Source: Sedimentisphaerales bacterium (GTDB lineage Bacteria > Planctomycetota > Phycisphaerae > Sedimentisphaerales > UBA12454). Taken from it: DNA of 64,000 bases. Shown here in pieces: positions 1 through 64,000 of the stretch; the stretch's first letter is position 1; the number at the start of each line of letters is the position of its first letter. The stretch is from NCBI GenBank assembly GCA_016930635.1, contig JAFGGI010000010.1:1-64000 (forward strand), read 5' to 3'. The notes below the pieces were generated by a model. That model did not search any database and was not told where the DNA came from. It was given only the letters and a program-made list of their open reading frames with translations. The translations under genes were made by a program, and so were the position numbers.

Positions 1-78
1 AGTTCAGAATGACAACGAGATTGCTTCGTCCACCTGAGGCGTCCTCGTAATAACAGTGATTGAAAAATAAATTGTTTA

Positions 79-109
79 AAAGGCCGGCCGAGAACGCCGG
101 CCTTTTTTT
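79..109. terminator. Rho-independent terminator-like hairpin
   Basis: AAGGCCGGC(80-88)...GCCGGCCTT(96-104) followed by a T run. Confidence 0.75.
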
Positions 110-246
110 ATTTTTGTTCACTATTAACTTGTAAAACAACAATCTGAAAACTTAAAACTAAAAGTCTAAAACTATGGAACGGCCTTTGGCCGGACATTTT
201 AAATCTCTATCGCCGAAGGCGATTCAACAGTTTTTAGTTTTAGGTT

Positions 247-996
247 TTAAATTTTTAAATTTATTTCAGCGTTTCGCCAGAGATAGTAAACAGGCCTGTC
301 GGTTAGTCTGCTGATAAGGTATTCTGTTCTGGTTAGACCATTGGGCAGGGTTCTTGCCCTTTTGCCATAGACCGTAAAAAATTCTTGTATCTGTTTTTCA
401 ATGAAGTCTTTTACCTTACCTTTGACGCTGTTTATTCTGCTGTGGGTCTTTTCAATATCGATAAGGTCATCCTCTTCTATACCGATAACGCTTAACGCCT
501 GGAGCATTTTTACATTTCCTGGATGTATCGGCCCTTCGAATTTTGTCATTGATGCCTTTTCAAAGAACGGATTTACCTTCCCCATTACAGCCAATGCTTC
601 TATATAAGGCATTTGTAATAGAGGCATTGTTTTTTTAACAAGTTCATACGCTAATCCAAGGTTTCTGTATCTCGGCTCGATGACAACACGGGATATCGTA
701 CGGATATTCCTGTTTACAAGCTGCATTGCTGATTCGCTGTTTAATTCATTGAACAGTCCCCCTGTCGCGACATTTCTCAATTGCACCCTGCAGGTTGGCA
801 TTGAATAAATTATTACACCTGCGATCGGGCTCATCCGGCTTCTCATTGGATGAGTGTCGATAATTTTATAAACTGCTGCTATCGGCCCTGTTTTACAGTC
901 GCGGTAGTGAAAACGGCTTAAAGGCTTATAGTCAGCAATTGTGCCTTCGACTATTTTGAGATATTTTTTAATTGTACAGTTCATAAAAAAGTCCAA
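247..996 (-). CDS. GNAT-like acetyltransferase domain protein (COG2401-like acetyltransferase half)
   Basis: 249-aa ORF; 'ISRVVIEPRYRNLGLAYELVKKTMPLL' resembles the GNAT acetyl-CoA loop; in line with an ABC ATPase gene. Confidence 0.6.
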   Translation of the reverse strand: MDFFMNCTIKKYLKIVEGTIADYKPLSRFHYRDCKTGPIAAVYKIIDTHPMRSRMSPIAGVIIYSMPTCRVQLRNVATGGLFNELNSESAMQLVNRNIRTISRVVIEPRYRNLGLAYELVKKTMPLLQMPYIEALAVMGKVNPFFEKASMTKFEGPIHPGNVKMLQALSVIGIEEDDLIDIEKTHSRINSVKGKVKDFIEKQIQEFFTVYGKRARTLPNGLTRTEYLISRLTDRPVYYLWRNAEINLKI

Positions 997-1128
997 AATT
1001 TAAAACTTAAAATTAAAAATTAAGGTCTCTGCTTTCAGCAGAAAGATTTTTATTTAACAAGTTGCTTCGTTAAGTAATAAATATCATGCCGAAGGCATAC
1101 CACAGTTTTTAGTTTTTCATTTTCATTT

Positions 1129-1770
1129 TTAATTTTTATATATTATTTCAGTTTCACCTGCCAGGTGCTTGATAACTATTGCTTCAGGCAGCAAGTCGGC
1201 CAGCAAATCATCATGGGCACTTGCGAGTATGAATATCTTTCCTGTCTTGGTTGCGAATTTCCTGAGGTTATGACCGATAACTGCTGCAGTTACACGGTCA
1301 AGATTGGAGCAGAACTCATCTGCAAAGATAAATTGTTTGCCCCCTGCCAGTGCTTTTGCGATTTTGTAGCGGTATTTCTGGCCATCACTCAAAGTGGCCG
1401 GCGAATTCAAAACGCAAAAAACATCAGTCAAACCTGCATAGCTCAATGTTCTTAGCCTCTGGAGGAATCCGCCTTCGATACAGTCAATGCAGGTCTTATC
1501 GTTAGGCAAAGGTATGTCGTCTATATTGATTTTTTCATTGCTGTCCAGAAAATTGTAAAATTCTCTGAGCAGCACACTTTTGCCGCTGCCTGACGGGCCT
1601 GTGATATAGCAGATATCGCCAGGCGATAACTCAACATTGCATTTGTGTATTATGCGGTTATTTTTTAATCTCTGTATTGTAATCCCAAAGGCACGCATAC
1701 AGTCGGCAGCCTTTTCGGTTACGTCGAGATTCCAGTCGAATTTTTTCTCTGCTGTTAGTGTAGTAGTCAT
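1129..1770 (-). CDS. Soluble ABC-class ATPase (no TM partner)
   Basis: Walker A GPSGSGKS, signature-like LSDGQ, Walker B FIFADE, H-switch LASAHDD. Confidence 0.8.
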   Translation of the reverse strand: MTTTLTAEKKFDWNLDVTEKAADCMRAFGITIQRLKNNRIIHKCNVELSPGDICYITGPSGSGKSVLLREFYNFLDSNEKINIDDIPLPNDKTCIDCIEGGFLQRLRTLSYAGLTDVFCVLNSPATLSDGQKYRYKIAKALAGGKQFIFADEFCSNLDRVTAAVIGHNLRKFATKTGKIFILASAHDDLLADLLPEAIVIKHLAGETEIIYKN

Positions 1771-2153
1771 GATTTCCTCATATGCCTGGTTATTTTTTTT
1801 ATTCTGTAACGTGACACGCCTGTTTTTTCTGAAATTGTTTTTATATTCATCCCGTTCAGGAAGTGTTCCTTGACGGTTTCTATTACTTTGCCCGGCAGGG
1901 CATTGGCTGGTGCGAAGGTGATGTGAAGTACGGCATTTTTAAGTCTCCTTGCAACGGTTGCTTCGTTGACACCTGCCATTTTAGCGATCGTCCTGTAATT
2001 CCTGACGCTCATAAACAGTTTTACAAGTGCTGTCTCTTCTGTGCTTAGCAGATACATTCTGTCTGAGTGGATTTCGAAAAGATACAACATTTGTGCTTTA
2101 CCGACACGGCGGTTTAATTCCGGGAATTCCTGCAGTTCTTGTTTTGAAAACAT
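1767..2153 (-). CDS. Small protein with two predicted HTH motifs
   Basis: 'RTIAKMAGVNEATVARRLKNAV' and 'KTISEKTGVSRYRIKKITRHM'; 4-nt ATGA overlap with the ABC ATPase ORF. Confidence 0.65.
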   Translation of the reverse strand: MFSKQELQEFPELNRRVGKAQMLYLFEIHSDRMYLLSTEETALVKLFMSVRNYRTIAKMAGVNEATVARRLKNAVLHITFAPANALPGKVIETVKEHFLNGMNIKTISEKTGVSRYRIKKITRHMRKS

Positions 2154-2628
2154 TTTATGACCTCCTTATCAATTCCGGCCCTGGTCAAAAGGCTCCTAAC
2201 CAATTTTTTCACAAATCCGTTTTTCATACCCTCAACACCAGGTTGGGGGCTTTTGGTTTCGTACCTGCTGCTTATCCTCCTTCGCCAAGGCTCCATCGCA
2301 CTACGTGCTATGCAGGGCAGGGGCTCGCGGCTCTGTTGCGTCGCCATTCCGGCGACGGCTAAAATATCCTGCCGTCTGTCTTCGCGATGCTTCGATGCGA
2401 CAAATAATGGCAGGACTAACCGATCATTAATGTAAACTTGTCTGAAATTGTCGTTTTTTTGGGCTTTTTTTGTTGTATATTTATTTAACATATACGCATT
2501 TTAATAAGAAAGGCTCGCAAATCAAGGGAAAATTAAGAATTTTTTAAAAAAATTTATAAAGTTTTTTAAACACTTAACAAAAAAGGGGTTATGATACTGA
2601 AAATTTCGAGAAAAGTAGGGGTGGTGAT

Positions 2629-2774
2629 CCGTTGGCAAACGGCAGTAATTTACTGACAAGTGAGGGCTATTTACTGACAAGTAAGGGCTATTTACTGACA
2701 AGTAAGGCCTATTTGCTGATAAGTAAGGCCTATTTACCGACAAGTAAGGCTTATTTGCTGATAGATGAGTTTGT
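2629..2774. repeat. Tandem 21-bp repeat array, ~7 units, each with a short inverted repeat
   Basis: Unit starts at 2629, 2650, 2671, 2692, 2713, 2734, 2755; consensus TTACT-GACA-AGTAA-ggcctat; first unit CCGTT-GGCA-AACGG keeps the palindrome with different bases. Confidence 0.9.
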
Positions 2775-2990
2775 TATTCCAGTTTTCGGCCAAAAATTGG
2801 AATAAGGCGGTTTGTTAATCCAGTCTCTTGGAATAAGAACAGGCCTTATTCCAAAAAAAGGCAAAAAATTGGAATAAAATTATTGTTATTCTAAAAAATA
2901 CCGATAAATTAGAATAGAGGCACTTGTTATTCTAATGTTGTTAGAATAGCGGGAAGTGTTATTCTAAAAATAGGACAAAAATTAGAATTA
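2774..2990. repeat. Duplicated ~112-bp module holding three inverted repeats each (6 IRs in total)
   Basis: TTATTCCA/TGGAATAA arms at 2774, 2815 (one mismatch), 2846; TATTCTAA/TTAGAATA arms at 2887, 2928, 2960; copies offset by 112-113 bp. Confidence 0.9.
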
Positions 2991-3022
2991 TGCAACTATA
3001 GTAATTTTGGAGGTAATCCATT

Positions 3023-4186
3023 TTGGCTAAAACTGATTCGAATAGAGCAGGCAGGTATATAAGTCAACCCGGCGGCTATAAGGCTTTTATCCCAAATCCA
3101 TTACCACCTGAACCGCCGATAGTGATGGATGAAGAAATTATCAGGATTTTATCATTGGCAGACCAGAATACCGGCAGGCTGGATGGCGCCTGTTATGCTG
3201 TGCCGGATACTCAATTGTTTATTAAAACAATTGCAAAAATGTATGTTCGCAGAGAAGCGGTTGACTCAAGCAAAATTGAAGGTACACGAGCTTCGCTGAT
3301 AGACGCCCTTGAGCTTGAGGCTGGTTTGCCGATAAGCAGCGGTTCTACCGATGCAGATGAAATAAGAAATTACATTGAAGCAATGAATTATGGCTTAAAG
3401 CGGCTGGAAGAATTGCCATTGTCTCTGCGTTTGTTAAGAGAGATTCATAAGAAGTTATTGTTTGGAGTTCGCGGCCAGAACAGATCACCGGGGCAATTCA
3501 GGAAAAGTCAAAATTGGATAGGTCCGCCGGGAAGTATGATCAATACTGCGACATATGTTCCCCCGCCTGTGGGCCAAATGAATGAAGCGCTTGATGCTTT
3601 TGAGAAATTTTTGCACAGGGCAGATGATATTCCTGTATTGATAAAGATAGGTTTATTGCATGCTCAATTTGAGATTATCCATCCATTCCTTGACGGTAAT
3701 GGCAGAATAGGCAGATTGCTGATAACTCTATTTTTGTGCCAGCAGAAAATTTTAGCACAGCCATTGTTATATTTATCTAAAATCCTGTCGCAAAGTCGGC
3801 AGGAATACTATGACTTATTGTTACAGGTAAGCAAAAACGGCAACTGGGAACAATGGCTGAAGTTTTATTTGAGGTCAGTTATTATAGCTGCCTCTGATGC
3901 TTCAGAGAAAATCAGGGAGATTGTTAGCTTACGAAGTCGACATCGTCAATTGATAATAGACAGCATGCAGGGGCGTGCAAAATCTGCACTTATTGTATTG
4001 GAAAATCTTTTTAGTCAGCCGTTGGTTTCAATTGGAAAAGTTATGGAATTGCTTGACGTGTCAAATCAAACCGCCAATAACCTGGTAAGTGATTTTGTTG
4101 AGATGGGCATATTGAAGGAAACCACCGGCAAAAAACGCAATCGCATCTATATGTACAGCGACTATGTGCAGATGTTTATGGATTGA
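3023..4186 (+). CDS. Fic family protein (class II, N-terminal inhibitory motif, C-terminal wHTH-like)
   Basis: HPFLDGNGRIGR Fic motif; inhibitory SSKIEG (S/T-xxx-E-G/N); RBS GGAGG, TTG start. Confidence 0.93.
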   Translation: MAKTDSNRAGRYISQPGGYKAFIPNPLPPEPPIVMDEEIIRILSLADQNTGRLDGACYAVPDTQLFIKTIAKMYVRREAVDSSKIEGTRASLIDALELEAGLPISSGSTDADEIRNYIEAMNYGLKRLEELPLSLRLLREIHKKLLFGVRGQNRSPGQFRKSQNWIGPPGSMINTATYVPPPVGQMNEALDAFEKFLHRADDIPVLIKIGLLHAQFEIIHPFLDGNGRIGRLLITLFLCQQKILAQPLLYLSKILSQSRQEYYDLLLQVSKNGNWEQWLKFYLRSVIIAASDASEKIREIVSLRSRHRQLIIDSMQGRAKSALIVLENLFSQPLVSIGKVMELLDVSNQTANNLVSDFVEMGILKETTGKKRNRIYMYSDYVQMFMD

Positions 4187-4257
4187 CAATTGTATTATGG
4201 GCGATATTCTGGTATTCTTATGGCGGCTGGAGGCAGCTAATCTTTGGAGAGGCGGTT

Positions 4258-4629
4258 ATGGTGATAAACTTTTATGCAGGATGGATAGGAGTTTTGTGCG
4301 GCTGTATCGCGGGAGCAATGCAGGGACTCTTTTTTGGTGGTGAAGACTGGCTTGGGGGATATAGTTCCTGGTCCAGACGGATGCTCAGGCTGGGACACAT
4401 ATCGTTTTTTGGTATCGGCTTTATCAATATCCTTTTTGCGCTAAGTGTTCAGGCTCTTGCGACAGAGGATATTTGGCTAAGTCCTCTTTTGCTTTTTGTC
4501 GGTGCTGTTACTATGCCGATTTTATGTTATCTGTCTGCCTTTAAAAAAATATTCAGGCATTTGTTCTTTATCCCGACGCTGTCGGTAATCGTTGCGTTAG
4601 TGTGGTATATTTGGAGGATATTTCAATAA
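4258..4629 (+). CDS. Small multi-pass membrane protein, unknown function
   Basis: ORF 4183..4629; likely start at ATG 4258 (MVINFYAGW); hydrophobic segments. Confidence 0.5.
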   Translation: MVINFYAGWIGVLCGCIAGAMQGLFFGGEDWLGGYSSWSRRMLRLGHISFFGIGFINILFALSVQALATEDIWLSPLLLFVGAVTMPILCYLSAFKKIFRHLFFIPTLSVIVALVWYIWRIFQ

Positions 4630-5930
4630 TGAAAATAGGATTGATAGCATTGAGCGGTATAAGGGTTTGTGATACTGAATTACTTCAAATGGGTTTGACA
4701 CTGCCGGGCTTTGTTGAGCGGAGCAAGACGATAGCTTCACTTCCGAGTCTGGGACTTTTGACACTGGCAGGGATAACGCCGAAAGAGCATCAAGTCTCTT
4801 ATATTGAAATGCCCGCACCTGCTCAGGTTGAAGATCTGCCGGGCGATTTTGATATGGTGGCGTTATCCAGCTACAGTGCACAGATAAATGAGGCTTATGA
4901 ATTAGCCCAGCGGTATAGAAAGATGAATATTCCGGTGGTTATAGGCGGGCCTCATGTAACGGCGGTGCCAGATGAGGCGGCAGGGCATTGTGATGCGGTA
5001 GCTGTCGGTGAGGGAGAGGTAATATGGCAGGAAATATTGGATGACTGCCAAAATGACGGGCTCAAGGGGATTTATGACTCTAGGCGGTATGATTACAGTC
5101 TTGCAGATGCCCCGATGCCTGCGTTTGAACTGCTGGATATATCCAAATATAACCGCCTGACCGTTCAAACCAGCAGGGGATGTCCGCATCGCTGTGATTT
5201 TTGTGCCAGTTCAGTTATGTTAACCGAGAAATATAAGCAAAAGCCGGTTGAGAAGGTTCTGGCCGAGGTGCACAGAATAATGGAAATATGGAAGCATCCT
5301 TTTATAGAATTTGCCGATGATAATACCTTTGTGAACAAAAGCTACTGGAAGGAGCTGCTCGGTGAATTGAAAAGTGAAAAGATTAAGTGGTTTACAGAGA
5401 CAGATATATCTGTTGCTGATGACGATGAGCTTTTGAGCCTTATGAGGCAAAGCGGCTGTGCACAGGTTTTAATAGGATTGGAAAGCCCGGTTAAAGCGGG
5501 GCTTGACGGACTTGATATACGGAACAACTGGAAGTTTAAAAAGTTTTCAGAGTATAAAGATGCGATAAAGAATATCCAGTCACACGGGGTCAGTGTCAAT
5601 GGCTGTTTTGTTATAGGTCTGGACGGACATACACAGGAAATATTTGACCAGGTTTTTGATTTTGTAAAAGAATCTGAGCTTTATGAAGTTCAGATCACTA
5701 TATTAACACCTTTTCCGGGTACGCCGCTGTATGAGAGGTTGAAAAGTGAGAACAGACTGCTCCAGCCGCAGGGATGGGAAAAGTGTACGTTGTTCGATTT
5801 GAATTTTCAGCCTTCGCATATGAGCTGTGAGGAATTGACAGATGGGTTTAAGGAACTTACCAGCAGACTTTACAATGATGAATTTACCAAATGGCGAAGG
5901 AGTAATTTCAAAAAATATCTGCGGAATTAA
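4629..5930 (+). CDS. B12-binding domain radical SAM protein
   Basis: 'TSRGCPHRCDFC' CxxxCxxC motif; N-terminal B12-binding-like region (VVIGGPHVTAVPDEAA); 'LIGLESP'. Confidence 0.88.
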   Translation: MKIGLIALSGIRVCDTELLQMGLTLPGFVERSKTIASLPSLGLLTLAGITPKEHQVSYIEMPAPAQVEDLPGDFDMVALSSYSAQINEAYELAQRYRKMNIPVVIGGPHVTAVPDEAAGHCDAVAVGEGEVIWQEILDDCQNDGLKGIYDSRRYDYSLADAPMPAFELLDISKYNRLTVQTSRGCPHRCDFCASSVMLTEKYKQKPVEKVLAEVHRIMEIWKHPFIEFADDNTFVNKSYWKELLGELKSEKIKWFTETDISVADDDELLSLMRQSGCAQVLIGLESPVKAGLDGLDIRNNWKFKKFSEYKDAIKNIQSHGVSVNGCFVIGLDGHTQEIFDQVFDFVKESELYEVQITILTPFPGTPLYERLKSENRLLQPQGWEKCTLFDLNFQPSHMSCEELTDGFKELTSRLYNDEFTKWRRSNFKKYLRN

Positions 5931-5956
5931 ATGTTCAAAAATGAAAGGAGTCTAAA

Positions 5957-6349
5957 ATGAAAAATACAAAACCCATCTCGATATTTTTCATAATAGCAGC
6001 ACTGTATGATGGTGTACTTGGGGTCGCATTTCTGACCGCTGGAGGCAGACTTTTTGATTTGGCAAAAGTTACTCCGCCAAATCATATGGGATATATTCAT
6101 TTTCCCGCTGCGCTGCTGATTGTTTTTGCCATAATGTTTTTAATGATTGCTGCTGATCCGAAGAAGAACAGGCAGTTGATACCATACGGCATACTTTTAA
6201 AATTGTCATATTGCTCGGTCGTGTTTTTTCACTGGTTCAAAACAGACATTCCGCATATATGGAAACCTTTTGCCTTTATAGACATCGTTTTTATGGTGGT
6301 ATTTATTGCGGTGTTTGTGCTTTTAGCCGACAAACAGGAATCTATCTGA
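5957..6349 (+). CDS. Small membrane protein, unknown
   Basis: 130-aa hydrophobic ORF, SD-like GGAG upstream. Confidence 0.55.
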   Translation: MKNTKPISIFFIIAALYDGVLGVAFLTAGGRLFDLAKVTPPNHMGYIHFPAALLIVFAIMFLMIAADPKKNRQLIPYGILLKLSYCSVVFFHWFKTDIPHIWKPFAFIDIVFMVVFIAVFVLLADKQESI

Positions 6350-6383
6350 TTGGATGGCTTTAATTTTAGTAAGGAGACTTGAA

Positions 6384-6656
6384 ATGAAACTTAATGTAAG
6401 GGCGTTTTCATTGACGTTTGGGTTATTCTGGGGTTTTGGACTTTTTCTTTTGACCTGGTGGATAATAGCCTTTGAAGGTGCCTCGAGTGATCCTGTCTTT
6501 ATCAGCAGGTGCTATCGCGGCTACAGTATCACGCCGATCGGTTCTATAATCGGGCTTGTCTGGGCCTTTTTCGATGGCGCCATCGGCGGGGCGATATTTG
6601 CCTGGCTGTACAATCTTATCATCAGCAAATGCCCAAAATGCTCCGCTGAGAGCTAA
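6384..6656 (+). CDS. Small membrane protein, unknown
   Basis: Preceded by aaggag; ORF 6354..6656, probable start MKLNVRAFSLTFGLF. Confidence 0.5.
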   Translation: MKLNVRAFSLTFGLFWGFGLFLLTWWIIAFEGASSDPVFISRCYRGYSITPIGSIIGLVWAFFDGAIGGAIFAWLYNLIISKCPKCSAES

Positions 6657-6814
6657 AAACCCTGTTTAAAGCTTGAAAATAGCGTTTTCGATGGTATGTC
6701 TGGGCAGAAAATCCAAATTTTCCTTGATTTTCTATATTTCCCAGCTTACTATTATCGGACGTAGGTTATCAGGAAGAAGATTACTGTGAGAGCATTCTTT
6801 TAAGGAGAAGAGTA

Positions 6815-7930
6815 ATGAAAAGACAAATCATACTATTTATTGCTATCGTTATACTTTTTGCCAATGGTGCCTTTGCGGGCAGGACGTGGTTTTACAATCA
6901 GGTCACTGATTCTGAAGGTATACCTATTGGCGGATTCAGCAGTACTGCCATTGGTATGAGAAGCGGCGGTACCTGGCCGGTGGTTGCCTATACCAATGGT
7001 GTAAATAACGGTGTTGGTGTAATGCTGCCCGGCAGTTGGACCCATTCGACGGGTGGACTGGATGGGCTTTATATTGACGGAGCTACCGCCCCTGACGGTA
7101 CAGTTGCTTTTGCTGATGACCAGGGTAATATCAAAATGCTCAGTCCTTACGGTTTTTCCAGCGCATCGTATGCAGGTGAGGTGCAGGACTACAGGCCGTC
7201 GGTTGCATTCAACAGCGACAGTACTCCTGCCGTTTTGCATAACGATTATGGCGGCGATCAACTGTATATCACGATGAAGTCAGGGCCTCTCTGGCATACC
7301 ACCGCAGTAATGGATGGTGCAGTACCGGTTTCATCTGACAGATTCGCACTGGATTTTGATTCGTACAATCAGGCTAATATAGCTTTTACCCAGAGCAATC
7401 GTCTTGCATACGGCACAAAAGGAGTTACAACCGGCGGACAGTGGCAGTTCAGCGATCCTCTCAACGGCCCGGTAGTACTCGGAGAGCTTGATATGACAAT
7501 TGCCAGCGATGATGTACCTTATGTAGCCTATAGTGACATCGGCTCTTTGATGGGCGGTGTTTATGATGTGCACAGCGATTCCTGGATGACAAACTTGATT
7601 GATACACTTGCGGCTGATAACTTTTCTATCGCTGCAGATTCCACCGGCGGTGTCGGTATCGCTTATGTAGCGGATGTTACAGGAGATGAGATGTTGAGCT
7701 TTGTTTATAATGACGGTATCACCGGCTGGTCGGCTCCTGAAAGACTTATACTGGCTAATGAATATTGTTCGGTAGGCCTGGTCTTTGATTCTGAAAATAA
7801 CCCGGTAATCTCTTATCTTGATGAGATGGGAGGACTGTATATAGCTTACGACCCTGTTGTAGTACCTGAGCCTGCTACACTGGCTTTGTTTACTTTAGCA
7901 CTTGGGCTTATAAGGCGCAGATCCCATTAG
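6815..7930 (+). CDS. Secreted PEP-CTERM protein with beta-propeller-like repeats
   Basis: Signal peptide; C-terminal VPEPATLALFTLALGLIRRRSH. Confidence 0.85.
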   Translation: MKRQIILFIAIVILFANGAFAGRTWFYNQVTDSEGIPIGGFSSTAIGMRSGGTWPVVAYTNGVNNGVGVMLPGSWTHSTGGLDGLYIDGATAPDGTVAFADDQGNIKMLSPYGFSSASYAGEVQDYRPSVAFNSDSTPAVLHNDYGGDQLYITMKSGPLWHTTAVMDGAVPVSSDRFALDFDSYNQANIAFTQSNRLAYGTKGVTTGGQWQFSDPLNGPVVLGELDMTIASDDVPYVAYSDIGSLMGGVYDVHSDSWMTNLIDTLAADNFSIAADSTGGVGIAYVADVTGDEMLSFVYNDGITGWSAPERLILANEYCSVGLVFDSENNPVISYLDEMGGLYIAYDPVVVPEPATLALFTLALGLIRRRSH

Positions 7931-7972
7931 AAATTATTTCTAACGGGACAAGTAATAACTAAAGGTGAGAAG

Positions 7973-9196
7973 ATGATGAAAAGTAGTTACTGCATATTGT
8001 TATGCGCGATAATTTTCTGCGGCAGTTGTTTTGCAGACAGCTTTACAGTCAATACCGCGGTGTATGATGTTTATGGTGCTGCATCTGTCGCGGTTGATAT
8101 AAATAATGTGCCGGTGATGGTCTGTGAAAATGATTATATAGATCTTCTGCTGATAAACCAGACGTCTTTCGGTTATGAGGCAAATTCAATCCCGCAAACT
8201 CTTGATGCTGAAATGCCGCAACTGGCAGTTACATCCAATAATGAACTGGCGCTTTGTTTTAGAGGCAGCGGGGGGGTACTTTGGTATGGCAGCAAGGGCA
8301 GCTGGTTCGACTGGACTTTTTCGCAGGTGGAAAGCTCGACCGTTACCGCCTGTGATTTGGCTTTAACATCCAGCGATATTCCACATATTGCTTATGGCCG
8401 GGCACAATCGATATATAGGGTTTTTTATGATGTACGATCTGGTCAGTGGATAAAAGAGCATCTGACAGGTTTTGGTACTTTGACAAGCTATAAAGTGGAC
8501 ATAGCTGTGTCGGGCGATGATAAAGTGATGGTCTTGTGTGCTGAAGGACCGAACCTGTTTACAGCGGTTTGCCAGGATGGTTTGTGGAGATATCTTCCTG
8601 CTATAGACGTCAGTGCACTTATTAGAAGTCTGGACTGTTCATTTACGGCTGATAATCTGCCTGCAGTTGCTTATATAAATGGCAACCAGCTTGTCTATGC
8701 GGTGTATGTGAATGATATAATCGGCTGGGTTGAGACTGTTATTACAGATACTGTGGGTTCGCATCCATCATATTCGGTCTCACTGGCTCACAGCTCGACG
8801 GGGACGCCCGGCATTGCATATATAGATGATTATAAACTTATGTATGCAACAAATGTAACGGCACTTTGGACGACAACGGAGATTGATGAAAGAGGAGTTT
8901 ATCCTGATCTGATTTTTGACCATGAAGACAGGCCCTTGATAGCTTACAGAAGTGAGGATACTTGTCTTAATAGTATGCCAGTAATAAAACTGGCAGGTAT
9001 TGGTTTGGAGGGATTTAACATAACAGATATAAATAACGACAAATCTGTGAATTTCGAGGACTTTGCCGTTATGGCAGAATACTGGATGGATATTTTGCCG
9101 CAGCCTGATATTTCTGTTGGTGATTTTAATTTAGATTCTAATGTTGATCCTGTTGACTTGAAATGGCTGACGTGTAACTGGCTGTGGCAAGGCTGA
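7973..9196 (+). CDS. Secreted protein with C-terminal dockerin-like repeats, paralogous body to the upstream gene
   Basis: Signal peptide; 'DINNDKSVNFEDFAVMAEYWM...DFNLDSNVDPVDLKWLTCNWL' resembles dockerin type I duplicates. Confidence 0.8.
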   Translation: MMKSSYCILLCAIIFCGSCFADSFTVNTAVYDVYGAASVAVDINNVPVMVCENDYIDLLLINQTSFGYEANSIPQTLDAEMPQLAVTSNNELALCFRGSGGVLWYGSKGSWFDWTFSQVESSTVTACDLALTSSDIPHIAYGRAQSIYRVFYDVRSGQWIKEHLTGFGTLTSYKVDIAVSGDDKVMVLCAEGPNLFTAVCQDGLWRYLPAIDVSALIRSLDCSFTADNLPAVAYINGNQLVYAVYVNDIIGWVETVITDTVGSHPSYSVSLAHSSTGTPGIAYIDDYKLMYATNVTALWTTTEIDERGVYPDLIFDHEDRPLIAYRSEDTCLNSMPVIKLAGIGLEGFNITDINNDKSVNFEDFAVMAEYWMDILPQPDISVGDFNLDSNVDPVDLKWLTCNWLWQG

Positions 9197-9262
9197 TAAG
9201 ATTACGCAAAATGGTCGCAGTGTGAATTGTTTTGCGCAACAAATTATTTAATTTGTCTATTC

Positions 9263-9371
9263 GGCTCGACAGGTGGACAGAGAGTCTTGCCAAGGAGGAT
9301 GGAGAAATAGAGCCGGCGGCTACTCCGCCTGCCTCAATAAAAGGAGACTTCTGCACCTGCCGAGCCTTTTT
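9263..9371 (+). ncRNA. Candidate structured RNA, ~109 nt, family unassigned
   Basis: Paired segments GGCTCG/CGAGCC, CAGGTG/CACCTG, CAGA/TCTG, AGTCT/AGACT; inner hairpin GGCGG-CTACT-CCGCC; T5 at 9367-9371. Confidence 0.6.
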
Positions 9372-9406
9372 CACATCTTGAAAATGTCAAATTAGGAACC
9401 CTTTTC

Positions 9407-9494
9407 AGCGCATACGAATTTTATAAACGTGTTATCCACAACGTAACCAGCCTGTCTTTCCTGGGTTAACACGAATTTAAAAATTTTATGCGCT
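9407..9494. repeat. 88-bp quasi-palindrome followed by T-rich tract (terminator or structured RNA)
   Basis: AGCGCATAcgAATTTT...GTGTTA ... TAACACgaattt...ATGCGCT, then TTTTTCTTTTTTTT. Confidence 0.65.
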
Positions 9495-9652
9495 TTTTCT
9501 TTTTTTTCAGAAACTTTCTCGGACCTGAACGTATATATAATAGAAGCTTTTAAGCCTGAGAGTAATGATGGAAGCTTTTAAGTATGTGTTTACTGAATTG
9601 AGTTATAGCTGTTTCATTTTTAGGTTTGCACTTTGTGAAAGGAGGCACGGCT

Positions 9653-10414
9653 ATGGAAAAGGCACGAATATTAGCAGACATACTTGGGCGGGTTCGGGAC
9701 GGTGAAGACCCGGCAAAAATCAGGCAGGAATCACGTCAGCTTCTTACAACTCTAAGACTCAGCGATATCAGCAAAGCTCACAAGTATTTACTCGGTTCAG
9801 GTCTGTCGCTTGAGCAGTTTCGTTCATTAGTTTATGCATTTGCCTCAATTCTGGGTGACCAATTTGCGCTTTTGCGGGCGAATCTTTCACCAAATCATCC
9901 TATCAGGAAGGTGCTTGCAGAACATGAGATGTTCGAATGTTTCCTTGCGGACCTTAATGAGGCAAATCTTGATCTGCAGGATACCCAGGGTTTGACGGAC
10001 CTCAGCAGTGAGTTCCGCAATCTTGCTCATATAGCAGGACACCTTCAGTCGCTGGATATTCACGACCAGAGAGAAGATGACCTGATTTTCCCGGTTCTGG
10101 CAGGTTATCCCTGTGGAAGTATCTGTGCGGTCCTGCAAAGGGCGCACGGCAGGATAAAAAATATGGTCGGCAATCTTACAATGACAATAAATAATTTTAA
10201 TCGTTTTGAACCTGAGCAATTCAAAATCCAGATTAACGCGATCTCCTGCGCGATAGTCCCGATCGTCAGAGAGCACATATTTCAGGAGGATAATATTCTT
10301 TATCCTGTTGCTTTGGATGTGATAGGTGATGACAAGGTCTGGCGGCGGGTGAAGCAGCTCAGTGATGATATGGGCTATTGCGGATTTGATTCGCAACCCT
10401 GTTGTTGTACTTGA
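9653..10414 (+). CDS. Hemerythrin HHE / DUF438-like domain protein
   Basis: Histidine-rich helical pattern 'HIAGHLQSLDIHDQREDDLIFPVL' and 'REHIFQEDNILYPVAL'. Confidence 0.75.
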   Translation: MEKARILADILGRVRDGEDPAKIRQESRQLLTTLRLSDISKAHKYLLGSGLSLEQFRSLVYAFASILGDQFALLRANLSPNHPIRKVLAEHEMFECFLADLNEANLDLQDTQGLTDLSSEFRNLAHIAGHLQSLDIHDQREDDLIFPVLAGYPCGSICAVLQRAHGRIKNMVGNLTMTINNFNRFEPEQFKIQINAISCAIVPIVREHIFQEDNILYPVALDVIGDDKVWRRVKQLSDDMGYCGFDSQPCCCT

Positions 10415-10519
10415 TCCCGTGCCTATTTGTATTTTAGCAGCAACTTTTAAAACTGAAAACACTTACCAAAACCAAAAAAGAATCGGTTTTATAATACTGT
10501 TATTGCAAGTAGGCACGGG
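10413..10519. repeat. Short element bounded by terminal inverted repeats (CCCGTGCCTAYTTG)
   Basis: CCCGTGCCTATTTG at the left end and CAAGTAGGCACGGG at the right end, 13/14 complementary, ~107 bp; begins at the hemerythrin TGA. Confidence 0.7.
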
Positions 10520-10566
10520 GCGCTTTGCTGGCAGGGGGGTGGTTGTTGGCTGAGAAGATTAATGCT

Positions 10567-10599
10567 CAAAACTCCTCTTTTTAAAAGAGGAGTTTTTAT
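10567..10599 (-). terminator. Rho-independent terminator (possibly bidirectional)
   Basis: aaaACTCCTCTTTTtAAAAGAGGAGTttttat. Confidence 0.8.
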
Positions 10600-11477
10600 T
10601 TATCTGTCAAAAACGCCTCGTTTATCAGTCTTATCCATTTGGTTTTCTTGTCTTCAGTAACGGAATCGGTCTTACAGGTATATGCAAGCCTGTAGATGCC
10701 GTCTTTGCCTCTTATCAGGTGAGCTATTTCATATTGTCCCGCCCATTGGCCGCAGCTGTCATACTGCCATTGGTAGATGACATTGTCAATTTCGCTTCTG
10801 GTCAGGCTCCACTGGAAGCCCTGGCACTGCTGTTTTTCAAATTCGATTTTTACTATTTTGGCCAGTTCCATCGGCATGATATTTTTGTCGCTGTCGGGTA
10901 TGAATTGGGTTGTGACCATCTCGCTGAGGTTTTCGGCGGATTCATCTTTTAAAATATACTCGACAATATTCGGGAGGTTGCTGTCTTGGGGATAACTTTC
11001 TACCCATTGCCTGTCGTCAAAGCTGAATGATATTTTTTGCATCGGCTGTTGGGGCTCCTGTTTGATTTGAGCTTTTTTAACTCCATTTCTAAAAGCGGCA
11101 TCGCAATAAGTAGTCTTTTTTAGAGTATCGATTTTCTTTGTTTTTGAAGTATCTGAATAAACATCCACAACTATTTTATAATACCATTTATCCCAGTTTT
11201 TCATTGGGTCGCTGATGAAATAGACGACGCCGTTTGTGCGGTCTGCCTGGCTGAGTGTGTGTTCATAAATTCTCCGGCCTCGGGGGGTCTCGAAATTGGC
11301 TACGAACAAAGCATCATTAGGCACTGAATCATCTATATTGATGATAATATAATTGCTGACAGAGGCGTCTTCATATATGAGCAGTTCGGATGTTTTTACA
11401 CTCAGTCCGCCTTTTTGTTGTGATTGACAGCCTGTTAGTATCAGAACAGATAAAAATACTAAAGTTTTAAGTCTCAT
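10596..11477 (-). CDS. Lipoprotein, unknown function
   Basis: MRLKTLVFLSVLILTGCQ lipobox. Confidence 0.75.
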   Translation of the reverse strand: MRLKTLVFLSVLILTGCQSQQKGGLSVKTSELLIYEDASVSNYIIINIDDSVPNDALFVANFETPRGRRIYEHTLSQADRTNGVVYFISDPMKNWDKWYYKIVVDVYSDTSKTKKIDTLKKTTYCDAAFRNGVKKAQIKQEPQQPMQKISFSFDDRQWVESYPQDSNLPNIVEYILKDESAENLSEMVTTQFIPDSDKNIMPMELAKIVKIEFEKQQCQGFQWSLTRSEIDNVIYQWQYDSCGQWAGQYEIAHLIRGKDGIYRLAYTCKTDSVTEDKKTKWIRLINEAFLTDK

Positions 11478-11529
11478 CGTCTTATCACAGCTTTATACTG
11501 TATTAACTATAACCGGTTAAATACATTTT

Positions 11530-11952
11530 TTATTGTTTTAAAGAGATCAAATGTTCTTTTATAAACTGTTCTATAGCAGAGACAGTCTGTGATTTAAAAT
11601 CAGCAGGACTTTGTGCAACCCAGATTGTAAAATTGTAAAATTCCTGAATATCTGCTTTTATCCATTTGCCGTTTTTATTGAGAAACAACAGCAGGGTAGT
11701 AATGGCAAGTCTTTTATTGCCGTTTTGAAAAGGATGATTTTTTATCATAAGGTAAAATAACATTGCCGTCCGCAAAGTAAGTGCTGGATACAGATATTTT
11801 TTGTCGAATTTTTGGAAGGGTGTAAATAAGCAGCTTTCGAGTATATTAGGAAATCTTGTAGTGAAGTCCGGTATTGGTTCATTGAAACTTAAGTGTTCCT
11901 GAGCCAGACTAAAAGCTATATGTTCAACTTCCTGCACAGTTAAAGGCTGCAT
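11530..11952 (-). CDS. doc: Doc-like (Fic/Doc) toxin
   Basis: HPFQNGNKRLA matches the Doc-type motif; two-gene unit with an HTH partner. Confidence 0.85.
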   Translation of the reverse strand: MQPLTVQEVEHIAFSLAQEHLSFNEPIPDFTTRFPNILESCLFTPFQKFDKKYLYPALTLRTAMLFYLMIKNHPFQNGNKRLAITTLLLFLNKNGKWIKADIQEFYNFTIWVAQSPADFKSQTVSAIEQFIKEHLISLKQ

Positions 11953-12203
11953 TACTCTGCTCCAAGTTGTTTAAGCAGCGGTCCGTATTGTTTGACAACC
12001 TTTTTAACGACACGGTCAATTTCATGCTTTTTGGCGGATGTAAGTTTTTTGCCGAGGATCTGGTTTACGGTTTTATCTGTGATGACGTAATTTCTGCCGA
12101 TTTTTTCCGCAGGGATTTTGCCTGCTTTAACCTTTTTATATACAGCTATTCTGCTTATTCCAAGAATCTGGGCAAACTCACGTATTGTAATGTATTTTTT
12201 CAT
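11952..12203 (-). CDS. Excisionase/MerR-like HTH protein, putative antitoxin
   Basis: 'ITIREFAQILGISRIAVYKKVKAGKIPAEKIGRNYVI' HTH_17-like; overlaps doc by 1 nt. Confidence 0.8.
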   Translation of the reverse strand: MKKYITIREFAQILGISRIAVYKKVKAGKIPAEKIGRNYVITDKTVNQILGKKLTSAKKHEIDRVVKKVVKQYGPLLKQLGAE

Positions 12204-12248
12204 AACCTCCTTAAAATAAGGATATTACGATGTTAACTAAAGGCTAAT

Positions 12249-12268
12249 AAGTTAACATAGGTTAACTT
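12249..12268. promoter_or_regulatory. Candidate TA operator palindrome
   Basis: AAGTTAAC-atag-GTTAACTT just upstream of the HTH gene; further TTAAC half-sites at ~12231 and ~12290. Confidence 0.65.
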
Positions 12269-12326
12269 ATATATCATAGATTAACAAGAATAAGGTTTTT
12301 TGTCAAATATTTTTGGGTGTTTTCTA

Positions 12327-12983
12327 TTATTTCCAGTCAATCACTTCATCAGACGCCTGGGCCAGGTTCGGTGCGTAAAAATCGGCGCCTGTCAATACCT
12401 CGTGATTGAAACTTGATGTTATTGCCAGGCTTTTTGCTCCTGCGGCTTTTGCAGCCTGTATTCCGCTGAGGGCATCTTCTATGACCAGGCATTCGGCTGC
12501 CTGCAGGCCCATTTTTTCTGCTGCCAACAGAAATATATCAGGTGCGGGTTTTGTATGTGTGACATTGTTGGCGGTTACGATGGCATCGAAAGTCTCAGGA
12601 GGGATTTTTATCTGTTTAAGGTTGCCCTGAGCTTTTCGTATATCTGCGCTTGTGGCAATAGCGGTTTTTTTGCCGAGCTTTTTGCATTTATCAATAAATT
12701 CCTTAGCGCCGGGCAGGGGATTGAGTTTGCCGTTGATAAGTTCAAGATAAATATCGTAAGTACGACTCGTTGCCTTCGTAAGGTCTATGGGGAAATCATA
12801 GTTTTTGGCCATTTGCTTGATGCAGTTTTTTTCACCTGTTCCTGTGTAGGGGTGAAAATCCTCAGGGATGATCTTGAGGCCGAACTCATCGAACATCCGG
12901 GTTACCGCTTCAATAATATAAGGCTCGGAGTCCAGCAGAACGCCGTCCATATCGAAGATTATGCCTTTTGGTAATGTACTCAT
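12327..12983 (-). CDS. HAD-superfamily hydrolase (beta-phosphoglucomutase-like)
   Basis: FDMDGVLLDSEP; VIEDALSGIQAAKAAG. Confidence 0.9.
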   Translation of the reverse strand: MSTLPKGIIFDMDGVLLDSEPYIIEAVTRMFDEFGLKIIPEDFHPYTGTGEKNCIKQMAKNYDFPIDLTKATSRTYDIYLELINGKLNPLPGAKEFIDKCKKLGKKTAIATSADIRKAQGNLKQIKIPPETFDAIVTANNVTHTKPAPDIFLLAAEKMGLQAAECLVIEDALSGIQAAKAAGAKSLAITSSFNHEVLTGADFYAPNLAQASDEVIDWK

Positions 12984-13462
12984 GAGCCTTTCAGTTTTTT
13001 TATTGTTTCAAGCTCGATGACAGCCTGTTTGTCTTTTTGACGGTTCATTGTTTTTTTTGCTTCAATCAGTGCATCTATATCCAGCACTTGTATTTTTAAG
13101 CTGTCAGTTTCAATTGAGATGCTTTTGTCTTTAGCCTGTTGATAATTTCCAACACCTTTGACAAAACTGATACAGTCAAGTTGTCCCAGGTCAGTGTCAA
13201 GATATAGATTTTTATATTGTTGGCAATTTTCTTCTGTAAGCTGCAGTTTCAATTTATTGGGTGTCATTCTATGGACGGGATTTATATCTGCTAATGCTTT
13301 CTGCATTTTCAGGAGATTTTGTTTGTCGAAATCAAGGCATATATCAATATCCTGTGTAACGTAGTTGCAGCCATGCGTGATACCGGCAAATCCGCCTATT
13401 AAAACGAATTCAACATTGTTTTGGGCCAGTTTTTGAAGCAGGATAAAAAAATCGTCTTTCAT
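12980..13462 (-). CDS. Nucleotidyltransferase-fold protein
   Basis: 'VEFVLIGGFAGITHGCNYVTQDIDICLDF' NTase motif; ORF 12980..13480, internal start MKDDFF at 13462. Confidence 0.8.
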   Translation of the reverse strand: MKDDFFILLQKLAQNNVEFVLIGGFAGITHGCNYVTQDIDICLDFDKQNLLKMQKALADINPVHRMTPNKLKLQLTEENCQQYKNLYLDTDLGQLDCISFVKGVGNYQQAKDKSISIETDSLKIQVLDIDALIEAKKTMNRQKDKQAVIELETIKKLKGS

Positions 13463-13610
13463 CCCGCACCTTCTTTCCATTCTTTTTCATTTAGGTTTAT
13501 TGTCATTATGTTTTCGTACCAGCTATATATTTTTCCAGATAATTTTAAAGATGCTTCTTGTTTTCCAATAGTCATTTTTCTATAAACTGAATATTTATAA
13601 GGTGCGGGAT
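13461..13610. repeat. Short TIR-bounded element copy A (ATCCCGCACCTT...AAGGTGCGGGAT)
   Basis: 12-bp perfect TIRs at 13461-13472 and 13599-13610; shares internal 'ctatatatttttccaga' with the copy at 51195-51300. Confidence 0.85.
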
Positions 13611-13778
13611 TCATATTTTTTTAGCCTTTTGCAGACGACGAACCAAATCGAGAGCTGCCTGATGGCGTCTTATTCTCTCGGCCGGGGTTCGTTTTAGATT
13701 TGCCTTAAGCATTTCTATGTCGATGCCGTAATCTATGGCTTTTTGCATGTTGTCTGGTTGTGTGCTTTTTCTGTTCAT
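13611..13778 (-). CDS. Small 55-aa protein upstream of the nucleotidyltransferase
   Basis: Own translation: MNRKSTQPDNMQKAIDYGIDIEMLKANLKRTPAERIRRHQAALDLVRRLQKAKKI; shorter than the ORF-track cutoff. Confidence 0.65.
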   Translation of the reverse strand: MNRKSTQPDNMQKAIDYGIDIEMLKANLKRTPAERIRRHQAALDLVRRLQKAKKI

Positions 13779-13815
13779 AATATTAATATAACATCATTCT
13801 GATTTTTTTCAATCA

Positions 13816-14877
13816 TTAGACTTTTTTATTAATTCTGTCTGCACCTAATTGGCCGCAGGCGGCTTTGATGTTCCTGCCCCTGCGGAACCTTATTATGGTT
13901 TCAATATCGGCCTGCATAAGGATGTCCTTGAAAGTTTTTATTCTGTGCTGCGGGCTCGGCACAAAATCACAGCCCGGATGGGGGTTATATTCGATCAGAT
14001 TCACACCTGCCTTTATACCCTTTAGTATCTGGATAAGTTTCTTTGCGCAATCGGCGCTGTCATTCAGCTTGTCTATCATACAATATTCGATAGTAATCCT
14101 TCGGCCGGTCTTTTCCTGATAGGATTTAAGGGCATCTAATATTTGCTTGAGAGGATATTTATTAGCTGCAGGTACAATCTGCTTTCTAAGTTTGTCATCG
14201 GCTGCGTGGAGTGAGAGAGCAAGTCTGGGATGGATATCTTCGTCGGCAAGTTTTCTTATGCCTTCAGTTATGCCAACGGTTGAAATTGTCTGTTTTCGGA
14301 TGCCGATATTTTTGCCATCGGCATTATTAAGGATTTTCACGGCAGTTATAGTATTTTCATAGTTTTCAAAAGGCTCACCCATACCCATAAAAACGATATT
14401 GTTTATTTTACAGCCGCTGTCTTTGGAAATCGTATTTACCTGGCCGACTATTTCACCTGCAGTCAGATTCCTCTGGAATTTAAGATATCCTGTCGCGCAG
14501 AACTTACAGCCAAGCCGACAGCCTATTTGCGTTGAAAGGCAAATTGTCTTTCTTCCTGTCTCTGTCAGAAGGACGGATTCGATGTTCTGTTTATCGTGCG
14601 TCTGAAAGAGGTATTTTTCTGTGCCGTCGGGGTCGGTAAGTTTTTCGATTATTTTGAGCTGTGAGATGAAAAAGCCTTCATCGCAGAGCTTTTTGCGCAG
14701 CTCTTTCGGCAGGGGAGTGATAAGGTCTATATCGCTTATATCCTGCTGATGAATGAAGCTGAATATGTATTTTGCCAAATAGGCCTTGGCGCCGAGATTT
14801 TCGACGATTTGCTTCAATTGAGCCGTTGTTTTGCCTTTAAGGTCATAGTCCATAGCGGGCCAGTTTAACCAAAACAT
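13816..14877 (-). CDS. rlmN: 23S rRNA (adenine2503-C2)-methyltransferase, radical SAM
   Basis: 'CLSTQIGCRLGCKFCATGYLKFQRNLTAGEIVGQV'; 'GMGEPFENYENT'. Confidence 0.95.
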   Translation of the reverse strand: MFWLNWPAMDYDLKGKTTAQLKQIVENLGAKAYLAKYIFSFIHQQDISDIDLITPLPKELRKKLCDEGFFISQLKIIEKLTDPDGTEKYLFQTHDKQNIESVLLTETGRKTICLSTQIGCRLGCKFCATGYLKFQRNLTAGEIVGQVNTISKDSGCKINNIVFMGMGEPFENYENTITAVKILNNADGKNIGIRKQTISTVGITEGIRKLADEDIHPRLALSLHAADDKLRKQIVPAANKYPLKQILDALKSYQEKTGRRITIEYCMIDKLNDSADCAKKLIQILKGIKAGVNLIEYNPHPGCDFVPSPQHRIKTFKDILMQADIETIIRFRRGRNIKAACGQLGADRINKKV

Positions 14878-15009
14878 TGTCTTTTGTCGAGGCAGATTGT
14901 TTTTTATGGGACGGGATAAAAAAGTTTTTTCAAGTATAATTTGGTTTTCCCATAAAGCGAATCTTATATTTTATTCAGAGAAATATTGTACGGAATTAGG
15001 GTTACTTTG

Positions 15010-15417
15010 ATGTTTTGTGTTAAAGATCTAACGAGAGGCAAGATTGCTTACATCGATGAGCGCTGGAAGGTGAATGAGGCGGCTGATCTGCTTTGCAGCT
15101 GCGACCAGGTTTTTTTGCCGGTGGTGGACCGTAACCTTGATGCCGTAGGAATAATAACTGAAAAAGATATTCTGAACTGGGTCTGCAACGGCAGAGATAA
15201 GGAAGCAAAAGTCTCGGAATGTATGCGGACAGAATTTGCAACTGTTGAAAATAATGTGAGCCTGATCGAGCTGGTGTATATATTCGCCAAGGAAAACCAC
15301 AGCCAGATGCTGGTTGTCTCGAAAAGGCATGTCATAGGACTTATCAAAAGAAGCGTTGTATTGAAGTATCTGCTCGACAGGAGGAAAGCTGCCAGACAGG
15401 CAGCACTTGGCACATAG
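15010..15417 (+). CDS. CBS-domain pair protein
   Basis: 'VGIITEKDILNW' CBS motif; adjacent to a second CBS protein; start within ORF 14986..15417. Confidence 0.8.
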   Translation: MFCVKDLTRGKIAYIDERWKVNEAADLLCSCDQVFLPVVDRNLDAVGIITEKDILNWVCNGRDKEAKVSECMRTEFATVENNVSLIELVYIFAKENHSQMLVVSKRHVIGLIKRSVVLKYLLDRRKAARQAALGT

Positions 15418-15437
15418 AAGAAGAAAGTGAGACTACG

Positions 15438-15848
15438 ATGACGCAGGCGGGAAATGTGATGAAAACTGATGTGTTGTGTCTTGAGCCGGATATGCCGATC
15501 GATGAGGCGCTCGAGCTTATGCGGCAGAAAAATACCATATCAGCTCCGGTTTTGAACGACGACGATACCCTGGCCGGTATTCTTGTGGAGTCCGATGTTA
15601 TCAAGATGTTTGTCCATCCTGATATGGGCGGCAGAGAGGGTGCAACTGTTGCTGATTTTATGATGGTCGGCGTCATAACTGAAGATGCCGACAGCGATAT
15701 CGGACAGCTCAGCTGGAGTCTTTTGAATCATCATTTCAGGCAGGTGCCCATCGTTTGCAATGGAAAATTCGTCGGCATGGCCAGCAGGAAAGACCTGCTG
15801 CGGCATATGCTCGGTTTAAAGGACAAGGAAGAAGACGAAGAAGAGTAA
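15438..15848 (+). CDS. CBS-domain pair protein
   Basis: 'LAGILVESDVIKMF', 'FVGMASRKDLLRHML'. Confidence 0.85.
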   Translation: MTQAGNVMKTDVLCLEPDMPIDEALELMRQKNTISAPVLNDDDTLAGILVESDVIKMFVHPDMGGREGATVADFMMVGVITEDADSDIGQLSWSLLNHHFRQVPIVCNGKFVGMASRKDLLRHMLGLKDKEEDEEE

Positions 15849-15962
15849 TTTCAGGTTTTGTCCCCTGATTTGCATATCGACAGTCAAAATAGCATTTGAC
15901 CTGCGCTGAAACTGTAAGTACAATTCCATCTTAGATTATGGTTTTTGCGGAGATCGGCTAAG

Positions 15963-17339
15963 ATGGACCCAAAAATTTTCAAGGCATACGATATTCGGGG
16001 TATTTATCCGGACCAATTGGATGAAGATGCAGCGTGGAAAATAGGCAATGCAACGGCAAGTTTTCTGCGTTCTTTATTGCGCGGCTATGAACGCGGCCAG
16101 GCTAATTATCAAAGCTTATGTGTCGGATATGATATGCGGACACACAGCAAGAGCCTGGCCAAGGCGCTTATTAACGGTATGAACTCCACCGGCGCAAACG
16201 TTATCGATATCGGTCTGATAGATACACCTCAGATGTATTTTGCAATAAACCACCTGGGCACCTGCGGCGGGGTGCAGGTAACAGCTTCACACAATCCTGC
16301 TGAATACAACGGTTTTAAAATATCAGGCCTGGAGGCAAAACCGGTAGGGCAGGACACGGGTCTGAAAGAAATAAAACATATTGCCTCTGCGCTTCTTCAT
16401 ACGAGGGGTGTTATCAACGGCGGTGTTGAAAAATATGATCTTACTGAAGCCTATAAGGAACATGTATTAAAATTCCTTGATTCGAAAATAAAGCCTTTGA
16501 AGATAGTTGTTGACGCTTCCAACGGGATGGCAGGCAGGTCAGTGCCTGCGATTTTCGATAATATCGGTGTTGAACTTATAAAATTAAATTTCTCACATGA
16601 AGGTAAATTCAAACATGACCCTAATCCGCTGGTAGAGAGCAATCTTAAACAGCTTAAGGATTCGGTGAAAAAAGAAAAAGCTGATGTCGGTATCTGTTTC
16701 GACGGCGATGCTGACAGGCTGATAATGGTCGATGAAAAAAGCAAGACTATAAGCTGTGACCTGCTGACCGCTCTTTTAGTGCCTTACTTTCTGGAAAAGA
16801 ATCCCAAGACAGCTATCGTTTATGACCTGCGGAGCAGCTGGATAGTTCGTGAAGAGATTTTAAAATATGGCGGCATACCAAGGCGTGAAAGGGTCGGCCA
16901 TGCTTATATGAAAAAGACACTGCGTACTGTTCATGCAGTCTTTGGCGGCGAGCTTTCGGGACATTTCTATTACCGAGACAACTTTTATGCAGATTCAGGG
17001 GTGATAACACTGGTGCATTTGATAAATGTGCTCAGCAGAAAGGATAAACCCATCAGCGAGCTTATAAAACCGCTGAGAAAATATCACGCAAGCGGGGAGA
17101 TAAACTTTGCAGTAGATGATAAAGAAGCAATGATGAAGGAGCTCAGCAAAAAATACAGCCAGGGCTCAACTGATGACCTGGACGGTATAACTATCCAGTT
17201 CAAGGACTGGTGGTTCAACTGCCGGCCGAGCAATACCGAACCTTTGCTGAGACTCAACGTAGAAGCAAAAACAAAGGAACTTCTTAAAACGCAGCTTAAA
17301 GAGATAGAAAGCATCCTTGGCAAACCGGTAGACCATTAA
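15963..17339 (+). CDS. Phosphomannomutase/phosphoglucomutase
   Basis: 'TASHNPAEYNGFKI', 'CFDGDADRLIMVDE', 'RPSNTEPLLRLNVEA'. Confidence 0.95.
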   Translation: MDPKIFKAYDIRGIYPDQLDEDAAWKIGNATASFLRSLLRGYERGQANYQSLCVGYDMRTHSKSLAKALINGMNSTGANVIDIGLIDTPQMYFAINHLGTCGGVQVTASHNPAEYNGFKISGLEAKPVGQDTGLKEIKHIASALLHTRGVINGGVEKYDLTEAYKEHVLKFLDSKIKPLKIVVDASNGMAGRSVPAIFDNIGVELIKLNFSHEGKFKHDPNPLVESNLKQLKDSVKKEKADVGICFDGDADRLIMVDEKSKTISCDLLTALLVPYFLEKNPKTAIVYDLRSSWIVREEILKYGGIPRRERVGHAYMKKTLRTVHAVFGGELSGHFYYRDNFYADSGVITLVHLINVLSRKDKPISELIKPLRKYHASGEINFAVDDKEAMMKELSKKYSQGSTDDLDGITIQFKDWWFNCRPSNTEPLLRLNVEAKTKELLKTQLKEIESILGKPVDH

Positions 17340-17371
17340 AATGAATATTTTTAATATTTTAGAAAAATTAC

Positions 17372-17400
17372 TTGAACTTTTGTCACAGATATGCGATAAT
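17372..17400 (+). promoter_or_regulatory. Sigma-70-like promoter
   Basis: TTGAAC (17372-17377), 17-bp spacer, GATAAT (17395-17400). Confidence 0.65.
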
Positions 17401-17406
17401 ATATAT

Positions 17407-17463
17407 ACATCCCTGACGGTTTACTGTCAGGTCCCAGCCTTCTTCGGAAGTCTGGGTTTTTTT
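17407..17463 (+). ncRNA. Candidate small two-hairpin RNA or leader attenuator
   Basis: CCTGAC/GTCAGG hairpin, then CCCAGcCTTC-ttcg-GAAGtCTGGG and T7. Confidence 0.55.
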
Positions 17464-17488
17464 ATGCCTTTAGTGGTAAGGAGACCTA

Positions 17489-18121
17489 ATGGCTCGTCTT
17501 TGTTTTTATATTGACGGATTTAATGTTTATCATGCCTTAAATGAAAAACGTGTGCAGGGAGAAGTTGGACAGTTCCCTTATGTCAAATACAAATGGCTTA
17601 ATTATCGTGCATTGGCTGAAAAATTTACCGGTCGAAAGGATGTGATTTCGGGAATTTTCTACTTTACGACATATGTGGATTGGAAACCGCAGGCAGTTAA
17701 TCGTCATAAAGAATATATAAAAGTTTTACGAAATGTTGATGTAGAAGTTATTCGTGGGCGTTTTATGAAGAAACAGGTACAGTGCCATTTATGTAAGAGA
17801 TATTATACTACTCATGAGGAAAAACAGACAGATATCAACATTGCTTTGAAATTACTTTGTGATGCTATAGATGATTTATACGATAAAGCCGTAATAATTT
17901 CTGCTGATAGTGATTTGTTACCGGCTATACATGCTATACGTAAGCATACACCAGCTAAACAGGTGGGAGTAATGTTGCCTATAGGCAGAACCAGTTTTGA
18001 GCTTAGGAAAGAATGTGATTTTCGCTTTAAAATGAGCAAAAAATTACTTGCAGAGACTCAATTTACAGATAAAGTAAAAGTTGGCAAAGATATTATTGAA
18101 AGACCTCCTGGGTGGATTTAA
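17489..18121 (+). CDS. NYN-domain (LabA/DUF88-like) putative RNase
   Basis: 'CFYIDGFNVYHAL', 'TDINIALKLLCDA', 'AVIISADSDLLPAI'. Confidence 0.88.
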   Translation: MARLCFYIDGFNVYHALNEKRVQGEVGQFPYVKYKWLNYRALAEKFTGRKDVISGIFYFTTYVDWKPQAVNRHKEYIKVLRNVDVEVIRGRFMKKQVQCHLCKRYYTTHEEKQTDINIALKLLCDAIDDLYDKAVIISADSDLLPAIHAIRKHTPAKQVGVMLPIGRTSFELRKECDFRFKMSKKLLAETQFTDKVKVGKDIIERPPGWI

Positions 18122-18164
18122 GTCGAAGAATTTTAATGGATGTTAAATAGTGAGGTTGGCAATT

Positions 18165-18992
18165 ATGAAAATTGATAACAAGAAATTATTTGTCACGGTT
18201 TTTTCTGTAATGTTCCTGTCGCTTTTCTGCGTCGGCTGTTCGGTCAATCCTGTAACGGGCGAAGAGCAGTTTTTGATTATAAGCCCTGAAACTGAAAAAG
18301 AGATGGGCAAAGAATATTCAAAAGAGGTTGAAAAAGAACTTGGCGAAAGTCTCCAGGATGTTCAGCTTCAAAATTATGTAGATTCAGTCGGCCAGAAAAT
18401 CGCCCGCGTATGTCATTCGCCCGAGATAGGATTTAGCTACAAGGCTATCGACCATAACTCGGTAAATGCCTTTGCTCTGCCGGGCGGTTATATTTATGTC
18501 ACTACCGGCATGCTAAAGGCGCTCAATAACGAATCACAGTTAGCGGCAATACTTGGCCATGAAACCGCTCACGTTACAGCCAGGCACATTGCCCAGCAGA
18601 TTACGATGGATTTTCTAATTGGCATCGGTATTAGTGTTGCCAGCTCCCATGCATCATCTTCAACAATGAGAGTTGCGGATATTGTCAGACAGCTTGAGGG
18701 TATGTCATTCAGCAGGAAACATGAAAGACAGGCTGATACGGTCGGCCTGGATTATCTGGTCAAGGCTGGCTATTCAGCTAACGGTATGGTAGAGACGATG
18801 GAGATATTGCAGAAGCAGAGTACCTATCGGCCTATAGAATTTTTCTCGACACATCCAAGCCCTGAAAACCGCATCGGGTATATAAGAGAAAGTATATATA
18901 ATAATGGGTATGGAACCAGCGGCAAAGTAGGCAGTTCAGAATATGCTGCCAATATAACCGAAAGACTCAAGATAATAAAGTCACGGCAATAA
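18165..18992 (+). CDS. M48-family metalloprotease lipoprotein
   Basis: Lipobox FCVGC; HETAHVTARH zinc motif. Confidence 0.93.
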   Translation: MKIDNKKLFVTVFSVMFLSLFCVGCSVNPVTGEEQFLIISPETEKEMGKEYSKEVEKELGESLQDVQLQNYVDSVGQKIARVCHSPEIGFSYKAIDHNSVNAFALPGGYIYVTTGMLKALNNESQLAAILGHETAHVTARHIAQQITMDFLIGIGISVASSHASSSTMRVADIVRQLEGMSFSRKHERQADTVGLDYLVKAGYSANGMVETMEILQKQSTYRPIEFFSTHPSPENRIGYIRESIYNNGYGTSGKVGSSEYAANITERLKIIKSRQ

Positions 18993-19878
18993 GGCTAATC
19001 CCTCCAATTGTGTGCAGGATAATTGTCGCTCTGCTCAACTCGTAGTAGCCTTTCTGTGCTAATTTTTCAGGATTTGCCTTTTTAAAACTAATGATTCCAA
19101 TTATTGGTATAAGAAAAATTGCTGATATTAATGCATAGACATTAATGACAAAATAAATAAACGTTAATACGCAGGGTATTAATAAAATTACTTTGTAAAG
19201 TATTGATGCTTTTTTTATGCCTAATATTACAACAAGTGTTCTTTTATTAACTGCTTTATCAGCTTCGAAATCAGGGAATTCATTTGCAAAGATCACGAGG
19301 AAAATTAAAACGGCTATGATAATTGCAGGCAGCAGGGGGGCAAGGTTGATTATTCCTGTCTGAATATAGTAGGCTCCGTAAACAGGTAAAATGCCGAAAA
19401 GAAAACCTATTGTTAATTCGCCTGCTGTTCGATAGCCCAGCTTCAAGGGCGGTGCAGTATAAAAAAATCCGCCGAGGATGCCAGTAAGACCAAGCAAAAG
19501 TACGAATAAACTTTGTGTCTTTATTAATATTAAAATTCCTAAAATGGCGCCGATTGCTAAAAGAGTTATAGAACCTGTCAGAACCTCTTTTGGGCTTAGC
19601 AGGTTTTCCTGGATAACTCTGCTGCCTCCGGAAAAAAGTGTTGTGTTGGTGTTGATCTTGTCGTTGCCTGAGATATGGTCGAAATAATCATTTGCGACAT
19701 TAGCGCCCAAATGGATAGATACGGTTGCTAAAAGAGCCAGAATAGCGAGGGCAAGGTCAAAGTTACCGGTATGTTTATATGCTATAGCTGTACCGATAAG
19801 CACAGGCAGTATGCTCGCGGTACAGAAGGGCGCACGCAGTTCCTTTAGCCAGGATGTAAATTTACGTCTTAAGTTCAT
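18967..19878 (-). CDS. UbiA-family prenyltransferase (MenA-like)
   Basis: 'GANVANDYFDHISGNDK' and 'NEFPDFEADKAVNKRTLVV' motifs; polytopic. Confidence 0.85.
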   Translation of the reverse strand: MNLRRKFTSWLKELRAPFCTASILPVLIGTAIAYKHTGNFDLALAILALLATVSIHLGANVANDYFDHISGNDKINTNTTLFSGGSRVIQENLLSPKEVLTGSITLLAIGAILGILILIKTQSLFVLLLGLTGILGGFFYTAPPLKLGYRTAGELTIGFLFGILPVYGAYYIQTGIINLAPLLPAIIIAVLIFLVIFANEFPDFEADKAVNKRTLVVILGIKKASILYKVILLIPCVLTFIYFVINVYALISAIFLIPIIGIISFKKANPEKLAQKGYYELSRATIILHTIGGISLIAVTLLS

Positions 19879-19987
19879 CGGTTGCGATGCTCGTTTCGTT
19901 TTATGTCTATCGGTTGCGTATTGAATAACGTTTTACATTTTAACGCAGCCCTGACGAGCTGTGCCGCCGCAACCGCTCAACGTTATT

Positions 19988-20443
19988 TCAGTTGTCTTTT
20001 AAGACTATATCATCGTATTCAAGCTCGAAACGGAGCTTGTGTTTTGCTTCCTGCTGAGCCAGTGATGTAAACAATTGCTGAGCTGTTGCATCATCAATAA
20101 GATAAGCAAGAGTAGTGTAAAGCTGAAAGGCCTTTTTCTCCTTCTTCATCGCAAGAGTGATAGCTGCCTGGTAGTCCATATCGCTGGTTGGCTCGACATC
20201 GACGGTATAGTCTGCGATTTTCAGATCTGCAATTTTTTCTTTACTTACGTTAAAGGTCCTGCCTTTTTTAATATCTTCAAGCTGTTTTCTATGGCCCTTT
20301 TCCTCATCAGCAAAATCCTTGAAGACCTTTTTCATTTCAGGATTGTCCATCTTGCCTGCCAGGTCAGTATAAAACTTTGCAGCTTCTATTTCGTTTTTAA
20401 TTGCAAAATCCAATACTTCGTCAGTAGTGTTAAATTTCAGCAT
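19988..20443 (-). CDS. Ferritin-like/rubrerythrin-type protein
   Basis: 'FAIKNEIEAAKFYTDLAGKM...ADEEKGHRKQLE' diiron motifs. Confidence 0.85.
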   Translation of the reverse strand: MLKFNTTDEVLDFAIKNEIEAAKFYTDLAGKMDNPEMKKVFKDFADEEKGHRKQLEDIKKGRTFNVSKEKIADLKIADYTVDVEPTSDMDYQAAITLAMKKEKKAFQLYTTLAYLIDDATAQQLFTSLAQQEAKHKLRFELEYDDIVLKDN

Positions 20444-20578
20444 TATTTAAAACTCCTTTAAAAAAATGATTTGCAAGTATTATAGAACAGTTGCCCGGCA
20501 ATTCAATCGATTAATCACCCCTGTTTTTGGCAAGCTGTAACCATATCAAGACAAACAGGTTATGGCGGCTGGCCGGTG

Positions 20579-21046
20579 TTATTCCACTTTTATCTTTTCA
20601 TATTCGAGTTCAAAGCGGAGCTTGTGTCTTGCTTCCTGCTGGGCTAAGTTGGTGTAGAGTTTTTTAGCTGTCGGATTTTCGACGAGACTGGCAAGAGCAG
20701 AGTAGAGCTGAAAGGCCTTTTTCTCTTTTTTCATCGCCAGTATAAGTGCGGCAGGGTAGTCTATATCATCTGACGGCTCAGAATCGACGGTTAGTTCTTT
20801 GAGTTTGAGTTTGGCGATTTTTTTGTCGTCGAGTTTAAGATTTTTGGCCTTCTTTATGTCTTCCAGTGACTTTTTGTGGTCCTGTTCCTCGTCGGCGAAT
20901 TCTTCAAAGACCTTTTTCATCTCAGGCTTGTCCATCTTTGCCGCCAGGTCTCGATAGAACTTGTAGGCCTTTATCTCGTTTTTAATCGCAAAATCCAGAA
21001 TTTCGTCAACAATATCTAAGGTATCCGTCATGATTTTACCTTTCAA
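20579..21046 (-). CDS. Ferritin-like/rubrerythrin-type protein (paralog)
   Basis: 'FAIKNEIKAYKFYRDLAAKM...ADEEQDHKKSLE'. Confidence 0.85.
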   Translation of the reverse strand: MKGKIMTDTLDIVDEILDFAIKNEIKAYKFYRDLAAKMDKPEMKKVFEEFADEEQDHKKSLEDIKKAKNLKLDDKKIAKLKLKELTVDSEPSDDIDYPAALILAMKKEKKAFQLYSALASLVENPTAKKLYTNLAQQEARHKLRFELEYEKIKVE

Positions 21047-21240
21047 TATAATCGTACCTTTGAAATTATAAAGGATTTTAGCCGTATAGCAATAGGGAAT
21101 ATTTAAACGCTGATTACGCTGATTTTATTGATTTTAGTTAACCACGAATGAATACAAATAATGTCATTCCCACGGTTGCTTGGCCACAGTGCCTAATTCG
21201 GCCTTTATTATCCGGTTAAAATCCGATTTTGCCAACTAAC

Positions 21241-21573
21241 TTACTGGTTAAATTCTTTTGAGTATTTCTTAGGTAAAGTCAATATATTAATCTCTTCGGT
21301 GTCAAGTTTGTCAACAAACTCTATGCCGGTATGAGATTCACCTTCATGCTCGATAATTCGGCATTCACGCTCTTTGAGATAATAAGAACTTTCATCTGCT
21401 TTTCTAAATAATGTCACATTTATAAGATTATCAGAATCTATCTTTATGTTGATACAAGCACCCAGGCGGTTTATATTTGTTATCTTTACCTCTTGAGCTG
21501 AACCACTCGAATCAATGTTGGCACTAATATCCCAACATGCTATACGTTTTTCTATTCTTTTATCCGTGCCCAT
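21241..21573 (-). CDS. PilZ-like domain protein
   Basis: 'KRIEKRIACWDISANI...VKITNINRLGACINI'. Confidence 0.6.
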   Translation of the reverse strand: MGTDKRIEKRIACWDISANIDSSGSAQEVKITNINRLGACINIKIDSDNLINVTLFRKADESSYYLKERECRIIEHEGESHTGIEFVDKLDTEEINILTLPKKYSKEFNQ

Positions 21574-22013
21574 AAAACAAACCTCCTTGTAATAGAATGA
21601 CGGCTGATTTATTCCTCATAAGGTGCAAACTCTCCTGAAGCTTCGAGCGTTTATTGTCCGGTTAAAACAAGCTTTTGTCAACTATCTAAATCAGTGTTAA
21701 TCCGAGAAATCCGTGGTTAAATATCGTATCTTTTTTGTCCTTTTTGGGTCGAAAACGCGCAAGAAAAAACTTGCGCGCTTTAAAAAAATGAAAAAATTTT
21801 TCTCCCTTTGTAATAAGCACTTAGAATTCCGGACAAAATTTTCTTTTGCACTTTTTTTAAAAAAGCGCGCAGGTTTTTCTCTATATATAGAGAGACATAT
21901 GTTTCTCAAAGGTTGCGTCAGTCGGTTGCGTTGGCGCGACTCGTTACGGTTATGTTGACCGTAAAACGACAAACGAAACAAGATGCGCAACCTAAAAACG
22001 AAAGACGATTTTT

Positions 22014-22262
22014 ATGGGATTTGATTTTACAGATTTTCAGACAGAGGCCCTTAGCCCTGATTTTGTCGATTGGCTCATCGATGAACAGTGGGTTGATATG
22101 CAGACTCATTTCTCCAGGCTGTGGGATTATTATCAAAATCCGATGTACTCAACTAAAGGTCTGTCGGCTGCGGATGCAAAGCTCAATGATTCTGCGCGGA
22201 TTTATTTGCAGGCTCAGGAAATGGGGCTGCCTGCAAGGATCACCGGCATAAAAAGGCCGTAG
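22014..22262 (+). CDS. Small protein of unknown function
   Basis: 82-aa ORF ending at a strong convergent terminator. Confidence 0.55.
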   Translation: MGFDFTDFQTEALSPDFVDWLIDEQWVDMQTHFSRLWDYYQNPMYSTKGLSAADAKLNDSARIYLQAQEMGLPARITGIKRP

Positions 22263-22281
22263 CAAATTACTACGGCCTTTT
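22251..22281. terminator. Bidirectional Rho-independent terminator
   Basis: AAAAGGCCGTAG-caaatta-CTACGGCCTTTT. Confidence 0.85.
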
Positions 22282-22292
22282 GGTTCATCTTT

Positions 22293-22967
22293 TTAAGCTG
22301 TTATTGTTGCACTAATAGTTTCTGACCATGGCCCTTTTTCGCCATTGCTCTTTACCCACCTAAGCATATAATGCGCGGTTTTTCCACCATCACTGCCTCC
22401 GTATTCTACAATGTACGGACTTGCTGTATCCATAGCAACAAAGCTAAGTTCATCAGCGCTGGCCGGCGGTGGATTGCCGGTTGGAGCAACCTTTACCCAT
22501 ATCTCACAGCCCATTATTCCTGCAGGTTTAGCCCGACTTGTCGGCGTTGCCTCATCGCTGAAGCGTATCTCATGACGCAGTCTTTGGCTGGTATCAACCG
22601 CACCTATCGGCCTCGTATCAATATCACCCGTTGACATAGTCCGAACGGTATCACGTATGGTAATTCCAAGCGCAGCACGTTCTGTATCATCAACACTGCT
22701 TGATGCCTGAAGCTGGTTTACTAACTGTCTTACCGCTTTCTCGAGTATATCACGACTATCATCTTTTGCCTGTCGTGCTGATTGAGCTGTGAGCTGGGCG
22801 GTAACATTAGCAGTTAATTTTGCATCAAAATCTGCCTGCCCACCCACTATCGGTAACATTTGAGAAGCTCCTATACCCAACTCTACCAGATGAGCGTTTG
22901 CATAAGTAACAAAGTTACCCACCCATGCTAAAAAATCGTTGTCACCTGCAGGAAGATAATCTGCCAT
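22293..22967 (-). CDS. Unknown protein, helical N-terminus plus possible Fn3/Ig-like C-terminus
   Basis: 'MADYLPAGDNDFLAWVGNFVTYANAHL...' ; C-terminal 'YMLRWVKSNGEKGPWSETISATITA' resembles an Fn3 strand pattern. Confidence 0.65.
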   Translation of the reverse strand: MADYLPAGDNDFLAWVGNFVTYANAHLVELGIGASQMLPIVGGQADFDAKLTANVTAQLTAQSARQAKDDSRDILEKAVRQLVNQLQASSSVDDTERAALGITIRDTVRTMSTGDIDTRPIGAVDTSQRLRHEIRFSDEATPTSRAKPAGIMGCEIWVKVAPTGNPPPASADELSFVAMDTASPYIVEYGGSDGGKTAHYMLRWVKSNGEKGPWSETISATITA

Positions 22968-23023
22968 TGTTCAATCCTTTCAAAAAAGTTGCAATTAGTT
23001 TTTAAACCTTTGTCGGTTTCTTA

Positions 23024-23222
23024 CTCCAGGGAGCAAGCCCTCTACTCCAAAGAGTTAGTCTCCTACTATAGGGAGTCCATCTCTTACTTCGAAGAGTATG
23101 TCACCTGCTCCAAGGAATTTGTATGCCACTCCAGGGAGTCTGTAGCTTACTCCGGGGAGTTTGTTCCTCACTCTGGGGAATCAGTCACTTATTCCGAGGA
23201 ATCGATCTCTCATTCCTGCCAA
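23024..23222. repeat. Tandem 21-bp repeat array, ~9.5 units, with quasi-palindromes
   Basis: Cores at 23024, 23045, 23066, 23087, 23108, 23129, 23150, 23171, 23192 (plus degenerate 23213): ctccagggag, ctccaaagag, ctatagggag, cttcgaagag, ctccaaggaa, ctccagggag, ctccggggag, ctctggggaa, ttccgaggaa. Confidence 0.92.
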
Positions 23223-23624
23223 ACTGCCGTTTTTAGGTCAAAAACAAAGGCTGTTTGACGTACAGCGCGCAAAGATTCCCTGTCCTTAATTTTGTTTTTG
23301 ATTGTTTTTTTGTCCATCCTCCGGAACTTCAGTATAGAGGATACAGTTTGTGGCTAAATTAAGACCACGTTTTAAAAAAAGGTTTTTTGAGCTGTGATTT
23401 TTGCCCTCTTGATTCGGCTTGTTGTATTTCCAAAGTTGCGTAGTCAAATCATCGTCTAAACGCAGTTTGAATCTTTAAAAAAAGATATATTTTTTTAAAT
23501 TTTCACCACAGAGCTCGCAGAGGACTTAGAGAATTATTTAAACTACTAAACGCTCCACGCTAAAAGGGGGGAGATTTTAACCACAAGTTAACGGATTTTA
23601 TTATATTTCCCTGAATACCAGGAG

Positions 23625-26114
23625 TTAAATCTGTTTTATAGCCCTGCTTAAATATCGTTTATTAACTTTTTTGTCCGCATCAATTACATATTCATCTCTA
23701 GGATATTTTCTTAATGCTTCAGAGGATATTTGACGCAGCTCTTCCCACTCTTCAGATGATATTAAAGATTTACCTGCACGAGTATACCAGCGAGATACAT
23801 GACCTAAATATGCTGTATATGGATATGAATCAGAATCACCTCTATTTTTAATTTGTTCTATTAGGAGTTTGATTCCTTCGTCTGCCTTTTTTTTCATTGC
23901 TCCCGGGTTTCTCGATTTAATCGCTTGTTTCAAATAGAGCATGCCCATTTGATGCCATGTATGATAACCTGTTGGATTTAATGCTAATGATTGGTTTAAG
24001 TAGTTTTCTGCCGTATCTAAATAACCAGCTTTGATATAAACCATCCCGTAATGTAACCAGAAAAGAGAATCACCTGAATAGTGTGGTTGAAGATGCTCGT
24101 ATAGAGCAAATATCATATCTTCGTTTTGTTCTAATTCTTCCCATAAACTTTCCGAATTTATCATTCCTCTGTAGGCTAAATAAGTAGGAGAACGTCGCCG
24201 AATCTCATTTGGAATAATATCTGAAGATATTTGCAAAAGATATTTAGTTATGGCAGCGTATTTAATTTCAATATTAGCTATTTCTGAAGATATCCAATGG
24301 GCTATGAGTCGATGTCTTGGTTTAACGAGACTTGCGTCTTCATTGGCAGGTACTATTATACCTCTTAGTATCTCTTTAATAAGCTGTGTCTTTTTAAAAT
24401 CACCTTCATCTATACATGCTAAGAGATGTCTTCTATACACTCCAGGTGCTCCTTTGTCAACAGCTATACAACATATTAGATAAATCAACTGTGCCTTTTC
24501 TGGCAAATCACTGAATTCACTTTGAAGGATCAAACCAAACCCTTTTCCACTTGTTGCCTCCTTCATAGCAACTAATAATTGCTTTGAAGCTCTATTCATG
24601 AATGCACTAACTTGCTCAGTGTGATTTTTTTGTCTTAGTGCACCTAAAAAGTGGTGTTTTTCTAATTTTTTAATTATTTTTTCGACATCATCTTTACAAA
24701 GATCAGGCATTCTGTTTTCATCAGGATTTAGATCTGCAACAGTATAACTTCTACTATAGTAAGTATTTGTTCTTTCACATAAGATTATAGTTAAGTTTTT
24801 TGTTTTCCGAAAATCATCTTTGGCATCATTGATCGGTCCAAGCTGTCTTCTAAAGTTATCTATGAATAAAAATAGCCTTTTATTTGGGTGATGTTTACAC
24901 AATTCAAAAATTGGAGATAAGTCAATCCTTTCTGTTCCTTTCGCGTAATAGACTATTTCACCATTAGTGGCAATAGTATATGCTACTCTCATTAATGTTG
25001 TGGATTTACCACTGCCCGCAGGCCCATGTAGAATATAACAACGAAAAGAAACATCTGTTTTGTTATATAATTTTTCTACTAATTCCTCATCAATTTTTCG
25101 TGCGGCATCGCGTTCATTTGCTATATCAACCCATGTTGGCTCTGCACCCAAGAAGAAAGATTCACCCTTGACCATAGGGCTTAGTGGAAGATTGTTTGGC
25201 CTAATATGGTCATAGTATCTGAGAAGGAGTTTATATGATTCGGATTTTGTAGGCGAGAATGTGATATATGGAAAAACTTTTGTTCTTACAGCATCTAAAG
25301 CAAGTTCTGAAGTATTTATATTTTTCTTCAGTGATTGGAAAAAGTCACTTGCAGTACATTTAATTGATTCAATATTACGATTAGCAAATGTTCTTTCTCT
25401 TATTGGGCTAATGTTAATGTTGACTATAAATGATTTTGGTCTATACTCACGACTTGTAGAAAATTTTGCTTCCCGAAGATTAAGATAGTGTTGAAACTGT
25501 GGCTCTTCAATATTTGTCCCGACAAATAAAAAGGTGGTTCTATAGAGATCATCTATTAATTGTTGATACCAAGGATTTGGTTTTACTGTTTGTTGTGCAA
25601 AATCGGGCAAAGTAAAAGTAAGCCCTTTGGATAAATGGTCGACATGGCCATGAAGGTGGACACACTGTAATGGATTAAAATGCTGAATTCTTTCTTCTAT
25701 TTCTTCAGGGCATACAATTGTTTTAAGTGCCTGCATATTGTTATGAGAATAGATATTTTGGAGTAGATTATCAATGTTAGTTGTGTATATTTTGTACCAT
25801 GTGACAAGCTTGAGAATATGGTACCATTCCTCAAACTCTTTAATGTTATATTGCTCTTCAAGGAGTGAATTTAATTTTTGACTACCTAAGATTTTCTGTG
25901 CACCTTCATATGCTGTTGGTAATATCTCATTTTGATGTGAATACCCACATTCTTCTATCAGAAGTTTTGCCAATTCGCTACCAAGAGGAGGTGTGACATT
26001 TTTAATGTTTTTTGAATTACTTGAAAAACCAGCCCCAAGAAAAAGAACTACATTTCCTGTTACTAATTGCTTCTTTAGAAAAGGCATACTTCCAGTATTC
26101 CAGTCAAGATCCAT
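23625..26114 (-). CDS. SIR2-like + STAND NTPase + TPR protein (Avs5-like candidate anti-phage NLR)
   Basis: SIR2-like: FLGAGFS, TTNID, HLHGH; P-loop HGPAGSGKST; Walker B LFLFIDNF; TPR-like 'AENYLNQSLALNPTGYHTWHQMGMLYLKQ'. Confidence 0.85.
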   Translation of the reverse strand: MDLDWNTGSMPFLKKQLVTGNVVLFLGAGFSSNSKNIKNVTPPLGSELAKLLIEECGYSHQNEILPTAYEGAQKILGSQKLNSLLEEQYNIKEFEEWYHILKLVTWYKIYTTNIDNLLQNIYSHNNMQALKTIVCPEEIEERIQHFNPLQCVHLHGHVDHLSKGLTFTLPDFAQQTVKPNPWYQQLIDDLYRTTFLFVGTNIEEPQFQHYLNLREAKFSTSREYRPKSFIVNINISPIRERTFANRNIESIKCTASDFFQSLKKNINTSELALDAVRTKVFPYITFSPTKSESYKLLLRYYDHIRPNNLPLSPMVKGESFFLGAEPTWVDIANERDAARKIDEELVEKLYNKTDVSFRCYILHGPAGSGKSTTLMRVAYTIATNGEIVYYAKGTERIDLSPIFELCKHHPNKRLFLFIDNFRRQLGPINDAKDDFRKTKNLTIILCERTNTYYSRSYTVADLNPDENRMPDLCKDDVEKIIKKLEKHHFLGALRQKNHTEQVSAFMNRASKQLLVAMKEATSGKGFGLILQSEFSDLPEKAQLIYLICCIAVDKGAPGVYRRHLLACIDEGDFKKTQLIKEILRGIIVPANEDASLVKPRHRLIAHWISSEIANIEIKYAAITKYLLQISSDIIPNEIRRRSPTYLAYRGMINSESLWEELEQNEDMIFALYEHLQPHYSGDSLFWLHYGMVYIKAGYLDTAENYLNQSLALNPTGYHTWHQMGMLYLKQAIKSRNPGAMKKKADEGIKLLIEQIKNRGDSDSYPYTAYLGHVSRWYTRAGKSLISSEEWEELRQISSEALRKYPRDEYVIDADKKVNKRYLSRAIKQI

Positions 26115-26221
26115 CTGTTTAAATCTCCTAAAACTCTATCTTTTCTGCTTCCATTTTTTAACTTTTAACTCTCTCGCCCGCCTTTGGCGAGACCTCACCA
26201 ACAGGTGGGCCCTCGAAATCG

Positions 26222-26773
26222 TTATTCGTCACTCGTCGTTGGTATCTTGTTGCTTGTAACCGGCAGCTTTGCCAGTGTTGCTCGCCTGCGAAAGGCCTTA
26301 ATAACAAAGTACCAGATTGCAGAGGCTATTAGAGAGGCCAAAACACCAAATCCAAAACCGATCCACCTCTCGCGCCAGACTCTGGTTTGTTGCCTCCTTT
26401 CCTGCAACGAAAAGAGTGCTTCGACAACTTCGCGATTGGCCTGGACAACCGGCTCAAGTTCGGTCTGCTCTGTCCGCAGGGAATCGATCTTGGATTGAAA
26501 GTCCTGCACGCGGTCCTTCTGCGAATGAACGAATGCAAGAACTGCCTTTAGTTGCTCTTCGGTTGTCTCAAGCTGAACCAGTTGGGAGTCGAAGTCCGGA
26601 TTCTGATTGCGGAGTTCTGCAAGCTCTGCGTTGCGGTTACGGATGTCTAAGATAGGGACAATCGCACCTAGGGCCATAAAAACCAGCGTGACTACTGCAG
26701 TGGTCTTTGGCCGCTTGGCATAAGCCCTCTTCCATTCTTGGACCATAAAGACTGTCAGGCTGTCAGAAATCAT
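26222..26773 (-). CDS. TM-coiled-coil-TM protein, unknown function
   Basis: Two hydrophobic segments flanking 'ELAELRNQNPDFDSQLVQLETTEEQLKAVL...'. Confidence 0.65.
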   Translation of the reverse strand: MISDSLTVFMVQEWKRAYAKRPKTTAVVTLVFMALGAIVPILDIRNRNAELAELRNQNPDFDSQLVQLETTEEQLKAVLAFVHSQKDRVQDFQSKIDSLRTEQTELEPVVQANREVVEALFSLQERRQQTRVWRERWIGFGFGVLASLIASAIWYFVIKAFRRRATLAKLPVTSNKIPTTSDE

Positions 26774-27207
26774 CCATTATCCTTGTTACCTAACAATAGT
26801 TATACAATTTTACAAAACTTTCAACGGAAACTTCTGGGGATGCATCCACACGTTAATATCTTCCGAGCAATTATTATCTAACAACAAAAGCGTTTTGTCA
26901 ACTATCTATAAAAAGGCTGGCTGTTAACAGGCTTGCTGACGCTTCTGCCGGTAGGTTCATATGTGGCCGGCTGGCGGACTTTATGGCCTTCGCACTACAC
27001 CGAACAGGAATTACAGGCAGAACTTGGAAAAAACCAGAAAAAACAGACATAAAAAGCGAAAAATCTAATCGCCTCAGAAGCGGTTTATTATAGGCCTTTG
27101 CGCCGAGAAAAAGGCATTTTTATTTTTTAAATCGCTCATTTCAGATTAAATGGCACCATTAATAGGTCGATAAAGATTAAGAGATTTACTATGAGGATCT
27201 TGCAGGT

Positions 27208-28806
27208 ATGAAGATAAAAAAACAGCGGAAAGTTCTTGTTATCGATGATAGCCAGACCAATCTCATTTTGCTCAAGGCGCATCTTAACAGTATGGGACTT
27301 GTTGCGATTCTTACTGAGAATCCCGCTGAAGGTATGCAGATAGCTACCGAGCAAAGGCCGGATATCATTCTGCTTGATGTGATGATGCCGGATATCGACG
27401 GTTTTGAGATTTGCAGACGGTTAAAAGCGGATGTCAGGACATCTTCCATCCCTGTTATTTTTGTTTCTGCAAAGGACCAGAGCGAAGACAAGATTTTCGG
27501 TCTTAAACTCGGTGCCATCGATTATGTGACCAAGCCTTTCAATAAAGGCGAGCTTCAGGTGCGAATCGGTATCGTATTGCAGATGATCGAACTTCAGGAA
27601 AGACTCCTCCTTCTTGCAAATACTGATGAACTTACTGGCCTGTCGAACAGAAGACACTTCTTTGAAATTCTCGAACGTGAAATACTCCAGGCCAAAATCC
27701 GCGGCGGCTCTGTCGCTATTATGATGTTTGATATCGACCACTTTAAAAACATCAATGATACCTACGGCCACCTCTGCGGCGACAAGGTTCTTCAGCAGGT
27801 CGGGAAAATACTGCATGAAAATATTTATCCTCTTGACCTGGCTGCCCGCTACGGCGGAGAAGAATTCGTTATACTTATGCCGGGCATGCCGGTGGATATT
27901 GCCGGGCAAAGAGCGGAAAAACTTCGTCAGATAGTAGATGAGTATCGCTGGGAAATTGCCAACAAGCCAATATCAGTTACATGCAGTGTCGGCGTTACTG
28001 TTTTTGACGGCTCTGACAACACCGACCCGTATGAGCTTATAAGAAGAGCCGATGATGCGCTCTATGCAGCCAAGCATCGCGGCAGAAACTGTGTCATTTT
28101 GTTCGACCAGCTTGATCCGAATGAGCAGGTCCAGGAACACCAGAATGAAGACTTCCATGAATTGCAGACAAAAATCTCGTCACTTGCCAGCCGAATAAAG
28201 GTTCAGACAATTGGTACGATTACTGCTTTTGCAAAAGCGATCGCTGCTAAGGACCATTATCTTGCCCGGCACGCAGAAAACGTCAAGACTTACGTAACCA
28301 GCATAGCCAAAAAAATGGAAGTCTCACATGCCCTGACAGAACAGCTTCAGGTTGCAGCGGTGCTCCACGACCTCGGCAAGATAGTAATTCCAAATGACAT
28401 TCTTCACAAAACCACAGCTCTTACGGATGAGGAATATAAACTTGTCCAGCGCCATCCTATTGCAAGCGCCGAGATACTTGCACCGGTCGGCCTGTTCGGT
28501 CAGGAAGTGGTAATTATAAGGCATCATCATGAAAACTTCGACGGCACAGGTTATCCGAATGGTCTTGTCGGAAAAAATATACCTATCGGCTCACGCATTA
28601 TTGCTGTCGCCGACGCTTTTGATGTGATGACTTCCAATTATTGGAGCGACCCGCCAAAAACTCCCCAGGAAGCAATCGCCGAAATTGCAAAACTTGCTAA
28701 CACTAAATTCGACCCCGAAGTTATAGATGCTCTTAAAAGTGCGTATCTGGAACATCAGAATGACTGGCCTTTAGCACAGAATGCAGTAGCACAAACCCCT
28801 GCCTGA
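27208..28806 (+). CDS. Response regulator with GGDEF and HD-GYP domains
   Basis: REC 'VLVIDDSQTNL...LLDVMMPDIDG'; GGEEF; HD-GYP 'HDLGKIVIP', 'HHENFDGTGYP'. Confidence 0.95.
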   Translation: MKIKKQRKVLVIDDSQTNLILLKAHLNSMGLVAILTENPAEGMQIATEQRPDIILLDVMMPDIDGFEICRRLKADVRTSSIPVIFVSAKDQSEDKIFGLKLGAIDYVTKPFNKGELQVRIGIVLQMIELQERLLLLANTDELTGLSNRRHFFEILEREILQAKIRGGSVAIMMFDIDHFKNINDTYGHLCGDKVLQQVGKILHENIYPLDLAARYGGEEFVILMPGMPVDIAGQRAEKLRQIVDEYRWEIANKPISVTCSVGVTVFDGSDNTDPYELIRRADDALYAAKHRGRNCVILFDQLDPNEQVQEHQNEDFHELQTKISSLASRIKVQTIGTITAFAKAIAAKDHYLARHAENVKTYVTSIAKKMEVSHALTEQLQVAAVLHDLGKIVIPNDILHKTTALTDEEYKLVQRHPIASAEILAPVGLFGQEVVIIRHHHENFDGTGYPNGLVGKNIPIGSRIIAVADAFDVMTSNYWSDPPKTPQEAIAEIAKLANTKFDPEVIDALKSAYLEHQNDWPLAQNAVAQTPA

Positions 28807-28817
28807 AACAAACCTCG

Positions 28818-30119
28818 TTATCTTACGATACGTTTAGTAAGCTCTTCCAGTTGCGAATGAATTTTATTGTTGGTCTTTTCCAGGTCATTGATTTTGCTGC
28901 AGGCGTGCATCACGGTCGTATGATCTCTTCCTCCAAGATGCCCGCCAATCTCCTCGAGACTGTGACTGGTTAAGTTCCTGGCGAGATACATACAAATTTG
29001 TCTTGGCATGGCAATGCTTTGGCTGCGTTTCTTGCTTTGCAGATCGGCAGGACGGACATCGTAATATGCGGTTACAACTTTTATAATATCAGTAATAGTA
29101 ATATTTCTGTTTACAGATTCCCTGTTGCCTAAAGCCTGTTTAGCAATATCAAGACTGATTTCTTCCTCTGTCCCGCCGGCCAGGGCATAAACTGTTGTCA
29201 GCGCGCCTTCGAGTTCGCGGATATTTGTCTTGACCATTCCTGCAATATGTTCTGCAACCTCATCCGAGATATTCATCCCGCGAAGCCTTGCCTTTTTCTG
29301 CACGATAGCAACTCTTGTTTCATAAGTAGGGCTGTCAATTCTCGCCACAAGACCGCATTTGAATCTGCTTGTCAGTCTTTCAGGCAGAGATGGTATCTGG
29401 CCGGGCGGCGAGTCGGCGCTTAAGACAATCTGGCTGCGGTTATCATAAAGTGCATTAAAAGTATGAAAAAATTCTTCCTGGCTGTGCTCCCGCTCTCTTA
29501 AAAACTGCACATCATCGATCACAAGCAGATGAACAGTTCGATACAAAGCCTTGAACTCGGCAAGTGAACCTGTCTCGATAGCGCTGATGAAGCGATTAAC
29601 AAATTCTTCACAGCTCAAAAACTGAATTCTCGCATTTGCGCAGTTATTTCTTGCTTCTCTGCAGATAGCATGGAGCAGATGGGTTTTACCAAGTCCCACA
29701 CTGCCGTAGATAAACAGCGGATTATATGTCCTCCCCAGTGAATTGCTTACTGCGACACAGCTCGCATGTGCCAGCCGATTGCCGGGACCTACCACAAAGT
29801 TGTCGAATGTATAATCCGGATGCAGTTTATGTCCCATTCCTGACATCGGAGCAGTTTGGCCTTTATCAGCTTTCACATCGCTGCTGAATTTGACACTTAC
29901 AAGATGCCCGGTAACCTGCTGAGCTGCACGTGTGAAACTGCCGCTGCAGTGATCTGACAGAAAATCAGCGCTTTCTTTGTCAGGACAGGTTATTTCAAGT
30001 AATCCTCCGTTAAAGCTCTTTGCCGCAAGGCTATCGAACCACTTTCGGCTGTTAGCCGGGTCAAGCAGTTTTACCCGTTCTATGATTGCCTCGAATATCT
30101 CACTTGTGTTCTGTGCCAA
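28818..30119 (-). CDS. dnaA: Chromosomal replication initiator protein DnaA
   Basis: 'NPLFIYGSVGLGKTHLLHAI', 'LLVIDDVQFL', 'GGRDHTTVMHACSKI'. Confidence 0.96.
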   Translation of the reverse strand: MAQNTSEIFEAIIERVKLLDPANSRKWFDSLAAKSFNGGLLEITCPDKESADFLSDHCSGSFTRAAQQVTGHLVSVKFSSDVKADKGQTAPMSGMGHKLHPDYTFDNFVVGPGNRLAHASCVAVSNSLGRTYNPLFIYGSVGLGKTHLLHAICREARNNCANARIQFLSCEEFVNRFISAIETGSLAEFKALYRTVHLLVIDDVQFLREREHSQEEFFHTFNALYDNRSQIVLSADSPPGQIPSLPERLTSRFKCGLVARIDSPTYETRVAIVQKKARLRGMNISDEVAEHIAGMVKTNIRELEGALTTVYALAGGTEEEISLDIAKQALGNRESVNRNITITDIIKVVTAYYDVRPADLQSKKRSQSIAMPRQICMYLARNLTSHSLEEIGGHLGGRDHTTVMHACSKINDLEKTNNKIHSQLEELTKRIVR

Positions 30120-30347
30120 TATATTTCCTTCTCTGTCGGCCTGTCAATTTGGATAGTACACCGTCAACAACGGCACACCAATACGCTGCATCTTCGAAAA
30201 AATTACACAGATCCTTGAACTTGTATGAACTGCCGGATGCGCCTTCCCTGACGGTAAAAATCTATAGCAAAAATGCCGTTTTGTCAATGAAAAAATGTAA
30301 CTGCTTCATATTAACCAGCTTAACACGTCGAAGTTACAGTCTGCAGA

Positions 30348-31199
30348 TTACCTTATTGAAAATCTCTTTGGTAATTTTGATTCCGGTATGTCTAATATCA
30401 GCTCGTCAGATATATCGTCTGATAAGGGCTCTTCTGCCGACTCTTCTGCCGGCATCTCTTGTATCTGTTCTTTTTTGAATCGTTCTTTAAGCCGCGGCAA
30501 AAACAGCATTGTTGAAATTACAATTATTATACCGAGTAATATTATCCCCGGCAGATATTTTATATAGCCGTCTTTTTTGTCGGCGTCTGCAAACAGATTT
30601 TTCACAATGGCAAGATTACCTTCTTTTTTAGTTTCGGCTGGTTCGGCATCTTTTGCAGATATATCCATCTTGGCAGAAATAGCGGACTTTATGCTGTCTA
30701 TTATATTTTCCTTAGCGCCGCTTGCCTCTAAGAGTTCCACAATTTCAGTACGGTCCATTTGTTTTGCCAGTACCAAAGCGGTATCGCCATATTTACTTTG
30801 CATATTGACATCAGCGCCGCCGGCCAAAAGAGCCTTTGTAATTTCAATATTTCCCATCGATGCCGCCCACATCAAGCTTGTCAGGCCGTCCTTATCTTTC
30901 CAGTCAGGGTCAATACCCTTGGCCAGCAGCTTTTTCACCGTAGAGAGATTGCTGTTTTTTACCGCTCGAACTAATTTAGCTTTCTCGCCCGTTATATCCG
31001 CCTGCTCAAAGGCATCAGCTATAACCTTACCTTTCTTGGAAGGCGCAGGTGTTGGCGTTATATATCCGCCTGGCGGCAGTATCTCTATGGTTTTAGTTAC
31101 TGTCTCCTGGTCGCCTGATTTGCCTATACTGGCAAATAAAACAGGTACTACAAAAATAAATATAAAAAGACCATGTTTTTTCATCATATCCCAGTTCAA
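30348..31199 (-). CDS. Ankyrin-repeat membrane protein
   Basis: 'DKDGLTSLMWAASMGNIEITKALLAGGADVNMQSKYGDTALVLA'; N- and C-proximal TM segments. Confidence 0.85.
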   Translation of the reverse strand: MNWDMMKKHGLFIFIFVVPVLFASIGKSGDQETVTKTIEILPPGGYITPTPAPSKKGKVIADAFEQADITGEKAKLVRAVKNSNLSTVKKLLAKGIDPDWKDKDGLTSLMWAASMGNIEITKALLAGGADVNMQSKYGDTALVLAKQMDRTEIVELLEASGAKENIIDSIKSAISAKMDISAKDAEPAETKKEGNLAIVKNLFADADKKDGYIKYLPGIILLGIIIVISTMLFLPRLKERFKKEQIQEMPAEESAEEPLSDDISDELILDIPESKLPKRFSIR

Positions 31200-31450
31200 C
31201 TATACTGCTCCCTCTGAACCTTCTGTCGATATATCGGCATAATTTGACACCAGGGTAACGATGAAATACCTGTTCTCGGACCTTTTTTTGTTGTGTCATT
31301 CCCGACCTGATCGGGAATCCAAAATGTTTAGCCCCCGGACCTGCCTGTCCTCCGTAGTCTTGACGAAGGACGGATGCCGGGGGGCATTGTCATTCTGAAC
31401 GAAGTGAAGAATCTCGGTTAACCCCGCCATCTTGCATGGCGGGGTCTTTA

Positions 31451-31493
31451 GTCATTGCGAGCTTGCCCCTTAGGGGCGGGCGAAGCAATCTCA
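31451..31493 (+). repeat. Dispersed repeat (43-nt), exact inverted copy at 37533-37575
   Basis: GTCATTGCGAGCTTGCCCCTTAGGGGCGGGCGAAGCAATCTCA. Confidence 0.95.
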
Positions 31494-31530
31494 TTCTACC
31501 GATAACTGATAACCGAATTCTGATAACTGA

Positions 31531-34500
31531 CTAATTATAAATACCTTTTTCCAGCCAGTAATCTATCAATATCGAAAGGTCATTAAAATCAACATCTCCA
31601 TCAAAATCTAGGTCCGCCCAGTCACAGTAATAATTATAGATCGAACAATCCTCGCGCAGCCAGAACTGTGCAAATACACAAAAGTCCCTGAAGTCATTTC
31701 TTCCATCGGTATATATATCCGCAGGCGATATCTGCCAGACCAAAATAGGATACTCATCTATCTGTATAAACCAGTCCGCATCATTACCATCTGTATATGA
31801 AAAATCCCACCCTGCATTTACATATGTACTCATTTCCTGCATCTGCAATGTAGGTAATCCCGTTACCCCGTTCGGATCAGGATTAATACTGCCGACGCCA
31901 TCAGTTGTTCCACAACTATTCACATCCCAGAAAGTATCAAAATATCTTGCCGTCCCCATTTCTCTTCCTGTTATTCCGCCTACATATGAATTGCCGCTGA
32001 CCGCACCTGTCGAATAACAATTGGTGATATTACCGTAGTTAAATCCTGTTAGACCGCCGACATATAAAGTACCGCTAACAGAAGCCTGCGAATAACAATT
32101 AGCAATATAACTCTTATTATATCCGGCTATTCCGCCGATACCTAAGGAACCGTCGACAGAACCTTTTGAATAACAACTGTTGATACTGCCTAATGACTCA
32201 TTATATCCTACTAATCCGCCGGCATAATCATCGTTACTAACAATTACCGCTTCACTGCAGCAATTCATTATATCTCCGTTGTTATACCCAACCAGTCCGC
32301 CGGTTTGCCCATACCCGTTTACTGAGCCGGTTGAATAACAGTTGAGGATGCTGCTAACATAATTTCTTCCACATAGCCCGCCGGTACCAGCAGTTCCGGC
32401 CACCGAGGCAGTTGAAAAGCAATTCGTAATGTTGCCAATAATACTATATCCGCACAATCCGCCGATACCCTCATCACCGCTTACTGCGCCAGTTGAATAA
32501 CAATTACTGATACCATCACCTTCGTTGAGTCCAACCAGACCACCGACACGAGAAAAACCGCTGACAGTCCCCATTGAATAACAATTACGGATACTGCCTC
32601 CATTGTATCCTGCCAAAGAGCCGACATCAGTGCGACCGCTTATATTAGCATCTGCAATTCCAATATTTTTTATCACACTGTTTGGGCCTATATACCCAAA
32701 AAGACCAACATAATTATTTCCGTTTGCATCTATAGCCAGATTCGATATCAAATGGTTGTTGCCATCAAAGACGCCGGTGAAAGGAAAGGCAATGTTGCTA
32801 ATTATATTGAACTTGTTTCCCAGATAACCTGAAAAGTCGATATCCGACATCAATTTGAAATGCATATCCATATGACAATATGTATAGATTATTGCGTTAA
32901 ACTGTTCGGCAGTATAAATAAGATACGGGTCTTCCTCAGTTCCCGTCCCTCCACCGTAAACCAATTCAGGAGTTATCAATTGACCGCCAATATTTTGCCA
33001 GGCTAACCGCGGATAATCGTTTCCATTGTTGATAGTCCATATCTCATCACAACTCCAGGAATTAAAAGTATCAAATGAATACATCTGTATTGTGGTTTTG
33101 CCCTCTCCGCCTGCACTGGTCATCTGGCCGGAAGTTTCTATATCCCAGAAACAGCCCAAGATGATATCATTATTAATATTATCTCCGATTAGTCCTCCAA
33201 CATAGCTGTCGCCACTAACTACCCCGGCACTATAACAATTTAGCATGGCACAACTCCAATTACGTCCCACCAGTCCCCCAACATAAGAAGAGCTGCTGAC
33301 TGTTCCTGTTGAATAACAATTACTGATATTGCCGCCGCGGCCGTCGCCCACCAGCCCTCCGACATACATAGAACCGCTGACGGTACTCATTGAATAACAA
33401 TTGCTGATACTGCCTCTATTGTATCCCACCAGTCCGCCAACATAAGAAGAGCCGCTGATTATTCCCGTAGCACAGCAATTACTGATTCTACAACTACTGT
33501 ATCCTGATAGGCCTCCGACATACCATCCTCCGGTTATATTTGCATCTTCGATTACCACATCTTTTATAATACCATCCTGATGTATTACTCCAAATAGACC
33601 GGCATAATCACTTTCATTTGCATCTATAGTCAGATTTGATATTACATGGCCGTTACCATCAAAAACACCCGTAAAAGATAGAGTATGGTTTGGCCCAATC
33701 ACATCGGTAAAAGTGTAATCTGCTAAGTTGATATCGTTTACAAGTATGAAGCAATCATTGTAATCATTCTCATCCCCAGCCAGTTCAAGCAGATCATTTA
33801 CATCTGCGATTCGGTATGGGTCATTAGGCTCACCTGTCCCGCCGGAATATTTCTGAGATTTCAGACCTAATGAATGCGTGCGACCAGCTGCAATGTTAGT
33901 AAAATCTTTATTAGGCTCAGGTACATCGCACTGACCATAGTTATTATTCCCCCAAGCTACAATTGAACTGTTAAGTTTGAGACCAAGCGAGTGAAAAGAG
34001 ACACAACCAGAAGCAATAGCCACAAAGTCTGTATTAGGGCTCGGCACATTACATTGACCGGAGCCGGAGCTGTTATTTCCCCAACCAATAATTGAACCAT
34101 CGGCCCTGAGGCCAAGCGAGTGAGAAAGACCTGCCATAATCGCTACAAAGTCTGTATTAGGGCTCGGTACATTACATTGACCATAATTGTTCTGTCCCCA
34201 ACCAATAATCGAACCATCGGCCTTGAGGCCAAGTGAGTGAGAACCGCCAGTTGCAATAGCCACAAAACCCATATTAGGGCTTGGTACATCACATTGGCCA
34301 GAGTTGTTCCATCCCCAAGTTATTATCGAGCCATCAATCTTGAGACTAAGTGAATAATGTAAGCCAGCAGCAATTGCCGCAAAGTCTGTATTAGGACTTG
34401 GCACATTACACTCACCATAACCATTGTATCCCCAAGCTACAATAGAACCATCAGCCTTTAGACCAAGTGAGTGATAACCACCGGCTGAGATAGCTACGAA

Positions 34501-34764
34501 ATCAATATTGGGGCTTGGTACATTGCATTGGCCAAGATTGTTGCATCCCCATGCCATAATTGAGCCGTCATCTCTAAGGCCAAGTGAGTAGTCCCACCCG
34601 GCTGAGATGGCTGTAAATCCCACATTAGGCAATGGCACATCACATTGACCATAATTGTTCTGTCCCCAAGCTATAATTTCACCATCGCCGGCAAAAGCAG
34701 ATAAGACCAGGCAGAAAATAACCCCGCTGACCAATAGTAGCCTGTTGCTTATATTACCCTTCAC
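31531..34764 (-). CDS. Large secreted protein: RCC1-like repeats + GLUG motifs + C-terminal dockerin-like repeat
   Basis: Repeated 'SLGLKADGSIIGWGQNNYGQCNVPSPNTDFVAI'; many 'VGGLVGYN.G.I.NCYSTGTVSG'; C-terminal 'DLDFDGDVDFNDLSILIDYWLE'. Confidence 0.9.
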   Translation of the reverse strand: MKGNISNRLLLVSGVIFCLVLSAFAGDGEIIAWGQNNYGQCDVPLPNVGFTAISAGWDYSLGLRDDGSIMAWGCNNLGQCNVPSPNIDFVAISAGGYHSLGLKADGSIVAWGYNGYGECNVPSPNTDFAAIAAGLHYSLSLKIDGSIITWGWNNSGQCDVPSPNMGFVAIATGGSHSLGLKADGSIIGWGQNNYGQCNVPSPNTDFVAIMAGLSHSLGLRADGSIIGWGNNSSGSGQCNVPSPNTDFVAIASGCVSFHSLGLKLNSSIVAWGNNNYGQCDVPEPNKDFTNIAAGRTHSLGLKSQKYSGGTGEPNDPYRIADVNDLLELAGDENDYNDCFILVNDINLADYTFTDVIGPNHTLSFTGVFDGNGHVISNLTIDANESDYAGLFGVIHQDGIIKDVVIEDANITGGWYVGGLSGYSSCRISNCCATGIISGSSYVGGLVGYNRGSISNCYSMSTVSGSMYVGGLVGDGRGGNISNCYSTGTVSSSSYVGGLVGRNWSCAMLNCYSAGVVSGDSYVGGLIGDNINNDIILGCFWDIETSGQMTSAGGEGKTTIQMYSFDTFNSWSCDEIWTINNGNDYPRLAWQNIGGQLITPELVYGGGTGTEEDPYLIYTAEQFNAIIYTYCHMDMHFKLMSDIDFSGYLGNKFNIISNIAFPFTGVFDGNNHLISNLAIDANGNNYVGLFGYIGPNSVIKNIGIADANISGRTDVGSLAGYNGGSIRNCYSMGTVSGFSRVGGLVGLNEGDGISNCYSTGAVSGDEGIGGLCGYSIIGNITNCFSTASVAGTAGTGGLCGRNYVSSILNCYSTGSVNGYGQTGGLVGYNNGDIMNCCSEAVIVSNDDYAGGLVGYNESLGSINSCYSKGSVDGSLGIGGIAGYNKSYIANCYSQASVSGTLYVGGLTGFNYGNITNCYSTGAVSGNSYVGGITGREMGTARYFDTFWDVNSCGTTDGVGSINPDPNGVTGLPTLQMQEMSTYVNAGWDFSYTDGNDADWFIQIDEYPILVWQISPADIYTDGRNDFRDFCVFAQFWLREDCSIYNYYCDWADLDFDGDVDFNDLSILIDYWLEKGIYN

Positions 34765-35038
34765 AACTTCCTCCGTCCAAAAATTTCCCCTGATACACTC
34801 AGTAATAAAATACTCTAAATATCCCCAAAATTCAAGAAAAATCCCAAAACCAGTTGTTTTGAGAATTTGAATTTAGATATTTGATATTGTTTAGGATTTC
34901 GGATTTAGTGCTTAGGATTTATACTCTTTTGCTCTTGTGCACATTTGCTCTTTTGTTCATATGTCCTTTACTTTATCTCTTAATCTGCTAAAATGACCAA
35001 TCTGAAATTATTATAGTTTTTCAAGACCTGGAGTATTT

Positions 35039-35962
35039 ATGGGAATTTTCACTAAAACGGTTGATTACATCAAGGGCCATCTCGGCAAGACCCGCGACAA
35101 GATAAAGAGCTCTCTCGAAACCGTTCTGGTCTTCGGCAGGAATATAGACGACCAGCTTCTCGATGAGTTAGAAGAGACATTAATCAGCGACGACATCGGC
35201 GTAGAAACCACAGACAAGCTCATCTCCGACCTCCGCCAGGCCTATCGTGAAAAGAAAATCGAAAAGACAGAGAATATCGTTCCATTCTTAAAGGAGCATA
35301 TAAAAGACTATTGGCCTGACCAGCACCGCCAGTTAAAAACCGCTCCCGAAGGTCCTACCGTTATCCTTATCGCAGGTGTCAACGGCTCAGGCAAAACCAC
35401 AAGCATCGCAAAACTCGCATATACGTTAAGCCGTAGCGGCGAAAAAGTCATCGTTGCCGCCTGTGATACGTTCCGGGCTGCAGCAGTTGAGCAGCTTACC
35501 ATCTGGGCAGACCGCATCGGCGTAGAAATAGTCAAACACGCCTCAGGCTCAGACCCTGCCGCTGTAGCCTACGATGCCTGTTCAGCGGCAATTGCAAGAA
35601 ATGCCAAATACCTGATTCTCGATACCGCAGGCAGACTGCACACGCAGAAAAATCTTATGAAAGAGCTCATAAAGATCCGTGACGTCGCGGCAAAACAGAT
35701 TCCCACGGCCCCGCACGAAGTATTATTGGTGCTCGATGCCACCACAGGCCAGAACGCCATCACCCAGGCAAAGATGTTTACCGAAGCCATAAACGTTACC
35801 GGCATATTCCTTGCCAAACTCGATGGCACCGCTCGCGGCGGCATAGTAATTGCGATCAAGGACCAGCTCAATATACCCGTCAAATTCATCGGTCTTGGCG
35901 AAAAGCCGGAGAATATTGCCGACTTCGACCCCGCCACTTTCGTCGATGCACTGTTTAACTAA
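35039..35962 (+). CDS. ftsY: Signal recognition particle receptor FtsY
   Basis: '[15 protein letters not shown]', '[13 protein letters not shown]', '[10 protein letters not shown]', '[11 protein letters not shown]'. Confidence 0.97.
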
Positions 35963-36049
35963 TTTGATGGTTTTACCTATTTTACCAGAGATAATTTTAT
36001 TTTTAACTTATTGCAAATAAAGGAGTTATAAAAATTTTACATCAATTTT

Positions 36050-36078
36050 TTGCATTTTGGCCATTTATTTGTTATAAT
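36050..36078 (+). promoter_or_regulatory. Strong sigma-70 promoter
   Basis: TTGCAT (36050-36055), 17-bp spacer, TATAAT (36073-36078). Confidence 0.8.
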
Positions 36079-36084
36079 GGCCTC

Positions 36085-36325
36085 ATCAACGAAGCAAAGT
36101 AGTTTAATTTTAGGGTTGGGATTTGGCAGCTATTAAAAGTTTTTATTACAGTGTTTGGATACCATTTACCGTTAATAAAAAGCGGATATTGATTCTTGCG
36201 ATAGCAAGTTATATCGCATTGTGCTAATAAAGGCAGTTGTGCCCGGTGAAATAAATCTGGTAAACAGAAGATGAAGTTTTTTGTCCCCCCAGAGGCCGAC
36301 CAATTTGGGTCGGCCATTTTTTTTT
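36085..36325 (+). ncRNA. Candidate ~240-nt structured RNA, family unassigned
   Basis: Promoter above; TTTTTATTA/TAATAAAAA (36140/36173), GCGgATAT..CTTGC-gata-GCAAG..ATATCGC; terminator GGCCGACC-aatttg-GGTCGGCC + T9; no convincing ORF. Confidence 0.7.
36294..36325 (+). terminator. Rho-independent terminator
   Basis: GGCCGACC(36294-36301)/GGTCGGCC(36308-36315) then a + T9. Confidence 0.88.
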
Positions 36326-36440
36326 GCGCCCATCTTTAACATTTGACAAAAATCCCCTGTTTTCATAACCTCTTATTATAGAATTTCGTCCGCCAAAGGC
36401 GGGTTAACTAAATACCAAATACTAAATACCAAATACTATT

Positions 36441-37430
36441 ATGATTATTATCACTGGTGGTGCCGGCTTTATTGGTTCTGCGATAGCAGCAGGCCTGAAC
36501 GCCAAGGATATTACAGATATCCTCATAGTCGATATCCTCGGCCAGGATGAAAAATGGAAAAACCTCCGAGGCCTAACATATGCCGATTACCTCGAAGCAG
36601 ACTCCTTCCTCGATATAATCACCACAGGCAGGTTCGATCTGCCCGTAGAGGCCATCTTCCATATGGGGGCATGCTCATCAACCACCGAGACCAACGCCTC
36701 GTATCTTATGAAAAACAATTTCGAATACTCAAAATCGGTCGCCTCATTCGCACTCGAGAAAAAGGCCCGTTTCATCTACGCCTCAAGCGCAGCTACCTAC
36801 GGCGACGGGTCAAAAGGCTTCAGCGACGATGAATCAAAATTGGCCGAGCTCGAACCCCTGAATATGTACGGCTATTCGAAACAGGCATTCGATTTGTGGG
36901 CACAGCACAACGGCCTGAGTAAAAAAATGGCAGGACTGAAATACTTTAATGTCTTCGGCCCGAATGAATATCACAAAGGCCATATGCGAAGCTTCGTCAT
37001 AAAAGGTTTCGAGCAGATAAAGCAGACCTCAAAGGTTCGACTGTTCAAATCGCATAACCCTCAATACGCCCACGGCAAACAGATAAGGGATTTCCTCTAT
37101 GTGAAAGATGCCGTCGATATGACGCTGTTCTTCCTCGAGAATAAAAAGGCCAACGGCATATTCAATATCGGTTCAGGATATGGGCGAAGCTGGCTTGACC
37201 TGGCAGGCGCACTGTTTTCCGCAATGAATACCGAGCCTGATATTGAGTTTATAGATACGCCCGCCGAAATTCGCGAAAATTATCAGTATTTCACACAGGC
37301 CGATATCAGCAAACTCCTCGCCGCAGGCTACGATAAACAGGTTACACCTCTGGAAAGCGCTGTTAAAGACTATGTGCAGAATTATTTGATACCAAATAAG
37401 TATTTAGGACAGAGCCCCGAATGTAAATGA
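36441..37430 (+). CDS. hldD: ADP-L-glycero-D-manno-heptose-6-epimerase-like SDR
   Basis: 'IIITGGAGFIGSAIAAGLN', 'YASSAATYGDG', 'MYGYSKQAFD', 'KYFNVFGPNEYHKG'. Confidence 0.92.
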   Translation: MIIITGGAGFIGSAIAAGLNAKDITDILIVDILGQDEKWKNLRGLTYADYLEADSFLDIITTGRFDLPVEAIFHMGACSSTTETNASYLMKNNFEYSKSVASFALEKKARFIYASSAATYGDGSKGFSDDESKLAELEPLNMYGYSKQAFDLWAQHNGLSKKMAGLKYFNVFGPNEYHKGHMRSFVIKGFEQIKQTSKVRLFKSHNPQYAHGKQIRDFLYVKDAVDMTLFFLENKKANGIFNIGSGYGRSWLDLAGALFSAMNTEPDIEFIDTPAEIRENYQYFTQADISKLLAAGYDKQVTPLESAVKDYVQNYLIPNKYLGQSPECK

Positions 37431-37532
37431 GAGGGTTCTTATATTTTATAATTCAATATAGTCTGTGGAAAACATTACTGTTGTCATTGCGAAGGAGCCA
37501 ACGGCGACTGCGGCAATCTTGATTTTGAGCTT

Positions 37533-37575
37533 TGAGATTGCTTCGCCCGCCCCTAAGGGGCAAGCTCGCAATGAC
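37533..37575 (-). repeat. Dispersed repeat, exact inverted copy of 31451-31493
   Basis: TGAGATTGCTTCGCCCGCCCCTAAGGGGCAAGCTCGCAATGAC; a related GTCATTGCGA...CAATCT unit starts at ~37481. Confidence 0.95.
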
Positions 37576-37644
37576 ATAATGGAATATATTTTCTAAGGAC
37601 AGATTCAATATTCTGTCTTCTGATTTCTGTGTTCTGAGTTCTAT

Positions 37645-38097
37645 ATGTTGGTATTACTCGGCAATATTTTGTGGTTTATTTTCGGCGGCGGGATTTTTGC
37701 CTGCCTCTTCTGGTATCTTTTCGGCCTGATTCTCTGTCTTACAGTCGTCGGCATACCGTTCGGCATAGCGGCCTTCAGGATAGCACGCTTTGCAGCCTTT
37801 CCATTCGGCAAACAGCTAATAGATGCCCGCAAGGTCGGCGATACGAGAATTATCACTACCGGCCTGGCAAATTTTTTGTGGATAATTTTGGCCGGCGTCT
37901 GGCTGACCATCTCTCACGTCATAGCGGGCATTGGATATCTTATCACGATAATAGGTATTCCATTTGCTCTTGCTCATTTCAAACTGGCCCAGGTTTCTTT
38001 CGCCCCTTTAGGCAAAAGGGTAGTTTCTACAAACCTCGCCCAGGCGGCAAACCTCCGCAGCGCAAATAAAGAACTCGACAAACGGTTGGGGAAGTGA
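37645..38097 (+). CDS. yccF: YccF-family membrane protein
   Basis: 'GNILWFIFGGGIFACLFWYLFGLILCLTVVGIPFGIAAFRIA'. Confidence 0.88.
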   Translation: MLVLLGNILWFIFGGGIFACLFWYLFGLILCLTVVGIPFGIAAFRIARFAAFPFGKQLIDARKVGDTRIITTGLANFLWIILAGVWLTISHVIAGIGYLITIIGIPFALAHFKLAQVSFAPLGKRVVSTNLAQAANLRSANKELDKRLGK

Positions 38098-38225
38098 AAA
38101 AACGTTTTAGGCCGATAAAATCGGCGAAATTGGCCTTTAAACGGATTTTTCTTGCATTTTTAGACTATTTGTGGTAGCTTCTGGCGAATCACATTTAAAG
38201 CCTATTCTAAGGAAGGAAGATTTCA

Positions 38226-39491
38226 ATTAAATATAGAGCGTTAGACAGACTGTGGGTATACATAGTAGTCATTTTTTGTCTGCTTGGGCCGGCTTATGCT
38301 AAGTACTCCGGCGGCACAGGCGATACGAATGACCCGTATCGTATTGGTAATGCTGAAGACCTCTTAGCCATCGCCGACGATACGAATGATTATGATAAAC
38401 ACTTCTTACTGATAAGCGATATCAACCTGGCTGATGTCAATCTTACCGCGGCCGTTATTGCGCCGGATGAGTCGGTAACGCCTGATTTCCAGGGCACCTA
38501 CTTCGATGGCATTTTCGACGGCAACGGCCATGTGATATCAAACCTGACTATCGATGCAAATACGAATCAATACCTCGGCCTTTTCGGACACACAAGCTCG
38601 AACTGCGTTATAAAAAATCTCGGCGTCGAAAACGCCAATATAAACGGTTTCCAGTATATCGGCGGGCTGTCTGCAAACGACTACGGCAATATAATCAACT
38701 GTTACAGCACAGGGACAGTAAGCGGTGATAAATATGTCGGTATTCTTGTAGGCTTCAAACATTACGAAAATATAACCAACTGTTACAGTACAGGGACGGT
38801 CGGATATAATAGCTTTATAGGCGGCCTGGTTGGAAAAAACTATCAGTGCAATATATCCGGCAGCTACAGCTCTGCTGACGTTAACGCGGTCACAAATGTC
38901 GGAGGACTCGTAGGAGAAGATACCTATGGCTCAATAACTGATTGTTACAGTACATCAGCGGTCAGCGGCGATCAGGACGTCGGTGGGCTGGTAGGCCTGC
39001 ACTGGACGGGCAGTATTGACAATTGTTACAGCACCGGTAAAGTTACCGGCAATAGTAATACAGGCGGCCTTTTAGGATACACCTCCGCACCTGCATATCT
39101 GAATAATAATTTCTGGGATACAGATACTTCACAGACAACCGACGGCGTCGGCAATACCGAGCCCGACCCCAATGGTGTAACCGGCAAAACAACCACCCAG
39201 ATGCAGACCCAAAGCACATTTACAGATGCAGGCTGGGATTTTACCACGCCTATCTGGCAGATTTGTGACGGTACGAGTTATCCGGGATTAGCCTGGCAGC
39301 AATTGATAACAGGTGATTTTGTCTGTCCATTGGGAGTCGGTTTTGAAGACCTGGACTTCCTGAGTCAGTGGTGGCTGAGAACGGATTGCAGCTCGAATAG
39401 CGATTGCGATGGGGTGGACATAGTAATGGATGGGACAGTAAATTTTGCCGATTTTGCCCTGTTTGCCGAATACTGGCTTGAAGGAATTTAA
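38226..39491 (+). CDS. Secreted GLUG-motif protein with C-terminal dockerin-like region; apparent non-ATG (ATT) start
   Basis: Frame is open upstream of the called start (GTG 38532): IKYRALDRLWVYIVVIFCLLGPAYAKYSGGTGDTNDPYRI...; signal peptide-like; AAGGAAGG upstream of ATT. Confidence 0.7.
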   Translation: MKYRALDRLWVYIVVIFCLLGPAYAKYSGGTGDTNDPYRIGNAEDLLAIADDTNDYDKHFLLISDINLADVNLTAAVIAPDESVTPDFQGTYFDGIFDGNGHVISNLTIDANTNQYLGLFGHTSSNCVIKNLGVENANINGFQYIGGLSANDYGNIINCYSTGTVSGDKYVGILVGFKHYENITNCYSTGTVGYNSFIGGLVGKNYQCNISGSYSSADVNAVTNVGGLVGEDTYGSITDCYSTSAVSGDQDVGGLVGLHWTGSIDNCYSTGKVTGNSNTGGLLGYTSAPAYLNNNFWDTDTSQTTDGVGNTEPDPNGVTGKTTTQMQTQSTFTDAGWDFTTPIWQICDGTSYPGLAWQQLITGDFVCPLGVGFEDLDFLSQWWLRTDCSSNSDCDGVDIVMDGTVNFADFALFAEYWLEGI

Positions 39492-39603
39492 ACAGAACTG
39501 CATAACCCCGGCTGTCCTTCGCATATTGTCATTTTGAATATCTCACGCATTTGTCATTGTGGACATCTTGTCTATAGCTGATTTTAGGATACAATAGATA
39601 TTA

Positions 39604-41421
39604 ATGTCGATACCGCAAAAAACTACGAATACAGGAATGTTTCTGCCCGCAACGGTTCAGGAAATGCAGGAAAGAGGCTGGGACCGGCCTGACATTATAC
39701 TTGTAACCGGAGATGCTTATGTTGACCATCCATCTTTCGGGGTTGCTCTGATAGGAAGATGGCTTGAAAAGAACGGTTTTCGTGTCGCGATTCTTGCCCA
39801 GCCGGACTGGCGAAGTGCTGATAACTTTAGAATTTTCGGGCCGCCAAGACTTTTTTGGGGTATTACTTCTGGTTCCATAGATTCCCGCCTTAATAACTAT
39901 ACTTCACTCGGACACAGGCGCAAAGAAGACCTCTACAGCCCGGGCGGTGTTCCTGGTCTTAGGCCTGACAAGCCGCTGCTCGTTTATGCCGCCAGGGCAA
40001 GAGAAGCTTTTAAAAATATACCGATAATCCTCGGCGGTCTTGAGGCAAGCCTGAAACGTTTTGTCCATTTCGATTACATTGAGAACAAGCTCAAACGCTC
40101 CGTACTGATTGATGCCAAGGCCGATTTGCTCGTATATGGTATGGCTGAAAGGCCGATTCTCGAAATTGCCAAAAGGCTTGATGCTGGCCAGACCGTAAGA
40201 CAGCTCACAGATATTCCTTCAACTGCGTATCCGCTCTTCAAAGATGTCCGGTCTCCCGCCGATGCTGTCGAACTGCCGTCGTTCGATCAGCAGAAAGAGA
40301 ACCCGGACCTTGTAATGGAAGCACAGTTAAAATATCAAACCGCCATTAGCTCCCGCACCTGCAGTGGGGGGGCTGTTATTCAAAGACACGAAGGCGCTCC
40401 TGCCATTGTTGTTACTTCGCCCGCCGAGCCGCTTGATGAAGCTACAATGGATCAGATATATGCCTTGCCGTTCACAAGAAAAAGCCATTTCAAATATGAC
40501 AGGCTCGGCGTTGTTCCGGCCCTTGAGCCTGTGCAGTTTTCAATAACAACACACCGGGGCTGCTTCGGCGGCTGTTCGTTCTGCTCACTCTATTTCCACC
40601 AGGGAAAGCAGATTTCCAGCCGATCGATCGATTCTATCCTTGATGAAGCCGACATGCTCGCAAAAGATAAACGGTTCAGAGGTACAATAACAGATATCGG
40701 CGGTCCGACTGCAAATATGTACTCAATGAGATGCACGAATAATAAAAGCTGTCAGCGGCAAAGCTGCCTGTTCCCTTCACCCTGCAAATTCCTCGATGCA
40801 GACCATTCGCAGCTTTTGAAACTGATGGATTCGATTCTTAAATGGTCCGCTGCACAAAAGAAAAAGATCAATACCTATGTCGCATCAGGCGTAAGGCACG
40901 ATCTGGCCCTGCAAAGCCCGGATTATATTAATCTGCTTACACGCCATTTCGTCGGCGGACATCTCAAAGTCGCCCCGGAACATTCCTGCCCGCTTGTTTT
41001 GAAGCTTATGGGAAAACCGCCGATAGAAATATTCGAGGAATTTGAAGATAAGTTCCTTCAGGCTTCGCAGAAAGCAGGTAAAAAACAGTATCTCGTTCCG
41101 TACTTTATAAGTTCCCACCCGGGCTGCACAGCCGATGATGCCGTGAAATTGATGGAATACCTGGCCAAAAGGAATCAGCGGCTCCAGCAGGTACAGGATT
41201 TTACACCTGTTCCACTGACGCTCTCAACGGCTATGTACGTCTCAGAAAAGAATCCGAATGGCAGAAAAATATTCGTTCCCAAAGGCCATAGCGAAAAGAA
41301 GCTCCAACTGGCCCTTTTGCAGTATCATGACCCCAAAAACCGAAGAATGCTCACAAATCACCTCGCCTCGAAAGGAAGAAAGGATTTAATCAAAAAATTA
41401 AAACAGCCCAGAAAATGGTAA
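39604..41421 (+). CDS. ygiQ: YgiQ-family (UPF0313) radical SAM protein
   Basis: 'RGWDRPDIILVTGDAYVDHPSFG', 'ITTHRGCFGGCSFCSLYFHQGKQISSRS', 'DIGGPTANMY'. Confidence 0.95.
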   Translation: MSIPQKTTNTGMFLPATVQEMQERGWDRPDIILVTGDAYVDHPSFGVALIGRWLEKNGFRVAILAQPDWRSADNFRIFGPPRLFWGITSGSIDSRLNNYTSLGHRRKEDLYSPGGVPGLRPDKPLLVYAARAREAFKNIPIILGGLEASLKRFVHFDYIENKLKRSVLIDAKADLLVYGMAERPILEIAKRLDAGQTVRQLTDIPSTAYPLFKDVRSPADAVELPSFDQQKENPDLVMEAQLKYQTAISSRTCSGGAVIQRHEGAPAIVVTSPAEPLDEATMDQIYALPFTRKSHFKYDRLGVVPALEPVQFSITTHRGCFGGCSFCSLYFHQGKQISSRSIDSILDEADMLAKDKRFRGTITDIGGPTANMYSMRCTNNKSCQRQSCLFPSPCKFLDADHSQLLKLMDSILKWSAAQKKKINTYVASGVRHDLALQSPDYINLLTRHFVGGHLKVAPEHSCPLVLKLMGKPPIEIFEEFEDKFLQASQKAGKKQYLVPYFISSHPGCTADDAVKLMEYLAKRNQRLQQVQDFTPVPLTLSTAMYVSEKNPNGRKIFVPKGHSEKKLQLALLQYHDPKNRRMLTNHLASKGRKDLIKKLKQPRKW

Positions 41422-41480
41422 TTCAACGGTGTTTTTTCTACTTTCCAAAAATGCTTTGATGGTGTATAATAATAGATATT

Positions 41481-41669
41481 ATGGTTAAAAAAGTAATCAC
41501 CAAACATTGTCAGGATGATTTTTCTGAGGTCAGATGGAACCTTCAGTTCTGGCTGGCTAAGACGCCGCAACAGCGTCTTGCTGCTGTCGATTTTTTAAGA
41601 AGTCAGATATATGGAAATACAAAAAGATTTCAAAGAACTGCTCGAGTTATTCAACGCTCACAGGGTTGA
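41481..41669 (+). CDS. Small protein upstream of and overlapping a nucleotidyltransferase
   Basis: 'LAKTPQQRLAAVDFLRSQIYG'; analogous position to the small ORF at 13611-13778. Confidence 0.6.
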   Translation: MVKKVITKHCQDDFSEVRWNLQFWLAKTPQQRLAAVDFLRSQIYGNTKRFQRTARVIQRSQG

Positions 41670-42057
41670 GTATATCATTGTCGGTGGTTATGCACTGGCT
41701 TTTCACGGAGCTCCGCGTTTTACGGGCGATATTGATTTGCTCGTGAATCCTGACAACGAAAATGCCCGGCGTATTATTGCCGCATTAAAGGATTTTGGTT
41801 TTGGTTCACTGGATCTTGGTGAGTCGGATTTTACCACATTGGGAAATGTTATCCAGCTCGGTGTTCCGCCGATACGTATTGATATTATGACTTCTCTGAC
41901 GGGTATCGATTGGAAAAGTGCCCAGGGAGGCAGTGTTGCGGGCGACTATGGCGGTCTCGCCGTACGGTTTCTCGGTAAAAAAGAGTATGTTGCAAATAAA
42001 AAAGCGATTGGCAGAAAAAAAGATTTAGCCGATCTCGAGGCACTCGGAGAGGATTAA
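41611..42057 (+). CDS. Nucleotidyltransferase-fold protein (AbiEii/DUF6036-like)
   Basis: 'VEYIIVGGYALAFHGAPRFTGDIDLLV'. Confidence 0.88.
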   Translation: MEIQKDFKELLELFNAHRVEYIIVGGYALAFHGAPRFTGDIDLLVNPDNENARRIIAALKDFGFGSLDLGESDFTTLGNVIQLGVPPIRIDIMTSLTGIDWKSAQGGSVAGDYGGLAVRFLGKKEYVANKKAIGRKKDLADLEALGED

Positions 42058-42106
42058 ACACCTGTCTTGCTGTTTGCCGGCAGATTATTACCTGCCCTGC
42101 GCTGCG

Positions 42107-42141
42107 CAAATAAAGAACTCGATAAACGATTATGGAAGTAA
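42107..42141 (+). pseudogene. Remnant of a yccF-like 3' end
   Basis: GCAAATAAAGAACTCGATAAACGATTATGGAAGTAA = ANKELDKRLWK*, versus SANKELDKRLGK* at the end of yccF (38097). Confidence 0.65.
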
Positions 42142-42232
42142 ATTTTCTTTTGACAAAAAAATCAAATTCTGTTATATATTGCTGTTCTGGATTTTTAGAA
42201 AAAGGTAAGTTGTTTATTTAAAGGCAGTTACA

Positions 42233-42472
42233 ATGGCACATAAGAAAGGACAAGGCTCCAGCAGTAACGGCAGGGACAGCAATGCGCAATATCTGGGCGT
42301 GAAACTCTACGCAGGACAGGCTGCAAAGGCGGGTTCGATAATTATCCGGCAAAAAGGTACTGTCTGGCATCCGGGATTCAATGTCGGTATGGGCAGGGAT
42401 TGTACGCTTTTTGCTCTCAAAAGCGGTGTTGTACGTTTTAAGGGTAAAAAGGTGCACGTAGAAGAAGCGTAA
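42233..42472 (+). CDS. rpmA: 50S ribosomal protein L27
   Basis: '[24 protein letters not shown]'. Confidence 0.96.
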
Positions 42473-42500
42473 CTGTTTTCACTTTTTTAAATTGCAATAA

Positions 42501-43565
<1,065 letters not shown>

Positions 43566-43597
43566 ATAACTTCCAATTTGGTAATGAGGAATATCGC

Positions 43598-43813
43598 ATG
43601 ATATTGCCATTTCTAATATTCTGGGTGCTTATCTTTCTTGGCAAAAATGAGCTTGGACTCAAAGGAGTTCTTATCTCTATTGCAATTTGGGGAGGATTAT
43701 TACTTGGCTTTGCGATGTTGAATATATCACCTTATTTATTTGTTGTGGCACAAGTTATTTTGGATATTATATTAATTCTTGTTATATTTGGAGGTGATAT
43801 TAGGATAAGATGA
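43598..43813 (+). CDS. Small membrane protein
   Basis: 71-aa hydrophobic ORF. Confidence 0.45.
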   Translation: MILPFLIFWVLIFLGKNELGLKGVLISIAIWGGLLLGFAMLNISPYLFVVAQVILDIILILVIFGGDIRIR

Positions 43814-43897
43814 TAGCGGGGTTAATCGGGTTTTCCTATAAATTGACAATTTCTTCGGGGTGGTGTAAAATGGGGGAAAATCAATAAAGGAAGAAAA

Positions 43898-44695
43898 ATG
43901 AATATAATTGCGGTTGATATAGGTAATACGAATATAACGATAGCACTTTTTGTCGATGATACCCAAAGCGGCCTGGAAAAAGTGCCCGGGTCCGATACAG
44001 CTAAAATCACAGAGGTTTTAAAGGCCTTCTGGGAAAAAGTACCTGTCTCAAAGGCCAGCAAAGACAAGAAACGCGACGGCCATATAGTTATCGCCAGTGT
44101 AAATCCCGAATGGACCGAGCAGGTAAAGAAGATCGTAAAGAAAACGCTTGATGAAAAGGCCCTTGAGATAGGCGAAGGCAAAGATGTACCTTTGCCGATG
44201 AAGCTTGATGTAAAAGACCCTGCGGCGATCGGAGTTGACAGGGTAGTGAATGCTTTTGCCGCTTACAGTGTAGTTGGCGATGCGGTTATAGTTGCTGATT
44301 TTGGTACCGCGGTAACGATAGACCTTGTCAGCAACGAAGGCGTTTTCCTCGGCGGAGTGATATTCCCCGGTTTTGATATGTCCGCAGATGCGCTGAACAG
44401 GCACACAGCAGCACTGCCTAAGATAGGAAAAATCGTTCAGCCTGTCGGCAAACCCTACGGCAGAAGTACGGCCGAGGCGATCAATAACGGTTTGTATTAC
44501 GCGGCGATAGGGGCGATAGAAATTCTCGGCAGAGTTTATTCGGAAGAGGCAAACAAATGGCCTCAGACTATCGCGACCGGCGGGAATATGGATGTCATAA
44601 AAAGCGGGTGCGATTTCGTCGATTCATTCGTTACGAACCTGTGTGTAAAAGGTGTCGTACTTGCGTATAAGAAATACCTTGGTGAAAAAACTTAA
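43898..44695 (+). CDS. coaX: Type III pantothenate kinase
   Basis: 'IIAVDIGNTNITIALF', 'AIGVDRVVNAFAAY', 'ADFGTAVTID', 'GGVIFPG'. Confidence 0.95.
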   Translation: MNIIAVDIGNTNITIALFVDDTQSGLEKVPGSDTAKITEVLKAFWEKVPVSKASKDKKRDGHIVIASVNPEWTEQVKKIVKKTLDEKALEIGEGKDVPLPMKLDVKDPAAIGVDRVVNAFAAYSVVGDAVIVADFGTAVTIDLVSNEGVFLGGVIFPGFDMSADALNRHTAALPKIGKIVQPVGKPYGRSTAEAINNGLYYAAIGAIEILGRVYSEEANKWPQTIATGGNMDVIKSGCDFVDSFVTNLCVKGVVLAYKKYLGEKT

Positions 44696-44828
44696 AGAGG
44701 GGTTAACTGCGAATTGATACAAATCGATACTAAATGAAAAGTATTTGTAGGATACCGCTCATTTACATTCGCGGCTCTGATTCCCGCTTGCGCGGGAATG
44801 ACACTATTAAATATTGAATTAAATGAAG

Positions 44829-45980
44829 ATGAATAGGTATATATGTATTGCAGGGCTAACCACGGCAAAGGCCGTAGCTGCGATATCGAGCATACAGATT
44901 GTCGGCACTGGTGCAGCTGATATTCTCAAAACCGTTTTCAAACCCGTAGGCAGGGGTAAAGTTGATTTTTCAAAGGGGCAGATCCTTCACGGTTTTATCT
45001 TCGATTCTGACAAGGATATAGACGAGGTTATAATCGGCTGTGAAGAGACTGATAGTTTCAGTATTAATTGCCACGGCAATCCGCTTATCGTCGAAAATAT
45101 ACTCGAGCTTTTGGCCAAAAAGGGAGCAAAGATTACCACGCCTCAGGAAATTCTTGTTCATCTAAGCGGACAAAAACACGGAGATGATACGATTGCGGCC
45201 GAAGCTGATTTAGCCATTGCCCAGTCAGCAACTCTTGACGGGGCCAGGATAATTGCACATCAAACCAAAATGGGTTTGTTGCAGACCGCAGGCTGGTGGA
45301 TAAAGAACCTCGATGTCTTGGAACTTGATGATATTAAAAAAGGCGCAGAGCGGATATTAACTGACAGTGATATTGCGGATCTTTTTATAAAAGGAGTGAA
45401 GATAGTCCTCGCAGGCCCGCCTAACAGCGGCAAAAGCACGTTATTTAATTATCTTTGCGGCAGGGAAAAAGCAATTGTCACCGATATTGCGGGCACAACA
45501 AGAGACTGGCTAAGTGCACATATCAGGCTTAAAAAAATCCAGGCAGAGTTTTTCGATACTGCAGGACTCGATGAGGTATTGAGCGGACAAAATAAAATTG
45601 ATGCAGATGCGCAAGTACAGGCTAAGGAGCTTATAGAAAAAGCTGATCTGGTTTTGTATGTTGTGGATTGTACGAACCCTGCCATAGTGATGGCAGGGTT
45701 AACCGAATCATTAAACGAGATTGTGGTTTTAAATAAGTGTGATTTGGGTAAAAGTACATCTGCTGAAGGTATAGAAATTAGCGCAAAGACGGCCCAGGGG
45801 GTAGATAAACTTTTAACAGCAATTGAGGCCAAACTGGGCGTTTCGGATTTTGATATGAAAAAAACCGTCTGCTTTACGCTCAGGCAGAGAAAGCTTTTAC
45901 AGCAAATCGCAGAGGCAAAAAGCAAACAACAGGTCCGGGAGCTTATACAAGAGTTGTTAAAAAGTAATATTATTGTATAA
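44829..45980 (+). CDS. mnmE: MnmE/TrmE-like GTPase lacking the C-terminal CxGK
   Basis: 'GPPNSGKSTLFNYLCGREKAIVTDIAGTTRDWLSAHI', 'FFDTAGLDE'; ends QELLKSNIIV. Confidence 0.8.
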   Translation: MNRYICIAGLTTAKAVAAISSIQIVGTGAADILKTVFKPVGRGKVDFSKGQILHGFIFDSDKDIDEVIIGCEETDSFSINCHGNPLIVENILELLAKKGAKITTPQEILVHLSGQKHGDDTIAAEADLAIAQSATLDGARIIAHQTKMGLLQTAGWWIKNLDVLELDDIKKGAERILTDSDIADLFIKGVKIVLAGPPNSGKSTLFNYLCGREKAIVTDIAGTTRDWLSAHIRLKKIQAEFFDTAGLDEVLSGQNKIDADAQVQAKELIEKADLVLYVVDCTNPAIVMAGLTESLNEIVVLNKCDLGKSTSAEGIEISAKTAQGVDKLLTAIEAKLGVSDFDMKKTVCFTLRQRKLLQQIAEAKSKQQVRELIQELLKSNIIV

Positions 45981-45988
45981 TACGGCAT

Positions 45989-48610
45989 ATGATACAGCAA
46001 CAGGACAAATTGACCCCTGCGATGAGGCAGTATGACAACTTCAAGAAGAAGTATCCCGACTGTATTTTGTTTTTCAGGATGGGAGATTTCTATGAAACTT
46101 TTTACTCCGATGCGCAGGTCTGTTCAAATGTTTGCGGTCTTGCCCTGACCAGCAGGAGCAAAGGAGATAATCCTGTACCGCTTGCGGGTGTGCCTTTTCA
46201 TGCTGTTGATAATTATCTCAAGAAAATGATAAAGGCAGGCTACAAAGTCGCCGTCTGCGAGCAGGTTGAAAATGCAAAACTTGCCAAAGGCGTCGTCAAG
46301 CGTGATGTAGTCAGGATAATTACCCCCGGCACATTAACTGATGATATGCTGCTGGATGAAAAGCAGGATAATTTCCTTTGTGCAGTAAGTCTCAGTACGA
46401 AACAGGCAGCTGTAAGCTGGGTGGATATATCGACAGGTCATTTTTTCGCAAAAGCAGTTGAACAAAATTCTGTAATAGATGAGATTTTGCGGATTGCGCC
46501 TGCCGAGTGTATTTTGCCGGAGACGCGAGGCGAGCTTTTCGGCGCCGAGGTGAAAAAACTCGCTTCGAAAATAGAACAGTTAAGCAAATCAGCAGTAACG
46601 TTTCGGCCTACGTGGTATTTTGAACCTTTCGATGCAAATAAAAAACTGCTCAGCCATTTCGGCACTAAAACTCTCGAAGGATTCGGCATAAAAGAGGATA
46701 ATCCGGTAATCAGTCCTGCAGGTGCGATAATTGAATATTTAGCTGAGACACAGAAGACCGCTTTGGGACATATTTCAAGTATAAAACTTGTCGAGCAGAA
46801 AAAATTCCTCCAGATAGACCAGACATCGCTTGCCAGCCTGGAAGTTCTCTCGACCATTCGCAGCGGCGGTGTGAGAAATTCGCTGATAGGCAGTATCGAC
46901 GAGACTTTAACGGGTATGGGCGGCAGAATGTTTCGGCACTGGATATGTATGCCTTTGTGTGATATCGGTTCGATCGAATTAAGGCAGGATGCTGTTGAAG
47001 AACTCATCGCAAAAAAGGATGAGCTTGAAAAAATACGAGGCATCTTGAAAAATTTTGCTGACCTTGAAAGAATTGTCGCAAGGGTAAGCACTTTGCGCAC
47101 AGGGCCGAGGGATTTACTCTGGCTTGCGCAAAGTCTGAAAAAAGCAGAACCTTTAAAACAAATACTAAGTCGATTAAGCGCCGATATTCTTGTCAAACTT
47201 GCACAAAACTGTGACCCGCTGGGCGAACTTGCGCAGGTTTTGGAATCTGCTGTTGAGCCGGTATGTCCGAATCATCTTCGCGACGGCGGGGTGATAAAAT
47301 CAGGATTTAATGCTGCTCTTGACCAGCTGCGAAGTATATCGAAAGATGCCAGGACCTGGCTGGGGCAGTATCAGCAAAAAGAAATCGAACGAAGCGGAAT
47401 AACGAATCTGAAAATCGGCTTTAATAAAGTCTTCGGTTACTATATCGAAATTACCAATTCGTATAAGGATAAAGTGCCTGCAGATTATGTCCGCAAGCAA
47501 ACTATAAAAAATGCCGAGCGGTATATAACTGATGAGCTTAAAAAATATGAAGAGAAAATTTTAACGGCAGGCGAAAAGAGTCTTGAACTCGAACAGCGGC
47601 TGTTCGAACAACTCCGCCTTCAGTGTGCTTCTTACGTTGATAAGATACAGGCCCTTGCACAGGTGATTGCCAACATTGATTGCCTGTCGGCCCTGGCCCA
47701 TCTTGCATCTTCGAGGAAATATATCAGACCGAAAATCACAAATACCAGGGAGCTGGTGATTCGTGACGGCAAACATCCTGTCCTTGCCGAGACGCTGGGC
47801 CCTGAATTTGTGCCTAACGATGTCGAGCTCTGTACGGATAATAATGATGTAATGATCCTCACCGGCCCGAATATGAGCGGCAAGAGTACATATATAAGAC
47901 AGACAGCCTTGCTTGTGCTGCTGGCCCAGACGGGCAGCTTTATACCCGCCAAACAGGCAACGATAGGACTGGTTGACAGGATTTTCACCCGCATCGGTGC
48001 TTCTGACGAATTGGTCAGGGGCCAGTCAACTTTTATGGTGGAAATGACCGAAACCGCCAACATAGTCAATAACGCCACGGAAAAATCCTTAGTAATTCTC
48101 GATGAAGTCGGCAGGGGGACAAGTACTTATGACGGGCTTTCCCTTGCCTGGGCGATTACTGAACATATCGCTAATAATATTAAATGCAGAACGCTTTTCG
48201 CGACGCACTATCATGAATTGACGGCACTGGATGAGCTTCTTGTAAATGTCATAAACTGCAATGTGGCTGTTCGTGAGTGGATGGATGAAGTGGTGTTTTT
48301 GCATAAGATTTTGCCGGGCGGAACCGATAAAAGCTATGGTATACATGTAGCTAAATTAGCGGGGATAGGTAAACCAATTCTCGAAAGAAGTAAAGAAATC
48401 CTCGATGATTTGGAAAGTACTTTCCAAAAAGAGGCCGGCGGCGACAAGCTTACCAGGAAAAGGACCAAAAAACCCGACCCTGCTCAACTTTTCGACCAGA
48501 AAGAAAAAGACGTTCTCGAAAGGCTCAAAGGCCTTGATGTTAATAATCTTACGCCGATACAGGCCATCAATTTGCTCAATGAAATCAAGGATTTTCTCGC
48601 CAAACAGTAG
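45989..48610 (+). CDS. mutS: DNA mismatch repair protein MutS
   Basis: 'MGDFYETFYSDA', 'TGPNMSGKSTYIRQTALLVLLAQ', 'DEVGRGTSTYDGLSLAWAI'. Confidence 0.98.
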   Translation: MIQQQDKLTPAMRQYDNFKKKYPDCILFFRMGDFYETFYSDAQVCSNVCGLALTSRSKGDNPVPLAGVPFHAVDNYLKKMIKAGYKVAVCEQVENAKLAKGVVKRDVVRIITPGTLTDDMLLDEKQDNFLCAVSLSTKQAAVSWVDISTGHFFAKAVEQNSVIDEILRIAPAECILPETRGELFGAEVKKLASKIEQLSKSAVTFRPTWYFEPFDANKKLLSHFGTKTLEGFGIKEDNPVISPAGAIIEYLAETQKTALGHISSIKLVEQKKFLQIDQTSLASLEVLSTIRSGGVRNSLIGSIDETLTGMGGRMFRHWICMPLCDIGSIELRQDAVEELIAKKDELEKIRGILKNFADLERIVARVSTLRTGPRDLLWLAQSLKKAEPLKQILSRLSADILVKLAQNCDPLGELAQVLESAVEPVCPNHLRDGGVIKSGFNAALDQLRSISKDARTWLGQYQQKEIERSGITNLKIGFNKVFGYYIEITNSYKDKVPADYVRKQTIKNAERYITDELKKYEEKILTAGEKSLELEQRLFEQLRLQCASYVDKIQALAQVIANIDCLSALAHLASSRKYIRPKITNTRELVIRDGKHPVLAETLGPEFVPNDVELCTDNNDVMILTGPNMSGKSTYIRQTALLVLLAQTGSFIPAKQATIGLVDRIFTRIGASDELVRGQSTFMVEMTETANIVNNATEKSLVILDEVGRGTSTYDGLSLAWAITEHIANNIKCRTLFATHYHELTALDELLVNVINCNVAVREWMDEVVFLHKILPGGTDKSYGIHVAKLAGIGKPILERSKEILDDLESTFQKEAGGDKLTRKRTKKPDPAQLFDQKEKDVLERLKGLDVNNLTPIQAINLLNEIKDFLAKQ

Positions 48611-48681
48611 CTATAATTAGGGTTGAATATTTTACATCGCTGTATTAAAATACCTTTGATAAATATTTAGCGGGGCTTATT

Positions 48682-49419
48682 ATGTATTGTCAAAAATGTG
48701 GAGCAGATAACCTTGAAAATGCTGCGATGTGTCAAAATTGCGGCGGGATTTTTGTTTACAGTCAGCCAACGAAAACGAGCGGTATGGCAATAACTTCAAT
48801 GATACTGGGTATTAGCGGTTTCTCATTATTTTGGGCCTTCGGCATTGTCTCAATAATCGGTCTTATCTTCGGGATAATCGCGCTTAATCGTGTTAACAAG
48901 TCTGGCGGTGTGCTTAAAGGCAAAGGTTTTGCAATCACAGGAATTGTAACCTCGGCCGCAGGACTGGCACTTGTCCTTACGATTATAGGAGTCTGGTTAT
49001 TTATTAATTCGGCAACCACTTTTTCACTGAGAAAAAAACTGAGGATGCAAAGTGAATTTGCCCTGACTGCCCAGGAAGGTGTAAAACCTGGTATTGAAGG
49101 CTGGGTTTGTATTATCAATGATAAAGATAATCCTGAAAGAAATTGCCTTAAACCATTATTTACCCCCAGGCAGGTTCAGTCGGAGAATGAATTGGTTATT
49201 TCTGATATGAGATGCGGGCCTCGAGGCAAGGAATCTATAAAAGTCAGTTGGCAATATATCAACAAAGAAAATAAGGCCGATGTGTATGATTTCAGAATGA
49301 CTATGTTAGTTGATGAGGATTTTATCGGCACAAGTGAAAAGGTGATTGTCTACAACGGCACAGAACAGGTTATTTTTGAGGATGCCCGCCGAAAAATATT
49401 CATTAAATCTAAAAAGTAA
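48682..49419 (+). CDS. Zinc-ribbon + DUF4190-like membrane protein
   Basis: 'MYCQKCGADNLENAAMCQNCGG' ribbon; TM helices. Confidence 0.75.
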   Translation: MYCQKCGADNLENAAMCQNCGGIFVYSQPTKTSGMAITSMILGISGFSLFWAFGIVSIIGLIFGIIALNRVNKSGGVLKGKGFAITGIVTSAAGLALVLTIIGVWLFINSATTFSLRKKLRMQSEFALTAQEGVKPGIEGWVCIINDKDNPERNCLKPLFTPRQVQSENELVISDMRCGPRGKESIKVSWQYINKENKADVYDFRMTMLVDEDFIGTSEKVIVYNGTEQVIFEDARRKIFIKSKK

Positions 49420-49422
49420 CAG

Positions 49423-49956
49423 TTATCTCTTATTGCTGAACTGCTTTTTTAATGAAACAGCGTATAGTATCAGAAATATCACCAGGCAGATTATACAAAC
49501 CAATTTCACATGATTTTTGCTGAGTAGTCGCCAGAGATAGTTTTTTTGTATCGGCCAAAAAGGTTTTACATCATAATGGTAGATGCCGTCGATCAGTACA
49601 TGGAACCATACACCCGTAATACCTGAGATAATTATCTTAAAAACATTGGTCTGATATGGTATCCTTATTATCTTCATAGACCAGCTTATTATCGGCAAGC
49701 CCAGATAAGCAACAAATCCCCATGCAGCACCAACAACTGCACCGATCAAAAGGGTATGGCCGAGTCTGTGACATGGCCTGCCCAGGTGTAAAAAATTTAC
49801 CAGAAGTACTTCAACGTCCACTATTATATTTGCAAATACAAATACCGGCAGATCTATCCACTTTCTGAAGATATACCCGATTAGTGCTGATGGCCCAAAG
49901 TGATAAGGTGTACATGGCATATATACATTATAATTTTGCTGATATCTTAAGTCCAT
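49423..49956 (-). CDS. Integral membrane protein (membrane-bound hydrolase-like), unknown
   Basis: 'TPYHFGPSALIGYIF...GHTLLIGAVVGAAWG'. Confidence 0.6.
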   Translation of the reverse strand: MDLRYQQNYNVYMPCTPYHFGPSALIGYIFRKWIDLPVFVFANIIVDVEVLLVNFLHLGRPCHRLGHTLLIGAVVGAAWGFVAYLGLPIISWSMKIIRIPYQTNVFKIIISGITGVWFHVLIDGIYHYDVKPFWPIQKNYLWRLLSKNHVKLVCIICLVIFLILYAVSLKKQFSNKR

Positions 49957-50040
49957 GAAAAAGTCGTCTTATTGAACCGTCTTGCCTGCTTTTAGCTTTT
50001 CTGATTGATTATTTGAACTGTTTTACAGATAATTATCGGG

Positions 50041-51192
50041 ATGAAGATAAAGATGACCGGCAAAACCATTGCAAATATAATCGCCTGTCTTGTTGTTACA
50101 CTGATGGCATTAGGAGTAGTCTTCGTTTTCAGCGCCAGTGCCAGAATTGATGCCGAGTACGACCTCTCGAAATTTTATTCCTATCCGGAATTTCGTCAGA
50201 TTGTATTTTTTATGGTCTCGATGATTATTCTTTTTGCCTTTTCCCGGCTTGATTATCGCAAACTTGGTTTTTGTTTTACCGGCGTCAAAGGATGGATCTT
50301 CAATATATCGGTCTTGCTTGTTGTTACCAGTATAATACTTCTTGTTCTGGTTCTTTTCTTGGGTGCAGAGGTCAATTATGCCCGGCGATGGTTCAGAATC
50401 CCTGCCGGGCCTGTAACTATAAACTTTCAGCCTTCTGAACTGGCAAAATGGTCACTTGTACTGTTTATTTGTGCAGTGTCGGTTGTACTCGATAAGAAAA
50501 TAAAAAATTTCAGGATATTTGTTCTGTTGTCTCTTTTAATAGGCCTTGTTGTGGGTCTCATCGTAATAGAAGATTTTGGAACTGCGGTCTTTGTGGCTTT
50601 TATCAGCCTTGTGATTCTGTTTGCCGCCGGTGCTAAATGGTGGCATTTCCTGACGCCTCTTCCAGTACTGGCAGCGGTCTTTGCTTTTGCGATATTTTCT
50701 TCTCCCGAACGAATTGAAAGAGTCAAGGCGTTTATTTTACCGGACGACTCAATTGCCCAGACTTCCGGCTACCAAATAAGACAGTCGCTTATTGCGATAT
50801 CAACCGGGCGGATATTCGGCAAAGGTCTGGGCCGGGGTATAAGTAAATATGGTCATCTGCCGGAGGATACCACCGATTTTATATTTGCGATAATTGCTGA
50901 AGAGTTCGGTTTTCTCGGTGTCTGTTTTGTTATTCTGCTTTTTTTACTTTTACTGTTTTTTGGTATTATTATAATCTGTAGATGTAATGATGACTTCGGA
51001 AGGCTGCTTGCCTTTGGCATCGTTCTCGCAATAGTGTTGCAGGCAGTAATAAATCTTGGTGTAGTTACCCGGCTGCTGCCGACAAAAGGAATCGCGCTGC
51101 CATTCATAAGTGCAGGCGGAACACATCTTTTTCTTTCTGCAATGGCGGCGGGCATTCTTATGAGTATCGCTAAAAGGAGTAATGCGGGATGA
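50041..51192 (+). CDS. ftsW: FtsW/RodA/SpoVE-family glycosyltransferase
   Basis: 'SGYQIRQSLIAISTGRIFGKGLGRG', 'LPEDTTDFIFAIIAEEFGFLG', 'LPFISAGGT'. Confidence 0.93.
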   Translation: MKIKMTGKTIANIIACLVVTLMALGVVFVFSASARIDAEYDLSKFYSYPEFRQIVFFMVSMIILFAFSRLDYRKLGFCFTGVKGWIFNISVLLVVTSIILLVLVLFLGAEVNYARRWFRIPAGPVTINFQPSELAKWSLVLFICAVSVVLDKKIKNFRIFVLLSLLIGLVVGLIVIEDFGTAVFVAFISLVILFAAGAKWWHFLTPLPVLAAVFAFAIFSSPERIERVKAFILPDDSIAQTSGYQIRQSLIAISTGRIFGKGLGRGISKYGHLPEDTTDFIFAIIAEEFGFLGVCFVILLFLLLLFFGIIIICRCNDDFGRLLAFGIVLAIVLQAVINLGVVTRLLPTKGIALPFISAGGTHLFLSAMAAGILMSIAKRSNAG

Positions 51193-51194
51193 AC

Positions 51195-51300
51195 CCCGCA
51201 CCTTATTTCTATTTAATTTTGTTTGAACTTATTATGATCTTTTGTATATAGACTATATATTTTTCCAGAATATTTTATGAATAATTAAAAGGTGCGGGAT
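51195..51300. repeat. Short TIR-bounded element copy B (CCCGCACCTT...AAGGTGCGGG)
   Basis: 10-bp perfect TIRs (51195-51204 / 51289-51298); internal 'ctatatatttttccagaa' shared with copy A. Confidence 0.85.
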
Positions 51301-52402
51301 GAAACATATTTACTTTGCTGCAGGTGGCACAGGCGGTCATATTTATCCTGCTATTGCGGTCGCAAAAGAGATTTTAAGAGCAGATCCATCCTGTAAGATA
51401 ACTTTTTTCTGCAGTCAAAGACCGATAGATGCCAGAATCCTTTCGGGCACAGGTTTTAATATTGTTCCTCTGCCGGCCAGAGCTTTCTCTAAAAATCCTT
51501 ATAAGATGTTGTCGTTTATCAAAGCGGTTTTTTTCGGGAAAAATATTGTTGCCCAAAATATTATTTCCGACTCCGCCCAGTCAGTTCTTTTCAGTACGGG
51601 CGGTTTTGTCTCTGCTTGTGCTGTGCTTGCAGCGAACGACTTGAAAATCCCTACAGCGATGCTTAATATCGATTCACTGCCGGGCAAAGCAAATAAATTA
51701 CTTGCTCGCTATGTAAAGGATATTTTTGTCCAGTTTGAAGATACCGGAAAATATTTTGGTTCTAATCGCACCAAAGTCACTGTCAGCGGATGTCCTTTGC
51801 CTTCGGCTTTTTTCAATGCTGCTAAAGAGACGGCAATGGAATCGCTCGGTTTAAATCCAAAGAAAAAGGTATTGCTTATAACCGGTGCTTCCAGCGGTTC
51901 GGCAAATATCAACAACGTTATAAATTATCTTTTCGACCGGTTGGAAAGCCTTTCTTCCGACTGGCAGATAGTCCACCTGGCAGGTATTGCACATTATGAC
52001 ACGGTGAGAACATTTTATAAGCGGGCCGATATAAATCACGTGGTTCTGGATTATTGTGATGATATGCCGTCTCTGCTTGCAGCGGCTGACCTTGTAATCG
52101 GCAGAGCAGGGGCTATGAGTATTGCCGAATTTGCCGCATCAGGTACGCCCGCAATTTGCCTGCCTTATCCTTATCACTCTGATAAACATCAGCGGCATAA
52201 TGCTCAATATCTTCTCGAAGCCGGTTGCGGCTGTATCGTTGAAGATCTATGTGATACTGAAAAGACCGCAAGACTTTTATGGCCTGTACTTTGTGAACTT
52301 GCCGGTTCGGACGGCAAACTTAGGCAGATGAGGCAAAATTGTGATAAAATTGTTAATCCCGACGCTGCAAAACAAATAGCGACAATGCTGTTGAGTTATT
52401 AA
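51299..52402 (+). CDS. murG: UDP-GlcNAc:undecaprenyl-PP-MurNAc-pentapeptide transferase
   Basis: 'YFAAGGTGGHIYPAIAVA', 'ADLVIGRAGAMSIAEFAASGTPAICLPYPYHSDKHQRHNA'. Confidence 0.96.
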   Translation: MKHIYFAAGGTGGHIYPAIAVAKEILRADPSCKITFFCSQRPIDARILSGTGFNIVPLPARAFSKNPYKMLSFIKAVFFGKNIVAQNIISDSAQSVLFSTGGFVSACAVLAANDLKIPTAMLNIDSLPGKANKLLARYVKDIFVQFEDTGKYFGSNRTKVTVSGCPLPSAFFNAAKETAMESLGLNPKKKVLLITGASSGSANINNVINYLFDRLESLSSDWQIVHLAGIAHYDTVRTFYKRADINHVVLDYCDDMPSLLAAADLVIGRAGAMSIAEFAASGTPAICLPYPYHSDKHQRHNAQYLLEAGCGCIVEDLCDTEKTARLLWPVLCELAGSDGKLRQMRQNCDKIVNPDAAKQIATMLLSY

Positions 52403-52505
52403 TAAAGACAGATTGTTCTTTTTATTTGAAAATTTATGAACTTGAACATAAAATGATGCCGAAGCGTAATATAGATGAAAAATAGAAGGATTTAAATCTT
52501 ATAAA

Positions 52506-54770
52506 ATGAGCCGTTATTTTTCTATAATATCAAAAACCATTTTTATTTTAGTGCTTTTGTGTTGTACGGGCAGCCTTTTTGCTGAGTCCGAAAGCACGGA
52601 TTTAAATGTAACAGACCAATCGGCTATGCTTAATTCAACAGATGAACAAACCCGTATTGACGCAGCGGTTGAATTGCTCAAAAGCTCATCGTCCCAGGCA
52701 AGACAGGTTTTACTTAAAGCTCTTGAAAATAAAGAAAACCCGGCTGTTCAGGTTTCTATATGTAAAGCACTTGTTCAATTCAGGAATTTTCCCAATCTTG
52801 TTCCTGACAGAAACGATTTTCTTGTACCGCTGATGACTATTATCAGGACTCAAAATGGTGAGATGGCGACTCTCGCAGCACGCGCATCATTGATGTATAG
52901 TTATCAAAAGGTCAAAAACTATATTAAAAATATAATAGACGATCCTGCACTTTCGGATTCGATAAAGAAAAATGCGATTTATGCTCTTCAAATTCGTCCG
53001 GACAAAGAGGCAGTTTCAATGCTGGTAAATCTTCTCGACAGCAAAGATGTAAAACTTGCTTCTGCAGCGGCCGATGCATTGACCGAATGGATTCCAGCCG
53101 CCAATGACGAGAAATTATGGCTGAGAAAAGCTAAAGGTCTTAAGTATAAAAGCCGTACGGATGTCTTTCGTGAAAAATTACTTACTCAGGAAGAAAAGAC
53201 AAGGCGTCTCTGTGACGAAGTCGTAGAATGGCAGAAAAGATATGTTTCGTCATTGGAAATCATATATCTGAATACTGCTGATGAAGAGAGCCGCGGGAAA
53301 TTTATTGCAGAGAATCTGGCTTTTGACCAGAGTCCTGTAAAACAGTGGGCGATCGAAAAAATCAATATGTGGCGCAAAAGCGGGAAACCATTGCCTCTTG
53401 ATATACTACAAAAACCTCTTGTCAATCTTGTTTCTGACCCTGACCCCGCGATAAGACTGGCAACGGCTAAACTGCTTGGCGTCCTGACGAATGTAAATTC
53501 TGTTGATGCACTTTTTACTCAATTAAAAGAGGAAAGCAAGCCCGACGTGAAAACCCAGATTCTGATCTCCCTTGCTTATGTATGTAATTTTGCCTTATCG
53601 CCGGGAGCTGAGATAGAAATCAGTTCTGAAGTGCGCACAGAGACTCTGAAAATTGCTGCAGACTTTCTTAAAGATTCAAATCCTATTGCGGCAGCAGAAG
53701 TGATTCGTAACCTGCTTTTGCAAAACGGCCTTGAAGAAGCACAGGTAAAACCATACTTCAAGCTTATAGCGAATATGTTCAAAAAAGCAGATGATGAACA
53801 AACCAGAGGACGTCTTCTGGAAGAAATGGCTCGGCTATGCGGAAGCGATAGCTTTTATATGACTATAGCGGGAGGAATCTTTAATGATATTTTTGCCGAA
53901 TCTATAAACAGTAAAAATAACCAGATAGCAACTCCTGCCGTCATCGGTCTTATTAGAATAGATCAGATAAGTGCGTTTGAGCTTTTAAAGAAAAAAGGCT
54001 TTGCAAATCATCCGAGCATGAAAGTTCGCAGCGAACTCGTTTCTATAGCCGGGCAAATGGGTACAGCTGACGATCTCGACTGGCTTGGCCCGATAGTGAA
54101 AAATGCCGAATCTGATGACGAGGAAAAACAGGCCGTAGATGCGATGATGAATATTTTTCAGCATTGTCATGCAGATGTCTTGTTCAAATGGGTCCAGGAA
54201 TTTGCTTTTCTGGCAAAAACAAAGAAAAATGAATTAATCCTGGCGAGAACAAGAGCATTGTTCGAAATGGCTGAAAAAAAAGCCGAAGCCGATCAGGATA
54301 TGCAGCTCCTGTTTTCTATACGATATTCCATGGCCCAATATTGTTCCGATCTGGAATGGTATGATTTGGCGGCAAAGTACTATGGTATTCTCCTGCAGTC
54401 TGGTTTTGATCCTGCTCAAGCACCTCAGATAACAGCAAAACTGCTTAATGTCCATTTATATTCCGGCCAGGCAGAAGCTGTTAAGCAGATTGTTACTAAT
54501 TTCCTGCTGTCTTCGGATTTCCTGCCGGATGCGGAATTGGCAATGGTTCTTAATGATTACTTTATGAAAAATAAAGATGCTCAGCAGTCTAAACGTATTT
54601 TTGATGCCATTGCTTCAATAAAAATTCCTGCTGATAACCCTCGGCCGCTTTGGACTGCCCAGCTTGAAGAATGGGAAGTATTTATGAAACTTATTTTGAA
54701 AATGAAGGAAGATCCGAATATTTCTGAAAAATCCGATATGCCTGCCGAACCGAATACTTTAGAAAAGTAG
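52506..54770 (+). CDS. HEAT-repeat secreted/periplasmic protein
   Basis: Signal peptide; HEAT-like 'EAVSMLVNLLDSKDVKLASAAADALTEW'. Confidence 0.75.
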   Translation: MSRYFSIISKTIFILVLLCCTGSLFAESESTDLNVTDQSAMLNSTDEQTRIDAAVELLKSSSSQARQVLLKALENKENPAVQVSICKALVQFRNFPNLVPDRNDFLVPLMTIIRTQNGEMATLAARASLMYSYQKVKNYIKNIIDDPALSDSIKKNAIYALQIRPDKEAVSMLVNLLDSKDVKLASAAADALTEWIPAANDEKLWLRKAKGLKYKSRTDVFREKLLTQEEKTRRLCDEVVEWQKRYVSSLEIIYLNTADEESRGKFIAENLAFDQSPVKQWAIEKINMWRKSGKPLPLDILQKPLVNLVSDPDPAIRLATAKLLGVLTNVNSVDALFTQLKEESKPDVKTQILISLAYVCNFALSPGAEIEISSEVRTETLKIAADFLKDSNPIAAAEVIRNLLLQNGLEEAQVKPYFKLIANMFKKADDEQTRGRLLEEMARLCGSDSFYMTIAGGIFNDIFAESINSKNNQIATPAVIGLIRIDQISAFELLKKKGFANHPSMKVRSELVSIAGQMGTADDLDWLGPIVKNAESDDEEKQAVDAMMNIFQHCHADVLFKWVQEFAFLAKTKKNELILARTRALFEMAEKKAEADQDMQLLFSIRYSMAQYCSDLEWYDLAAKYYGILLQSGFDPAQAPQITAKLLNVHLYSGQAEAVKQIVTNFLLSSDFLPDAELAMVLNDYFMKNKDAQQSKRIFDAIASIKIPADNPRPLWTAQLEEWEVFMKLILKMKEDPNISEKSDMPAEPNTLEK

Positions 54771-54824
54771 ATTGTAGAAAATAATGTGTATTGTAACCAT
54801 TTCTTTTAACGGCTCACCGGTCTG

Positions 54825-55475
54825 ATGATAGATTTTACAGAATACAAACATATCGTATGGGACTGGAATGGTACGCTTCTTGACGATGCCTGGCTGTGTG
54901 TGGAGATACTCAACCGGATGCTGTCCTGTCGCGGCATGAAAAAGGTAACAATTGACCAATATCAGGAACACTTCGACTTTCCTGTAGTAGATTATTATAA
55001 AAAACTCGGCTTTGATTTCGACAGAGAATCTTTCGACGATATCGCACGGGAATATATACAGGCTTATGAATCCGAGCGTTTTCGCTGTAAACTGCAAAAA
55101 CAGGCTGAGCAAATTATAATATCATTTAAAGAAAAAGGCTTTTTGCAGTCGGTTCTCTCTGCCTGCCAGCAGTCCTCTTTAATTGAGGCATTGGATTTTT
55201 TTGGATTAAGTGATTTTTTCGAAAACATTACAGGCCTTGACGACTATTATGCCCACGGCAAAGTTGATGCAGGTAAAAAACTTCTTAAAAACATTACGGT
55301 CAGCCCTGAAAAAATCCTGCTGATAGGTGATACAGTACACGATTATGAAGTTGCATCCGTCCTGGGGGCCGATTGCCTGCTGCTGCCCGCAGGCCATCAA
55401 TCGATAAACAGGCTTGAAAAAAGCGGTGCGAAGGTTTGTGCTGATTTCAACCAGGCCTTCAAAAATTTGCTCTAA
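54825..55475 (+). CDS. HAD-superfamily phosphatase (phosphoglycolate phosphatase-like)
   Basis: 'VWDWNGTLLDDAWLCVEILN', 'LLIGDTVHDYEVASVLGADCLLL'. Confidence 0.88.
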   Translation: MIDFTEYKHIVWDWNGTLLDDAWLCVEILNRMLSCRGMKKVTIDQYQEHFDFPVVDYYKKLGFDFDRESFDDIAREYIQAYESERFRCKLQKQAEQIIISFKEKGFLQSVLSACQQSSLIEALDFFGLSDFFENITGLDDYYAHGKVDAGKKLLKNITVSPEKILLIGDTVHDYEVASVLGADCLLLPAGHQSINRLEKSGAKVCADFNQAFKNLL

Positions 55476-56116
55476 TGCAGAAATGGATTGTATTGCTTTT
55501 CCAGTTCCATAGTAGTAGCCTCTCCGTGGCCGGACAGAACTGTTATATCATTCGGCAAAGGCAGCAGTTTTTCCTTGATACTCGAAATAAGCTGGTCAAA
55601 GCATTTTTGCATGTCATACCCTGGAAAATCAGTCCTTCCCACCGAACCGGCAAAAAGAGTATCTCCGCTGAATAGGATTTTTTCCTCACTATTATAAAGG
55701 CAGATCCCCCCCGGCGTATGGCCGGGCGTGTGTATTACCTGGAATTTAAGATTTATCAATTCAACCTCTTTTTCCTCATCGAAAATAATCTCTGCCGGCT
55801 TGGCTGTGATCTTCATCCCTGTCAGGAATGACAGATTGCTGTCAGGATTGCTAAGCATGTGCGAATCATCTCTATGGATGCAGACCTTTATTTTATCGAA
55901 GTGCTCTCTGAGAATATCGACACCCGCTATATGGTCAGCGTGACCATGAGTGAGGATCAGTACCCGGGGAACAAAATTTTTATCTTTCAAAAAATCTATC
56001 AGGGCCTCATTGCTTAGACCCGTATCGATTATGAGACAATCTGATGTCTTTTCATCTTTGCGCACCACATAACAGTTAGTCTCGTAGGCACCTAAAACCA
56101 GGCGGTCAATCTGCAT
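55472..56116 (-). CDS. Metallo-beta-lactamase fold hydrolase (glyoxalase II-like)
   Basis: 'LTHGHADHIAG', 'HTPGHTPGGICLY', 'FSGDTLFAGSVGRTDFPG'. Confidence 0.95.
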   Translation of the reverse strand: MQIDRLVLGAYETNCYVVRKDEKTSDCLIIDTGLSNEALIDFLKDKNFVPRVLILTHGHADHIAGVDILREHFDKIKVCIHRDDSHMLSNPDSNLSFLTGMKITAKPAEIIFDEEKEVELINLKFQVIHTPGHTPGGICLYNSEEKILFSGDTLFAGSVGRTDFPGYDMQKCFDQLISSIKEKLLPLPNDITVLSGHGEATTMELEKQYNPFLH

Positions 56117-56384
56117 TTTAAAGTTTCCTTTTCGTCAAAAAGAAAAACTATAACAGGATATGAAATTTTGTCAAATCCGACAGATTTATTCGCCATTTAG
56201 CCTTTAACTATTGATGGAATGGTTTTTATCAGACCTGGAGAATTCAGTATATCAGTCCGGTAATTTTTCTTTAAAAAGGTCGAAATCAGGCTTTAGTAAC
56301 CTTGTATTTTTGTCGATTCTGCTTGTAGAAGACCAGGCGCATCGTGCGTCTGAATATAGAGTTAACGGTTTGAAGGACCAGGCA

Positions 56385-57341
56385 ATGTCCAATAATTCTC
56401 GGCAGCATCTTGCTCGGGACCTTTTCAGAAGGTATGAGGGCAATCCGATTCTCGAAGCCAAGGATTGGCCCTATCCGGTTAATTCTGTTTTCAACCCCGC
56501 TGCGATTAAACTTACCGATGGTACTTTGTTGCTCGCACGAGTGGAAGATTTACGTGGCTTTTCTCATTTGACTTTGTGCAAGAGCAAGGATGGTCTTACA
56601 AACTGGCAGATAGATGACAAGCCTACGATGGAAGCTGACCACGATTCTCACGAGGAACGTTGGGGTCTGGAAGATCCGCGCATTATCTGGCTGGAGGAAC
56701 AGGGACAATTTGCTATTACGTATATATCGTTCAGTGAAGGCGGGCCTTTGGTCTCTCTCGCCATCACCAAGAATTTTCATACATTCGCAAGAATGGGAGC
56801 TATGCTGCCGCCGGAAGATAAAGATGCATGTCTGTTCCCTCGCAGATTCAATGGCAGATTTGCCCTTATTCACAGGCCGATAGTACAGGGTGAAGCTCAT
56901 ATATGGCTTAGCTGCTCACCTGATTTGAAACACTGGGGCGACCACAGAGTACTTCTGCGAACCCGTCATGCCTTCTGGGACGGCCAGCGAATAGGTCTTG
57001 CCTGTCAGCCGATAGAAATCCCCGAAGGCTGGCTCATTTTCTATCACGGTGTAAGAGCTACCACCGCAGGACAGATATATCGTATCGGCGTGGCCCTGCT
57101 CGATCTCGAACAACCATGGAAAGTCCTGCGGAGAAGCGAAGAATGGGTCCTTGGCCCGCGTGCCGATTATGAACGCATTGGCGATGTCAGCGATGTCGTC
57201 TTTGTAACAGGGGCAACGGTAAACAAAGAAACCAACCAGCTGCATTTGTATTATGGTGCTGCCGACGATAAGATTGCTGTCGCTACAGCAAATATGAACG
57301 CGATTCGCGAATATATAATGATGTGCCCCGAAGCCGACTAA
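56385..57341 (+). CDS. GH130-family glycoside phosphorylase
   Basis: 'RYEGNPILEAKDWPYPVNSVFNPAAIKL', 'GLEDPRIIWLEEQGQFAITY'; ORF 56211..57341, start uncertain. Confidence 0.88.
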   Translation: MSNNSRQHLARDLFRRYEGNPILEAKDWPYPVNSVFNPAAIKLTDGTLLLARVEDLRGFSHLTLCKSKDGLTNWQIDDKPTMEADHDSHEERWGLEDPRIIWLEEQGQFAITYISFSEGGPLVSLAITKNFHTFARMGAMLPPEDKDACLFPRRFNGRFALIHRPIVQGEAHIWLSCSPDLKHWGDHRVLLRTRHAFWDGQRIGLACQPIEIPEGWLIFYHGVRATTAGQIYRIGVALLDLEQPWKVLRRSEEWVLGPRADYERIGDVSDVVFVTGATVNKETNQLHLYYGAADDKIAVATANMNAIREYIMMCPEAD

Positions 57342-57363
57342 ACAACCCCCCGGCCTGCCCCCG

Positions 57364-58074
57364 CTATTTTTGGCTGCGCACAAAATCCTCTGGTACAACA
57401 ATATCAAAAACCTTGCCTTTGATCTTTGTCGAAGTATTCATCTTAGATAATTTTATCTCTATTCTTTCATCCTCGACTGTCAATCCCGAAAATTCAAATG
57501 GCAGAAAGCTCTTGGCATCTATCTTTATATCCACCTGTTTGTAAATTTTTGAAAATCTCGAATCCGCCTTCGGCACCAAAATTAAAGTAATAAACTTTTC
57601 CTTGTCCTCTTTCGGCTTAACCTTTATGTCAAAGTCCTGATAAAGTTCATCAGGCCTGGAAAATCCGATAATGGGAAAATGACTTTGCACAAGCTCGAGA
57701 GGCTCGATACGCTTATCTTTGCTGAGCTGTTCGGCCGCTGCCGACTTAGCCTGGTAGTCAATTCGTGTGACTTTAAACCCATCGAAAACATATTCTTCTC
57801 TTTGCTTTCGTCTGGCGGCATCATCTTGCTGTATAGTCAAAAAATTTATCCTCAATGCCGAATTATTGACATCCTTAACGTAAAACAGCTCCCCGCTGCG
57901 AACTGTCCGCATATCGAATACAGGCTGGGAATGTATATACTCAATATCAGCCGAAAGATTTTTAAGATTCTTTACCGACTGATTCAGTTTTTCCAGGATG
58001 TCATTAGGCTCACTGGAAAAAACACCTCTTTGACATATCAAAACAATAAATATAATTATAAGTTTATTTCTCAT
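57364..58074 (-). CDS. LolA-like outer-membrane lipoprotein carrier family protein
   Basis: Signal peptide; 'LKNLSADIEYIHSQPVFDMRTVRSGELFYVKD' pattern; C-terminal 'IDAKSFLPFEFSGLTVEDERIEIKLSKM'. Confidence 0.65.
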   Translation of the reverse strand: MRNKLIIIFIVLICQRGVFSSEPNDILEKLNQSVKNLKNLSADIEYIHSQPVFDMRTVRSGELFYVKDVNNSALRINFLTIQQDDAARRKQREEYVFDGFKVTRIDYQAKSAAAEQLSKDKRIEPLELVQSHFPIIGFSRPDELYQDFDIKVKPKEDKEKFITLILVPKADSRFSKIYKQVDIKIDAKSFLPFEFSGLTVEDERIEIKLSKMNTSTKIKGKVFDIVVPEDFVRSQK

Positions 58075-58654
58075 TCTGCTCTATTATATCGATGATTTCA
58101 TCCAGACTGTCAATAATATAATCTGCCAGGTAACCAAACTTATCTGCATTTTCACCGGTTTTGATTAAGATAGCCTTCGCACCTGCGGCCTTTGCACTCT
58201 GCAGGTCGAACAGGTAATCTCCCACCACCATGGCCTGGTTCGGAGCGATTTTGAAAAACTCACAAAGCTTTTTAACTCCAAACGGGTCCGGCTTTACAGG
58301 CCCGTCTTTGCGGTCAACTACCGCATCAAATTCAAGATTATGTTTTTGCGCTACCGCTGAGGCGTTTGAACGGGTATTTCTCGTTAGCACCCCGATATGT
58401 ATTTTCATCTGACGAAGTTTTTCAAGGGTCTCTTTTGCTCCTTTGTTCAGAGCTGAATGTTCAATCGCCAACTGCTCATGTCTATAAAGAATTTCTTCTG
58501 CCCGTTTCCTTTCATCAGCCGGCATCTTCTCCATCGTTTCCAGAATCGGCCCCGAATCTGCCGGCAGACCTATCTCTTGTCGGATTATATCGAAATTAAA
58601 ATAAGGCTCCGTTATCGTCCCGTCCAGATCGAATATCACTGCTTTGATCGTCAT
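58064..58654 (-). CDS. HAD-superfamily hydrolase
   Basis: 'VIFDLDGTITEPYFNFD', 'MVVGDYLFDLQSAKAAGAKAILI'. Confidence 0.93.
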   Translation of the reverse strand: MTIKAVIFDLDGTITEPYFNFDIIRQEIGLPADSGPILETMEKMPADERKRAEEILYRHEQLAIEHSALNKGAKETLEKLRQMKIHIGVLTRNTRSNASAVAQKHNLEFDAVVDRKDGPVKPDPFGVKKLCEFFKIAPNQAMVVGDYLFDLQSAKAAGAKAILIKTGENADKFGYLADYIIDSLDEIIDIIEQNEK

Positions 58655-58657
58655 AGT

Positions 58658-59545
58658 TTATTTAGTGCTTTTGCCGCGCAAAAGTTCAATAAATGCCTTT
58701 AAATTATCGTTCATAACCCGGTTTTTCCTGATTATTATGCCGGTCGGCCTTTCAAACTTACCGTTTGAGAATGGTATAGCCTTTAAAGTCTTATTCGCCA
58801 GCTCGTTCTTTATAGTTGTCTGAGGCATTATACTGACTCCCGTATTTATTTCCACCACACGTTTTATCGTCTCGACATTATCGAACTCCATCACTGGCTT
58901 TACCACGACATTATAACGAAGCAAAAGCTGGTCGATCCATTCCCTCGTTGGCAGGTTCTTTTCAAAAGCGATAAAAGGCTGATATTGCAGCATATCGATA
59001 TTAATGCTCGTCTTTTTAGCATATTCATGCTTCGTGCTGCACACGAAGACCAGCGGCTCGAAGACAAATGGAAATATCTGCACATCCGGATGGCTGTGTG
59101 GTATAGCGACGAGACCTATATCGATTTTACCCAGCAGCAGACGATTATATATATCTGCAGCGCTTGAGTAATCTATATCAAGTTGAATATCAGGATGAAG
59201 GGTTATAAATTTCTTTATATATTCCTGCAAACTGTGCGTACCTATGCTGTAAATGGCAGCTATGCTGATTCTGCTCTTAGCTGAGTTTTTCAGATAATTC
59301 AGACTGCTGTGAAAATTGTCATATCGGCTCAGGATGTCTTTGCATGTATTATAGAACAGCTCCCCGGCTCCGGTCAGCCCGAAAGATTTCCTGTGCCGGT
59401 TGATCAACTGGGTATTGAACGCCATCTCGAGCTGGCCGAGCTGCTGCGATACCGCCGACTGGCTTATCATATTTTTCTCGGCGGCACGCGAAAAGCTCTT
59501 CAATTCCGCCAAATCGCAAAAAATTTGTAAGGTTTCTATCTGCAT
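58658..59545 (-). CDS. LysR-family transcriptional regulator
   Basis: 'IFCDLAELKSFSRAAEKNMISQSAVSQQLGQLEMAFNTQLINR'. Confidence 0.95.
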   Translation of the reverse strand: MQIETLQIFCDLAELKSFSRAAEKNMISQSAVSQQLGQLEMAFNTQLINRHRKSFGLTGAGELFYNTCKDILSRYDNFHSSLNYLKNSAKSRISIAAIYSIGTHSLQEYIKKFITLHPDIQLDIDYSSAADIYNRLLLGKIDIGLVAIPHSHPDVQIFPFVFEPLVFVCSTKHEYAKKTSINIDMLQYQPFIAFEKNLPTREWIDQLLLRYNVVVKPVMEFDNVETIKRVVEINTGVSIMPQTTIKNELANKTLKAIPFSNGKFERPTGIIIRKNRVMNDNLKAFIELLRGKSTK

Positions 59546-59662
59546 AAAAACAACTCCTAATCCGCATATGGTTAAAAAACTAAATATTATAAGTAAAACT
59601 TATTAAAAGTATTAAGATTTAAAATTTGATTTGTCCATTTTTTTTACTAAAATCTTCAATAA

Positions 59663-59681
59663 ATAGGCGTTTTTTGCCTAT
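59663..59681. promoter_or_regulatory. Candidate LysR-type operator
   Basis: ATAGGC-gtttttt-GCCTAT between divergent lysR and gdhA. Confidence 0.5.
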
Positions 59682-59694
59682 CTTTACTTTCTGA

Positions 59695-61101
<1,407 letters not shown>

Positions 61102-61170
61102 AAAATTAAAAATAAAAACTAAAAAATAAAAATTATGGAAAGGCCTTTGGCCAAACCATTTAGATATTTT

Positions 61171-61197
61171 AACCCCCGGCTCTGTCGGGGGTTTTTT
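61171..61197 (+). terminator. Rho-independent terminator
   Basis: AACCCCCGgctctgtCGGGGGTTTTTT. Confidence 0.88.
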
Positions 61198-61234
61198 ATT
61201 GTTCATAGGCAAAATTTAAGTTAAAATCCTGCCT

Positions 61235-61948
61235 ATGGCAAAGGAGAAGGATCTAAAAAAGGCTTTCGACCAGCACGTCCAGCTGGAAGAATTTTTTACA
61301 GGTTTTACCATAAAAGGTTCACAGGAATCCGGCCAGCCTGTAAACGATTACGTTATCGCCCAGTTTGCACAGATCGCCGCCGAGGTCAATGCCTGCCGAA
61401 AGTGCCAGCTCGGCAATATGCGCACAAATCCGGTCCCCGGCGAAGGAAATCTAAACGCAGATATCGTCTTTGTCGGCGAAGGTCCAGGCGCCGATGAAGA
61501 TGCCCAGGGCAGACCATTCGTCGGCAGGGCAGGTAAACTCTTGGATAAGATAATCGCCGCTATGGGCCTGAAACGCGCCGAGGTCTATATCTGCAATATT
61601 ATAAAATGCAGACCGCCCGGAAACCGTGACCCGCGCCCCGACGAGATCATAAGCTGTCTGCCTTTTTTGAAAAGACAGCTCGAACTTATCAAGCCGAAGA
61701 TAATCGTCACGCTCGGCGCACCTGCGACCAGGACTCTTTTAGAGACTAATAAACCCATAGGCCAGCTCCGCGGCAAGTTCCATGATTTTTATCTCGAGGA
61801 TTTTTCTGCCCCCATAAAACTTATGCCGACCTATCATCCCGCTTATCTGCTCAGGAACTATTCGCACGAAAATCGTCAGCGGGTCTGGGAAGATATGAAA
61901 ACCGTCCTGGCCGAACTCGGACTTGAAGTTCCGAAAGATAAAAAATAG
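61235..61948 (+). CDS. udg: Type 4/5 uracil-DNA glycosylase
   Basis: 'CRKCQLGNMRTNPVPGEGNLNADIVFVGEGPGADEDAQGRPFVGRAGKLLD', 'YICNIIKCRPPGNRDP'. Confidence 0.95.
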   Translation: MAKEKDLKKAFDQHVQLEEFFTGFTIKGSQESGQPVNDYVIAQFAQIAAEVNACRKCQLGNMRTNPVPGEGNLNADIVFVGEGPGADEDAQGRPFVGRAGKLLDKIIAAMGLKRAEVYICNIIKCRPPGNRDPRPDEIISCLPFLKRQLELIKPKIIVTLGAPATRTLLETNKPIGQLRGKFHDFYLEDFSAPIKLMPTYHPAYLLRNYSHENRQRVWEDMKTVLAELGLEVPKDKK

Positions 61949-61978
61949 TGTTTATTCGTGTTCATTCGTGGTTAATTA

Positions 61979-64000
61979 ATGGCCGTTCAATTCATACTTG
62001 GTAAAAGTGGTACAGGCAAGACAACGCTTTGCATAGACCAGATTATCGAATCTCTGGTTGACAAAAAAAGCGAAAAAGATCTCATCTTCCTCGTTCCCGA
62101 ACAAGCCACATACCAGGCCGAAAGGGCGATACTCTCCGATGCACGCATCGCAGGCTACAGCCGGCTGCACATTTTATCATTCCAGAGGCTCTGCTATATG
62201 ATCTTCGGCAAAAACCTTGCAGCAAGACCGCTCTCGGCCCAAAGCAGAGATATGATCATCCACCGCCTGCTCTGCGAACAAAAAAATGAACTAAAAATAT
62301 TTTCCTCAACTGCATCTAAATATGGCACAGCAGTTTCCATCGGACGTACAATTTGCGAACTGCAAAATTACGGCAAAAACCCTCAGGACGTAGAAAAATT
62401 AATCGAAAACCTCAAAGCCGCTGGCACATCTGATTTGACCTGCGATAAGCTCGGCGATATTAACCTGATTTTCAGACAGTACCTTTCCTTTATAGAAGGT
62501 AATTTCCTCAACAGCGACAACCAGTTAAACCTCGCTAAAAATGCTGTTACTAATACACCTTTTTTAAAGGACTGCTTGTTATGGGTCGATGGCTTTGCAG
62601 GCTTTACCACCTCCGAACTGCTTTTGTTAGGCGAGCTTCTAAAAGCCTCTTGTTCTGCTAAAATCGCTCTCTGTCTTGACCCTGAAAAAAAAGAAGATGA
62701 TTTCACAAGCATCTTTTATCCCACTCAAAACACCTTGACCCAACTCAAATCCCTGGTTAGCGAAGCCAACCTGAAAATAGAAAAACCGGTTATCCTAAAA
62801 GACCCTAAACGCTTCGGCGAATCCAAACCATTAGCTCATCTTGAACAAAACATCTTCAGCTTCGAACCGGTAACAGTCGTCTCTGCCCGGGATAATATAA
62901 AGATTACCGCTTGCGCAAAAACAAGACTCGAAGTAGATTTCGTCGCTCGCCAGATTTGCCGGCTAATACGCGAAGAAAATTTCCGCTGGCGTGATATCGC
63001 CGTCATTGCCTCCGATATAGACCAGTATCGCCATTTCATACAGGCTGTATTTAATGATTTTAAGATACCATTCTTCATCGATCGAAGAAGGGACCTTCAG
63101 CAATATCCCGCGGTGGAGTTAATTACCAGTGCATTGACTATCGCCGCCGATAGAGTTACCACAAATGATGTTATAAATTTTTTGAAGAGTGACCTTGTCC
63201 CTGTAACCCGCGCCGAAGTTGATAATCTCGAAAATTACTGCCTTGCCTTTGGTGTTGAAGGCAGCGATTGGCTCGATAGCCAGGAGTGGAATTTCGCGCC
63301 TCCTGATGATACTGATTTCGACAATAAGGAAATTGAAGAAATACGCCAAAAAGCTACAAAACATCTTCTGCAATTCAGGACTTTACTGCAAAGCTCTGCT
63401 GATATCACCGCAGCACAGTTTTGTGACAGTCTTTTTACTTTTCTTGACAGTTTAAACGTAAGAGAGCAGTTAGCTGATTGGACAAAAACAGCTTTTGACA
63501 CAGGCAAACTCGATGATGCCCAGCTGCATCAGCAATTTTTCACTCAGTTTACGCAACTGATGGATGATTTCGTGTATATTTTCTGCCGCAAGGCATCCCT
63601 TTCGGGAAAAGATACTTCTATCCCTGTTAAACAATACGCTGCTATAATCAGTTCAGCATTTTCTCAGATGACTCTCGCCTTGATCCCGCCGGCCCTCGAC
63701 CAGGTCCTTGTAGGTTCTATCGAGCGCAGCAGACACCCGGACTTAAAAGCGGTATTCCTCATCGGCACAACTCAGCAGCAGTTCCCCACACCGGTTTATT
63801 ATGACAGTATCCTCAGCGAAAATGACCGCAAAATTACTTCTGATATGAACTTTGAATTGGCAAAATCCGCCTCCGCCCAGCTTATCGAACGCAGATACCT
63901 TGCCTACATTGCCTTTACCCGTCCCAGCCGGTATTTATATATCACATATCCGATAGTTGACGAAAAGGGCAGCGGCGTTCAGCCCAGTTTCCTCATTAGC
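61979..64000 (+). CDS. addB: AddB/RexB-like ATP-dependent nuclease subunit B, 3'-truncated by window end
   Basis: Own translation: MAVQFILGKSGTGKTTLCIDQIIESLVDKKSEKDLIFLVPEQATYQAERAILSDARIAGYSRLHILSFQRLCYMIFG...; open to the window edge, absent from the ORF track. Confidence 0.85.
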   Translation, partial: MAVQFILGKSGTGKTTLCIDQIIESLVDKKSEKDLIFLVPEQATYQAERAILSDARIAGYSRLHILSFQRLCYMIFGKNLAARPLSAQSRDMIIHRLLCEQKNELKIFSSTASKYGTAVSIGRTICELQNYGKNPQDVEKLIENLKAAGTSDLTCDKLGDINLIFRQYLSFIEGNFLNSDNQLNLAKNAVTNTPFLKDCLLWVDGFAGFTTSELLLLGELLKASCSAKIALCLDPEKKEDDFTSIFYPTQNTLTQLKSLVSEANLKIEKPVILKDPKRFGESKPLAHLEQNIFSFEPVTVVSARDNIKITACAKTRLEVDFVARQICRLIREENFRWRDIAVIASDIDQYRHFIQAVFNDFKIPFFIDRRRDLQQYPAVELITSALTIAADRVTTNDVINFLKSDLVPVTRAEVDNLENYCLAFGVEGSDWLDSQEWNFAPPDDTDFDNKEIEEIRQKATKHLLQFRTLLQSSADITAAQFCDSLFTFLDSLNVREQLADWTKTAFDTGKLDDAQLHQQFFTQFTQLMDDFVYIFCRKASLSGKDTSIPVKQYAAIISSAFSQMTLALIPPALDQVLVGSIERSRHPDLKAVFLIGTTQQQFPTPVYYDSILSENDRKITSDMNFELAKSASAQLIERRYLAYIAFTRPSRYLYITYPIVDEKGSGVQPSFLIS

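Follow-up and report, generated by a model that had tools for sequence, protein, structure and literature searches.

A 21-bp palindromic array heads a family of helix–Fn3 genes with defence cargo between co-oriented copies in Planctomycetota

Main finding

A 21-bp palindromic array in the window, by which we mean the whole 64,000-nt stretch of DNA analysed, lies directly upstream of a gene for a predicted helix–Fn3 protein, and arrays of this kind are linked to homologues of that gene. The array stands before the first copy, neighbouring copies are co-oriented, 3′ fragments of the gene are in excess and defence cargo is found between copies. We put at roughly one in two the probability of the following reading: acting in cis at the level of DNA, the array marks the head of a planctomycetotal gene family, and the co-oriented copies of this family flank defence cassettes that can be exchanged. 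A more elaborate version, a cassette system in which the array would head helix–Fn3 direct repeats as a fixed control whilst defence systems are swapped between the repeats, is offered more tentatively.

The array and its units

The window comes from contig C15 of an assembly of 2.45 Mb in 64 contigs, and its array (Table 1) is present as a single copy in its own genome. Units begin at 23023 and every 21 bp thereafter up to 23191, with the decayed tenth at 23212. Self-identity reaches 0.63, 0.61 and 0.60 at lags of 21, 42 and 63 bp, respectively, as against a best value of 0.43, at any lag, in 2000 Markov shuffles. The exact 21-bp spacing claimed in an earlier note on this DNA is thus borne out, as is the placement of the array immediately 5′ of the gene at 22293–22967.

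Each unit comprises the dyad ACTCCnnGGAGT and a 9-bp spacer. The quasi-palindrome described previously stands as a dyad, but not as a perfect one, with all five pairs formed in three of the ten units, four of five in two, three of five in four and two of five in one. Similarly, the C-to-T/G-to-A swap that was said to preserve pairing does so in unit 23191 (ATTCCgaGGAAT) and not elsewhere, with one side altered in units 23107 and 23170; since both sides are swapped only in 23191, the pairing-preserving change rests on one unit. Similarity between units is flat with the distance separating them, which speaks against a single recent tandem duplication, the neutral decay of which had been named among the observations that would overturn the original interpretation.

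Table 1. Features of the window, and cargo at other loci of the gene family
Feature	Position or locus	Strand	Description
Portal-like gene remnant	22011..22256	+	First 82 codons; left edge of replaced stretch; whole in relatives
Hairpin AAAAGGCCGTAG-caaatta-CTACGGCCTTTT	22251..22281	.	Directly past stop codon of Fn3 gene
224-aa gene adjoining array	22293..22967	-	Predicted long helix and C-terminal Fn3 domain
21-bp palindromic array	23023..23222	.	Nine units and decayed tenth
SIR2–nSTAND5 NTPase–TPR protein gene	23625..26114	-	Defence-like; upstream of array, same strand
183-aa ORF	26222..26773	-	Likely membrane segment; inside replaced stretch
Remnant of last gene of relatives' phage-head-like cluster	26915..27040	+	Right edge of replaced stretch
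Cargo	L070, L096		HaeII-type and BsuBI/PstI-type restriction-modification
Cargo	L102		C5 methylase with HNH and Vsr
Cargo	L153		HNH restriction enzyme
Cargo	L160		Type I-E CRISPR-Cas: Cas1, CT1975-like subunit, Cas8e
Cargo	L223		Caspase with ThsB-like TIR
Cargo	L225		ThsB
Cargo	L062 (with DUF3226), L224		OLD-type ATPases
Cargo	L056		Candidate PDC-S48
Cargo	L232		Candidate PDC-S41

Linkage of arrays to the gene family

Going by the matches, the relatives of the assembly are Planctomycetota, mostly Phycisphaerae. About half of 80 named loci have their main upstream repeat period at 21 or 42 bp. Under a stricter rule, by which an array was counted if it lay ≤800 bp upstream of a full-length copy (the array thresholds having been fixed after the first loci had been seen), 32 of 58 full-length copies possess an upstream array and 0 of 53 a downstream one, with control lags returning 0 or 1 of 58 copies by the same rule. 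A further set displays arrays in 8 of 9 copies overall, including 6 of 6 testable full-length copies from outside the class of the window genome. The earlier proposal of a general class of 21-bp palindrome arrays is therefore upheld, and the check that it recommended shows such arrays to be regularly neighboured by genes for homologues of the 22293 protein, with the array on the upstream side. The array period is 21 bp in nearly all loci and 22 bp in a few.

Background array rates, which come from samples, are low in three of the four genomes sampled. No 21-bp array occurs in 343 kb of the window genome outside the window, only one (coding in appearance) in 400 kb of G250, and few in 400 kb of G085, a sample taken in part from gene loci. 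The fourth, G260, is array-rich, with about 11 in 365 kb, and many of its arrays stand apart from the Fn3 gene.

The arrays could be an ordinary satellite, in which 20–22-nt repeats originate and are turned over by slippage in the spacer preceding the gene and are without function for it, the gene itself merely residing in variable defence islands. Such repeats are known to keep their length whilst their sequence changes (PMC8161180), orthologous arrays differ by whole units, and G260 demonstrates arrays without the gene. This explanation is nonetheless unlikely in the face of a strong, one-sided linkage to one gene family that is repeated outside the class, together with the cross-genome consensus described below; neutral slippage would predict neither linkage nor consensus.

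The helix–Fn3 gene family

The gene at 22293–22967 is the founder of the family studied herein, and no family in Pfam, PHROGs or NCBIfam is matched by its product at the cut-off. AlphaFold applied to 47 sequences predicts a long helix followed by an Fn3 sandwich at the C terminus (pLDDT 88, pTM 0.47), and structure searches return Fn3 domains. As neither structure prediction nor structure searches give the fold of a DNA-binding regulator, this candidate role for the product was rejected. Homologues are present in 62 of 298 genomes of the same class, often as multiple copies and fragments, and the family is rare in the phylum beyond it. No conserved neighbour gene was found beside the family, and phage and plasmid records yielded no match; in IMG/VR two contigs match, both in the order array, copy, 2.6–3.5 kb, copy.

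The hairpin that follows the window gene (Table 1) is terminator-like, and is without generality across the family, as no common hairpin was found after the family stop codons (median folding z of −0.3, with 27 % below −2). Likewise rejected was a site for recombination in the 3′ terminal part, because neither synonymous conservation marking such a site nor a common hairpin past the stop was found. Decayed gene copies at L095, L098, L101 and L107 share an in-frame insert (..ASRPRSCDPPPTG..), apparently a short dispersed repeat that has entered the gene.

Gene copies and the cargo between them

Neighbouring family copies are co-oriented in 35 pairs and inverted in none. Fragments of the gene are C-terminal in 40 cases, N-terminal in 7 and internal in 1, although this excess may partly reflect better conservation of the C-terminal end and the C-terminal peptide pattern used for the search. 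Of 59 first or only copies, 40 have an array ahead of them, and of 11 later copies none does (p = 2.5e-5), p-values here being optimistic because the loci are not phylogenetically independent (L034 and L036, for example, are near-identical). By the rule used, 19 of 59 first copies are without an array.

Cargo operons lie between consecutive copies, on either strand. Defence genes were recognised by PADLOC or Pfam in 11 of the 16 inter-copy intervals of 1.5 kb or longer (Table 1) and in 0 of 10 control ORFs, a small control set; the exact defence rate is uncertain because the ORFs were hand-picked from simple ORF calls. Cargo without a PADLOC match includes DUF6338 with DUF4145 (L065, 2062–3717), an unassigned ORF (L066, 2383–3084) and DUF4276 with a second ORF lacking a family (L108, 5432–7170), and it is possible that these three are undescribed defence systems. 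A tape-measure gene is located near family copies in G287 and G193, and no portal gene was found near the other family copies checked. Among the neighbour ORFs of the scanned flanks no integrase was identified by Pfam.

With regard to how such cargo arrives, the array itself might be a docking platform where cassettes would be joined on or swapped, in a role like that of attI in integrons. The array does mark the cluster head, and at L037 and L038 other genes stand between it and the Fn3 gene. We consider this distinctly unlikely, however, given that cargo lies mostly after the first gene copy and not at the array, that the arrays it predicts before later copies are observed in none of the 11, and that no recombinase was found.

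Returning to the array as a cis element heading the family, we infer that a protein binds it, that it governs the first gene and that cargo arrives by a crossover. Each unit would be a dyad-symmetric site for a putative dimeric protein. Two turns of the DNA helix amount to 21 bp, so that with units phased at this distance the dimers could bind side by side on one helix face; from its position upstream of the first gene of the cluster, the array would control that gene. Cargo operons, mostly anti-phage, are flanked by whole copies or 3′ parts of the gene, and would have arrived through a single crossover within the gene, between the resident copy and incoming DNA bearing cargo along with the gene or its 3′ part. 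After such a crossover the resident 5′ end would retain the array, and the displaced downstream copy would be left without one, often being 5′-truncated. This model fits the co-orientation, the 3′-fragment excess and the restriction of arrays to the first copy. Tandem duplication with decay also fits much of the copy pattern. Sitting less well with our reading are the 19 first copies that lack an array, the arrays of G260 that stand apart from the gene, the genes interposed at L037 and L038, the position of the window's defence gene upstream of its array, and the failure to find a recombinase or a common site.

Nature of the shared motif

Rotation alignment of the unit consensuses from 32 arrays yields the degenerate motif nnGGAGYGGATGACnnACTC, with 5.2 bits of shared information; column-permuted controls average 3.0 bits and reach 3.1 at most. 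On leave-one-out assessment 72 % of the 32 arrays fit the motif at p < 0.05, with the window array at p = 0.03. Some kinship in sequence is thus retained among the gene-linked arrays. In G260, loci L133, L138 (7309–8390), L139 and L144 harbour 21- and 22-bp arrays with no Fn3 gene nearby; the L138 arrays match the shared motif and the others in that genome do not. REP and CGTC/GTAG palindromes were searched for as the identity of the arrays, and rejected.

At least 7 of 10 pairs are formed in 47 % of consensuses, compared with 17 % of shuffled consensuses, and contiguous stems exceed the shuffled consensus only slightly. Pairing within the same unit (0.607, versus 0.563 for permuted units) is matched by pairing with adjacent units (0.614) and with units two away (0.628); as other-unit pairing is equally high, the same-unit excess is no evidence of local pairing, and covariation within units was discarded. 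Mismatched pairs across 31 arrays are G-T in 399 cases and A-C in 385, and this equal frequency indicates that pairing is not maintained for RNA. Neither result supports covariation as a mark of RNA pairing. For orientation relative to the gene, the observed value is reached by 3 of 60 random flips, and any preference is at most weak. With no wobble bias and an orientation preference that is weak at most, we read the units as duplex DNA dyad sites, the arrays then being DNA-level sites phased at two helical turns.

The same data bear on the possibility that the array is transcribed as a 5′ leader, forming a row of hairpins that controls the first gene. Whilst the minus strand folds somewhat better than its shuffles (z = −2.2), the lack of any G-T excess over A-C, the absence of an Rfam family above threshold and the promoter-like sites that, read by eye, often lie between array and gene render an RNA hairpin array improbable, and it was rejected. 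Most improbable of all is a coding repeat, in which 21 bp would be seven codons of a heptapeptide-repeat protein: a plus-strand ORF spans the array and open frames number 3.5 in arrays versus 2.6 in column-permuted controls, but several frames are often open on both strands, inspection revealed no peptide common to the array loci, the array ORF is without a family match, and the arrays of L071 have a period of 22 bp.

Replacement of a phage-head-like cluster at the window locus

The window locus is flanked by genes for a rubrerythrin and a response regulator. Three relatives (G006, G009 and G010) have, between these same two genes, a conserved cluster that spans ~10 kb and includes genes resembling those for portal, scaffold and major head proteins. 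In the window this site is filled by the Fn3 gene, the array, the SIR2–nSTAND–TPR gene and the 183-aa ORF, and remnants of the phage-head-like cluster persist at both edges (Table 1), making an assembly artefact less likely despite the draft assembly. The SIR2 domain shows a weak ThsA-like match, and no close match to this gene was found in other family-bearing genomes. Unlike the two-copy clusters, the window has its defence gene upstream of the array and not between two copies. At L254, L255 and L256 the phage-head-like cluster occupies the same site, between rubrerythrin and response regulator; in the three relatives it looks like a domesticated prophage or a gene-transfer-agent-like locus, nearly all of which is gone from the window genome.

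Relation to known systems

Subirana and Messeguer describe bacterial satellites of constant length, 20–22 nt (also 44 nt), that are variable in sequence, intergenic and present as several families per genome, with no gene partner named (PMC8161180). Part of the 21-bp array class is therefore already known. The arrays studied herein are a variant of these satellites, which they resemble in their constant length of ~21 nt, variable unit sequence, intergenic position and occurrence as several families in a genome, but are distinguished by a fixed downstream gene partner, a position at the cluster head and a degenerate dyad motif common across genomes. Constant-length 21-nt satellites thereby gain a consistent gene partner, which makes satellite function testable.

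P2- and P4-like phages and satellites harbour hotspots of antiviral systems (PMC9122126), and the present loci similarly display a fixed frame with variable anti-phage cargo (11 of 16 intervals), some family copies being beside phage genes. Here, however, the frame is built from directly repeated copies of a single gene with a palindrome array in front, and most family copies have no recognised phage neighbour. Integrons provide a further parallel, with a head element followed by co-oriented boundary repeats and exchangeable cargo that includes defence genes; the boundaries here, however, are protein-coding genes lacking a common attC-like hairpin, cargo lies in either orientation, and no integrase was recognised among the neighbour ORFs scanned. 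REP and GTAG- and CGTC-tagged palindromes are also short and imperfect and are known in Planctomycetes (PMC3733652), but REP are dispersed and mostly head-to-head dimers, whilst the arrays here are strictly periodic, direct and at one gene.

The literature searched yielded no account of the gene–array–cassette layout. Copies of a single gene in direct repeat around complete operons (restriction, Thoeris-like, OLD and CRISPR-Cas) may represent a type of defence-island boundary not described before, and the gene family is usable as bait for new defence systems among cargo without a recognised family.

The second array and the Fic gene

The array at 2629 is real, with a 21-bp self-identity of 0.78, and lies off the shared gene-linked motif (p = 0.22, leave-one-out fit). 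In agreement with the earlier note, no sequence kinship between it and the array at 23023 is detectable. The suggestion that the two window arrays represent two cases of one gene-linked class finds no support, as the 2629 array is off-motif and, among 30 loci of Fic-protein homologues, a clear 21-bp array occurs only at the window's own locus. The idea that Fic genes are commonly a second partner of such arrays was accordingly rejected. Between 2629 and 3020, a 21-bp array of TTACTGACAAGTAAGGCCTAT type is followed by irregular TTATTCC...GGAATAA palindromes, directly upstream of the Fic-like gene at 3024. At L196, another Fic homologue locus, a palindromic array with a 41-bp period is situated upstream, and Fic genes may therefore have palindrome arrays of their own kind.
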